49,442 nucleotides of DNA from an uncultured Bacteroidota bacterium (GTDB lineage: Bacteria > Bacteroidota > Bacteroidia > 2-12-FULL-35-15), in contig CAIXIP010000272.1 in assembly GCA_903919535.1 (NCBI GenBank), positions 1-49,442 of the forward strand, written 5' to 3'. The notes beneath the pieces are model-generated. The model was not told the origin of the DNA, did no database searches, and saw nothing but the letters and a program-made list of their open reading frames with translations. A program made the position numbers and the translations under genes. Below are positions 1-49,442 of the stretch, piece by piece. Numbering within the stretch: position 1 is the stretch's first letter; every line of letters begins with the position of its first letter.

Positions 1-2
1 CG

Positions 3-719
3 AGTCCGCGCGGAATCAACCATCAGCCAGAATCCAAGCTATCTCTTTTTTACCAGTACCTGTTTTCACTTTTACTTTTTTTTGGCGGATATGCGTTAGT
101 TCATCAGTTTTCCGATTTTGTGCAAAACTGGTTAATGCAAATTGTCAATCCGTACATAGCAAATTCATCGTGGCTGAGTTATCTCACAAATATTTTAAGT
201 TTTGTGATTAATATTTTATTTGCAATTATTTTCTATTTTTTTTATTCAGCAATTGTAAAATATATTGTTTTGATTATAATGTCACCCGTAATGGCTTTGC
301 TTTCTGAAAGAGCAGATGAAATTATCACAGGAAAGAAATATAAATTTAACTTTTCGCAATTTCTGCATGATATTTTAAGAGGCATTTCCATTGCTATTCG
401 AAATATGCTTATTGAATTAAGTATCATACTATTCTGCTTCATTTTAGTATGGATACCAATAATTGGCTGGTTGAGCCCAGTTTTTTTATTGATAGTTTCC
501 TATTACTTTTACGGCTTTTCAATGATTGATTATACAAGTGAAAGACGCAAATTGAATGTTACAGAAAGTGTTGCATATATTCGGAAAAATAAAGGATTAG
601 CAATTGGAAATGGCTTTGTTTTTGCGTTGGTTTTTGCCTTCCCAATTATTGGAGCAATAGTAGTAGCAGTGCTTGCCCCTATAGCGGCAACTATTGCAGT
701 GTTAGAAATAGAAAAGTAA
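3..719 (+). CDS. EI24 domain-containing (CysZ-like) membrane protein, 5'-truncated by window edge
   Basis: Listed ORF begins at an internal GTG (120), but the frame is open back to position 3 (...YQYLFSLLLFFGGYALVHQFSDFVQNWLMQ). Multiple TM segments and a CysZ/EI24-like pattern. Confidence 0.7.
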   Translation, partial: SPRGINHQPESKLSLFYQYLFSLLLFFGGYALVHQFSDFVQNWLMQIVNPYIANSSWLSYLTNILSFVINILFAIIFYFFYSAIVKYIVLIIMSPVMALLSERADEIITGKKYKFNFSQFLHDILRGISIAIRNMLIELSIILFCFILVWIPIIGWLSPVFLLIVSYYFYGFSMIDYTSERRKLNVTESVAYIRKNKGLAIGNGFVFALVFAFPIIGAIVVAVLAPIAATIAVLEIEK

Positions 720-722
720 AAT

Positions 723-1478
723 ATGAAAAAAATTAAAATATCAGTAGTGTCATATTTGAATTCTAAACCATTTATTTATGGTTTGAATCAGTCCGAAATC
801 AAAAATGAAATTGATTTGCAATTAGATATTCCTTCTGTTTGTGCTCAAAAGCTTCTTGATGGTAATGTTGATATTGGATTAATACCCGTAGCTGTAATTC
901 CGAAATTAAAAGAGCATTACATTATCAGTGATTATTGCATTGGGGCTGTGGGAAAAGTAGCATCGGTTATTTTATATAGCAATGTTCCTTTGGCGGAAAT
1001 TGAAACAGTACTGTTGGATTATCAATCGCGTACTTCGGTAACTTTGGTTAAGGTGCTCGCAAAAAAATTCTGGAAAATTAATCCTCAATGGATTCCTGCC
1101 GAAGCCGATTATGAAAATAGTATTTCAGGAACAACAGCTGCTGTAATTATTGGTGATCGTACTTTTGGTCTTGAAAATAAATATGCATATTCTTACGATT
1201 TGGCCGAAGAATGGCAAAAATTCACACAATTACCTTTTGTATTTGCCTGTTGGGTTTCCACAAAAAAATTAACGCAACAATTTATAAGTGATTTTAATCA
1301 GGCTTTAAAATTAGGGCTGGATAATCGTCCTTTGCTGATAAAGGAATTAGAGGCAAGTGGAAAATATCAAACAAATGTTGATGAATATTTGAATAAAAGT
1401 TTGAGTTATGAATACGATACGGCTAAAAAGGAAGCTTTGACTCTGTTTTTGAAATATCTGGCAAAACTTTATGAATAA
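723..1478 (+). CDS. mqnA: Chorismate dehydratase / menaquinone (futalosine pathway) biosynthesis protein MqnA
   Basis: 251 aa; MKKIKISVVSYLNSKPFIYGL...DIGLIPVAVIPKL is typical of the MqnA family. Confidence 0.85.
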   Translation: MKKIKISVVSYLNSKPFIYGLNQSEIKNEIDLQLDIPSVCAQKLLDGNVDIGLIPVAVIPKLKEHYIISDYCIGAVGKVASVILYSNVPLAEIETVLLDYQSRTSVTLVKVLAKKFWKINPQWIPAEADYENSISGTTAAVIIGDRTFGLENKYAYSYDLAEEWQKFTQLPFVFACWVSTKKLTQQFISDFNQALKLGLDNRPLLIKELEASGKYQTNVDEYLNKSLSYEYDTAKKEALTLFLKYLAKLYE

Positions 1479-1480
1479 TA

Positions 1481-1512
1481 TTTTGTATTTTGGTTTAAAT
1501 CAATATATTTGC
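1481..1512 (+). promoter_or_regulatory. Putative Bacteroidota-type promoter (TTTTG - 18 nt - TATATTTGC)
   Basis: TTTTG at 1481-1485 and TATATTTGC at 1504-1512, upstream of the 1572 CDS. Same spacing as the motif upstream of tRNA-Val. Confidence 0.5.
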
Positions 1513-1571
1513 TTCTATTCGAAAAATGAAGGTTTGGCTTATTAATGTGACAAAAAACAAATAATCTACAC

Positions 1572-3212
1572 ATGAAAAAAATACTAACTATTTCCTTGCT
1601 GATTTTCTTTTCTCTTGGCACTTTGCTAGCTCAAAAGAATGTTATTGAAAAAAGTGAGGATCAGATAAAAATGTTTAATGCGCAGCAACGCTTTTTTGCG
1701 GGTGATTTTCAAGGAGCATTAAATATTTACAGTGATGTATTAAAAGGGAAGCCAAATGATGCTAACATTACTTTCCATATTGCTGAGTGTTATTTTGAAT
1801 TGGGACAATATGAGCAAGCACTTGAAAATGCTGAGAAAGCAAAATTCATTGATCCTAAAGCAAATGAGAACACCCCATTATTGTTAGGGAAATTGTACCA
1901 CCGAAATGCAAAATTTGATGAAGCACTTGCCGAATTTGCAAATTATAAAACATTAGTTGCTGGAGATGAAAAAAAGATAAAGGAAAGTGATGTAGATTAT
2001 TACATATCCCAAGTTAATACTGCTAAAGAAATGATTGCAAAGCCTGTAGATGTTAAGATAGATAACATGGGTGATTTGATTAATTCAGAATATGATGACA
2101 AAGGACCATCCATTACTGCCGATGGCAAGATGTTGATATTGAACTCCAGACGCCCTGGTAAGTCAACAAAATTAGATATGGAGGGAGATAAAAAATATTT
2201 CGAAGATATTTATGTTTCTCGTTGGGATAGTATTAAAAAGCTTTGGAGTGCTGCAGAGTTAATACCTGGTGCTATCAATACAGAAGGACATGATGCTTGT
2301 ACCAGCATTTCTCCTGATGGAAAACAAATATTTGTCTATAAAAATGATATAGAAAGTGAATCTCGTGGTGGAGATATTTATTTTTCACGTTTGGGTTCTT
2401 CCGGAAAATGGGGCGCACCTCAATCAATGGGGAAGCCAATAAATACTACGTATTGGGAAGGTGGAGCTTGTATTTCTCCCGATGGAAAAACACTTTATTT
2501 CGTGAGCGAACGTCCGGGAGGAGTTGGTCATAGCGATATTTATATGGTTAACAAAAAAAGCCGTACCGAGTGGGATGTGCCTGTAAACCTAGGAAGTGTT
2601 GTTAATACTACTGAAGATGAAGGAGGGATATTTTTAGCACCAGATGGTAAATCTTTGTTTTTTAGTTCAAAAGGACATAACAGTATGGGCGGGTATGATA
2701 TCTTTAAAACAGTATATGAAAAAGGAAAATGGTCAACACCACAAAATTTAGGTTACCCAATAAATACAATCTATAATGATGTTAGTTTTACAATTTCTAT
2801 TGATGCACAAACAGGTTATTTTTCAAGCGATAGAAAAGGTGGTTTAGGTGAGCGTGATATTTATAAAGTAGATTTAACCAATTACCCTGTTCTTGAGAAA
2901 GAAATGAAAGCTAAAATTGTAAACACTGGCCCTGCAATGGCTATTTTAAGAGGTGATATCTTTAATGCTACCGATGGTAATGCCATGGAAGCAGAGCTTT
3001 TTATTTATGACGAAGAAGGGAAACAAGTTGGTAACACTTCTTCTACTTCCGGAAGTGGTGAATATTTCATTACTCTTGAAGCCAATAAAACCTATCAGGT
3101 AAAAATTAACATGCCAGGTTACAAAGCGATAGATGAAAAAGTGGAAGTAAAAGCAGCAAAAGAAGGTGCGACTACTGTAGTAAAACATTATTTGTTGTAT
3201 AAGGTTAAGTAA
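1572..3212 (+). CDS. TPR + PD40 (WD40-like beta-propeller) + carboxypeptidase-regulatory-like domain protein, PorE-like without OmpA domain
   Basis: Signal peptide, TPR-like N-terminus, repeated 'DGKxLxFxSxRPGGxGxxDIY' PD40 motifs, C-terminal CRD (LRGDIFNATDGNAMEAELFIYDEEGKQVG...). Confidence 0.75.
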   Translation: MKKILTISLLIFFSLGTLLAQKNVIEKSEDQIKMFNAQQRFFAGDFQGALNIYSDVLKGKPNDANITFHIAECYFELGQYEQALENAEKAKFIDPKANENTPLLLGKLYHRNAKFDEALAEFANYKTLVAGDEKKIKESDVDYYISQVNTAKEMIAKPVDVKIDNMGDLINSEYDDKGPSITADGKMLILNSRRPGKSTKLDMEGDKKYFEDIYVSRWDSIKKLWSAAELIPGAINTEGHDACTSISPDGKQIFVYKNDIESESRGGDIYFSRLGSSGKWGAPQSMGKPINTTYWEGGACISPDGKTLYFVSERPGGVGHSDIYMVNKKSRTEWDVPVNLGSVVNTTEDEGGIFLAPDGKSLFFSSKGHNSMGGYDIFKTVYEKGKWSTPQNLGYPINTIYNDVSFTISIDAQTGYFSSDRKGGLGERDIYKVDLTNYPVLEKEMKAKIVNTGPAMAILRGDIFNATDGNAMEAELFIYDEEGKQVGNTSSTSGSGEYFITLEANKTYQVKINMPGYKAIDEKVEVKAAKEGATTVVKHYLLYKVK

Positions 3213-3227
3213 TATTTTTTTTTGGTG

Positions 3228-3254
3228 AAGCCCCTCATTAAAAATGGGGGGCTT
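3228..3254 (+). terminator. Intrinsic terminator-like hairpin
   Basis: AAGCCCCTCATT/AATGGGGGGCTT arms (one G-T wobble) followed by TT. Confidence 0.65.
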
Positions 3255-3369
3255 TTCTATGCCAGTAATTTAAATTTATTTCAAGCTTTTTTCGGAATCA
3301 TGATAAAAGTCATAATAATTGGTGGGAGCGAAAGTGCTTTAAAATCAGCTGGTTATGTTTGTGTTTGTT

Positions 3370-3388
3370 ATTTTGAATAATTCTAAAT
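3370..3388. promoter_or_regulatory. Dyad upstream of hemA, possible operator
   Basis: ATTTTGAA-TAA-TTCTAAAT interrupted dyad, followed by ATGACATT direct repeats at 3396-3403 and 3407-3414. Confidence 0.3.
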
Positions 3389-3459
3389 AGTCTGAATGAC
3401 ATTTTCATGACATTAGCCTCCGAATAACATAGGAAATTTGAGGAAAGAAAAATGAAGTT

Positions 3460-4692
3460 GTGATTAGAACTAAGATTATAGCATTTACACACAAAACTAC
3501 TGACATAAATGAGATCGGTAAATTGCATATTGATGAAACTCAATTGCAAGCCAGATTAGAACATTTGAAATCAGTATCAGGAGTTGAAGAATTGCAATAC
3601 CTTTCTACCTGTAATCGTGTTGAGTTTATGTTATCCTCTAATGGAAATATCGACAATGCGTTTTTAAAATTATTTTTCGGAGCATTTGATTTAACTTGGA
3701 AAGAAGCTGAAATAAATTGGGCAATTAATAATGCACAGGTTTTTGAAGGCGAAGAAGCGTTGCGTCATTTGTTTAATGTTGCCTCATCGATAGATTCTTT
3801 AGTTGTTGGTGAAAGAGAAATTATTACTCAAGTTCGTAATTCATACGAAAAATGTTCAAGTTTAAATTTAACAGGAGATTTGATTCGTTTAGCAATTAAA
3901 CGAACAATTGAAGTTGCAAAGGACGTTTATACGAATACAAACATTGCTCGTAATCCTGTTTCTGTTGTTTCATTAGCATACCGCAAGCTGCGTGCGTTAA
4001 ATGTAAAACAAGATGCTCGTTTCTTGATAATTGGTTCAGGTGTTACGAATACAACAATGGCGAAATATTTAAAAAAGCATGAGTTTGCTAACTTCTCTGT
4101 TTTTAATCGCACCTTGGAAAATGCACAAAAATTAGCAGATGAATTAAAAGGAAAAGCATATCCTCTTTCTGAACTTATAAACTTTAAACAAGGTTTTGAT
4201 ATAATTGTAACTTGTACCGGTGCTGCTGAAAGTGTTATTACTCCTGAAATATACAAGAGTTTAGTAGGAGAAGACAGATCTAAAAAAATTGTAATTGATC
4301 TTGCAATTCCGAATGATTTGGATGCTGAAATATTAAAAAATTACGATGTTAATTTAATTGCTGTAAATAATCTACAGGAAGTAGCAAAGGAAAATTTGTT
4401 GGCGCGTGAACTGGAAATGCAAGCATGTAATCAAATTATCGAAAGAAATATTGAAGAGTTCAAACAAATCATCAAGACAAGAAAAGTAGAAATTGCAATG
4501 AGCGAAGTGCCTAAGAAAATGAAAGCAATTCGTGAAACTGCAAATGAAGTTTTTGCAAAAGAATTAGAAAGCTTAGATGCTCAATCGAAAGAAACTTTAG
4601 ATAAGATTCTTTCATACATGGAAAAAAAATACATCAGTGTTCCAATGAAAATGGCGAAAGAAATATTGATTGAAGACGCTAAAACGAAATAG
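3460..4692 (+). CDS. hemA: Glutamyl-tRNA reductase
   Basis: 410 aa; 'YLSTCNRVEF', 'EGEEALRHLFNVASSIDSLVVGEREIITQVRNSYEKC' are HemA signatures. GTG start. Confidence 0.93.
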   Translation: MIRTKIIAFTHKTTDINEIGKLHIDETQLQARLEHLKSVSGVEELQYLSTCNRVEFMLSSNGNIDNAFLKLFFGAFDLTWKEAEINWAINNAQVFEGEEALRHLFNVASSIDSLVVGEREIITQVRNSYEKCSSLNLTGDLIRLAIKRTIEVAKDVYTNTNIARNPVSVVSLAYRKLRALNVKQDARFLIIGSGVTNTTMAKYLKKHEFANFSVFNRTLENAQKLADELKGKAYPLSELINFKQGFDIIVTCTGAAESVITPEIYKSLVGEDRSKKIVIDLAIPNDLDAEILKNYDVNLIAVNNLQEVAKENLLARELEMQACNQIIERNIEEFKQIIKTRKVEIAMSEVPKKMKAIRETANEVFAKELESLDAQSKETLDKILSYMEKKYISVPMKMAKEILIEDAKTK

Positions 4693-4695
4693 TTT

Positions 4696-4715
4696 AAGAG
4701 CCCGAAAGGGCTTTT
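4696..4715 (+). terminator. Intrinsic terminator-like hairpin after hemA
   Basis: AAGAGCCC-GAAA-GGGCTTTT followed by a T-rich stretch. Confidence 0.6.
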
Positions 4716-4734
4716 GTTTTATTATAAAAAAAGA

Positions 4735-4877
4735 TTGGAACGCAGATTTATTAAGATCGTTAAGATTAAAAATGATAAAATAAATTTGTTCTGTATTAAA
4801 TAAATCATAAACTATCTTATATTACTACAATCATAATCATGTTGTATCATAACAATCATAAAAATCCGCGTACCATC
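4735..4877. repeat. Putative dispersed imperfect inverted-repeat element
   Basis: Ends GGAACGCAGATTTATTA... and ...TAAAAATCCGCGTACC are imperfect inverted complements. Internal ATCATAA iterations. Non-coding. Confidence 0.45.
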
Positions 4878-4899
4878 ACACACAGAGTAAAAAAAGAAA

Positions 4900-6459
4900 A
4901 TGGAAAGAAAAATAATCATTGGCAGTAGAGGAAGTGATCTAGCATTGTGGCAAGCAAATCATATATTACGTAAAGTTCAAAAATTAGGGCTTACGGCTGA
5001 ATTAAAAATAATTACAACACAAGGTGATGCAATTCAGGATTTAAGTTTTGATAAGCTGGAAGGGAAAGGTTTCTTTACAAAAGAAATTGAAGACGCGCTA
5101 TTAAAAAAAGAAATTGACCTTGCTGTTCATTCACATAAAGATTTGCCAACAACTTCTCCGGAAGGATTAAAAATTGCAGCCGTTTCGGAGCGTGAAGATG
5201 CTGCAGAATTGGTTTTGATTCGTAAAGAATGTGTTGACATTGGACAAAAATTTGCATTCAAAAAAAATGCTATTGTTGGTACTTCTTCAGCTCGCAGAAA
5301 ATCACAATTGTTAGCATTTCGTAATGATATTAAAATGGAAGACTTACGCGGAAATGTTCCAACACGAATTCAGAAATTACGTGATAAAAAGTATGATGCC
5401 ATCATGTTGGCTGCTGCTGGAGTAGAGCGCTTACATATTGATCTGAGCGAGTTTAAAGTAGTGCGATTAGATCCTAAGGAATTTATTCCGGCCCCAGCAC
5501 AAGGTGTTTTGGGATTGCAAATTCGTGAGGATGATCACGAATTATTTGAATACATAAATAAATTAAATTCAGAAAAAGTAGAAGATATTATTGGCGTGGA
5601 GCGCAAAGTGCTGAATTTATTTGATGGCGGTTGTCAATTGCCATTAGGGGTTTATTGTATCAAAGAAGATAATAAATTTAAAGTGTGGACCTCAAAAGCT
5701 GATGCTTGGGATACAATGCCAAAGCGATTGTATTTCGAATCATTTACAGATGAAGGATTGGCAATTAAAATTGTAAATGCATTAAATACTATAAAAGGGA
5801 AATCTGTATTAATTACGCGTGATCTAAAAGGTGATTCTTTTTTTAAAAATGTATTAGAAGGTAATGGCTATAAAGTGCAGGGCGTTTCATTTATAGAAAT
5901 AAAAAGCGTTAAGATTTCAAATGTTCCTCCAACTGACTGGGTGTTTTTTGCTAGTTCAAATGCAGTGGATCATTTTTTCGGACAGAATCCGGAATTAAAA
6001 CCAAAAACAAAATTTGGTGTGATTGGAAAATCAACCGAACTTGAATTAAAAAAACATAATCGCAATGCTGCATTCGTAGGTTCAATCAATGATACAAAAG
6101 TAGTTGGAAAAAAATTCGCGAAAGCTGTTGGTGAAGAAACGGTCTTGTTTCCTCAAGCAAAAGGAGGATTACGCACTGTACAACAACAATTTACAGATGC
6201 AGCTAAACTAACCGACCTGGTTGTTTATGAAACTGTAAAAAAAGAAAATGAAAAATTACCTGAAGTAGAAGTGCTTGTTTTTACAAGTCCTTCAAACGTA
6301 GTTTCTTATTTTGAAAAAGGTAAAGTTTCTGCAGATCAAAAAGTAATTGCAATCGGAAAATCAACCGAAAAAAAACTATTAGAATTGGGAGTAGAAAACG
6401 TTTTGCTACCAGCCTCATTTGATGAAGTAGGTTTAGCGGAAGCTGTTTTCGGGATATAA
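4900..6459 (+). CDS. hemC/hemD: Hydroxymethylbilane synthase - uroporphyrinogen-III synthase fusion
   Basis: N-terminal HemC (IIGSRGSDLALWQA, HSHKDLPT, LRGNVPTR, DGGCQLPLG cofactor Cys). C-terminal HemD-like (VLITRD..., WVFFASSNAV, VYETVKKE, VFTSPSNV). Confidence 0.88.
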   Translation: MERKIIIGSRGSDLALWQANHILRKVQKLGLTAELKIITTQGDAIQDLSFDKLEGKGFFTKEIEDALLKKEIDLAVHSHKDLPTTSPEGLKIAAVSEREDAAELVLIRKECVDIGQKFAFKKNAIVGTSSARRKSQLLAFRNDIKMEDLRGNVPTRIQKLRDKKYDAIMLAAAGVERLHIDLSEFKVVRLDPKEFIPAPAQGVLGLQIREDDHELFEYINKLNSEKVEDIIGVERKVLNLFDGGCQLPLGVYCIKEDNKFKVWTSKADAWDTMPKRLYFESFTDEGLAIKIVNALNTIKGKSVLITRDLKGDSFFKNVLEGNGYKVQGVSFIEIKSVKISNVPPTDWVFFASSNAVDHFFGQNPELKPKTKFGVIGKSTELELKKHNRNAAFVGSINDTKVVGKKFAKAVGEETVLFPQAKGGLRTVQQQFTDAAKLTDLVVYETVKKENEKLPEVEVLVFTSPSNVVSYFEKGKVSADQKVIAIGKSTEKKLLELGVENVLLPASFDEVGLAEAVFGI

Positions 6460-6466
6460 AGCACAA

Positions 6467-6539
6467 TGTCATTTCGAATCCCTGCAAGGGTGAGAAATCT
6501 CTTTGCCGAATGAGATTTTTCCTTTCAGTCGAAATGACA
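6467..6539. repeat. REP/MITE-like palindromic element
   Basis: Perfect 11-bp terminal inverted repeats TGTCATTTCGA / TCGAAATGACA flanking imperfect inner arms GAGAAATCTC / GAGATTTTTC. Confidence 0.65.
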
Positions 6540-6555
6540 AAAATGAAAATATAAT

Positions 6556-7524
6556 ATGATACAACGTCCTCGCAGATTAAGAAAAAATGCAATTGTTCGT
6601 GAAATGGTTGCTGAAACACGTCTTTCAAAGGATATGTTTATTTATCCATACTTTGTTGTAGATGGAAAAAATATTGTTCACCCTATTGATGCAATGCCCG
6701 GCATTAATCATTATTCAGTTGATGAGTTACTGAAAGATGTTGAAAGTGGTTTAAAGGTTGGCATCAATAAAATATTATTGTTTGGTGTAGGCGAACAAAA
6801 ATCGGTAGATGGAAGTTCTTCTTTTAGCAACAATTCGATAGTTGTAAAAGCTGTAAAAGCATTAAAAGAAAAGTTTGGTGATAGTATTTATGTCATAACA
6901 GATGTTTGTGTATGCGCCTATACAACTCATGGTCATTGTGGTGTTTTACATGATGATTATGTACATAATGATTCTTCTGTTGAGGTGCTTGCAAAAATGG
7001 CATTAGCTCATGCACAAGCAGGAGCCGATATGGTGGCGCCTAGCGATATGATGGATGGTAGAATTGGAGCTATGCGAACCTTGCTTGATAATAATAATTT
7101 TGAGAACGTAGCCATCATGTCGTATTCAATTAAATATGCATCTGCGTATTACGGGCCTTTCCGCGAAGCAGCTGATTCTGCACCACAAAAGGGTGATAGA
7201 AAATCCTATCAGATGGATTACCGAAATGGAAACGAATCTATGGTTGAAGGGATGTTGGATGAAGCTGAAGGAGCAGATATCTTAATGGTAAAACCAGCAT
7301 TGGCATATATGGATGTAATTTTTAATTTGCGTCAAAATACACTTTTACCGATTGCTTGTTATAATGTTTCTGGTGAATACACCATGGTGAAAGCCACTGC
7401 AGCAAAAGGCTGGATAGATGAACAAAAAATTGTAATGGAAAATATGTATGCATTTGCGAGAGCTGGTGCAAACCTGATCATCACCTATCACACGAAAGAT
7501 ATTTTAGAAAAAGGTTGGTTGTAA
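6556..7524 (+). CDS. hemB: Porphobilinogen synthase (delta-aminolevulinic acid dehydratase)
   Basis: 322 aa; 'DVCVCAYTTHGHCG' Zn-binding Cys cluster, 'VAPSDMMDGRI', 'MVKPALAYMDV'. Confidence 0.94.
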   Translation: MIQRPRRLRKNAIVREMVAETRLSKDMFIYPYFVVDGKNIVHPIDAMPGINHYSVDELLKDVESGLKVGINKILLFGVGEQKSVDGSSSFSNNSIVVKAVKALKEKFGDSIYVITDVCVCAYTTHGHCGVLHDDYVHNDSSVEVLAKMALAHAQAGADMVAPSDMMDGRIGAMRTLLDNNNFENVAIMSYSIKYASAYYGPFREAADSAPQKGDRKSYQMDYRNGNESMVEGMLDEAEGADILMVKPALAYMDVIFNLRQNTLLPIACYNVSGEYTMVKATAAKGWIDEQKIVMENMYAFARAGANLIITYHTKDILEKGWL

Positions 7525-7555
7525 TAAGCTTTAGTTTTTTCATGTTTGTTTTATG

Positions 7556-7584
7556 AAAACGTCCATTTAATTAATGGACGTTTT
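7556..7584 (+). terminator. Intrinsic terminator after hemB
   Basis: AAAACGTCCATT/AATGGACGTTTT perfect 12-bp stem and T tract. Confidence 0.75.
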
Positions 7585-7667
7585 TTGTGCCTTTTTGTTA
7601 ATAATACAATTTAAATTGCATTCTATTTTCGGCTATTTTTATGGAAATAAAATAATTTAAAAATCGC

Positions 7668-10526
7668 ATGTCCGAAACACCCAAAAAACTTTTTTTACTT
7701 GATGCCTTTGCATTAATTTATCGCGCATATTTTGCTTTTGCTAACAATCATCGTATTAACTCCAAAGGCTTAAATACTTCTGCTATTTTGGGTTTTACCA
7801 ATACTTTGTTAGAAGTTCTTAAAAAAGAAAAACCATCACATATCGCTGTCGTATTTGATACATCTGAACCAACGGTTCGTCATATTGAGTTTGCCGAATA
7901 CAAAGCACATCGTGAAGCTATGCCTGAAGATCTTTCTTTAGCAATTCCATACATTATAAAAGTTATTGAAGGATTTAATATTCCGGTGCTTTATTCAAAT
8001 GGGTTTGAAGCTGATGATGTGATTGGAACACTTGCAAAAAAAGCGGAAGAAAAAGGTTTTATCACTTATATGATGACACCAGATAAAGATTACGGTCAAT
8101 TGGTTTCTGATAAAATATTTATTTACAAACCTGCACGTATGGGAAATGGGGCAGAAATAATGGGTGTAAATGAGGTTTGTAAAAAATGGGATATAAAAAG
8201 TGTAGATCAGTTAATTGATATTTTGGGCTTGATGGGTGATAAGGTGGATAATATTCCGGGTATCCCCGGAGTAGGCGAAAAAACTGCTATTCAGCTTGTC
8301 AAAGATTTCGGAACAATTGAAAACTTATTGCAAAATACCGATAAATTAAAAGGTAAGTTAAAAGAGAAAGTAGAACAAAATACTGATAAAGCAATTCAAT
8401 CAAAATGGTTGGCAACTATTATTTGTGATGTACCAATTGAATTGGATGAAAAAGCATTAGAGTTAGAAGAGCCGAATAGAGAGGCTTTGAAGGAATTGTT
8501 TTTGGAGTTGGAATTCAGGAGATTGGCAGAACAATTGAGTATTGGACCAAATACTAATAAGGAAGAAGTTGTTTCTGTTCCCGAAAAAACAAAATTACAA
8601 GCTAAAAAAGTAATAACAAATCCTAACCAAATAGACATGTTTGGGGAGCCCGAAGAAGTGAAGGACGAAGTGGAGCCTGAAAACGAATTGCCTTCGACAC
8701 AAACCGATAGAGCAACTATTACCACTACACCACATGTCTATCATTTAATTGATACAATAGAAAAACGCGAACAATTAATTTCTGATTTAAGCAAACAATC
8801 TATTTTTTGTTTTGATACAGAAACTACAGGGTTAGATGTTCAAACAGCTGAACTGGTGGGGATGTCCTTTTCCTTCAATGTTTCAGAAGCATATTATATT
8901 CCCGTTCCTGAAAATCGCGAAGAAGCAGAACTACTTGTTAATGAATTCAAATTTCTTTTTGAGAATGAAAATTCCACCAAAATCGGACAAAATATTAAAT
9001 ACGATTTATCGATTTTAAAAGGATATGGAATTGAAATAAAAGGAAAATTGTTTGATACTATGGTTGCGCATTTCCTTATTCAGCCTGAGATGCGACATGG
9101 TATGAATGTGCTTGCCGAAACTTATTTGAATTATTCTCCTGTTTCCATTGAAACATTAATTGGTAAAAGAGGTAAAGGACAATTAAGCATGCGTGCTGTT
9201 CCAATTGAAGAAATAAAAGAGTATGCCGCAGAAGATGCAGATATTACGCTTCAACTTAAAAATGTATTTGAGCCTATGCTTATTGATACGCATACGAAGA
9301 AATTATTTGAGGAGATTGAAATTCCACTTATCCCTGTGTTAGCTGATATGGAAGCAGAAGGAATAGCATTGGATAAAAATGCCTTGCATGAATTATCGCT
9401 TGAATTAGAAAAAGATATTTTGGTTGTTGAAAATGAAATTCAGGCAATGGCGGGAACCCCATTTAATGTATCATCGCCAAAACAAGTAGGTGATATTTTA
9501 TTTGAAGTGCTGCGAATTGTTGAGAAACCAAAGAAAACAAAAACAGGCCAGTATGCAACAGGTGAAGAAGTACTTTCGAAATTAGTTGGCAAACATGAAA
9601 TAGTTGGAAGGATATTAGATTATCGGGAGTTAGTAAAATTAAAAAACACGTATGTTGATACATTGCCTTTATTGGTAAATTCACGTACTGGTAGAGTTCA
9701 CACTTCATATAATCAAGTGGTAGCCGTTACAGGCCGTTTGAGTTCTGATAATCCTAATTTGCAAAACATTCCTATTCGTACCGAACGTGGAAGGGAAATT
9801 CGAAAAGCATTTGTTGCACGTAATGAAAATTATATTTTACTTTCTGCCGATTATTCACAAATTGAATTGCGCATTATTGCTGAATTAAGTAAAGATGAAG
9901 GTATGATCGAAGCATTTCAATCAGGATTGGATATTCACAAAGCAACTGCAGCAAAGGTTTATAATGTTCCATTAGAAGAAGTTACTTCTGATATGCGTAG
10001 AAATGCAAAAATGGTAAACTTCGGAATCATTTATGGCATATCAGCTTTCGGACTTTCTGAACGATTAAATATTCCACGTAAAGAAGCTGCTGAAATAATC
10101 GAAAATTATTTCAGTAAATACCCAAGAATAAAATCATATATGGATGAAAGTATTGAAATTGCTCGTGAAAAAGGGTATGTTGAAACCATTATGGGACGAA
10201 GAAGATACCTTCGTGATATAAATTCAAACAATCACACAATACGTAGTTTCGCTGAACGAAATGCGATTAATTCGCCAATACAAGGAAGTGCCGCTGATAT
10301 GCTTAAAATTGCGATGATACAAATTCATCATGATCTGAAATCAAAAAACTTAAAATCAAAAATGCTTTTGCAAGTGCATGACGAATTAGTTTTCGATGTG
10401 TTGAAAGAAGAGTTGGACGTAGTGAAAACAATTGTAGAAAATAGAATGCGCAATGCAATTTCAACATTAAGCGTTCCTATGGAAGTTGGAATAGGAGTGG
10501 GGAATAATTGGCTGGAGGCACATTGA
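7668..10526 (+). CDS. polA: DNA polymerase I (5'-3' exo, 3'-5' exo, polymerase)
   Basis: 952 aa; 'FDTETTGLD' proofreading motif intact, 'ADYSQIELRI', 'QVHDELVFDV'. Confidence 0.95.
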   Translation: MSETPKKLFLLDAFALIYRAYFAFANNHRINSKGLNTSAILGFTNTLLEVLKKEKPSHIAVVFDTSEPTVRHIEFAEYKAHREAMPEDLSLAIPYIIKVIEGFNIPVLYSNGFEADDVIGTLAKKAEEKGFITYMMTPDKDYGQLVSDKIFIYKPARMGNGAEIMGVNEVCKKWDIKSVDQLIDILGLMGDKVDNIPGIPGVGEKTAIQLVKDFGTIENLLQNTDKLKGKLKEKVEQNTDKAIQSKWLATIICDVPIELDEKALELEEPNREALKELFLELEFRRLAEQLSIGPNTNKEEVVSVPEKTKLQAKKVITNPNQIDMFGEPEEVKDEVEPENELPSTQTDRATITTTPHVYHLIDTIEKREQLISDLSKQSIFCFDTETTGLDVQTAELVGMSFSFNVSEAYYIPVPENREEAELLVNEFKFLFENENSTKIGQNIKYDLSILKGYGIEIKGKLFDTMVAHFLIQPEMRHGMNVLAETYLNYSPVSIETLIGKRGKGQLSMRAVPIEEIKEYAAEDADITLQLKNVFEPMLIDTHTKKLFEEIEIPLIPVLADMEAEGIALDKNALHELSLELEKDILVVENEIQAMAGTPFNVSSPKQVGDILFEVLRIVEKPKKTKTGQYATGEEVLSKLVGKHEIVGRILDYRELVKLKNTYVDTLPLLVNSRTGRVHTSYNQVVAVTGRLSSDNPNLQNIPIRTERGREIRKAFVARNENYILLSADYSQIELRIIAELSKDEGMIEAFQSGLDIHKATAAKVYNVPLEEVTSDMRRNAKMVNFGIIYGISAFGLSERLNIPRKEAAEIIENYFSKYPRIKSYMDESIEIAREKGYVETIMGRRRYLRDINSNNHTIRSFAERNAINSPIQGSAADMLKIAMIQIHHDLKSKNLKSKMLLQVHDELVFDVLKEELDVVKTIVENRMRNAISTLSVPMEVGIGVGNNWLEAH

Positions 10527-10591
10527 TTGGTCTTGTGAATGAATAAACACTATTAATTCAGGTATAATAAATTGAAAATATCTTTCTAAAT

Positions 10592-11245
10592 ATGACAGAA
10601 AACATTGAAAACATATTATTTGATCTTGATGGAACATTAACAAATCCTAAAGAAGGAATTGTTAATTCCATTTTGTATGCACTAAATAAAATGGGTATAC
10701 AGGAAAATTCACCTCATGAGTTAGATTCCTTTATTGGACCACCACTTAGAGAGTCTTTTCAGATGCGTTATAATTTATCTAATGAAAAATCTGATGAAAT
10801 AGTAAAAGCTTATCGCGAATATTTTTCAACCAAAGGACTTTATGAAAATTTACTTTACGATGGAATTACAGAGTTGATAGAAACATTACATACCCAAAAA
10901 TATAAACTGTTTGTGGCTACTTCAAAGCCAACTATTTATTCAGAACAAATTCTCGAACATTTTAAACTAAAGAAATATTTTACTGAGGTAATTGGCAGTA
11001 ATGTTGATAATACTCGAACTGATAAAACTGAGATAATAGCTCATGTGGTTTCTACGCATGGTTTACAATCAGATAAATCAATTATGGTTGGAGATACAAA
11101 GTTTGATATGATAGGGGCAAAAAACAATTCTATTAAAACGATTGCTGTTACTTATGGTTATGGATCTCTCGAGGAACTGTCCTTTCATCAGCCAGATTTT
11201 ATGGTAAATACCTGCGGGGAAATAAAATCGATATTTTCGAAATAG
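10592..11245 (+). CDS. HAD-family hydrolase (phosphoglycolate phosphatase-like)
   Basis: 'ILFDLDGTLTNPKEGIVNSI', 'ATSKP', 'MVGDTKFDMIGAKNN'. Confidence 0.85.
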   Translation: MTENIENILFDLDGTLTNPKEGIVNSILYALNKMGIQENSPHELDSFIGPPLRESFQMRYNLSNEKSDEIVKAYREYFSTKGLYENLLYDGITELIETLHTQKYKLFVATSKPTIYSEQILEHFKLKKYFTEVIGSNVDNTRTDKTEIIAHVVSTHGLQSDKSIMVGDTKFDMIGAKNNSIKTIAVTYGYGSLEELSFHQPDFMVNTCGEIKSIFSK

Positions 11246-11368
11246 TACTGTGAAGGACTTTCAAATAATACATTCAAGAAAATGTTAGCTAAGCATAGAA
11301 ATTAATACAGAGTATAAATTAATTACATTTGTTATAGTTAGTTATAATATTATTACAGCAAAAAGCAG

Positions 11369-13576
11369 ATGAGATTCATAATAATTTTATTGATATTTTT
11401 TTTTAACGTATCTGCAATAGCTCAGCCTACTGACTTATTTAAAAGGTTGAAAACTTCACAAACTGACACCGCAGTAATTAGTGTATTAAATGAACTCACC
11501 GATTATTACATTGGGGATAACATTGACTCGGCAAATTATTATAATCAAAGATCATCAGCGCTATCGCAAGTAAAAAAAATTGAGAAGTATAATTTTCAGG
11601 CTTATTACCTTCAGGCTAAATTATTGAAAATTAGTAAGCGCTATGATGAATCTCTTGCAATCATTTCAAAAGCCATAGAAATTTCAAAAAATAATAATAA
11701 CATAATTGATCATTGTAGAGCACTTATATTGACAGGTAACTTGTATGAAGCAAAAAATGTTTCTAAACAAGCCATCGAAAAATATATAGAAGCTTATGAA
11801 ATAAGCAGGTCCAGAAAAAGCAATAAAGGAATGTTGCTCTCAAATATTGCATTAGGTTTGAGTTTTAAGAAACATGATGAAACAACAAGTGCCTTAAAAT
11901 ATTTTATAGAAGCCATGAAATTGGCTGAAGAAATTCCCGATTCCTCAGCAATATTTACTTGTTGTATTAATCTAGGTACCCTTTATGAAAATACAAATGA
12001 TGATGTAAAGGCACTACAGTTTTATCAAAAGGCTGCAATCATTAATAAAAGAGACAATGATGAAAATGGAAGGGCAATATGTTTTTTCAAGATTGGGCGT
12101 ATGTATCTTCAAATGAATATGATTGATAGCGCTAAAATATTTCTTCATAAAACGTTAGAAATACATTTAAAAAGAAATGATGAGGCAGGATTAATATTCG
12201 ATTATTCCTTCCTAGCATCCTCGTTTAATCATGAAAATAATTATACTAAAGCTGATGAAAATTGGTCTAAAGCATTAGTGTTGTCTTTAAAACATAATGA
12301 TTCAGTGCGGGTAAGTATGGTTTATTCTTATATGGCTGCTGGACAATTGGAAAGGAAAAACGATAAGAAAGCGCTTGAGTGTTATAAGAAAAGTGTGACG
12401 TATATATGCTCTACTGTGCAAAAAGAAACCATATCTTCTATTTATGAAAGGATGGCAATTATTTCAGCTAGATTGGGCTTATACAAAGAAGCATATGATT
12501 ATCATGTGTTATATAAAACATGGGCTGATTCTTCGCACAATGTAAATGAAACAAAAAAACAAACAGAGCTAAAACTTGGCTATGAATTTAATCAGATTCA
12601 GGAAAAATTAATTGCTGAATCTGAATCAAAAGAATTGAAAAATAAAACTGAAATTGAAAAACAGAGAATGCAACGTAATTTTTTATTTTTTGGTTTAGGA
12701 TTAATTAGTTTATTGCTAATAGTTGCTTTTAGGAGTTTTAAAATGAAACAAAAAGCCAACTTTATCCTGCAAAATCAAAAACAAGAAATTGAGCATCAGA
12801 AAAAATTAGTTGATGAAAAAAATCGAGAAATAAGTGATAGCATTAATTATGCATTACGAATTCAAACAGCAAGCTTACCCGAGAAAAATGAACTTGCTCT
12901 TTATTTTCCTCAGCACTCCTTCTTTTTTAAACCGAAAGATATTGTTAGTGGGGATTTTTATTGGGCTGCCGGTGATGAAAATAAGGTCTTAATTGCAATT
13001 GCAGATTGTACCGGTCATGGTGTTCCTGGAGCAATTACAAGTATGATGGGCAGTATGCTTTTAAATGAAATTTATTATGTAAAGAAATTAACTCAGCCCA
13101 ATGAAGTTTTATTTGAATTAAATCGTCTGGTAAAATTAACATTGCGTCAGGAAACAGATTCTTTATCAAAAGATGGGATGGATATCGCATTTTGTATGTG
13201 GGATAAAAAAAGGAATAATTTATTTTATTCAGGAGCAAATCGACCACTTTATATTTTACGTGAGAATGAATTGATCGAATATAAACCAACAAAAGTATCT
13301 GTAGGAGGTTATGTTCCTATTGATCAGCAATATGATTTGAACACGATAACACTAATTCAGGGGGATACAATAATTATGTCAAGTGATGGTTATGCTGATC
13401 AATTTGGAGGACACCAGGAGAAAAAAATTACAACAAAAGCCTTCAAACGTTTGCTTAAAGAAAATTCACATTTGCACATTTCGGAACAATCAAAAAGGCT
13501 CGAACAGAATTTTAATAATTGGAAAAATGGATTTGACCAAACAGATGATGTTCTGGTTTTTATTATTAAAGTCTAG
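11369..13576 (+). CDS. TPR repeat protein with TM helix and C-terminal PP2C/SpoIIE-type serine phosphatase domain
   Basis: TPR array, TM 'FLFFGLGLISLLLIVAF', then 'KDIVSGDFYWA...IAIADCTGHGVPGAITSMMG'. Confidence 0.85.
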   Translation: MRFIIILLIFFFNVSAIAQPTDLFKRLKTSQTDTAVISVLNELTDYYIGDNIDSANYYNQRSSALSQVKKIEKYNFQAYYLQAKLLKISKRYDESLAIISKAIEISKNNNNIIDHCRALILTGNLYEAKNVSKQAIEKYIEAYEISRSRKSNKGMLLSNIALGLSFKKHDETTSALKYFIEAMKLAEEIPDSSAIFTCCINLGTLYENTNDDVKALQFYQKAAIINKRDNDENGRAICFFKIGRMYLQMNMIDSAKIFLHKTLEIHLKRNDEAGLIFDYSFLASSFNHENNYTKADENWSKALVLSLKHNDSVRVSMVYSYMAAGQLERKNDKKALECYKKSVTYICSTVQKETISSIYERMAIISARLGLYKEAYDYHVLYKTWADSSHNVNETKKQTELKLGYEFNQIQEKLIAESESKELKNKTEIEKQRMQRNFLFFGLGLISLLLIVAFRSFKMKQKANFILQNQKQEIEHQKKLVDEKNREISDSINYALRIQTASLPEKNELALYFPQHSFFFKPKDIVSGDFYWAAGDENKVLIAIADCTGHGVPGAITSMMGSMLLNEIYYVKKLTQPNEVLFELNRLVKLTLRQETDSLSKDGMDIAFCMWDKKRNNLFYSGANRPLYILRENELIEYKPTKVSVGGYVPIDQQYDLNTITLIQGDTIIMSSDGYADQFGGHQEKKITTKAFKRLLKENSHLHISEQSKRLEQNFNNWKNGFDQTDDVLVFIIKV

Positions 13577-14094
13577 TTTTCTTCCTTAAACCAGCTGCTA
13601 TACATTAAATAATTATCGGCAATACGGTTTATTTCACCATGTATTAATTCCTGATTAATATCTTTTACTTTTTTTGCCGGAACACCCGCATAAATTACAC
13701 CTGATTCAACCTTCGTGTTTTCTAGTAAAACAGCTCCTGCTGCAATAATCGTGTTGCTACCTATTTCGCAATTGTCCATCACGATAGCTCCCATACCTAT
13801 AAGTACATTATCATGAATAGTACATCCATGCACCAATGCATTATGCCCAATAGAAACATTATTACCAATAGTGGTTTTTGTCTTTTGATAGGTGCAATGA
13901 ATCACAGCGCCATCCTGAACATTCACTTTGTTTCCCATTCGAATCGAATTTACATCTCCACGAACCACTGCGTTAAACCAAATACTACATTGATTTCCCA
14001 TAATTACATCACCAACAATAGTTGAGTTTTCGGCTAAATAACAATCATCACCAAATACAGGATGATTGCCTTTAACAGATTTTATTAAGGCCAT
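13573..14094 (-). CDS. Gamma carbonic anhydrase-like hexapeptide-repeat protein
   Basis: Left-handed beta-helix pattern; 'HCTYQKTKTTIGNNVSIGHNALVHGCTI'. Confidence 0.85.
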   Translation of the reverse strand: MALIKSVKGNHPVFGDDCYLAENSTIVGDVIMGNQCSIWFNAVVRGDVNSIRMGNKVNVQDGAVIHCTYQKTKTTIGNNVSIGHNALVHGCTIHDNVLIGMGAIVMDNCEIGSNTIIAAGAVLLENTKVESGVIYAGVPAKKVKDINQELIHGEINRIADNYLMYSSWFKEEN

Positions 14095-14124
14095 AAAATA
14101 ACGATTTACAATTTTGTTTTTTAT

Positions 14125-14144
14125 AAAAACCGGAGTCGGTTTTT
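14125..14144 (-). terminator. Short terminator-like hairpin at the 3' end of the HMA gene
   Basis: AAAAACCG-GAGT-CGGTTTTT, overlapping the stop of the minus-strand CDS. Confidence 0.4.
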
Positions 14145-14496
14145 ATTCCATCTTTCCTGCATTTTCTTTCTTGCAGCAATCATCAAGCTTTTTATAAGCT
14201 TTCGGGTTTGCTTTAACAGCATCCGCATCGTAACCTGCGTTAGAAATTGCTAAACGAATTTTATCGGGGTTTGTAACAGCCGCATCGTAATTAACTGTTA
14301 CAACTTTTGTTGCAACGTCAAGTGATGATTTAGTAACACCTTTTTCAGTACTAAGAGCTTTTTCAATTGTTTTTTTACAGCTTTTACATATTGAAGAAGT
14401 TGTAATTTTTATTTCAGAAGCAGTTTGTGCTTTTACTGTTGTTACGCTAAAAAAAACGATAATAGCGACAATACTTGATAATGCAATTTTTTTCAT
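14143..14496 (-). CDS. Secreted heavy-metal-associated (HMA) domain protein
   Basis: Signal peptide; 'SICKSCKKTIEKAL...VTVNYD...IRLAISNAGYDAD' HMA fold pattern. Confidence 0.75.
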   Translation of the reverse strand: MKKIALSSIVAIIVFFSVTTVKAQTASEIKITTSSICKSCKKTIEKALSTEKGVTKSSLDVATKVVTVNYDAAVTNPDKIRLAISNAGYDADAVKANPKAYKKLDDCCKKENAGKME

Positions 14497-14500
14497 TTTT

Positions 14501-16339
14501 TTATTTCTTTTTTAATAGTTCAATAAATCCTGTTGTACTGTAATCTTTAGTTGTTTGTGATACGGCTTTTAGAATAAAATAATAGGTTCCATCGCTTAAT
14601 TCAACCCCGGCAGTTGTTCTGCCATCCCATTTTACATTTGCTGATTCTGTTTCAAAAACTTTAACTCCCCAGCGATTGAATATTTCTAATTTGTATTCTT
14701 TTAAACCAGAATTATTGATAAAAAAGAAATCATTTGTTCCATCTCCATCTGGAGTAAACACGTTTGGAATAACCACGTATTCAATTAAGCTAACATCAAA
14801 TGTTTGACAAATAGTATCAGCACAACCATTTGAATTTTGTGTATATAAACATACGTTTTCAATGCCATTATTATTGTAAACATGAGTAGGGTTTTGCATA
14901 GTTGAAGTAGATCCATCACCAAAATTCCATAGCCAATCAGTTGCACCGCCTGTTGATTGATCGTTAAAATTATAAGAAAAACCAGATGTTGATGTTGTGT
15001 CGAAAGCTGCAACTGGCGGAGCAGAAACAGTTACTGTGCATGAAGCCGGGCTTGAAGCGCAACCTAATGCACTTGAGGTAGTAACACTTACAGGACCTGA
15101 AGTTGTTCCCCAGTCAATTGTTACAGAGTTTGTTCCTTGTCCTGAAGCAATTGTTGTTCCAGCAGGAGATGTCCATGTGTAGGTCGATCCTGAACCTGTA
15201 GCAGAGAATGTGTTTCCTGTAGTGTTTTGACAAACTGCAGCACATGCTAAGACTGGCATTGTCGGTTTTTGACGAGATAAAATATAAGGTGAGTTAGAAA
15301 AATCTGCCCAGTTAACTTTTAAAACATCATTAAATGGGGTAGCGGATGTAGCGGTTGCAGTTCCCATATTATTCCAAAGTGCTGCTGTTGGAGTATTCCA
15401 TTGTGCTAAACCGTCCCAACCTCCATCAGCCAAATTATCATAAAAAATATCAATGCTTGCATTATCTGTTCCTGCACTACGATTGATCTGGTGATAAAAC
15501 AGTGGGTTTACAGTACAAATGTTTGTATCAATTGAAGCTGTGTTAAAGCCATCAGTTGTGGCAAGGTTATTTCCTAAACGAGCAGTATAAGTATTTGCGG
15601 CAGCAGATACAGGTGTAAGTTTTGCCGGACGATAACGGGTTGTTCCAACACTTGAACCAGTTGGATAAAGATAAATGGATGCCGTATTGGTTACTCTTGA
15701 TAAGCTTCCGCCAACAGAACTACTCACAAATCCTTCACTTCCAACAGTTGTTGTATTTGTTACACAGCTAGTTGAAGGATTCAGAACAAAAATTGTATTT
15801 GTAAGGGTTTCTAGTTCTCGGTCGTTAATTGTCAATGTTCCGATAGCAGAAATATTAGTATTTACAAGTTGTAATGTTTTTTTACGATTAGCAGCAACAC
15901 CTGTTCCTGAAAGAATCAGGTTATTGAATGTTGTTACAGTAGCATTTGTACTTGTGATATATTCTTGAAGATTTCCATTGAAATTAACTGTGCTGTTTCC
16001 AGAAGTAAAAGTGGCATCATTTGTCCAATCCTGTTCTATCAAGTATGTTCCATTACCTTGTAAGGTGGAGCCATTGGTTAAAAATACACTTCCCGGGGTG
16101 CCACTGTTAGAAATGGTCATTGTGCCATTGTTTTCAAAAATAGGAGTAGTTCCTGCTGCCCCGTCATTCTGAAAACCACCATTTACCTTAACGATAGCTG
16201 TAGAACCAGTATAAACGAGAGCGCCATTGTTGAATAGAATGGTTTGTGCAAAAGATATATTGGTAATGCTTCCCAACAATGTAAAAAGCAGGAATGATCT
16301 TTTGAATACCATTCCTGAGAATATTGTAATGTTTTTCAT
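14501..16339 (-). CDS. PKD-domain protein with gliding-motility-associated (T9SS type B) C-terminal sorting domain
   Basis: 'WNFGDGSTSTMQNPTHVY' PKD; C-terminus 'VFTPDGDGTNDFF...FNRWGVKVFE...WDG...DGTYYFILKA'. Preferred start at internal ATG 16339; ORF extends to 16381. Confidence 0.85.
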   Translation of the reverse strand: MKNITIFSGMVFKRSFLLFTLLGSITNISFAQTILFNNGALVYTGSTAIVKVNGGFQNDGAAGTTPIFENNGTMTISNSGTPGSVFLTNGSTLQGNGTYLIEQDWTNDATFTSGNSTVNFNGNLQEYITSTNATVTTFNNLILSGTGVAANRKKTLQLVNTNISAIGTLTINDRELETLTNTIFVLNPSTSCVTNTTTVGSEGFVSSSVGGSLSRVTNTASIYLYPTGSSVGTTRYRPAKLTPVSAAANTYTARLGNNLATTDGFNTASIDTNICTVNPLFYHQINRSAGTDNASIDIFYDNLADGGWDGLAQWNTPTAALWNNMGTATATSATPFNDVLKVNWADFSNSPYILSRQKPTMPVLACAAVCQNTTGNTFSATGSGSTYTWTSPAGTTIASGQGTNSVTIDWGTTSGPVSVTTSSALGCASSPASCTVTVSAPPVAAFDTTSTSGFSYNFNDQSTGGATDWLWNFGDGSTSTMQNPTHVYNNNGIENVCLYTQNSNGCADTICQTFDVSLIEYVVIPNVFTPDGDGTNDFFFINNSGLKEYKLEIFNRWGVKVFETESANVKWDGRTTAGVELSDGTYYFILKAVSQTTKDYSTTGFIELLKKK

Positions 16340-16408
16340 TGGCTCAATACTTATTTTCTTCAAACAGAATGTAATAAACAAATCTATTTAAATTTTCCTT
16401 GAAATCAA

Positions 16409-16442
16409 AATTTCCCTACGCTTCTGAGATGACAAAAATGAG
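16409..16442. repeat. Possible degenerate half-copy of the TGTCATTTCGA-type palindromic element
   Basis: 'aatttccctacgcttctgagATGACAAAAATGA' shares ATGACAAAAATGA with 6534-6546. Confidence 0.3.
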
Positions 16443-16443
16443 C

Positions 16444-16779
16444 TTAAGGTTGCTTTGGTGTAATTAATTTCATCTTTTCTGCAAAATGTTGCGCAAAACC
16501 TCGCATCTCTTTGGCTGTTTCTGTTTCTCCTGTTGCACGGTCAAAGGTATCTGCCATCGATAACAACGATTGGTGATAAAATATTTTCATTTCATCCACC
16601 ATCATATCTTTGGTCCAAAGGTCTATACGTAAGGTGTTGTTTTCTTTAGCGTCCCATAATGCGATCATTACCGCTTTGCTAACGCTTTTTTCGTTTGCAT
16701 CAGTTGCGCTCCAATCAATTTTTTCAGGTAAATTGTTTTCGTCCAGTGTTACTGTAAATTTTATTTCTGAGGTTTTCAT
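16444..16779 (-). CDS. gldC: Gliding motility protein GldC
   Basis: 111 aa; 'EIKFTVTLDENNLPEKIDWSATD...LRIDLWTKDMMVDEMK.FY.QSLLSMADTF.RAT'. Confidence 0.9.
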   Translation of the reverse strand: MKTSEIKFTVTLDENNLPEKIDWSATDANEKSVSKAVMIALWDAKENNTLRIDLWTKDMMVDEMKIFYHQSLLSMADTFDRATGETETAKEMRGFAQHFAEKMKLITPKQP

Positions 16780-16877
16780 ATTATTTACTGATTATGAATT
16801 TGTAGTGATAATTAGATTAATTATGAATTGATAAGTTTTTATAATTGGGTTCAAATAAGTTTTCAGGTTTTTCAGAA

Positions 16878-17894
16878 TTATTTTCCTGGTTTATATTTTG
16901 CTTTATTCAGAATTTTTTGCCCATCAGTTTCATTCATCAATTGTTCTAAACTGCAATCGGGATTGTTTTTCATGTATTGTTTTACGATTTGCCAACCTAA
17001 CCAGTAACCAACACGAGGAGGTGAATCTTTACTAAATGCTGTAGTGAATGGGCCTTCACTTGTATACTTCATTATTTCAGCCTGATCAGTAGTGTAAAGT
17101 AATTTTTGGGCGGCAAAATAACTCCACATATTAAATTCATTTTGCTTACAGTATTCCAATTGTTTTTGCGTGTATTGCATTTTTAATGAGTCGGAAGTTT
17201 TTGGCAACAATGCATCGGTCAAATACATTATTTTTCCATAGTAAACTATTTCGTTCAAGAAATCGCTTTTGGTCATATTGTATGGGAATTCATTGCTCAT
17301 CCATGCTCGAACAACATCAGAAGGAATGTTTTCTTTATTCATGAATGTTGATTTATACTTAGGCATAGTAAGCATTTCATAGAATTTGTTTTTGCTCCCT
17401 AAATACATTTCGAGTCCAATACCAATTGTGCTATCTAACATAACAACGGAATAATTAAATCCCGACATCATGGTTATTACTTTGGGCAAATTCTTATTCG
17501 GGAAATAATGTTTGAAATGTTTAAAGACCTCTGTTATTTCATTCTGTAGAGTATCCGTATTTGGGTATATTTTTTGACAGTTTTCATAAGCTTCACGCAT
17601 ATCTTTATCGCTTACAAACTGCTTCATGCGAAAGTTGTAGGAAGAATCCCGCAAACCTCCATTGTTAATTATTCCAGTGATAAAGGAAGTGTAAAAGTGT
17701 CCGTATTTAACTTCTAATTGTTTTGTGGATGCAGTTATGTTATTTGTATCCATTTTGAAAACATCTTGCTCTAATCTGTGAATTGTGAAATCAGGAATTT
17801 TAATACTTGAAACATCAACATTCAATGGCTCATTCCCACAGGAAGAAAAAAACAGCAAACAAATCGCGAATAAATAAAACAGGTAGTTTTTCAT
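16878..17894 (-). CDS. gldB: Gliding motility lipoprotein GldB
   Basis: Lipoprotein signal MKNYLFYLFAICLLFFSSCG; GldB-like body (MSGFNYSVV, GIGLEMYLG, PRVGYWLGWQIV). Listed ORF start (18098) overlaps the divergent gene; ATG at 17894 preferred. Confidence 0.88.
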   Translation of the reverse strand: MKNYLFYLFAICLLFFSSCGNEPLNVDVSSIKIPDFTIHRLEQDVFKMDTNNITASTKQLEVKYGHFYTSFITGIINNGGLRDSSYNFRMKQFVSDKDMREAYENCQKIYPNTDTLQNEITEVFKHFKHYFPNKNLPKVITMMSGFNYSVVMLDSTIGIGLEMYLGSKNKFYEMLTMPKYKSTFMNKENIPSDVVRAWMSNEFPYNMTKSDFLNEIVYYGKIMYLTDALLPKTSDSLKMQYTQKQLEYCKQNEFNMWSYFAAQKLLYTTDQAEIMKYTSEGPFTTAFSKDSPPRVGYWLGWQIVKQYMKNNPDCSLEQLMNETDGQKILNKAKYKPGK

Positions 17895-17961
17895 ATAAAA
17901 AAATATACTTAATATTGCATTTAGAAAATTAGTATCAGGACAAAATTCAAAATTCAAAATT

Positions 17962-18834
17962 ATGAAAAATATGAAGAAGTTTCTTACATTATCTGTTATG
18001 GCAATATTTGCAACTGCTGCATTTGCTGGAGATGGCGAAAATGAACTTAAAAATTTCCGTTTCGGCTTAAAAGTTACCCCATCAGTAAATTGGTACAAAC
18101 CAGAAGGGAAAATTATGTCAGGAAATGGTGTAGGTGTTAAATTTGGTGGTGGTTTGGTTATGGAATTTCGTTTGGCAAAAGTTGCAAGTTTGCAAACTGG
18201 CTTGCAGATTGATATGGAAGGTGGAAAAATAAAATATGCTAATGGAGGTTATAACGCCCCAGGAGCAAATACTATAAGCTACTACTATACTATTTCAGAC
18301 GATGTTATTGATAAATTTCAATCAACTGATTCATCCGGATCGTATTCTTCCTCATATTATAAAGCACATACTCATTATCAGTTAAATGAGCGCCAAATTT
18401 CTGTAACCTACATTACAATTCCATTGAACTTAAAATTAAAGACCAAAGAAATAGGTATGATGACTTATTTTGGTCAACTTGGTATTAACAATTCATTTAG
18501 ATGGAAAGCGAAAGCTAATGATAATTTAACTGTTCTTCAGCCTTCTCCAGGGGCGGGTGCAACTGATTCAAAATCAAAAGTTGATATTACAAAAGATGTT
18601 AGTTTATACAAAGCATCTTTAACTTTTGGTGGAGGTGTTGAAATGAATTTTTCTGGTTCAACTTCTTTATTAATTGGAGCTTCCTATAATTTAGGATTTA
18701 CAAATGCATTAAAAAACGAATCAGATTATTTGGAAAAACGAACAAATGATTCATATGGTGCGGGAAATGTTACACGAGTAACTCAAACTTTAAAATCAAA
18801 TGCTGTTGTTTTAACGATTGGTGTTTTATTCTAA
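17962..18834 (+). CDS. Outer membrane beta-barrel (PorT-like) protein
   Basis: Signal peptide MKNMKKFLTLSVMAIFATAAFAG; alternating beta-strand pattern, 'FRFGLKVTPSVNW...LGFTNAL...LTIGVLF'. Confidence 0.6.
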   Translation: MKNMKKFLTLSVMAIFATAAFAGDGENELKNFRFGLKVTPSVNWYKPEGKIMSGNGVGVKFGGGLVMEFRLAKVASLQTGLQIDMEGGKIKYANGGYNAPGANTISYYYTISDDVIDKFQSTDSSGSYSSSYYKAHTHYQLNERQISVTYITIPLNLKLKTKEIGMMTYFGQLGINNSFRWKAKANDNLTVLQPSPGAGATDSKSKVDITKDVSLYKASLTFGGGVEMNFSGSTSLLIGASYNLGFTNALKNESDYLEKRTNDSYGAGNVTRVTQTLKSNAVVLTIGVLF

Positions 18835-18857
18835 ACAATTAAAAGTTAGTAAAATTT

Positions 18858-18887
18858 ATCCCGATCTCATTTTTATGAGGTCGGGAT
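18858..18887 (+). terminator. Intrinsic terminator
   Basis: ATCCCGATCTCAT/ATGAGGTCGGGAT (one wobble), then TTTTATTTTT. Confidence 0.75.
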
Positions 18888-18899
18888 TTTTATTTTTGA

Positions 18900-19682
18900 A
18901 TGATGAAAAAAATAGAGGTTATTGATCACATCGTAAATTGGTTGAGCAAATATGCAGAGCAAAGCAATACCAAAGGTTTTGTAATTGGTATTTCCGGAGG
19001 AATAGATTCTGCCTTAACATCAACCCTTTGTGCGAAAACCGGAAAGTCGGTTATTTGTTTAAATATGCCAATTCATCAGCATAAAGCAGAATACGACAGA
19101 GGTCACGAACACATCAATTGGTTGAAGAATAACTTCAAAAATGTTACTTCTCATGAAGTGGAATTAACCGAAACATTTAAAAGTATCAGCACTTCATTGC
19201 CTTCCGATATTCAGGATTGGCTAACGATGGCAAATACTCGTTCTCGCTTAAGAATGACAACTTTATATGCATTTGCATGTCATCATAAAATGTTGGTGGT
19301 AGGGACAGGTAATAAGGTGGAAGATTTTGGGATTGGTTTTTTTACAAAATACGGTGACGGTGGCGTGGATTTGAGTCCGATTGCTGATCTAATGAAATCA
19401 GAAGTGTTTGCGTTAGCTAAAGAATTAGGAGTTGTCAATTCAATTCAATCTGCGAAACCAACTGATGGATTATTTGCTGACGGAAGAAGTGATGAAGATC
19501 AAATTGGGGCAAGCTATGATGAATTGGAAGAGGCGATGATTTTTATTGCGAGCTCTTCTGACACATCAAAATTATCCAATAGACAAAAAGCAGTTTTAGA
19601 AATTTATACGAGAATGAATAAAGCAAATCAACATAAAATGAATCCAATACCAGTTTGCATTATTCCCAATGAATTAAAATAA
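18900..19682 (+). CDS. nadE: NAD+ synthase (ammonia-dependent)
   Basis: 'GISGGIDSALTSTL', 'TGNKVEDFGIGFFTKYGDGGVDLSPIADLMKSEV'. Confidence 0.93.
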   Translation: MMKKIEVIDHIVNWLSKYAEQSNTKGFVIGISGGIDSALTSTLCAKTGKSVICLNMPIHQHKAEYDRGHEHINWLKNNFKNVTSHEVELTETFKSISTSLPSDIQDWLTMANTRSRLRMTTLYAFACHHKMLVVGTGNKVEDFGIGFFTKYGDGGVDLSPIADLMKSEVFALAKELGVVNSIQSAKPTDGLFADGRSDEDQIGASYDELEEAMIFIASSSDTSKLSNRQKAVLEIYTRMNKANQHKMNPIPVCIIPNELK

Positions 19683-19733
19683 CTGAGCTCATTCTCCTCT
19701 AAAGAGGCTTTGTGGTGCGAAAAAAACAAAAGC

Positions 19734-21044
19734 ATGATCAAACAACTTTACTCACATTTTCTGAAACACCCTATTGTTTGCACAGATACCCGCGACATAA
19801 AACCTGGAGCGCTTTTTTTTGCTTTAAAAGGAGAAAACTTTAATGGTAATAAGTTTGCCGAACAAGCACTAAATGCAGGTTGCTCAATTGCAATTATTGA
19901 TGAAATAGAATACAAAAAAGATGATCGATATTTTTTAGTTGATGATGTTTTAACTGCATTACAACAATTAGCAAATTACCACCGAAAGCAGTTATCTATT
20001 CCGATAATTGGCATCACGGGTTCGAATGGGAAAACAACCACAAAAGAATTGGTACATGTAGTATTAAGCGAAAAATACAAGGTACTTGCAACAAAAGGAA
20101 ATTTGAATAATCATATTGGTGTTCCGCTTACATTGCTTGGTATCAATAACGAACACGAAATGGCAATCATTGAAATGGGAGCCAATCATCAAGGGGAGAT
20201 TGAACAACTTTGCAAAATTGCAGAACCGGATTTTGGAATAGTAACCAATATTGGAAAAGCACATTTAGAGGGTTTTGGCGGTTTTGAAGGTGTAATAAAA
20301 GGGAAAAGCGAATTGTATAAATACATACAGGAAAAGAGAGGAAAGGTTTTTGTGCATGGCGATGATCTATTGTTAATAGAGCTTACAATTAACAATGACA
20401 AAATAACCTACGGCACAAAAAAATTATTTGATATTGTTGGAGCAATGAATCAAAATAAAGGAAATGAATTTATTTCTTTTCAATGGGCAACGCGCTATAC
20501 AGCTAGTAGTTTGAAAAATGCAGCAGTTGTTTCAACACATTTAGTAGGCGTTTATAATTATTATAATTTGTTATGTGCTGCTTGTGTTGGCAATTATTTT
20601 AAAGTTGAGGATTCAGCTATTAATAAAGCATTACGTGAATATATCCCTTCCAATAATCGTTCACAATTGCACAAAACAGAACACAATACATTAATATTGG
20701 ATTATTACAATGCCAATCCTTCTAGTATGACATTGGCAATTGAAAATTTTGCCGAATTAGCCCAGCCAAACAAAATGGTAATTCTTGGCGATATGCTTGA
20801 ATTGGGTGCAGAAAGCGAAAAAGAACATGATGCAATTGTAAGTTTATTGCAACAAAAAAATATCACCAATGCAATTCTGGTCGGACCGTATTTTATGAAT
20901 GCCGGAAGATCAGCCAATGCAAAAACATTTAACAATTCTGAAGAAGCAGTTAACTATTTGAAACAAAATCTTGTTTCCGATACCACCATTTTAATAAAAG
21001 GTTCACGTGGAATAAAATTGGAGAAAGTCGTGGAGGTTTTGTAG
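19734..21044 (+). CDS. murF: UDP-N-acetylmuramoyl-tripeptide--D-alanyl-D-alanine ligase
   Basis: 'DTRDIKPGALFFALKGENFNGN', 'GITGSNGKTTTKE', 'EMGANHQGEIEQLC'. ATG at 19734 preferred over upstream TTG at 19710. Confidence 0.92.
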   Translation: MIKQLYSHFLKHPIVCTDTRDIKPGALFFALKGENFNGNKFAEQALNAGCSIAIIDEIEYKKDDRYFLVDDVLTALQQLANYHRKQLSIPIIGITGSNGKTTTKELVHVVLSEKYKVLATKGNLNNHIGVPLTLLGINNEHEMAIIEMGANHQGEIEQLCKIAEPDFGIVTNIGKAHLEGFGGFEGVIKGKSELYKYIQEKRGKVFVHGDDLLLIELTINNDKITYGTKKLFDIVGAMNQNKGNEFISFQWATRYTASSLKNAAVVSTHLVGVYNYYNLLCAACVGNYFKVEDSAINKALREYIPSNNRSQLHKTEHNTLILDYYNANPSSMTLAIENFAELAQPNKMVILGDMLELGAESEKEHDAIVSLLQQKNITNAILVGPYFMNAGRSANAKTFNNSEEAVNYLKQNLVSDTTILIKGSRGIKLEKVVEVL

Positions 21045-21059
21045 TTTCAGTTTTGGTCA

Positions 21060-21092
21060 AAAAAAACACCGCTAAAAAAGCGGTGTTTTTTT
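21060..21092. terminator. Bidirectional terminator between convergent murF and acyl-CoA dehydrogenase
   Basis: Perfect stem AAAAAAACACCGCT/AGCGGTGTTTTTTT. Confidence 0.85.
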
Positions 21093-21111
21093 ATTTTCAA
21101 TTCAATTAGTA

Positions 21112-22251
21112 TTATGCCAATATAGATCTCGAAATAACAATACGTTGAACTTCAGAAGTTCCTTCATAGATCTGAGTGATTTTTGCATCACGCATTAAAC
21201 GTTCCACATGATACTCTTTTACAAACCCGTAACCACCATGTATTTGAACAGCTTCAACAGTAGTTTTCATTGCAACTTCTGATGCAAATACTTTTGCCAT
21301 TGCACCTGCAGTTGTATAATCTAAATGTTGATCTTTTAACCAAGCAGCCTTTAAACAAAGCATACGAGCAGCTTCAATTTCAGTAGCCATATCAGCTAAT
21401 TTGAATGCAATCGCTTGGTGTTGATTGATTGTTTTTCCAAATGCTTTACGCTCTTTTGAATAAGCTAATGCTAATTCGTAAGCTCCAGAAGCAATTCCTA
21501 ATGCTTGTGATGCAATACCAATACGTCCACCAGAAAGTGTTTGCATTGCGAATTTAAATCCAAAACCATCTTCGCCAATACGATTTTCTTTAGGCACTTT
21601 TACATCAGTAAACATTAATGAATGCGTATCCGAACCACGAATACCCATTTTGTTTTCTTTAGGACCAACAACAAAACCCGGCATTCCTCTTTCAACAATT
21701 AATGCATTGATTCCTTTATGTCCTTTTTCAACATTAGTTTGTGCTATTACCAAATAAACAGATGCTGAACTTCCGTTAGTGATCCAGTTTTTTGTTCCAT
21801 TCAATAAATAGTGGTCACCTTTGTCGATTGCTGTAGTTCTTTGTGATGTAGCGTCAGAACCCGCTTCTGGTTCTGATAAACAAAATGCTCCAATAATTTC
21901 GCCCTTTGCTAATCGAACTAAATATTTTTGTTTTTGTTCTTCTGTTCCAAATGTTTCTAATCCCCAACAAACAAGTGAATTGTTTACTGACATTACTACA
22001 GAAGCTGATGAATCAACTTTCGAAATCTCTTCCATCGCCAAAACATAAGATATAGCATCCATTCCGCCACCACCGTATTTTGGGTCAACCATCATCCCTA
22101 AGAAACCAAGCTCGCCTAATTGTTTTACTTCAGCTGCCGGAAATTTTTGATGTTCATCACGTTCAATAACTCCTGGTTTTAGAACATCATTAGCAAAATC
22201 GCGAGCTGCTTTCTGAATCATTAAGTGCTCTTCTGTTAGGTTAAATTGCAT
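21112..22251 (-). CDS. Acyl-CoA dehydrogenase
   Basis: 'MQFNLTEEHLMIQKAARDFA', 'GAFCLSEPEAGSDA', 'VQIHGGYGFVKEYHVERLMRDAKI.QIYEGTSEVQRIVISR'. Internal ATG 22251 preferred. Confidence 0.92.
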   Translation of the reverse strand: MQFNLTEEHLMIQKAARDFANDVLKPGVIERDEHQKFPAAEVKQLGELGFLGMMVDPKYGGGGMDAISYVLAMEEISKVDSSASVVMSVNNSLVCWGLETFGTEEQKQKYLVRLAKGEIIGAFCLSEPEAGSDATSQRTTAIDKGDHYLLNGTKNWITNGSSASVYLVIAQTNVEKGHKGINALIVERGMPGFVVGPKENKMGIRGSDTHSLMFTDVKVPKENRIGEDGFGFKFAMQTLSGGRIGIASQALGIASGAYELALAYSKERKAFGKTINQHQAIAFKLADMATEIEAARMLCLKAAWLKDQHLDYTTAGAMAKVFASEVAMKTTVEAVQIHGGYGFVKEYHVERLMRDAKITQIYEGTSEVQRIVISRSILA

Positions 22252-22325
22252 AGTATAAAATTTTATGTGAAAAATTGCTTTATTTTTGAGTTGCCAAATG
22301 TAATTTTTAAATTCGAATTTTACTA

Positions 22326-23414
22326 ATGAATATGACAAATATCAGCACCCAAAAATACAATGTGATTGGCATAATGTCTGGGACATCTTTGGATGGTGTT
22401 GACCTTGCATTTTGCAGATTTTCCTTTGAAAATGACATGTGGAATTTCGAGATTGTTTGTGCTGAAACTATTTCCTATTCTGAGTTTTGGAAGCACTCCT
22501 TACTTGGGTTGGAAGATACTGATGCGCTTACTTTTCAACAAGCACATCTTGATTATGGATTGTATTTAGGAGGACTTGTTTCTGATTTTATAATTAAAAA
22601 CAGCATAAAAGTAGACTTTGTTTCTTCGCATGGCCATACTATATTTCATCAACCAGAAAAAAAATTAACTGTACAGATTGGTGCAGGAAATGCGATTGCT
22701 GCAAAATGTAAACTACCTGTTGTTTGTGATTTTCGTTCACTCGATGTTGCTTTAGGAGGACAAGGAGCGCCTTTGGTGCCAATTGGAGATAAATTGTTAT
22801 TCTCAGAATATGATTATTGTTTGAATTTGGGGGGATTTGCAAATGTTTCTTACGAATATAAAGATCAACGGATAGCTTTCGATATTTGTCCGGTTAACAT
22901 TGTAATGAATGCTATTTGTGAAAAACTTGGAAAGCCATATGATGATGGTGGTGCGCTTGCAAAAGATGGCTTGGCGAGCCGATATTTGTTGAATGAATTA
23001 AATGAATTAGCTTTTTATAAAAAAACACTCAATACCCCAAAATCATTGGGAAAAGAATGGGTGGTAAAAAATATTGATCCGCTTTTGGATTGTTATGAAT
23101 TAGCGGAAGAGGATCTTTTAAGAACTTTTTGTGAACATATTGCATTTCAGATTGGAAGAGCACTTAAAGATAAACCTAAGGGAAAACTTTTGATCACAGG
23201 TGGTGGAGCGTATAATCATTTTTTGATCGATTGTATTAAGCAACAGACTGGGCACCAAATAATAATTCCTGATAAAAAAATACTAGAATTTAAAGAAGCA
23301 TTGATTTTTGCCTTTTTGGGGGTATTGCGTATGCGGAATGAAGTTAATTGTTTGGCAAGTGTTACTGGAGCACAAAATGATAATTGCGGAGGTGCAGTTT
23401 ATTATATGTCTTGA
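22326..23414 (+). CDS. anmK: Anhydro-N-acetylmuramic acid kinase
   Basis: 'IGIMSGTSLDGVDLA', 'SHGHTIFHQP', 'DFRSLDVALGGQGAPLVP', 'NLGGFANVS'. Confidence 0.92.
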   Translation: MNMTNISTQKYNVIGIMSGTSLDGVDLAFCRFSFENDMWNFEIVCAETISYSEFWKHSLLGLEDTDALTFQQAHLDYGLYLGGLVSDFIIKNSIKVDFVSSHGHTIFHQPEKKLTVQIGAGNAIAAKCKLPVVCDFRSLDVALGGQGAPLVPIGDKLLFSEYDYCLNLGGFANVSYEYKDQRIAFDICPVNIVMNAICEKLGKPYDDGGALAKDGLASRYLLNELNELAFYKKTLNTPKSLGKEWVVKNIDPLLDCYELAEEDLLRTFCEHIAFQIGRALKDKPKGKLLITGGGAYNHFLIDCIKQQTGHQIIIPDKKILEFKEALIFAFLGVLRMRNEVNCLASVTGAQNDNCGGAVYYMS

Positions 23415-23440
23415 TTTTATTTGGACTGTGTAAAAATAAG

Positions 23441-23472
23441 AAAGCCTGTTTTCAAATTTGAAAACAGGCTTT
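23441..23472. terminator. Bidirectional terminator; perfect 32-nt palindrome
   Basis: AAAGCCTGTTTTCAAATTTGAAAACAGGCTTT equals its own reverse complement; lies between convergent anmK and the 81-aa CDS. Confidence 0.8.
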
Positions 23473-23487
23473 TATTTTTACTGAATA

Positions 23488-23733
23488 TTAATAATTGTCG
23501 TCAAAATATCCGTCATCCTCCTCTTCGTCATCCTCAAAATTGTTGTCTAATTTCATGTCATTTTCATTCATGTCAAAATCGTCATCATCATCATCTACAC
23601 TTTTTTTCCAGTTTTTTTTCTCTTTTTCTTTTAAAGGTTTAAGCTTTGTTGGTTTTCTTAATTCCCCTGTTTCCTTTGCTTTGTCAGTCTTTTTCAAAGC
23701 AGGTGCTTTTTTGGTAGTGGTTGTTTTTTTCAT
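23488..23733 (-). CDS. Small dipolar (Lys-rich N-half / Asp-Glu-rich C-half) protein of unknown function
   Basis: 81 aa: MKKTTTTKKAPALKKTDK...NWKKSVDDDDDDFDMNENDMKLDNNFEDDEEEDDGYFDDNY. Own ATG and adjacent terminator. Confidence 0.7.
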   Translation of the reverse strand: MKKTTTTKKAPALKKTDKAKETGELRKPTKLKPLKEKEKKNWKKSVDDDDDDFDMNENDMKLDNNFEDDEEEDDGYFDDNY

Positions 23734-23929
23734 TGTAAATCAAAATTTGTTTTACAAAACAGATGATTTTAATTGTTAATTAGTAGATTAATTTCCTTTA
23801 TACAAATCTCGAAAAAAATATTTTCAAACGAAAAAAATATTACAAATAAATTTATCCGAATATCATTTTACCTTTGCGTAACGTAAATTTATAAAAATAA
23901 AAATAAAAAATAAAAATAAATTGTTTGAA

Positions 23930-25027
23930 ATGATACAAAATATTTTGCAACGCACTTTTTTAGGTAATACGTTAGAAAACTTTTGTTGGTTTGCCGGAAT
24001 AATATTGGTCGGATTAATTTTCCAAAGATTACTTTCAAAACTATTGACCTTATTTGTTTTTAAGTTTTTACAAAAATATTCCAAAGGCGTTGGCTACGAT
24101 AAACTCTTGGTATTGTTGAAAAAACCAATGGGAATATTTATTATTCTGGTCTCTATTTATTTTGCATTTGACAGGTTGAGTTTCCCTCCTGAATGGAATT
24201 TGGTGTCAATTGACAATTTTGGCTTGCGTCTAATTTTATACCGCTCCTTTCAAATATTGCTTATAAGTACTGTTACCTGGATTCTTTTAAGAGTAATTGA
24301 TTTTTTTGGTTTGGTGCTAATGTATCGTGCTTCATTGACAGAATCGAAAACAGATGATCAGCTGGTTCCATTTTTAAAGGAGTCCATCAAAGTAATTCTA
24401 GTGATTCTTTCTATCTTTTTCACTTTTGGTGCAGTATTTAAATTGAATGTAGCATCGCTCATAGCAGGATTAGGTATTGGAGGATTAGCGATAGCTTTAG
24501 CTGCAAAGGAGTCTTTGGAAAATTTATTAGGTTCCTTCACCATTTTTCTGGATAAACCATTTGTTATTGGTGATTTAATTCAGGTTGGAGACGTAATGGG
24601 ACATGTTGAAAAAATCGGATTCCGAAGTACTCGCATTCGAACAATGGAAAAAAGTTATGTTACACTACCAAATAAAAAATTAGTTGATGGAGAACTGGAT
24701 AATCTTTCCCTTCGCACTCAAAGACGAGCTATGTTCAACATTGGCCTTACATACGAAACAAGTTCTGAGCAATTAAAAAGTATTGTTTCTGAAATGCAAA
24801 ATTATATTGATGCTCATTCACATACCTTAAATGGTGAAACCCGTGTTCGTTTTCACGATATTAATTCCAATTCAATAAACATTATGGTTTTGTATTTTGT
24901 TGATACAATGGAATACGATGTTTACTTGAACGTTCGTGAAGAAATAAATTATAAAATAATTGAAATTGTTGCTAAAAACGGCAGTAGTTTTGCCTACCCG
25001 ACTCAGACTGTTTATGTAAAAAAGTAA
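23930..25027 (+). CDS. MscS-family mechanosensitive ion channel
   Basis: 'LNVASLIAGLGIGGLAIALAAKESLENLLGSFTIFLDKPFVIGDLIQVG', 'VEKIGFRSTRIRTMEKSYVTLPNKKLVDGELDNLSLR'. ATG 23930 preferred over TTG 23921. Confidence 0.92.
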   Translation: MIQNILQRTFLGNTLENFCWFAGIILVGLIFQRLLSKLLTLFVFKFLQKYSKGVGYDKLLVLLKKPMGIFIILVSIYFAFDRLSFPPEWNLVSIDNFGLRLILYRSFQILLISTVTWILLRVIDFFGLVLMYRASLTESKTDDQLVPFLKESIKVILVILSIFFTFGAVFKLNVASLIAGLGIGGLAIALAAKESLENLLGSFTIFLDKPFVIGDLIQVGDVMGHVEKIGFRSTRIRTMEKSYVTLPNKKLVDGELDNLSLRTQRRAMFNIGLTYETSSEQLKSIVSEMQNYIDAHSHTLNGETRVRFHDINSNSINIMVLYFVDTMEYDVYLNVREEINYKIIEIVAKNGSSFAYPTQTVYVKK

Positions 25028-25281
25028 TTTTTTTTAAAAATTGCATAAATATTCTTTTCTAGACAATAATTTGAAACCTTAATGCGTTTTAATACCAAAT
25101 CGCGAATACATCCCCATATTTAATTTTTATAATTTGAGCTGTTAAGTACAAAAGAGGTTAACTTTTTTTGATTCCCCTGCTTAATTGTTTTTAAAGATCA
25201 GCCGAAAAGTTTCGGTATGGAATTTCAAACAACAATGCATCTTTCAATCAAAAATAAATTTAACCTTTAAAATCTTCAGCC

Positions 25282-26055
25282 ATGAAAACTCAAAATAAAT
25301 CTTTCGAAGACTTTGACGAATTGGTTTTCGAAAACAAAAACAAAACATATGGGGCTTATGCTATCCGTAGGTCATATAATGATAATGTAACTATTTCTTT
25401 ATTTGTTACACTTGCTTTTTTTGGAAGTGCAGCCTTTTTAGGTTTTTGGTTTACAAACAATAAAATTGAATTGCCTTCAATTCTTTCTGATAATAAAACT
25501 CAGGAACTTCCAGGCATTGTTGTAGAAATTGATCCACCAAAGTCGCCTGAAATGAAGCCAGTAGAACATAAAGTTGAGCCCCCAAAAAGTCAATCAGGAC
25601 AATTTGTGGCATCCAATGAAAAAGATAAAACAATTGATAAATCAATATTTGACTTACCAATAAGCAAAGTTCCTAATTTGAAAGGTGCTGATAGTACTGA
25701 AAAAAATACTGATCCGGTAATTCCGAAAGTAATTGAAGAGAAGAAACCCGTAGAAATTGAAAAAGTTGTAGACCAAATGCCGGAGTTTGAAAATATGGGT
25801 CAGTATATTTCAAGAAATTTGCATTATCCAGCTTTAGCAGTAGAAAAAGGAACAAAAGGAGTTGTGTATGTGACTTTTGTTGTTGAAATTGATGGAAGCG
25901 TTTCAAATGTAGAAATATTAGGTGGAATAGGTGATGGGTGCGAGCAAGAAGCTGTGCGGGTAATTACAAAAATGCCGAAATGGAAACCTGGTGTCAATCA
26001 TGGTAAACTTGTTAGAGTTCAATGTAATTTACCGGTAAAATTTACACTTCAATAA
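25282..26055 (+). CDS. Energy transducer TonB
   Basis: Bacteroidota TonB N-motif 'LVFENKNKTYGAYAIRRSYND', one TM, Pro/Lys-rich linker, C-terminal TonB domain 'LHYPALAVEKGTKGVVYVTFVVEIDGSVSNVEILGGIGDGCEQEAVRVITKMPKWKPGVNHGK'. Confidence 0.9.
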   Translation: MKTQNKSFEDFDELVFENKNKTYGAYAIRRSYNDNVTISLFVTLAFFGSAAFLGFWFTNNKIELPSILSDNKTQELPGIVVEIDPPKSPEMKPVEHKVEPPKSQSGQFVASNEKDKTIDKSIFDLPISKVPNLKGADSTEKNTDPVIPKVIEEKKPVEIEKVVDQMPEFENMGQYISRNLHYPALAVEKGTKGVVYVTFVVEIDGSVSNVEILGGIGDGCEQEAVRVITKMPKWKPGVNHGKLVRVQCNLPVKFTLQ

Positions 26056-26118
26056 ACAATATGCTGTTTATAAGTTGAAGATTAAGTAAAAAAAAGAGTC
26101 TAAGCTTAAGGTAATTTA

Positions 26119-26145
26119 GCAATCGCGTTTGAAATACGCGATTGC
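26119..26145 (+). terminator. Terminator/attenuator-like hairpin between tonB and exbB
   Basis: GCAATCGCGT/ACGCGATTGC perfect 10-bp stem followed by TTTTATTAT. Confidence 0.6.
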
Positions 26146-26175
26146 TTTTATTATATAAAATTTAATCTAAGAAAC

Positions 26176-26925
26176 ATGTTCAATTCTGTTTTATTACAAG
26201 TAGTTGTCAGCGGTGCTAATACTGCAACTCAAGTTCTGGATACTGCAAAAAATGTGGCAGCGCAAGTAGCACAAACCGCTTTGCCAGTTGATCAGCCGAA
26301 GCAAGCTTCTCTTTCTATGCTCGACCTGATTGTTAAAGGTGGCTATATTATGATTCCTATCGGTATTCTTTCTTTATTGACGGTCTTTTATTTTTTCGAA
26401 CGTTTTATAACAATAAATAAAGCATCAAAATTGGATAAAAATTTTATGAATAATATCAAAGATTATATTCATAATGGAAACATGGATGCAGCAAAAGCAT
26501 TATGCAAAAATTCTACATCACCTGCTGCACGTATGGTGGAAAAAGGAATCACACGTATTGGAAAACCTATCAAAGAAATTGAAGAAACAATGGAAGGTAT
26601 AGGCAAACTTGAGATCAATCGTTTGGAAAGGCATTTGAGTGTATTAAGTTTAATTGGTCGTATCGCTCCAATCTTTGGTTTTATTGGAACTATTGCCGGA
26701 GTTATTAAAATATTTTATGATATTTCTTTAACTGATAATATTAGTATAGGTGTTATCTCAACAGGGTTATATCAAAAAATGATTACCAGTGCATCTGGTT
26801 TGGTTGTTGGTTTAATAGCATTTGTCGGATACTATATTTTAAACGCGATGTTAGATAAAACCATCAATAAAATGGAAACAGCTTCAGTTGAATTTATTGA
26901 TCTATTGCAAGAGCCAACTAAATAA
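26176..26925 (+). CDS. exbB: MotA/TolQ/ExbB proton channel family protein
   Basis: 'GGYIMIPIGILSLLTVFYFFERF', 'LIGRIAPIFGFIGTIAGVIKIFYDI', 'MITSASGLVVGLIAFVGYYILN'. Confidence 0.9.
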   Translation: MFNSVLLQVVVSGANTATQVLDTAKNVAAQVAQTALPVDQPKQASLSMLDLIVKGGYIMIPIGILSLLTVFYFFERFITINKASKLDKNFMNNIKDYIHNGNMDAAKALCKNSTSPAARMVEKGITRIGKPIKEIEETMEGIGKLEINRLERHLSVLSLIGRIAPIFGFIGTIAGVIKIFYDISLTDNISIGVISTGLYQKMITSASGLVVGLIAFVGYYILNAMLDKTINKMETASVEFIDLLQEPTK

Positions 26926-26992
26926 TTTGAAAGCGAACATTGCTGATTACCCAAATAACTAATGTTCCAATAAACCATTGAACTAAATTCAA

Positions 26993-27394
26993 ATGAAACT
27001 AAAACGCAGACATAAAGAAGGTGCCGAAGTAAGTACAGAATCATTGAATGATATCATGTTCTTTCTTTTGTTGTTCTTTTTAATCATATCAACATTGGCT
27101 AATCCAAGTGTTTTGAAACTTACATTACCTAGTTCAAAAACGGCTGAACAGCTAACAAAACAACAAGTTACTGTAGAAGTGGATGCGAATCATCAATACA
27201 TAGTAAATAAATCAGCTATCGCATTTACTGATCTTGAAAACGCTTTAAAAATTGAATTGGCAAGAACTCAGTCGCCTACAATAATTTTAAAATTGGATAA
27301 TACATTGTCAATTCAGGATCTTGCAGATGTTATGCAAATAGGATATAAATTAGGTGTTAAAATGGTATTAGCAACAAAAGCAACTAATAAATAA
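26993..27394 (+). CDS. exbD: Biopolymer transporter ExbD/TolR
   Basis: 'EVSTESLNDIMFFLLLFFLIISTLANPSVLKLTLPSS'. Confidence 0.9.
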   Translation: MKLKRRHKEGAEVSTESLNDIMFFLLLFFLIISTLANPSVLKLTLPSSKTAEQLTKQQVTVEVDANHQYIVNKSAIAFTDLENALKIELARTQSPTIILKLDNTLSIQDLADVMQIGYKLGVKMVLATKATNK

Positions 27395-27395
27395 A

Positions 27396-28205
27396 ATGGA
27401 TTCTTCAGTTGAAAATAAAAGTAAATATGTTGCCTTAGTTTTTACCTTAGGTTTTCATGCAATGCTGTTTTTATTGTTTCTATTTATTGTATTTATTACA
27501 CCAATTCCTCCATTTGAAATCAAGCCTGTTCCTGAAATAGAAATTGGTTTAGGAATGGAAGGTCTTGGTAATTCAGATGCAGGAGGTTCGGGGAATCATG
27601 ACAATGATATTGCAACTTCCGAAAATGCAATTCCAAACCCGACAGTTGATAATAATGCACCAAACATCTTAACAGATGATTCAGAACCTTTAGCCGTTGT
27701 AAAAACAAATCCGAAAAATAAAAAAGATACGAAGGCGGAAACTCCTGTTGTTATTGAACCAAAAGAAAGTTCTGAATTGCAAAATGCTCTGGCTGCGTTA
27801 AAAAATAAAAAAAAGCATACCGGAAAAGGTGAAGGAGATGGGAATACAGGAGGTTCAGGTACAGGCAATAATACGGGTGTTGGCTCGGGAGCTGGTACAG
27901 GACATGGAGATAATACTCCAGGCTATAACGGCAAAGGAGGTTATGATTTGAAAGGACGTATGTTGTTGAAAAAGCCTGAGCGTATGACAGACAATCTGGA
28001 AGAAGGAATTGTAGTAGTCGAAATCATTGTTGATGAAACAGGTAAAGTAATAAAAGTATCACCAGGGCAACGCGGTTCAACCACCACCAGTTCTAATCTG
28101 TACGCAAAAGCCCGCCAAGCCGCATACCAGGCAAAATTTAATCCTAGTCCTGATGGGATAAAAGAACAACGTGGCACTTATACATTCGTATTCACTTTAG
28201 AGTAA
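27396..28205 (+). CDS. TonB-like protein with Gly-rich linker (paralogue A)
   Basis: N-terminal TM, Gly/Asn/Thr linker 'GKGEGDGNTGGSGTGNNTGVGSGAGTGHGDNTPG', TonB-like C-terminus '...VVEIIVDETGKVIKVSPGQRG...FVFTLE'. Confidence 0.75.
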   Translation: MDSSVENKSKYVALVFTLGFHAMLFLLFLFIVFITPIPPFEIKPVPEIEIGLGMEGLGNSDAGGSGNHDNDIATSENAIPNPTVDNNAPNILTDDSEPLAVVKTNPKNKKDTKAETPVVIEPKESSELQNALAALKNKKKHTGKGEGDGNTGGSGTGNNTGVGSGAGTGHGDNTPGYNGKGGYDLKGRMLLKKPERMTDNLEEGIVVVEIIVDETGKVIKVSPGQRGSTTTSSNLYAKARQAAYQAKFNPSPDGIKEQRGTYTFVFTLE

Positions 28206-28412
28206 AAATTCTTTTTTCTGTTAACGAAATTCATTAGTAAATAATTTTATTTGCAGACTTTAGATTTGCACTTTCATCTTTTATAATACTCAATTATAAT
28301 ATTATCGCTCGATAAAACGTTATTCATCCAACACTTGGTAGGTGGCTGCAAATAGCTTATGCTTTTGAAGCGATAGAGATAATGCATTCAGTTGCCGTAA
28401 AACAATATAGTC

Positions 28413-29141
28413 ATGGAAACATACTCTGAAAAGAAAAGTAATTATGTTGCTTTTGGATTTACAATTAGTATTCATATGTTTTTGTTTTTCATTTTTTTGT
28501 TTTCTGTTTTTGTCAAACCACAACTTCTAGAAAAAGCATCTTTGAATTCATCTGCAAATAGTATCAATAGAGATGAGCTTTATACACTTGAAACGGTCGA
28601 AATGCAAAGAGATAATAATTCAGTCTCTCGTAATATTGCATCAAATTTTATTACTGACCCCAAAGAAAACGATGTTAGGTTAAGTGACCTGAAACAATCA
28701 GTTAAGAAGGGAATTCCTGAAGATGCAAATAGTTCAGAATTGCAAAAGGCGTTATCAAAGTTCCACGATAAGAAAAATAATAAATCAGGAAATTTAAATT
28801 CCGTTAGTTCAGCAATAGCAATTGGTGGAGATAAAAATTCTAATGATAAAGTCAGAGAAGTCCAGGTGGCAGATTCTTATATACAGATAGATCGTAAACT
28901 TATTTCTAAGCCCGAAGCAATTTTAAATTCTTACGAAGAAGGAAAAGTTGTTGTGGAGATAATAGTAGATGAAAACGGTAAGGTTGTATTGGCAAATCCA
29001 GGACAGCGAGGCTCAACCACCACCAGTTCTAATTTATATTCAAAAGCTCGGCAAGCAGCTTATCAGGCAAAATTTAATCAAAGCCCTGAAGGTATAAAAG
29101 AGCAACGTGGGACATATACATTCGTATTCACATTAGAGTAA
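28413..29141 (+). CDS. TonB-like protein (paralogue B)
   Basis: N-terminus and C-terminus homologous to 27396-28205; C-terminal 47 aa identical at 44 positions by eye. Confidence 0.75.
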   Translation: METYSEKKSNYVAFGFTISIHMFLFFIFLFSVFVKPQLLEKASLNSSANSINRDELYTLETVEMQRDNNSVSRNIASNFITDPKENDVRLSDLKQSVKKGIPEDANSSELQKALSKFHDKKNNKSGNLNSVSSAIAIGGDKNSNDKVREVQVADSYIQIDRKLISKPEAILNSYEEGKVVVEIIVDENGKVVLANPGQRGSTTTSSNLYSKARQAAYQAKFNQSPEGIKEQRGTYTFVFTLE

Positions 29142-29199
29142 AATTATTTTACTTTTGTGCTGAATCAAATTTCCAATTAAAAGGGATTCGAAGAATCAT

Positions 29200-30495
29200 A
29201 TGAATTACCAACAAACACTTGATTATTTATTCAGTCAATTGCCGATGTTTCAACGCATAGGAAGTGCAGCTTATAAAGCCGATCTTGATAATACAATTGC
29301 TATTTGCAAATTACTTGATAATCCTGAAAAGAAATTTAAATCGATTCATATTGCAGGTACAAATGGTAAAGGATCAACTTCGCATATGCTTGCATCTGTT
29401 TTGCAAAGTGCTGGATTAAAAGTTGGATTGTATACTTCGCCTCATTTAAAGGATTTTAGAGAGCGGATTAAAATTAATGGGGAAATGATCTCACAACAAA
29501 ATGTTGTTGAATTTGTTGAAAAATACAAAACTGACTTTGAAAAAATTCAACCCTCTTTTTTTGAAATGACTGTTGGTTTAGCTTTTGATTATTTCGCAAA
29601 TCAAAAAGTGGATATTGCTGTAATTGAGGTTGGATTGGGTGGAAGGCTTGATTCTACTAATATAATTTTTCCTGAGTTATCAATAATTACGAATATTAGT
29701 TTAGATCATACTGCATTACTTGGCAATACTCTTGAGAAAATAGCGATTGAAAAAGCTGGAATAATAAAATCAGGAATTCCTGTTGTTATTGGTGAAAATC
29801 AATTAGACATAAAAGATACTTTTATTCAGATAGCATCAGAAAAAAATGCACCAATCATTTTTGCTGAAGAAAATTACAAAGCAATAAATGTTCATCATAA
29901 AAAAAATGATAAACTTTTTTTGAATATGGATATTATAAAAGATAAAGAGTTGAAATATGAAAATTTAGAATGCGAATTATTGGGTTTATATCAGCAAAAA
30001 AATATTCCGACAGTTTTATGTGCGATTGAAATTTTGAATCAAAAAGGATTTAGTTTGTCAGAAAAGGTTATTCGGCAAGGAATAAAAAACGTAGTAAAGC
30101 AAACTGGACTACTAGGGCGATGGCAAATTATTGACAATCAGCCATTGGTAATTGCAGATACAGGACATAATGAAGCTGGGGTAAAGGAAGTTTTGGCGCA
30201 AATTGCAAACACTTCGCATGATCACCTGCATTTTGTATTAGGTATGGTAAACGATAAGGATATTTCTACTATTTTGAATTTGTTGCCAAAAAATGCCACC
30301 TATTATTTTTGTAAAGCAAGTATTCCTCGCGCATTAGACGAATCGGAGTTGGCAAGTAAAGCAAGGTTAGTTGGCCTAAAAGGTGAAATATACGATTCGG
30401 TTTCAAAGGCGCTTTATACTGCAAAATCAGTAGCTACAGAGTCTGATTTGATTTTTATTGGAGGCAGCACTTTTACTGTAGCTGAAATTATATAA
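29200..30495 (+). CDS. folC: Bifunctional folylpolyglutamate synthase / dihydrofolate synthase
   Basis: 'IHIAGTNGKGSTSHMLASVLQSAGLKVGLYTSPHL', 'VGLGGRLDSTNI', 'SLDHTALLGNTLEKIAIEKAGIIK'. Confidence 0.92.
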   Translation: MNYQQTLDYLFSQLPMFQRIGSAAYKADLDNTIAICKLLDNPEKKFKSIHIAGTNGKGSTSHMLASVLQSAGLKVGLYTSPHLKDFRERIKINGEMISQQNVVEFVEKYKTDFEKIQPSFFEMTVGLAFDYFANQKVDIAVIEVGLGGRLDSTNIIFPELSIITNISLDHTALLGNTLEKIAIEKAGIIKSGIPVVIGENQLDIKDTFIQIASEKNAPIIFAEENYKAINVHHKKNDKLFLNMDIIKDKELKYENLECELLGLYQQKNIPTVLCAIEILNQKGFSLSEKVIRQGIKNVVKQTGLLGRWQIIDNQPLVIADTGHNEAGVKEVLAQIANTSHDHLHFVLGMVNDKDISTILNLLPKNATYYFCKASIPRALDESELASKARLVGLKGEIYDSVSKALYTAKSVATESDLIFIGGSTFTVAEII

Positions 30496-30512
30496 TAAAA
30501 AAATCAAAAATA

Positions 30513-30545
30513 TTTTTGTCCTTTCTAAAAAGTAATTATATTTGC
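30513..30545 (+). promoter_or_regulatory. Putative Bacteroidota-type promoter of tRNA-Val (TTTTTG - 18 nt - TATATTTGC)
   Basis: TTTTTG ends at 30518; TATATTTGC at 30537-30545; tRNA starts 27 nt further on. Confidence 0.6.
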
Positions 30546-30571
30546 ACCCCGTTTAGAAATAAATGGATTTA

Positions 30572-30649
30572 GGGAGCTTAGCTCAGCTGGTTCAGAGCAT
30601 CTGCCTTACAAGCAGAGGGTCACTGGTTCGAACCCAGTAGTTCCCACCA
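30572..30649 (+). tRNA. tRNA-Val (anticodon TAC), CCA encoded
   Basis: GGGAGCT...AGTTCCC-A-CCA acceptor; anticodon arm TCTGC-CTTACAA-GCAGA; T arm CTGG-TTCGAAC-CCAG. Confidence 0.95.
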
Positions 30650-30652
30650 ACA

Positions 30653-30698
30653 AAATCAAGGGTTACAGACTTTTATAGTTTGTAACCCTTTTTGATTT
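30653..30698 (+). terminator. Long hairpin terminator after tRNA-Val
   Basis: AAATCAAGGGTTACAGACT ... AGTTTGTAACCCTTTTTGATTT. Confidence 0.7.
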
Positions 30699-30716
30699 GC
30701 ACAATATTTGCACAAT
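30695..30716. repeat. Perfect tandem 11-mer ATTTGCACAAT x2
   Basis: ATTTGCACAAT at 30695-30705 and again at 30706-30716. Confidence 0.9.
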
Positions 30717-30738
30717 TATAGCCCTCTAAACAGTTAAT

Positions 30739-31221
30739 TTACTTCGCCTTAACTAAGCAATTAAAAAGGATAGTTGTTTCCTTTGCCGAATTTGTGAACC
30801 CTTCAGTAATATAAATTTTAAACTTTGCAATGCCGCTTTCTTTTAGCAAAGCAATATCATTAGTATTTAGTTTCATAAATATTTTTGTGTAAAAATCGCC
30901 ACTTGAATAGGTGTAGTCAACTGTTTCGTTTGGTTTTTCTATCTTTTTACCATTTTCCAAAATCAATATAACACCCTTACCAGTATAGATACCGCTTTCT
31001 TTTTTCCAAATACTTAAATAATATCTAGGTACACCTTTCTCAATAACTTTTACATAACTAATGTCACCTCCAGCGTCTGCAATATTGTAGGTTACTTTTT
31101 CAGTAAATTGGTCAACCTCTCTATTTAGGTCACACGCTTCAACAATAGAATCTTTAGTTTGTCCAATAGATATGCTTTTTAAACAAATAGATAATAGAGC
31201 AATTAAATATATTTTTTTCAT
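30739..31221 (-). CDS. Secreted hypothetical protein
   Basis: 160 aa with N-terminal signal peptide MKKIYLIALLSICLKSISIGQ; no family recognised. Confidence 0.6.
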   Translation of the reverse strand: MKKIYLIALLSICLKSISIGQTKDSIVEACDLNREVDQFTEKVTYNIADAGGDISYVKVIEKGVPRYYLSIWKKESGIYTGKGVILILENGKKIEKPNETVDYTYSSGDFYTKIFMKLNTNDIALLKESGIAKFKIYITEGFTNSAKETTILFNCLVKAK

Positions 31222-31353
31222 GACTTTAGTTTTTTTTCAAATGTAGTCTATTCCCAATACTGACAATATGATATTTGATGAAAACACTAAATTCTATTTT
31301 AAATCATACTTTAGGATAATTAAATAGTCGATGTTTGCTTAAAATTTAAAAAC

Positions 31354-32037
31354 ATGAAAAAGCTATTCATATTAATAGTGATGCTATTAAGTACAAGCTT
31401 ATTTGCTCAAAAAAAATTACCATTTGACACTTTAACAAATAAGGTTGTTTTTAGGACAATTATTCAACTTAACACAACTTATAAAGCAGATCAAATATTT
31501 TCAATTGTTAAAGAGTGGTTTTCAACGAACACTAAAAATTTTAACCGTTCTAATTCTGACAAAAATGCAAATGGTGGGAATGTATTGTTAGGAATACAGA
31601 AAGGGAATTCGACTCAACTCGACCAACTATACAACAATACCCAACCTTTGAAATTTCAGGATGCTATTGAAAAGAAATTAATTGGCAAAGGTGTTTATAA
31701 ATTTACTGGTGGTTCATTTGGGTGTATTCGTGTTCTATTCATTGAGTATGATATAAAGGTTTTTGTTAAAGATTCTAAATTAAAAGTAGAAATAACAAAC
31801 CTTAATTATACACACTATAACCAAGTTTCAATGGCTCAAACTCAGATATACGGATTCAATGATACAGGGGATTGCACTTCGAAAAATACAATTGAAAACC
31901 TAATTAAATGCAACCATTGTGCTGATGACTTAGAGTATCTGTACTCGTACTTGAATTATGATATGAGTATACTAACAACAAACCTAAAAACATTTCTTAA
32001 GGATAATAAAAAAGCTAGTTCGAGTGATGGTTGGTAG
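31354..32037 (+). CDS. Secreted hypothetical protein (possibly DUF4468-like)
   Basis: Signal peptide MKKLFILIVMLLSTSLFAQ; 'IFSIVKEWFSTN...IEYDIKVFVKDSKLKVEITNLNYTHY' loosely resembles DUF4468. Confidence 0.55.
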   Translation: MKKLFILIVMLLSTSLFAQKKLPFDTLTNKVVFRTIIQLNTTYKADQIFSIVKEWFSTNTKNFNRSNSDKNANGGNVLLGIQKGNSTQLDQLYNNTQPLKFQDAIEKKLIGKGVYKFTGGSFGCIRVLFIEYDIKVFVKDSKLKVEITNLNYTHYNQVSMAQTQIYGFNDTGDCTSKNTIENLIKCNHCADDLEYLYSYLNYDMSILTTNLKTFLKDNKKASSSDGW

Positions 32038-32219
32038 ATTTGAATTTCTGTTAGTTTATCTATTGGCAATTAATCTCACTTTGCCATTAACACCCTTATT
32101 TTAAGGCAGTAAAAACACTTAATACCATGTGCGAAAACTCTTCCTTTTATCTTGCATGCTACCCCCTTTACCTAAATGAATTTGTGAATATATTTTATCT
32201 TTACTTTAAATAAGAATAA

Positions 32220-32603
32220 ATGAAAACAATCAAACTAGTATTATCGTTTTTATTGGTAACAGTTTTCACTAATGTCCATTCTCAAGACAAATACCCTAAT
32301 GGTCAGGTTAAAAGTAAAGGGAACAAACAAAACGGAGAGTACATTGAGTATTATGAAAATGGAAAAATATTTAAGAAATTAAATTATGTTAATGGGAAAC
32401 AAGATGGAGAATGTATTGTGTATTTTGATAGTGGGAAAATTCGGCAAAAAGACAACGCTATTAACGGGAAACTTATTGGAGATTTTATTTCCTATTTTGA
32501 AAATGGGAAAATAAGTTCAACGAGTACTTATGTGAATGGAGATTTGAATGGGAAAGGGTTTATCTATTATGAAACAGGGAAACTAAAATATAAAGTAAAC
32601 TGA
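32220..32603 (+). CDS. Secreted MORN_2/YwqK-like repeat protein
   Basis: Repeats 'YYENGKIFKKLNYVNGKQDGECIVYFDSGKIRQKDNAINGKLIGDFISYFENGKISSTSTYVNGDLNGKGFIYYETGKLKYK'. Confidence 0.75.
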   Translation: MKTIKLVLSFLLVTVFTNVHSQDKYPNGQVKSKGNKQNGEYIEYYENGKIFKKLNYVNGKQDGECIVYFDSGKIRQKDNAINGKLIGDFISYFENGKISSTSTYVNGDLNGKGFIYYETGKLKYKVN

Positions 32604-32945
32604 AAGGCTTTCTTTGTTTTATCTTGGATTAATTCGTGATGTAAGTTTTTTTAGTTTCAATTATAGCCTCTTCTATATCATTGCCAATGGAGGAGTTTTA
32701 AATGAGAAAAAGAACTCGTACTTCTCATTATTATCTGCTCCACAAAAATATTTTCCTTTGTTTTTAAGATTCAATCGTATCATACTATAAAACAGAGCAA
32801 AAAAGAATGCAACTATTCCCCTCGTTTATTCGTCTAAATGTTAACAAAATGCTGTGAATAATAGACGCAAATCAATTTTCATATTTCAACTATTTGTAGC
32901 ATATTTGTGAGTGATTACAATTCATTACTCTAAACCTTATATAGT

Positions 32946-35900
32946 TTGAAAAAAATATTTTTACTCCTAATAGGTTTTTTTACCCTTACTGTTTTAAATT
33001 TACCTGCGGCAAATCGCTACTGGGTAGCTGGTACAGGTAATTGGACCGATCTTTCTCATTGGGCCTCCATAAGCGGAGGAGTTGGGGGGGCATCTATTCC
33101 AACATCAAACGATGATGTTTTTTTTGATCAGCATTCTTTTTCGGCTGATATGCAAGCCGTTATTATTAATTCCCCTGTGTTTTGTCATAACCTGAATTGG
33201 AGCGCAATTGATCGCCAGGTTGCTTTTTCCTCTCTACCATCAAGTACTATTTCTCTTTCTGGATCATATATTTCATCTCCTTTACTAATAAATGCTTTTA
33301 AAGGTCAAACAAAATTTGCTTCCAACTTGCCAGGAAATATAATTGAAACAGCAGGAAGAGAGATCATCGGTAATTGGATATTTGATGGTACAGGTGCTTG
33401 GACTTTTATGGATGATCTTATTACAGAAAGTCAGGTTTCTGTTTCACTTATAAAAGGGAACTTAAATACAAATGGAAAAAAAGTTGTTTGTGGTTCTTTT
33501 ATTGGAAGCTCAACTAGCCAGCGTAGTTTAAATTTATCTAATTCTGAGATAGTAATTAAAAACAATTGGGATTTTAACATTACTACAAATCTCAATTTTA
33601 ATTCAGGTTCATCAATACTTATTTTCGAAAAGCCAATTGATAATACTCATTTTAAAAGTGGTAACTTAACTTACAACTCCGTTACAAATAAAGCCCCAGC
33701 TACTTGTGTTTATCCACAGTTTACAATTCATTTGACAGAAACAGATGTTACATGTAATGGGTTAAGTGATGGAACAGCTACAGTTACTGTAACTCCAGGG
33801 ACTTCATCAGGTCCATTCCAATATTTATGGTTCACAGGCGGTTTTACCACAGCCACAGCCACAGGTTATGGGCCATCTAATTATACCGTAAGAGTAACAG
33901 ATTCTATTACAGGTGTTTGGCATATTTGTTCAATTTCAATTGCTGAGCCTTCTAAATTATTCGTTTTTGAAAATACAGTAACACCTCCAATGTGTTTTGG
34001 CTTGAGTAATGGAAGTGCTTCTGTTGATGGAGCTCAAGGTGTTCCACCGTACAATTTTTTATGGAATACAACGCCAATAGCACAAACTAGTAATGGGGTA
34101 TTAAGTAGCACAGCAACTTCATTGGCAGCAGGAACATATACGGTTACGATTACTGATACTCATGGGTGTAAAGACAGCACCCAAATTGTTGTAACTCAAC
34201 CTCAGTTGCTTGTTGCCCCTGGCTCCTCAACAAATATTTCATGTAATAATGCTTGTGATGGAACAGCTACTGTAGTTGCTGCCGGTGGTACTACCAATTA
34301 TACATATGTTTGGACGTCAACTCCTGCAACTGTTCAGCCAGCTACAGCAAATATTTCAAACCTTTGTCCGGGTACTTATACTTGTACTGTTACAGATGCT
34401 CATGCTTGTGTGGCTTCTTATAATACAACTATTACTCAACCTAACGTATTGACACTTGCTACAACGCAAATAAATGTTAGTTGTGGTGGATTGTGCGATG
34501 CTTCTGCAACAGCCACTATTACTGGAGGGACCGCTCCATACACTTATGCATGGTCATGTGGTGGGACCTCAACAACTGCAAGTTTAACAAATACAGCGAA
34601 CGGATTATGTGCCGGACCTTGCACAATTACAGTTACAGATGCTCATGGATGTACTATAAATAAATCAATAATAGTTACACAGCCGCCAGTATTAATTGCA
34701 ACAGCCACTGGAACAAACATTTCTTGTTTTAATTCTTGTGACGGAACAGCTACTTCTACTGTAACAGGAGGGACCTCAACATATTCTTATGTGTGGTCTT
34801 CTGGTCAATCAACTCCAAATACTGCTTCACTTACAAATACAATTAATGCGTTATGCGCTATTTCGTATACCGTTACTGTTACTGACTTAAATGGTTGTAC
34901 GGATACTGGTGTTGTTGCTCTTACCCAGCCAACTGTTTTGGACGTTACCGCATCAAAAACAAATGTGATATGTTTTGGTGCTTGTAATGGAACTGCAACA
35001 GCAAGCCCAACAGGTGGAACAGCGCCTTATACTTATTTCTGGAAAACAGTGCCTGTTGCACAGCAACCATTACAAACTGTTTCTAACTTATGTCCTGGTA
35101 CATATACTGTAATTGTTACAGATGCTCATTTATGTAAAGATTCAACTACAGTTATTATTACCCAACCAACAGATATTACTACCATTACTACCGGGACAAG
35201 TGTGACTTGTTTTAATGCTTGCGATGGAACTGCTATTGGCACACCATCTGGAGGCACACCAACATATACATATTCATGGACAGGGCCAGCCATCGGAGCT
35301 CCTGCAGGCAATACACAACAGATAACAAATTTATGTAACGGAACTTACACTTTAGTTGTTACTGATTTTGCTGGTTGTAAAGACACAACAACGGTTGCTC
35401 TGACACAGCCTAACCCATTCACTGTAACAATTACAAATACACCTTTACTTTGTAACGGACATTGTAATTCAGTTGCTACAACAACAGTTTTCGGTGGAAC
35501 ACCAACATATTCATATTCTTGGACCTCTTCACTTGGCCCAAATCCTCCTGCTACATCTACTATAAGCTCTTTATGCGCAGGGACTTACACTGTTACTGTA
35601 ACCGACTTTAATTTGTGTAAAGCTAAAGATACTGTTGTAATCATTGAACCGGCATTACTTGTTGTTGATTCAACTGTTGTAAATGCGACTTGCTTTAATA
35701 CAAATAGCGGCTCGGCTTGTGGTGTTGTAAGTGGTGGAACACCTGGGTATACATATTCATGGGCTCCTGGTCCACAAATAACACAATGTATTACTAATCA
35801 AACTGCAGGAACCTATACTTTAACCGTTACCGATCTAAATGGTTGTAAGGATACATCAAATATTACTATTACCGAACCTAATCTGATGTTGGCCAATCCT

Positions 35901-38900
35901 GTTGTAATTAGTCCAGTATTGTGTAATACATTAGTTCCAACATGTGATGGTTTGGCATATTCTTCACCAACTGGTGGTACTCCTCCATTCACTTATTCTT
36001 GGAATACTGCGCCTCTGCAGCTAAATGATACAGCTTCTAATTTATGTATTGGTACTTGGAGTGTAACAGTAACTGACACTAATGGATGTGTTTCTACACA
36101 GTCTATTGTTATTACTCAACCAACACCTTTAAGTGCAAATATTTCAAATACAACTTCCAGTTGTAACGTATGTAATGGTACAGCTACTGTTACCCCTTCC
36201 GGTGGAACCGGTCCTTACACATATTCATGGTTGCCTGCACCAGGAGGTTTGTCTGGGCAAACAGCAACAGGATTATGTTCGGGTGTTTTATATACTGTTA
36301 CAATAACAGATTTGAATGGGTGCACTGCCACTCGAACTGTTTCTATTTCTCAAACAGTTATCATAAGTATTACAACAACTAATACCGTCCTCAGTTGTTT
36401 TGGTTCATGCGATGGAGTTGCAACTGCAAATGCTTCTGGTGGTTCAGGGGTGTATGATTATTTCTGGGGACCAGGTACTCCATCAGGACAAGGCACTCCT
36501 ACTATTACAAATCTTTGTGCCGGAACTTATTGGGTAACTGCTACTGATACAACCGGATGTTTTAATACCGATACTATTGTTTTTTCAAATCCTGCATTGT
36601 TAGTTGCATCAGCAACAAGTATTAATGAAACTTGTTTTGGTTTATGTAATGCTACTGCAACAGGAAGCTATGTTGGTGGAACCGGACCTATTAACTATTT
36701 ATGGTCCGATGGCTCATCGCAAACAACTGCTGTTGCAACAAATTTATGTATCGGAACATATACATTAACTGTGACAGATTCTATGGCATGTTCAGATACT
36801 GCACAAGTTATTATTACCCAACCAACAGCAATACTTGATAATTATTCAAAAATTGATGCAACCTGTTTGATAAGTAATGGAAGCATTACAGTTGCTCCAA
36901 CAGGGGGCTCAGGCGTAGGATATACATACGTTTGGACCGGATCAGCTCCAATAACTGGTGGTGGAACATCTGTAACAAATCTTGCAGCAGGTACTTACAC
37001 ACTTGTAATTACTGATGGTGCAGGTTGTAGTAATACATTCAATTATTTTATAAATAATACGAATGCTCCTTCATTAGTAATTTCGAGTACTCCTATAAGC
37101 TGTTTTGGTGCATGTAATGGTACCGCAACGGTTGTAGCTTCTGGTGGTGCAGGAAGTTATGTATATAATTGGACTCCCGGAAATCCAATTGGTAATGGAA
37201 CAGCGGCTGTCACATCATTATGTTCCGCAACATACACTGTTAATGTTACAGATGCACTTGGATGTATTGAATTTGACACAATAAGTGTACTCGATCCTGC
37301 ATTAATTTCACCTAATCCTACTATTGTTGACGAAAGTTGTGGTGGATCATGTAATGGAAGTATCACATTGAATCCAACTGGTGGCAATGGTGGTTATACT
37401 TATGCTTGGACCAACGGATTGGGAGCTGCAATGCCAGCAACCTCAAGTCAATCGAATTTATGTGCAACACTTAGTCCTTATACAGTAACAGTAACAGATA
37501 CGAAAGGTTGTGACTCTGTTCTTGTAATAAATATTATTTCGCCACCTACATTAACTGCAACCATTGCATTCACAAATGTGAATTGTTTTAATGCTTGTGA
37601 TGGTACAGCTACTGTTACACCTTCAGGTGGAACGCCTCCGTATTCTCATAGTTGGTCGCATGGTGCGATATATATAACACCTGGCGTGGTGAATTTATGT
37701 CCGGGAACTTATACAGATACAGTAACAGATTTTAAGGGATGTACAGTTTTTGTTACAGCCACTATTACTGAACCAACTGCATTAACAGCTTCTTCGTCAC
37801 AAGTTAATGTATCATGTTATAATTTATGTGATGGAACGGTTTCAATTACAGCATCTGGTGGAACATTACCATATAGCTATTCCTGGAATCCGATTGTAAC
37901 AACAAATGTCGCAGGAGATAATGCAAATAGTTTATGTGCAGGGACATACAATCTTACTGTTACTGATGGCAATGGTTGTCAGTTGCCGATACCTGCAATT
38001 GTGATTTCAGAACCTACACAAATAAACGTAAATGTTACATCTGTAGATCCAACTTGCAATTCTTCTTGTAATGGAACAGCAACATCTACTCCTTCAGGTG
38101 GTTCAGGAGCCGGCTACACTTATCTTTGGAATACTTTACCTGTTGGACAGATTACGCAAACAGCAACTACACTTTGTGCTGCAACGTATAATGTAATAGT
38201 TACTGATGGTGCAGGTTGTAGTAATAATCAAAATGTTACTTTAACAGATCCTCCTGTCTTAAGTGCTAATGTGTCGGCTACACCAGCTATTTGTAATAAT
38301 TCCTGTAATGGTTCTGTGATAGCCAATCCTGTTGGGGGAACCCCAGGGTATACTTATTTATGGACTCCAGGTTTGCAAACTACGCAGTCGGTTATAAACG
38401 AATGTCCGAAAACATATACAGTAGTTGTTACAGATTCAAAACTTTGTACGGATACGCAAACAGTTGTTGTTGCCAACCCATTACCTATAAACGCATTATT
38501 TAGCACAACACCTGCTACATGCGGTTTTAATGATGGAACTTTAACTGTAACTCCAATTACTGGTACCCCGGGTTATGCTTATGTGTGGTCACCTTCACCT
38601 GGAGCTGGCAATGGAACGGCTAATGGTACTCTAATGTTCGCAGGGATATATTCTATTACAGTTACTGATACTAATAGTTGTGATTCAACTTTTGTTATTG
38701 GATTAAATAATGCGGGTGGACCAACAGGTGAAATTGTTTCAACCACTGATTTAACATGTAATTCTGTTTGTAGTGGAATTGGTTCTGTAGATGTTGTGAT
38801 TGGAGGCACCCCACCATTCACTTTCTTGTGGAACAATGCTCCTATTAATACAGCCAATGATACTGCAACAAATTTATGTGCCGGAAATTATTTGGTACAA

Positions 38901-41561
38901 GTTACCGATTCAAATAGTTGTATTCATTTTAGTCCTATTACAATTAATGAACCTTTGCCAATTGTTCCCAATGCGGTAATAACTGATGCAGCGTGCAGTA
39001 CTGTTTGTAATGGTGCAATTACAGTAACTCCTACAGGTGGAACAGGTGCAGTTTACAATTATTCATGGGCTCCGGGTAATCCTGCAGGGCAAGGCACTGC
39101 GACAATTACATCTCTTTGTCCGGGAACGTATACTTTAACAATTTCGGATGTAAATCTCTGTACTCAAGTAGATTCATTTGTTGTTGGTCAAAGTGCTCCA
39201 CTCAACGTAATAATTACATCTACCAATAGTACTTGTTCTTCAAATTGCAATGGGTCGTCTTATTTGATTATTTCTTCAGGCACATCTCCATATGCGATTC
39301 AATGGAATGATCCACTAGGACAAGTAAACGATACTGCCACCGCATTGTGTGCCGGAACATACACAGCTGTGATATTGGATGCCTTAGGTTGCAGTACTTC
39401 TGTGATCGATACTATTACAAGTGCAACACCGATAGTTGCAAATGCCTTAATTACAAATGCAACTTGTGGAGCATGTGACGGAGAGGCCGTTTTATCACCA
39501 ACAGGTGGAACAGCACCTTATACTTATGTTTGGAGTAATGTTCCTACAACATTTGCAGTAGATAGTAATTTATGTGCAGGATTATATACAGTAGATATTA
39601 CAGATAGCTTGGGTTGTGTCGTAAATGTTCCAATTCCAGTAAGTAATTCAAACGGACCAACGAGTGTAGCAATAACATCAACAAATGCAAGTTGCTTTGC
39701 TGTATGTGATGGCGCAGTAACAGGTTTGGTTCCAACTGGTGGAACACCTCCTTATACTTATTTGTGGATACAAAGTGGAGCAACAACCACAACATTAAAT
39801 AATTTGTGTGCTGGTGTTTATTTCGTTCAGGTAAAAGATTCTTTAGGTTGTTCACTAATAGATTCTGTAACTATAACAGAGCCAAGTCAAATATTAGCGA
39901 ACCAACAAATAACTGCTGCAACCTGTGGTGTTTGTAACGGTGGTATTGTAATTGTTCCAAGCGGAGGAATAGGAGCATACACTGCAGTGTGGAGCGTTTT
40001 CCCTGTGCCACTAGTTTGGGATACATTAACAAATTTATGTGCAGGTGTTTATTCCGTTCAATTAACTGATGCAAATGGTTGTGGTCAAAATGTTGTTATT
40101 CCAGTAAATAATTTTAATGGCCCATCACTTACTACTAGTATAACAGATGTAACTTGTAATGGAATGTGTGATGGAACGGCAACTGTTACTGCAACAGGAG
40201 GATTGGCTCCATATACTTATTTATGGAACGATGCTTTACCACAAATAACACCTACTGCCGGTTCACTCTGTCCTGGAACTTATTTTGTACAAGTAACAGG
40301 TGCAGATTTGTGCGTTTCGATATCATCAGCCATAATCACAGAGCCTACATCTATTGGATTTAGTGCTGCAAATATTAATGATCCATTATGTAATGCAGAT
40401 ACTAACGGTTCGATAAGTATTTTCCCTTCAGGAGGTGTTCTTTCCTATACATACTCTTGGACGTTAAGTTCGAGTATAACAAATACAGCGACAAATCTTG
40501 GTGCAAATACTTATATCACCACGGTAACAGATGCGAATGGTTGCATTGCGACACAAACTAATACATTAACAGATCCTCCAATATTAACAATCAGTAATGT
40601 TGCCACTAGTCCAAGTTGTAACACAATTTCTGATGGAGCGATTGATGTTACTGTTGGTGGCGGCACTCCAACTTATGGTTATCAATGGACTGGTGCTTCT
40701 GTTGCTGTTACCGAGGACCTTACAAATGTGTTAATGGGTGCATATACGATTATAGTTACTGATGCAAATGGATGTACTATTAAAGATACAGTAACATTAA
40801 CTCCAACTACAACAGTGATAGCGAATGCCGGGAATGATACCTCTTTCTGTATGTTAAATTCAGTGAGTTTGAATGCAACAGGAAGTACAAACGGAACAAA
40901 TTACAATTGGTATATGATACCTTTAAATACAAATGTTGGAACAGGTAGTATTATTTCGGTTACACCATCTGATACAACAACTTATTATGTAGTTGTTGAT
41001 AACGGAGCAGGTTGTGCTGATAACGATACTATTAACGTACTTTCTTATCCATTGCCTGTTGCAAATGCTGGTGCTGATATTACAATATTAACTGGTGCGA
41101 GTACAACTATTGGTGGTAGTCCTACAGGTCCTACAGGATCAACTTATTTGTGGATTCCTTTGCCTGGTTTGGATAATAGCACAATCGCTAATCCCTTGGC
41201 AAGTCCGTCATCAACAACTACTTATTCTGTTGTCGTTACATCTGCTCAAGGTTGTGTTTCAAGTGATTCAGTAGTAGTTTCAATTTTACCAAATATTTCA
41301 TTTGGTAATGGAATTTCTCCGAATGGTGATGGCGTAAATGACGAATGGGAAATTGATTTCATAGAATTATTTCCTGAAAATACAGTTGAAGTTTATAATC
41401 GTTGGGGTGAATTATTATTCCAATCAAAAGGATATAAAGAAAAATGGGATGGAAAATACAAAGGACAACCATTGCCGGTTGGGACGTATTATTACATTAT
41501 TAATTTGAATGATCCATTATTCCCTGATGCATACACAGGGCCAATTACTATAATGCGATAA
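32946..41561 (+). CDS. Giant SprB-repeat surface protein with T9SS type B (gliding-motility-associated) C-terminal domain
   Basis: 2871 aa; signal peptide; N-domain 'NRYWVAGTGNWTDLSHWASISGG'; about 30 repeats 'TxxSCFxxCDGTATxxxxGGTPPYTYxW...NLCAGTYTVTVTDxxGC...ITQP'; C-terminus 'ISPNGDGVNDEW...VYNRWGELLF...WDGKYKGQPLPVGTYYYIINL'. Confidence 0.92.
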   Translation: MKKIFLLLIGFFTLTVLNLPAANRYWVAGTGNWTDLSHWASISGGVGGASIPTSNDDVFFDQHSFSADMQAVIINSPVFCHNLNWSAIDRQVAFSSLPSSTISLSGSYISSPLLINAFKGQTKFASNLPGNIIETAGREIIGNWIFDGTGAWTFMDDLITESQVSVSLIKGNLNTNGKKVVCGSFIGSSTSQRSLNLSNSEIVIKNNWDFNITTNLNFNSGSSILIFEKPIDNTHFKSGNLTYNSVTNKAPATCVYPQFTIHLTETDVTCNGLSDGTATVTVTPGTSSGPFQYLWFTGGFTTATATGYGPSNYTVRVTDSITGVWHICSISIAEPSKLFVFENTVTPPMCFGLSNGSASVDGAQGVPPYNFLWNTTPIAQTSNGVLSSTATSLAAGTYTVTITDTHGCKDSTQIVVTQPQLLVAPGSSTNISCNNACDGTATVVAAGGTTNYTYVWTSTPATVQPATANISNLCPGTYTCTVTDAHACVASYNTTITQPNVLTLATTQINVSCGGLCDASATATITGGTAPYTYAWSCGGTSTTASLTNTANGLCAGPCTITVTDAHGCTINKSIIVTQPPVLIATATGTNISCFNSCDGTATSTVTGGTSTYSYVWSSGQSTPNTASLTNTINALCAISYTVTVTDLNGCTDTGVVALTQPTVLDVTASKTNVICFGACNGTATASPTGGTAPYTYFWKTVPVAQQPLQTVSNLCPGTYTVIVTDAHLCKDSTTVIITQPTDITTITTGTSVTCFNACDGTAIGTPSGGTPTYTYSWTGPAIGAPAGNTQQITNLCNGTYTLVVTDFAGCKDTTTVALTQPNPFTVTITNTPLLCNGHCNSVATTTVFGGTPTYSYSWTSSLGPNPPATSTISSLCAGTYTVTVTDFNLCKAKDTVVIIEPALLVVDSTVVNATCFNTNSGSACGVVSGGTPGYTYSWAPGPQITQCITNQTAGTYTLTVTDLNGCKDTSNITITEPNLMLANPVVISPVLCNTLVPTCDGLAYSSPTGGTPPFTYSWNTAPLQLNDTASNLCIGTWSVTVTDTNGCVSTQSIVITQPTPLSANISNTTSSCNVCNGTATVTPSGGTGPYTYSWLPAPGGLSGQTATGLCSGVLYTVTITDLNGCTATRTVSISQTVIISITTTNTVLSCFGSCDGVATANASGGSGVYDYFWGPGTPSGQGTPTITNLCAGTYWVTATDTTGCFNTDTIVFSNPALLVASATSINETCFGLCNATATGSYVGGTGPINYLWSDGSSQTTAVATNLCIGTYTLTVTDSMACSDTAQVIITQPTAILDNYSKIDATCLISNGSITVAPTGGSGVGYTYVWTGSAPITGGGTSVTNLAAGTYTLVITDGAGCSNTFNYFINNTNAPSLVISSTPISCFGACNGTATVVASGGAGSYVYNWTPGNPIGNGTAAVTSLCSATYTVNVTDALGCIEFDTISVLDPALISPNPTIVDESCGGSCNGSITLNPTGGNGGYTYAWTNGLGAAMPATSSQSNLCATLSPYTVTVTDTKGCDSVLVINIISPPTLTATIAFTNVNCFNACDGTATVTPSGGTPPYSHSWSHGAIYITPGVVNLCPGTYTDTVTDFKGCTVFVTATITEPTALTASSSQVNVSCYNLCDGTVSITASGGTLPYSYSWNPIVTTNVAGDNANSLCAGTYNLTVTDGNGCQLPIPAIVISEPTQINVNVTSVDPTCNSSCNGTATSTPSGGSGAGYTYLWNTLPVGQITQTATTLCAATYNVIVTDGAGCSNNQNVTLTDPPVLSANVSATPAICNNSCNGSVIANPVGGTPGYTYLWTPGLQTTQSVINECPKTYTVVVTDSKLCTDTQTVVVANPLPINALFSTTPATCGFNDGTLTVTPITGTPGYAYVWSPSPGAGNGTANGTLMFAGIYSITVTDTNSCDSTFVIGLNNAGGPTGEIVSTTDLTCNSVCSGIGSVDVVIGGTPPFTFLWNNAPINTANDTATNLCAGNYLVQVTDSNSCIHFSPITINEPLPIVPNAVITDAACSTVCNGAITVTPTGGTGAVYNYSWAPGNPAGQGTATITSLCPGTYTLTISDVNLCTQVDSFVVGQSAPLNVIITSTNSTCSSNCNGSSYLIISSGTSPYAIQWNDPLGQVNDTATALCAGTYTAVILDALGCSTSVIDTITSATPIVANALITNATCGACDGEAVLSPTGGTAPYTYVWSNVPTTFAVDSNLCAGLYTVDITDSLGCVVNVPIPVSNSNGPTSVAITSTNASCFAVCDGAVTGLVPTGGTPPYTYLWIQSGATTTTLNNLCAGVYFVQVKDSLGCSLIDSVTITEPSQILANQQITAATCGVCNGGIVIVPSGGIGAYTAVWSVFPVPLVWDTLTNLCAGVYSVQLTDANGCGQNVVIPVNNFNGPSLTTSITDVTCNGMCDGTATVTATGGLAPYTYLWNDALPQITPTAGSLCPGTYFVQVTGADLCVSISSAIITEPTSIGFSAANINDPLCNADTNGSISIFPSGGVLSYTYSWTLSSSITNTATNLGANTYITTVTDANGCIATQTNTLTDPPILTISNVATSPSCNTISDGAIDVTVGGGTPTYGYQWTGASVAVTEDLTNVLMGAYTIIVTDANGCTIKDTVTLTPTTTVIANAGNDTSFCMLNSVSLNATGSTNGTNYNWYMIPLNTNVGTGSIISVTPSDTTTYYVVVDNGAGCADNDTINVLSYPLPVANAGADITILTGASTTIGGSPTGPTGSTYLWIPLPGLDNSTIANPLASPSSTTTYSVVVTSAQGCVSSDSVVVSILPNISFGNGISPNGDGVNDEWEIDFIELFPENTVEVYNRWGELLFQSKGYKEKWDGKYKGQPLPVGTYYYIINLNDPLFPDAYTGPITIMR
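33729..40814 (+). repeat. Coding tandem array of about 30 diverged SprB repeats (about 79 aa / 237 nt period)
   Basis: Hand alignment of the translation from HLTETDVTC to VTLTPTTT. Confidence 0.88.
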
Positions 41562-41596
41562 ATCGTATTGTTAATTACTAACATAAAAAAAATAAA

Positions 41597-42523
41597 GTGA
41601 AAAGATTTTTAATCCTAATGTTGATTGCTTTTAGTTTTACGAAACTTGATGCACAGCAATTGCCCCAATATAGCAATTACATGATTAATGATTTTGTAAT
41701 GAATCCGGCTATTGCAGGTAATAATTCCTATTTTGAAGGAAAGTCGAATAATCGTTATCAGTGGGTTGGACTTACGGATGCGCCACGCACATACATATTA
41801 AGTGTTAATGGGCCAACCAAAGCATACAACATGGGCTTAGGCGGTATTTTGTTTACAGACATTGTTGGGCCTACACGAAGGACAGGTTTTTATTTATCAT
41901 ATGCATACCATTTGAAAGTTGCTGAAAAAATAAAAGTGTCGATGGGAATTTCAGGTGGTATTTTACAATTTATGGTAGATGGTTCAAAAATTAATCTTCA
42001 TACTCCAAATGATATTGCTATCAGTAGTGGTATTCAATCAGTGATAATTCCTGATTTTGGTGCCGGTGTATTTGCATATTCAACTGATCATAAATGGTAT
42101 TTTGGTGTAAGTGTTCCTCAAGTTATGCAAAACCAGATCAAGTTTTTTGATTACAAAACATCATCATTGAATAAACTTGCTACCCATGTTTATTCAACTG
42201 CGGGATATAAATTTAATGTTGGTGATAATTTTAAAATTGAACCATCTTTTTGTCTTAAATATGTAAAACCGGCTCCTTTGCAATTTGATTTAGGGATACG
42301 TGCAATATACAAAGACAAGATATGGATCGGTTCTGCATTTCGTTATTTAGACGCAGTTTCTGCAATGGTAGGTTATACTATGCAAGAAAACATTACGTTC
42401 GCTTATTCATATGACTTTACAACTACGGCTATAAAAAAGTATAGCACAGGAACTCATGAACTTATGATTGGAATAAAATTTCATAAGCAAGCTGAAAAAG
42501 AATCAAGTGTAAAAGTGAAATAA
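41597..42523 (+). CDS. PorP/SprF-family type IX secretion system membrane protein
   Basis: 'AQQLPQYSNYMINDFVMNPAIAGNNSYFEGKSNNRYQWVGLTDAPRTYILSVNGP'. GTG start, immediately downstream of the SprB-repeat gene. Confidence 0.9.
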   Translation: MKRFLILMLIAFSFTKLDAQQLPQYSNYMINDFVMNPAIAGNNSYFEGKSNNRYQWVGLTDAPRTYILSVNGPTKAYNMGLGGILFTDIVGPTRRTGFYLSYAYHLKVAEKIKVSMGISGGILQFMVDGSKINLHTPNDIAISSGIQSVIIPDFGAGVFAYSTDHKWYFGVSVPQVMQNQIKFFDYKTSSLNKLATHVYSTAGYKFNVGDNFKIEPSFCLKYVKPAPLQFDLGIRAIYKDKIWIGSAFRYLDAVSAMVGYTMQENITFAYSYDFTTTAIKKYSTGTHELMIGIKFHKQAEKESSVKVK

Positions 42524-42548
42524 GGAAATTTTTTAGAATGAATTGAAG

Positions 42549-42580
42549 TCCCGAATAGGTTTAATATTCGGGATTTTTTT
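42549..42580 (+). terminator. Intrinsic terminator after porP/sprF-like gene
   Basis: TCCCGAATA/TATTCGGGA stem followed by TTTTTTT. Confidence 0.8.
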
Positions 42581-42593
42581 ATTCCTTTGTCAA

Positions 42594-43493
42594 ATGAAAA
42601 AAAGTGCATTTTTATTAGGTACATTATTAGTGTTGCTTTCAAGCAAGATATGCGCGCAACCCTTTGTTGATGTTGTCAGTTTTAATTATCAAACATTTTC
42701 TTCAGCATATAAGAATAACCCTAATTGGAAGAACAAAACAGATAATTATTTCCTTAATTTTTTTCTGCCAAAAGCATTTAAAAATGGTAATACCTTATTG
42801 ATTCGTTTAAACACTGAAAATATTCATTCCGGGTTTTTAACATCTCCCGCATATTCTTACGAATTGTCGAGTATTTCATTGCCACTGGGTTTTAAATTTG
42901 TGACCTCCAATAAAAAATGGGAAACAGTTGTTATTGGAATTCCAAAAATAGCGTGTGATTTCAGAGATAAAGTGGATGAACACGATATACAATATGGTGG
43001 GATTTTTCTTCAACATTTTGTTCCGAACGATAAGTTGAAAATTAAATTAGGATTGTATTATAACAGGGAGGCATTTGGTGATTTTTGGATGCCACTTGTT
43101 GGTATTGATTGGAAAGCAAGCGAGCGATTTAGTATATATGGTGTTCTGCCAAGCAATTATAGAATGGAATACATTATTGTGAAAAATAAAATGTATGCTG
43201 GTTTAAATTTTAAATCTTTGACACGATCATTTCGATTGTCAAAAACACAGGATTATGATTATGTCAGGTATAACGAAATGCAGTTGAAATTATTTTTAGA
43301 TTGTTTTGTTTATAAAAAGCTCCTGATGTTCGCAGAAGTTGGCTATTCGCTGGGTAAAAATCCGCTGCAATTTAATTACAATACGAAAAATGAAACAATA
43401 CAAAACTCTGTTTATACTCTTTTGAAAAATTATCCAATTTTCAATATTGGTATCGCATATCGTATCCGACTGGACCTTGATCAAAAAGAATAA
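42594..43493 (+). CDS. DUF6268-like outer membrane protein
   Basis: Signal peptide MKKSAFLLGTLLVLLSSKICAQ from ATG 42594. The listed start at 42543 lies just before the terminator hairpin. DUF assignment tentative. Confidence 0.6.
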   Translation: MKKSAFLLGTLLVLLSSKICAQPFVDVVSFNYQTFSSAYKNNPNWKNKTDNYFLNFFLPKAFKNGNTLLIRLNTENIHSGFLTSPAYSYELSSISLPLGFKFVTSNKKWETVVIGIPKIACDFRDKVDEHDIQYGGIFLQHFVPNDKLKIKLGLYYNREAFGDFWMPLVGIDWKASERFSIYGVLPSNYRMEYIIVKNKMYAGLNFKSLTRSFRLSKTQDYDYVRYNEMQLKLFLDCFVYKKLLMFAEVGYSLGKNPLQFNYNTKNETIQNSVYTLLKNYPIFNIGIAYRIRLDLDQKE

Positions 43494-43509
43494 AAATAAA
43501 TTCAAAAAA

Positions 43510-43977
43510 ATGAGTAAAAAAAGAAAAATAAGTTATGTGCTTATTGCGATTGTAATGCTGATTCAATTGGTTCGGCCATCGAAAAATACAGGTGATGCAA
43601 AAGGTTTAAATAGTATTGCAACTAATGTTGAGGTTGATAAAATTTTGAATACAGCTTGCTATGATTGTCATTCAAACCATACTGAATATCCTTGGTATTG
43701 TAATATTCAGCCTATAGGCTGGTGGACATCCCATCATGTTAATGAAGGAAAAGAAGAGTTGAATTTTTCCGAGTTCAATTCTTATTCTTTAAAGCGGAAA
43801 CTTAAAAAATTAAAAGAAATAAAAGAGCAGTTGGATGAAAATGAAATGCCTTTAAGCTCATATACGCTTATTCATAGTGATGCAAAACTTTCTGCTGAAA
43901 ACAAAATAATACTTATCAAATGGATTGATGATACAAAAAACAATTTAGTCGATACCATTCCTCACCAAAATTTGTAA
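43510..43977 (+). CDS. Haem-binding domain-containing protein (CxxCH)
   Basis: 'ILNTACYDCHSNHTEYPWYCNIQPIGWWTSHHVNEGKEELNFSEF' matches the Bacteroidota haem-binding domain family. ATG 43510 preferred. Confidence 0.85.
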   Translation: MSKKRKISYVLIAIVMLIQLVRPSKNTGDAKGLNSIATNVEVDKILNTACYDCHSNHTEYPWYCNIQPIGWWTSHHVNEGKEELNFSEFNSYSLKRKLKKLKEIKEQLDENEMPLSSYTLIHSDAKLSAENKIILIKWIDDTKNNLVDTIPHQNL

Positions 43978-44102
43978 TTGTTTGTTCCTTTGTGGTTTGC
44001 AAGTTTTTTATGATTTATTTTTTCGATAAATCAAAAAGCAAAATTGATTACCTTTACGATTCAAAAAAATAACCTGAATAAATTAATAGGAGAAAAATAA
44101 AA

Positions 44103-45203
44103 ATGAGTATTACGAAAGAACAAGTATTAGAAGCACTAAAAAATGTAGAAGATCCGGATTTGAAAAAGGATCTTGTAACACTAGGAATGATTCGTGATTT
44201 AGAAGTTGATGGTAAAAATGTAACATTCACAGTAATGCTTACAACGCCTGCCTGTCCAATGAAAGATATGATCCATAAAGCATGTGTTAATGCAGTTTTA
44301 TATTATGTGGATAAAGAAGCGAATGTATCAGCGAAAATGTCGTCAGAAGTTACAAAGAGAAATAATGAGGGTGATGCATTGTTGTCTAAAGTGAAAAATA
44401 TTATTGCAGTTGCATCTGGAAAAGGTGGTGTTGGGAAATCAACAGTTGCTTCTAATCTTGCGGTAGCCTTGGCGAAACAAGGAGCAAAAGTGGGATTGGT
44501 AGATGCTGATATTTATGGCCCTTCACAAACTATTATGTTTGATGTTGTTCATGAAAAACCAAGACAAATTGATATTGATGGCGTAAGTAAAATTGTTCCC
44601 ATTGAAAACTATGGCGTGAAATTATTATCCATCGGATTTTTTGCAGATCCTTCACAAGCTATTGTATGGCGAGGGCCAATGGCTGCAAAAGCCCTTACAC
44701 AAATGCTTTTGGATGCTGATTGGGGAGAACTTGATTATATGATCATCGACCTTCCTCCGGGAACAGGCGATATTCATTTGTCATTAGTTGGTGCTGTTCC
44801 ATTAAATGGTGTGGTTATAGTAAGTACACCACAAAATGTGGCTTTGGCGGATGCTCAAAAAGGTGTTGGGATGTTCCAAATGGAAAAAATAAACGTTCCT
44901 GTATTAGGGATTGTAGAAAACATGGCATATTTCACTCCAGCAGAACTACCAGACAATAAATATTATATTTTTGGTAAAGATGGCGCAAAAAAATTAGCAG
45001 AAAAATTGGGCGTTCCATTATTAGGAGAAATACCTTTAGTGCAAAGTATTTGTGAAGCTGGTGATGCGGGTCGCCCTGCTGTTTTGCAGGAAAATACACC
45101 ACAAGCCATTGCTTTTATGGATCTTGCAAAAAAAGTAGCACAACAGGTATCAATTGTAAATGCGCAACGTATAGAGGCAAAACAAACAGAAACAATCAAC
45201 TAA
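44103..45203 (+). CDS. mrp: Mrp/NBP35-family ATPase with N-terminal MIP18/DUF59 domain
   Basis: 'VASGKGGVGKSTVASNLAVALAKQGAKVGLVDADIYGPSQ', 'YMIIDLPPGTGDIHLSL'; N-terminal 'VEDPDLKKDLVTLGMIRDLEVDGKNVTFTVMLTTPACPMKD'. Confidence 0.93.
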   Translation: MSITKEQVLEALKNVEDPDLKKDLVTLGMIRDLEVDGKNVTFTVMLTTPACPMKDMIHKACVNAVLYYVDKEANVSAKMSSEVTKRNNEGDALLSKVKNIIAVASGKGGVGKSTVASNLAVALAKQGAKVGLVDADIYGPSQTIMFDVVHEKPRQIDIDGVSKIVPIENYGVKLLSIGFFADPSQAIVWRGPMAAKALTQMLLDADWGELDYMIIDLPPGTGDIHLSLVGAVPLNGVVIVSTPQNVALADAQKGVGMFQMEKINVPVLGIVENMAYFTPAELPDNKYYIFGKDGAKKLAEKLGVPLLGEIPLVQSICEAGDAGRPAVLQENTPQAIAFMDLAKKVAQQVSIVNAQRIEAKQTETIN

Positions 45204-45214
45204 AAATATAGAAG

Positions 45215-45472
45215 ATGAATTCAAAAAGTGAATTGCAAATTAAAGTAGAAGAGGTGTTAGATCAAATTCGTCCGTATTTAGAAGCTGATGGAGGAAATGT
45301 TTCTTTTGTGGAAATTACAAGTGAAAATATAGTAAGAGTTGAACTACAAGGAGCATGTAAATCATGCTCTATGAGTTTGATGACTTTAAAATCTGGTATC
45401 GAACAAACAATAAAACGCGTTTTACCTGAGATTCATTCAGTTGAAGCTGTTAATCTGCCTTCAATGGCCTAA
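45215..45472 (+). CDS. NifU C-terminal-like Fe-S scaffold protein
   Basis: 'IRPYLEADGGNVSFVEI...VELQGACKSCSMSLMTLKSGIEQTIK' CxxC NifU domain. Confidence 0.92.
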   Translation: MNSKSELQIKVEEVLDQIRPYLEADGGNVSFVEITSENIVRVELQGACKSCSMSLMTLKSGIEQTIKRVLPEIHSVEAVNLPSMA

Positions 45473-45528
45473 ATAGGCTTTTTTTGAAATGATTTGGTGT
45501 GGAAGAATTTTTATATAATAATTTTCAA

Positions 45529-46887
45529 ATGAAAAAACTGCTTCAGCTAGTTGTAATTTTTAATTTTTTGTTTATAATTACATCTTGTACACCAAAATTA
45601 GATATTCCAACACCAAGTGCAGGTGATGCAAATTTCTCTAAACCAATTGCTATCGGAGGGGATTTTATGGCAGGATACCAGGATGGTGCCTTATATCAAA
45701 AAGGGCAAAAACTTTCGATTCCTGCCCTACTTGCCGAACAATTTAAATTAGTTGGCGGACCTCTGTTTAATCAAGCGTTAATGCCAGATAATGAAGGGTT
45801 AGGGCTTAACAGTAAAGTTTGGGAAAGTTGGTTTGTTTCTTCAAGTCATTTGGGATATAAAACCGATTGCGAAGGTATAACTTCCTTATCACCATTAAAA
45901 AGTAACATTTCAGTTTCATTAGCAACTCCTTATTTGACAGGTATAGCAGGGAATAGCGTGCAGAATTTAGCAATCCCATTTGCTAATATTTCAGATTATT
46001 TCAATCCTACTTTTGGTAATGCTTTTTCATCAACCGCGAATAAAAATCCATATTATAATCGAATAGCAAGTTATCCCGGAGTATCAACAATTTATGCCGA
46101 TGCAAAAGCTCAAAATGCTACTTTCTTTTCAGCCTGGTTAGGTATGGAAGATATTTATAATTATGCAAGTTCTGGTGGAACGAATGCTTCAATTCCTTCA
46201 TCATCTAGTTTTGCTGCATATCTTGATACACTTTTAGGAGGATTAACGGCAAATGGTGCTAAAGGAGTTATCGCAAATATTCCGGATTTCAGAAACTTCC
46301 CATATTATACTTTAGTAGCTTGGGATAATGCTGAGTTGGGGCAGGCACAAGCCGATTCGTTGAATGATTTTTATACACCAATGGGATTAACTCATATATT
46401 TTTTAAATTGGGTCGCAATGGTTTTATTGTAAATGATGCTAATTCAAATGGCGGTGTAAGGCAGTTGCATAAAGGTGAATATATCACTTTGTCGGTTCCA
46501 ATTGATTCTATGAAATGCAATAAATATGGATTACTGATCCAAACAATTAATAACCGTTATGCACTTGATAGTTCTGAGGTGTATTTAATTGATCAGGCAA
46601 TTACTACATACAACTCTGTTATATTGCAAAAGGCAGCTCAATATCATTTGGCAATGGTTGATATGCATAGTTATTTTAATTCAGTAAAAGCAGGGATAAA
46701 ATGGAATGGTGCTGATTTTAATGCTGAATTTGTTAGTGGAGGATTTTATAGCATAGATGGATATCATCCGAATCAAAAAGGTTATGCCTTAATTGCAAAT
46801 GAATTTATTAAAGCTATCAATTCAAAATATAATGCTTCAATACCTACATTTACTTGTATTGAGTGTGATGGCGTATTATTTCCATAG
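45529..46887 (+). CDS. SGNH/GDSL-hydrolase-like lipoprotein with degenerate catalytic motifs
   Basis: Lipobox 'FIITSCTPK'; 'IAIGGDFMAGYQDGALYQKGQ', 'WLGMEDIYNYASSGG', 'IDGYHPNQKGYALIANEFIKAIN'. ATG 45529 preferred. Confidence 0.75.
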   Translation: MKKLLQLVVIFNFLFIITSCTPKLDIPTPSAGDANFSKPIAIGGDFMAGYQDGALYQKGQKLSIPALLAEQFKLVGGPLFNQALMPDNEGLGLNSKVWESWFVSSSHLGYKTDCEGITSLSPLKSNISVSLATPYLTGIAGNSVQNLAIPFANISDYFNPTFGNAFSSTANKNPYYNRIASYPGVSTIYADAKAQNATFFSAWLGMEDIYNYASSGGTNASIPSSSSFAAYLDTLLGGLTANGAKGVIANIPDFRNFPYYTLVAWDNAELGQAQADSLNDFYTPMGLTHIFFKLGRNGFIVNDANSNGGVRQLHKGEYITLSVPIDSMKCNKYGLLIQTINNRYALDSSEVYLIDQAITTYNSVILQKAAQYHLAMVDMHSYFNSVKAGIKWNGADFNAEFVSGGFYSIDGYHPNQKGYALIANEFIKAINSKYNASIPTFTCIECDGVLFP

Positions 46888-47050
46888 ATTCAGTGTTAAT
46901 AAAGACAAGACAAAATACTTTCAAATTTTTTCTTTTGGTTACGATTAGAGTATTTTACCTTTTATTTATTAAACCTGCCGTTCACACCAAAATATGAGTA
47001 TTCTGGAAATTTGCTGTTTCTTTTTTTACAATTAATTATTACATTTGAAC

Positions 47051-47070
47051 GCCTTAAAAAAAATTAAGGC
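47051..47070 (+). terminator. Terminator-like hairpin
   Basis: GCCTTAA/TTAAGGC, followed by ATTTTTTATTTTT. Confidence 0.65.
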
Positions 47071-47095
47071 ATTTTTTATTTTTAACTCTCGAAAA

Positions 47096-49442
47096 ATGAA
47101 ATTAATTAAATTTTTTATTATTTCTATTTGTCTGTTTTTTATCGATTCTTCATTTGCTCAGCAATCAACAGGAACAATCAGAGGTTTTGTTTATTTAAAG
47201 GATTCAGGCGAACCTGTTTTATTTACAAATGTTATTCTTAAAGGAACAACGATGGGTATTGCAACCGATGTAAATGGGTTTTTCTCAATTTCTAAAGTTC
47301 CTCCCGGCAGCTATACGATCATTATTACTTCTGCATTAGGCTACGATACTTTGCAAGAGGGTGTAAGTGTTAAAGCAAATGAAATCATCAGCAAAAAATT
47401 ATACTTAACAAAATCAGCAATTAAATTAAAAGGCATTGAGATCTCAGCAATGCAAGAGGCAAAAGAAACAGAGACGCAAGTTTCAGTAAATAAAATTGAC
47501 CCGATAATAATAAAAAAATTACCATCAGTTGGAGGAGAACCAGATCTTGCTCAATATTTGCAAGTGTTACCAGGTGTTATTTTTACCGGTGACCAAGGTG
47601 GTCAGTTATACATTCGTGGTGGCTCACCTGTTCAAAATAAAGTGTTACTTGATGGAATGATCGTTTATAATCCTTTCCATTCTATTGGGTTATTCTCCGT
47701 TTTCGATGCTGATATTATTAGAAATGCCGATGTATATAGTGGGGGATTTGGCGCTGAGTATGGTGGACGAATATCATCAATCATGGACATAACAACACGC
47801 GATGGAAACAAAAAACGAGTTTCTGGTAAAGTTGCAGCAAGTCCGTTTGGCGCAAAAGTAATTTTAGAAGGACCAATCAAAAAATATACTGAGGGAGGAA
47901 AAGGGACTTCTTCTTTTATTATCTCTGCTAAAACATCTTATCTGCCAACCACCTCTAAAGTTCTTTATTCATACGTAGATAAAGATGGATTGCCGTTTAG
48001 TTTTAATGATTATTATGGAAAAATTTCGTTCAATTCAAACAATGGAAGCAAATTAAATTTATTTGGATTTAACTTTAATGACAAGGTGAATTATCAGGCA
48101 TTGCAAAAAATGGATTGGAATTCATATGGTGGAGGAGGGAATTTTTTGTTGGTGCCACAAAACTCACCAATAATTGTTAACGGAAATTTCGCATATTCTG
48201 AATATAGCATTCTGCTTCAGCCTGCAGCTGAGAAGAAAAAAAGCAGCAAAATAAAAGGGTTTAATATGGGAATAGGTTTCTCCTATTTCATGGGTAAAAA
48301 TGAATTAAATTATGGAATAGATATTAATGGCTTCCGAACGGATTTTGATTTTTATAATTCTTTGAATCGCCACATCTCGCAATCGGAAAATACTACAGAA
48401 ATAGGAGGATACGCAAAATACAAATGGATATCTAAACACAAAAAATTATTGCTTGAACCTAGCTTCCGTGTACAATATTATGCATCCCTTTCAGAGTTTT
48501 CACCTGAGCCACGCTTAAATCTGAAGTGGAACATTAGCCACAAAGTGCGATTTAAATTTGCAACGGGAATGTATTCTCAAAATCTTATTGCCGCTAATTC
48601 TGATAAGGATGTGGTTAATTTATTTTATGGTTTCCTTTCTGGTTCAGATAATTTGCCTAGCAAATACATTGATGAAAATGGTAAAACCCAGGATGTGAAA
48701 ACTCATTTGCAAAAAGCGAATCATTATGTAGCAGGTTTTGAATTCGACATTACTAAGCATATTGATTTTAACATCGAAGCATACCGCAAAGATTTTACAC
48801 AACTTACAAATCTTAACAGCAACAAATTATATGAGGATTCTCCAAGCAACGCTACTAAACCTGATGCATTAAAAAAAGATTTTATTGTTGAAACTGGCAA
48901 AGCACAAGGTATTGATGTTGTTTTAAAATACGATTACAAACACCTTTATTTGTGGGTGGTTTATTCCCTTGGTTATGTTAATAGATATGATGGGGGTAGG
49001 TTGGATGCGAATGGGAAACCAATTTCATATCGCCCGCACTATGATCGCAGACATAATGCTAATATCGTTGCTTCTTATACGTTTGGGAAAAATTTGAATT
49101 GGGAATTTGGTGCACGATGGAATATTGGTTCAGGATTCCCTTTCAAGCCTACAGGAGGTTTTTATGAGGATCTGAATTTTTCCGGAGGTATCACAACAAA
49201 CTATACTGCAACAAATGGTGATCTGAATTATTTCTTTGATAATAGTCAGGTGAAAGAATTGCCTTGGTATCACCGTTTAGATATAAATATTAAACGCTCT
49301 TTCCAATTTTTTGAAAACACAAAACTTGAGGTTGCTGTTGGAGCAACTAATGTTTATAGTCGTAAAAATGTATTTTATTTTGATAGGTTAAGATATGAAC
49401 GAGTTGATCAATTACCGATATTACCGACAGTTAGTTTTGTGA
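47096..49442 (+). CDS. TonB-dependent receptor with carboxypeptidase-like regulatory domain, truncated by window edge
   Basis: My translation from ATG 47096: signal MKLIKFFIISICLFFIDSSFAQQ; 'IRGFVYLKDSGEPVLFTNVILKGTTMGIATDVNGFFSISKVPPGSYTI'; plug 'LYIRGGSPVQNKVLLDGMIVYNPFHSIGLFSVFDADIIRNADVYSGGFGAEYGGRISSIMDI'. No stop before the window end; absent from ORF track. Confidence 0.9.
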   Translation, partial: MKLIKFFIISICLFFIDSSFAQQSTGTIRGFVYLKDSGEPVLFTNVILKGTTMGIATDVNGFFSISKVPPGSYTIIITSALGYDTLQEGVSVKANEIISKKLYLTKSAIKLKGIEISAMQEAKETETQVSVNKIDPIIIKKLPSVGGEPDLAQYLQVLPGVIFTGDQGGQLYIRGGSPVQNKVLLDGMIVYNPFHSIGLFSVFDADIIRNADVYSGGFGAEYGGRISSIMDITTRDGNKKRVSGKVAASPFGAKVILEGPIKKYTEGGKGTSSFIISAKTSYLPTTSKVLYSYVDKDGLPFSFNDYYGKISFNSNNGSKLNLFGFNFNDKVNYQALQKMDWNSYGGGGNFLLVPQNSPIIVNGNFAYSEYSILLQPAAEKKKSSKIKGFNMGIGFSYFMGKNELNYGIDINGFRTDFDFYNSLNRHISQSENTTEIGGYAKYKWISKHKKLLLEPSFRVQYYASLSEFSPEPRLNLKWNISHKVRFKFATGMYSQNLIAANSDKDVVNLFYGFLSGSDNLPSKYIDENGKTQDVKTHLQKANHYVAGFEFDITKHIDFNIEAYRKDFTQLTNLNSNKLYEDSPSNATKPDALKKDFIVETGKAQGIDVVLKYDYKHLYLWVVYSLGYVNRYDGGRLDANGKPISYRPHYDRRHNANIVASYTFGKNLNWEFGARWNIGSGFPFKPTGGFYEDLNFSGGITTNYTATNGDLNYFFDNSQVKELPWYHRLDINIKRSFQFFENTKLEVAVGATNVYSRKNVFYFDRLRYERVDQLPILPTVSFV

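Follow-up and report, generated by a model that had tools for sequence, protein, structure and literature searches.

Predicted disulfides between neighbouring modules of a giant SprB-repeat adhesin from an uncultured Bacteroidota bacterium

The closest described relatives of the protein analysed here are F. johnsoniae SprB and the SprB-repeat (PF13573)/CHU_C (PF13585) proteins, which share its repeat family, its C-terminal domain and the adjacent PorP/SprF gene. Work on gliding published in 2025 emphasised how strongly the adhesin is loaded mechanically and showed a disulfide at the adhesin's membrane anchor; it also described a C-x-C motif in the periplasmic tail of F. johnsoniae SprF (PMC12635249). 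Reinforced adhesin stalks are also known from Ca2+-clamped extender domains (PMC5380327) and ester-bond crosslinked domains (PMC12679949), and in Siglecs an interdomain disulfide joins two neighbouring Ig domains, V-set and C2 (PMC10122656). The SprB-repeat family is already known; no description of the disulfide pattern of SprB/CHU_C proteins was found in the literature searched, mostly open-access papers, and none of the array-wide inter-module disulfide predicted below.

The adhesin gene and its neighbours

The window (the whole stretch of DNA that was analysed, 49,442 nucleotides) is one contig, CAIXIP010000272.1, of a 3.87 Mb genome and carries the features collected in Table 1. The product of the giant gene starts with an N-terminal domain, followed by the 30 SprB modules, a further two Ig-like domains and, at the C-terminal end, CHU_C. 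It matches PF13573 over the curated cut-off with 585 bits in 23 stretches, the count of 30 modules being that of the alignment, and CHU_C with 87.9 bits against a cut-off of 27; the gene that follows matches the PorP/SprF family with 259 bits. The tandem PF13573 repeats, the CHU_C end and the adjacent PorP/SprF gene place the protein among the SprB-repeat T9SS adhesins. In contrast to F. johnsoniae SprF, the product of the partner gene was found to have no C-x-C motif, its tail (...KFHKQAEKESSVKVK) being free of cysteine; with such a partner, any coupling of the adhesin to the gliding track may differ from that in F. johnsoniae.

The source genome has 81 SprB-repeat matches, and its 19 PorP/SprF-family genes and 63 CHU_C matches make up a large T9SS surface-protein set. 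A second CHU_C protein lies in the window itself (14501-16381, minus strand). With the module cysteines numbered Cys1 to Cys4 (alignment columns 20, 24, 59 and 73), its PKD-like last domain has a Cys4-like and no Cys1-like residue.

Table 1. Coordinates in the window of the adhesin gene, its parts and its partner gene
Feature	Position	Strand	Remarks
Giant T9SS surface protein gene	32946..41561	+	2,871 aa, TTG start, 117 Cys
N-terminal region, residues 23-250, Cys80 and Cys182	33012..33695	+	predicted mutual pair, by exclusion
SprB array, 30 modules, residues 251-2615	33696..40790	+	Cys1 and Cys4 in all, Cys2 and Cys3 in 23
Cap cysteine Cys254, A-strand start of repeat 1	33705..33707	+	predicted partner: Cys4 of repeat 1 (Cys328), on the basis of 28 analogous caps at internal joints
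Cys480, repeat 3, F-strand column 65	34383..34385	+	sole unpaired cysteine of the proposed map
Extra pair Cys538/Cys559, repeat 4, columns 45 and 63	34557..34622	+	from the alignment
Relocated inner pair Cys925/Cys948, repeat 9, columns 29 and 54	35718..35789	+	from the alignment
Ig_7-type domain	40791..41027	+	Cys2635, Cys1-like; Cys2690, Cys4-like, predicted partner of Cys1 of repeat 30 (Cys2558)
Last Ig-like domain	41028..41270	+	only Cys4-like Cys2770, without Cys1; predicted chain end via Cys2635
CHU_C domain	41301..41510	+	zero cysteines
PorP/SprF-family outer-membrane partner gene	41597..42523	+	directly 3' of the adhesin gene; without C-x-C tail

Inner cysteines and the pair within the module

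The 30 units were cut around an invariant Trp and aligned by MAFFT. Cys1 and Cys4 are each present in 30/30 repeats, while Cys2 and Cys3 occur together in 23/30 and are missing together in 7/30 (repeats 1, 2, 9, 14, 21, 29 and 30), with no repeat having just one of the two. The computed realignment reproduces exactly the hand-made table in which the first-pass annotation had recorded this pattern. Under independence a perfect match of Cys2 with Cys3 would arise by chance in 1 in C(30,7) cases, about 1 in 2 million, a figure that is overstated because the repeats are related. When the 30 repeats are arranged on a clustering tree, the pair is gained or lost about seven times, which argues that the pattern is not one inherited event.

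Three features had been missed by hand. Repeat 9 has the relocated pair Cys925/Cys948 in place of its lost inner pair, repeat 4 the extra pair Cys538/Cys559, and repeat 3 the lone extra Cys480. A lone third cysteine in strand F, at column 65 ("YTCT[IV]TD"), is seen in about 120 modules family-wide, often in many successive modules (e.g. loci L067 and L082); it has no evident partner and is perhaps a buried thiol in place of Val.

The family set comprises 2,592 modules in 215 reading frames at 181 loci, from the source genome, its relatives and 80 loci of named Bacteroidota. Modules were found with a hand-written consensus module, and both the module calls and the cysteine windows are our own definitions. 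Columns 24 and 59 hold both cysteines in 234 modules, neither in 2,245 and only one in 9, an almost perfect covariation. Of the single-cysteine modules read by eye, several are alignment slips; others stand last in their array or precede a module that bears its own cap (a cysteine at the start of strand A), and in these Cys1 would be free for bonding to Cys2.

Columns 29 and 54, the positions of the repeat 9 pair, both hold cysteine in 11 modules and only one of them does in 1. The relocated pair lies on the same antiparallel register as Cys2/Cys3 (24 + 59 = 29 + 54 = 83), and columns that face each other across the antiparallel strands B and E are expected to have equal sums. Within the module, 24/59 and 29/54 are the first and second strongest DCA couplings or nearly so (Z 35 and 14). 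The Cys2-Cys3 pairing is thus well supported by the covariation in 2,592 modules and by the alternative pair on the same register, which together make an optional Cys2-Cys3 disulfide within the module very probable; it would span the start of strand B to the end of strand E.

Outer cysteines and the joint between modules

For the outer cysteines, the earlier proposal was a Cys1-Cys4 bond that, like the optional Cys2-Cys3 bond, stays inside each module. Such an arrangement agrees with the covariation of Cys2 and Cys3 and with the presence of both Cys1 and Cys4 in every window module, but is contradicted by the family set, where the presence of the two outer cysteines in the same module is unrelated. 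Among 211 modules with a loss, Cys1 alone is missing in 123, Cys4 alone in 86 and both in 2 (Fisher p = 0.32). Cys1 of module n instead tracks Cys4 of module n+1, which is present in 2,211/2,211 junctions with Cys1(n) in the family set (p = 2e-63, with modules of one protein not independent and exceptions judged by eye). At junctions without Cys1(n), Cys4(n+1) is also gone in 39 and present in 37; in 28 of these 37, module n+1 has a new cysteine where its strand A begins (16 in the discovery set and 12 in the new set), and about 7 more, inspected by eye, mostly resemble a displaced Cys1 or an adjacent Ig_7 domain. About 130 residues separate Cys1(n) from Cys4(n+1), too many for both to fall inside a single 78-residue domain under any choice of borders.

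The junction rule was found on the first 153 reading frames and rerun with the same model and definitions on 62 frames from new genomes, the Cys4 window having been widened for FG loops with insertions before this replication set was taken. Cys4(n+1) was again present in every junction with Cys1(n) (347/347). The 34 junctions without Cys1(n) fall into 17 with neither cap nor Cys4, 12 with cap and Cys4, 3 with Cys4 only and 2 with the cap only, the last being exceptions (L250 and L262). Joints that have lost both cysteines occur in 13 different reading frames of the discovery set and in 4 different frames of the new set. The reverse pairing, Cys4(n)-Cys1(n+1), was rejected, as its association is weak (odds ratio 4) and fits short stapled blocks.

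The ends of the arrays also speak against bonds confined to the module, in that first modules tend to drop Cys4 only and last modules Cys1 only. Cys4 is missing from 31 of the 129 first modules scored, all of which have Cys1, and from 22/1,755 internal modules; Cys1 is missing from 28 of the 124 last modules scored, all of which have Cys4, and from 33/1,755 internal modules. First modules that keep Cys4 have a cap cysteine in 160/211 cases, versus 46/2,292 internal modules, and the remaining ones mostly have a cysteine in an upstream domain. At the C-terminal end, the last Ig domain before CHU_C has neither Cys1 nor a linker cysteine in 25/28 proteins and has both in 3/28, as counted with windows set after viewing the data. 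The fair test is a fresh set with fixed windows, in which 20/25 proteins have Cys1 only together with a linker cysteine. These include two one-module arrays (L178 and L191) with Cys1 and a linker cysteine and without Cys4, as expected if staples span the joints; the five misfits are one domain that is not Ig, two window-edge cases by eye and two real exceptions (L188 and L194). The last modules of L107 and L069 retain Cys1 without an obvious downstream partner. Some modules of L106, L129, L132 and L152 have a cap cysteine together with a cysteine about four residues past Cys4, which may form an A-G strand bond.

Coevolution and the predicted fold point in the same direction. In mean-field DCA on adjacent module pairs (1,797 unique), the top-ranked coupling between modules links column 20 of module n to column 73 of module n+1 (Z 15.1); the same two columns within a module score about 0-1 (1.1 and -0.2). 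AF2 models gave a confident beta-sandwich (pLDDT 88.0 and 89.3) and Foldseek matched the single-module model to Ig-like domains with TM 0.5-0.7, by which the SprB module is predicted to be an Ig-like beta-sandwich. The AB and FG loops of the Ig topology are located at opposite ends of the domain, a geometry that suits a bond crossing the joint rather than one confined to a single module. On all these counts, we regard outer bonds inside each module as extremely improbable.

Covariation alone cannot separate a neighbour in the same chain from a staggered partner in another, and Cys1-Cys4 bonds could in principle link different protein chains into bundled fibres. However, the coupling is one-directional, n with n+1 only, and is accompanied by couplings from the AB loop of module n to the A-strand start of module n+1 (18-3, 21-8 and 17-4, with Z 10.9, 6.2 and 5.6), none of them cysteine columns, a contact expected at the joint itself. 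These couplings persist in junctions restricted to those with both cysteines and are gone for n,n+2 and n,n+3. Cap cysteines, moreover, substitute locally, and bonding between chains seems to us scarcely credible. The cysteines might also touch across the joint but be reduced or switchable, giving a redox-responsive joint; thiol exchange does occur in this machinery, where the F. johnsoniae SprF-GldK attachment uses an exchangeable disulfide (PMC12635249). The extracellular location, the lack of a CxxC-type exchange motif at most joints and the paired loss of the cysteines, which fits a structural bond, make such a switch very unlikely.

We favour an Ig-like chain in which disulfides connect neighbours, the AB-loop Cys1 of module n bonding the FG-loop Cys4 of module n+1, with the optional intramodule Cys2-Cys3 in most modules of this protein, and put the probability of this arrangement, as read from sequence, at about 0.9. 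The bonds would form by oxidation in the periplasm prior to export. In place of two staples inside each module there would be a single staple at every joint, with the optional Cys2-Cys3 bond as an addition within the module.

Staple map, fibre mechanics and known reinforced stalks

For the window protein we infer a map running from Cys254-Cys328 over Cys1(n)-Cys4(n+1), through Cys2558-Cys2690, to Cys2635-Cys2770. The rest of the map consists of 23 inner pairs, Cys925-Cys948, Cys538-Cys559 and Cys80-Cys182, with Cys480 alone. It pairs 116/117 cysteines; within-module pairing would strand Cys254, Cys480 and Cys2770. No joint of the window array is without its staple cysteines, so the direct evidence in the window itself consists only of Cys254 and the Cys1-less last Ig domain.

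The stretch from Cys4(n) to Cys1(n+1) is mostly 25-26 residues long (mean 25.8) and would, in a normal Ig fold, comprise strand G and then the next strand A. At 0.34-0.36 nm per residue it would measure about 9 nm, for a span of two modules at about 4 nm apiece, so that the path from backbone to S-S to backbone would have almost no slack while the fibre is folded. This covalent path, G-A-S-S-G-A, would run as two interleaved, nearly taut lines along almost the entire fibre. By our own arithmetic on assumed lengths, 30 unfolded stapled modules would come to the order of 140 nm, versus about 850 nm if unbonded. Since unfolding would free little length, load would rest on the covalent bonds, and a stapled fibre is expected to extend very little when pulled. 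Mechanical reinforcement of the adhesin, already put forward in the first-pass annotation, survives as a prediction in stronger form.

Joints without a staple would act as built-in hinges. The staple is missing at every third joint in L233 and L243, and every second joint in L264 is capped by a cap cysteine; the regularity of the staple-less joints suggests placed hinges. By this sequence rule each joint could be read as staple, hinge or cap. We consider it a little better than an even bet that Bacteroidota SprB-type arrays in general are covalently laced fibres, with two nearly slack-free lines of G-A strand pairs, and that evolution adjusts their stiffness through the loss or capping of particular staples, a change that in some proteins recurs at each second or third joint. 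On this result, covalent reinforcement would extend to the joints of the stalk itself, and for a great many T9SS proteins the pairing is predicted residue by residue.

The best Foldseek match of the three-module model is the Aureispira grappling-hook protein GhpA (PDB 9flp, 9flw and others). The sequence similarity to the adhesin modules is weak; one aligned Ig-like stretch of GhpA has Cys1-like (TTICEGTS) and Cys4-like (AQGCNS) positions, sequence comparison revealed little of the other GhpA domains, and the deposited structures may already show an inter-module bond. Siglecs have a single such bond, at a single joint of a receptor, whereas in the long SprB array almost all joints are proposed to have one. 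The extender and ester-bond stalks meet the same problem as the SprB array, a mechanically stable bacterial adhesin stalk, by different chemistry: ester crosslinks have been described within adhesin proteins and calcium clamps are non-covalent, whereas the SprB staples would be covalent and lie across the joints.
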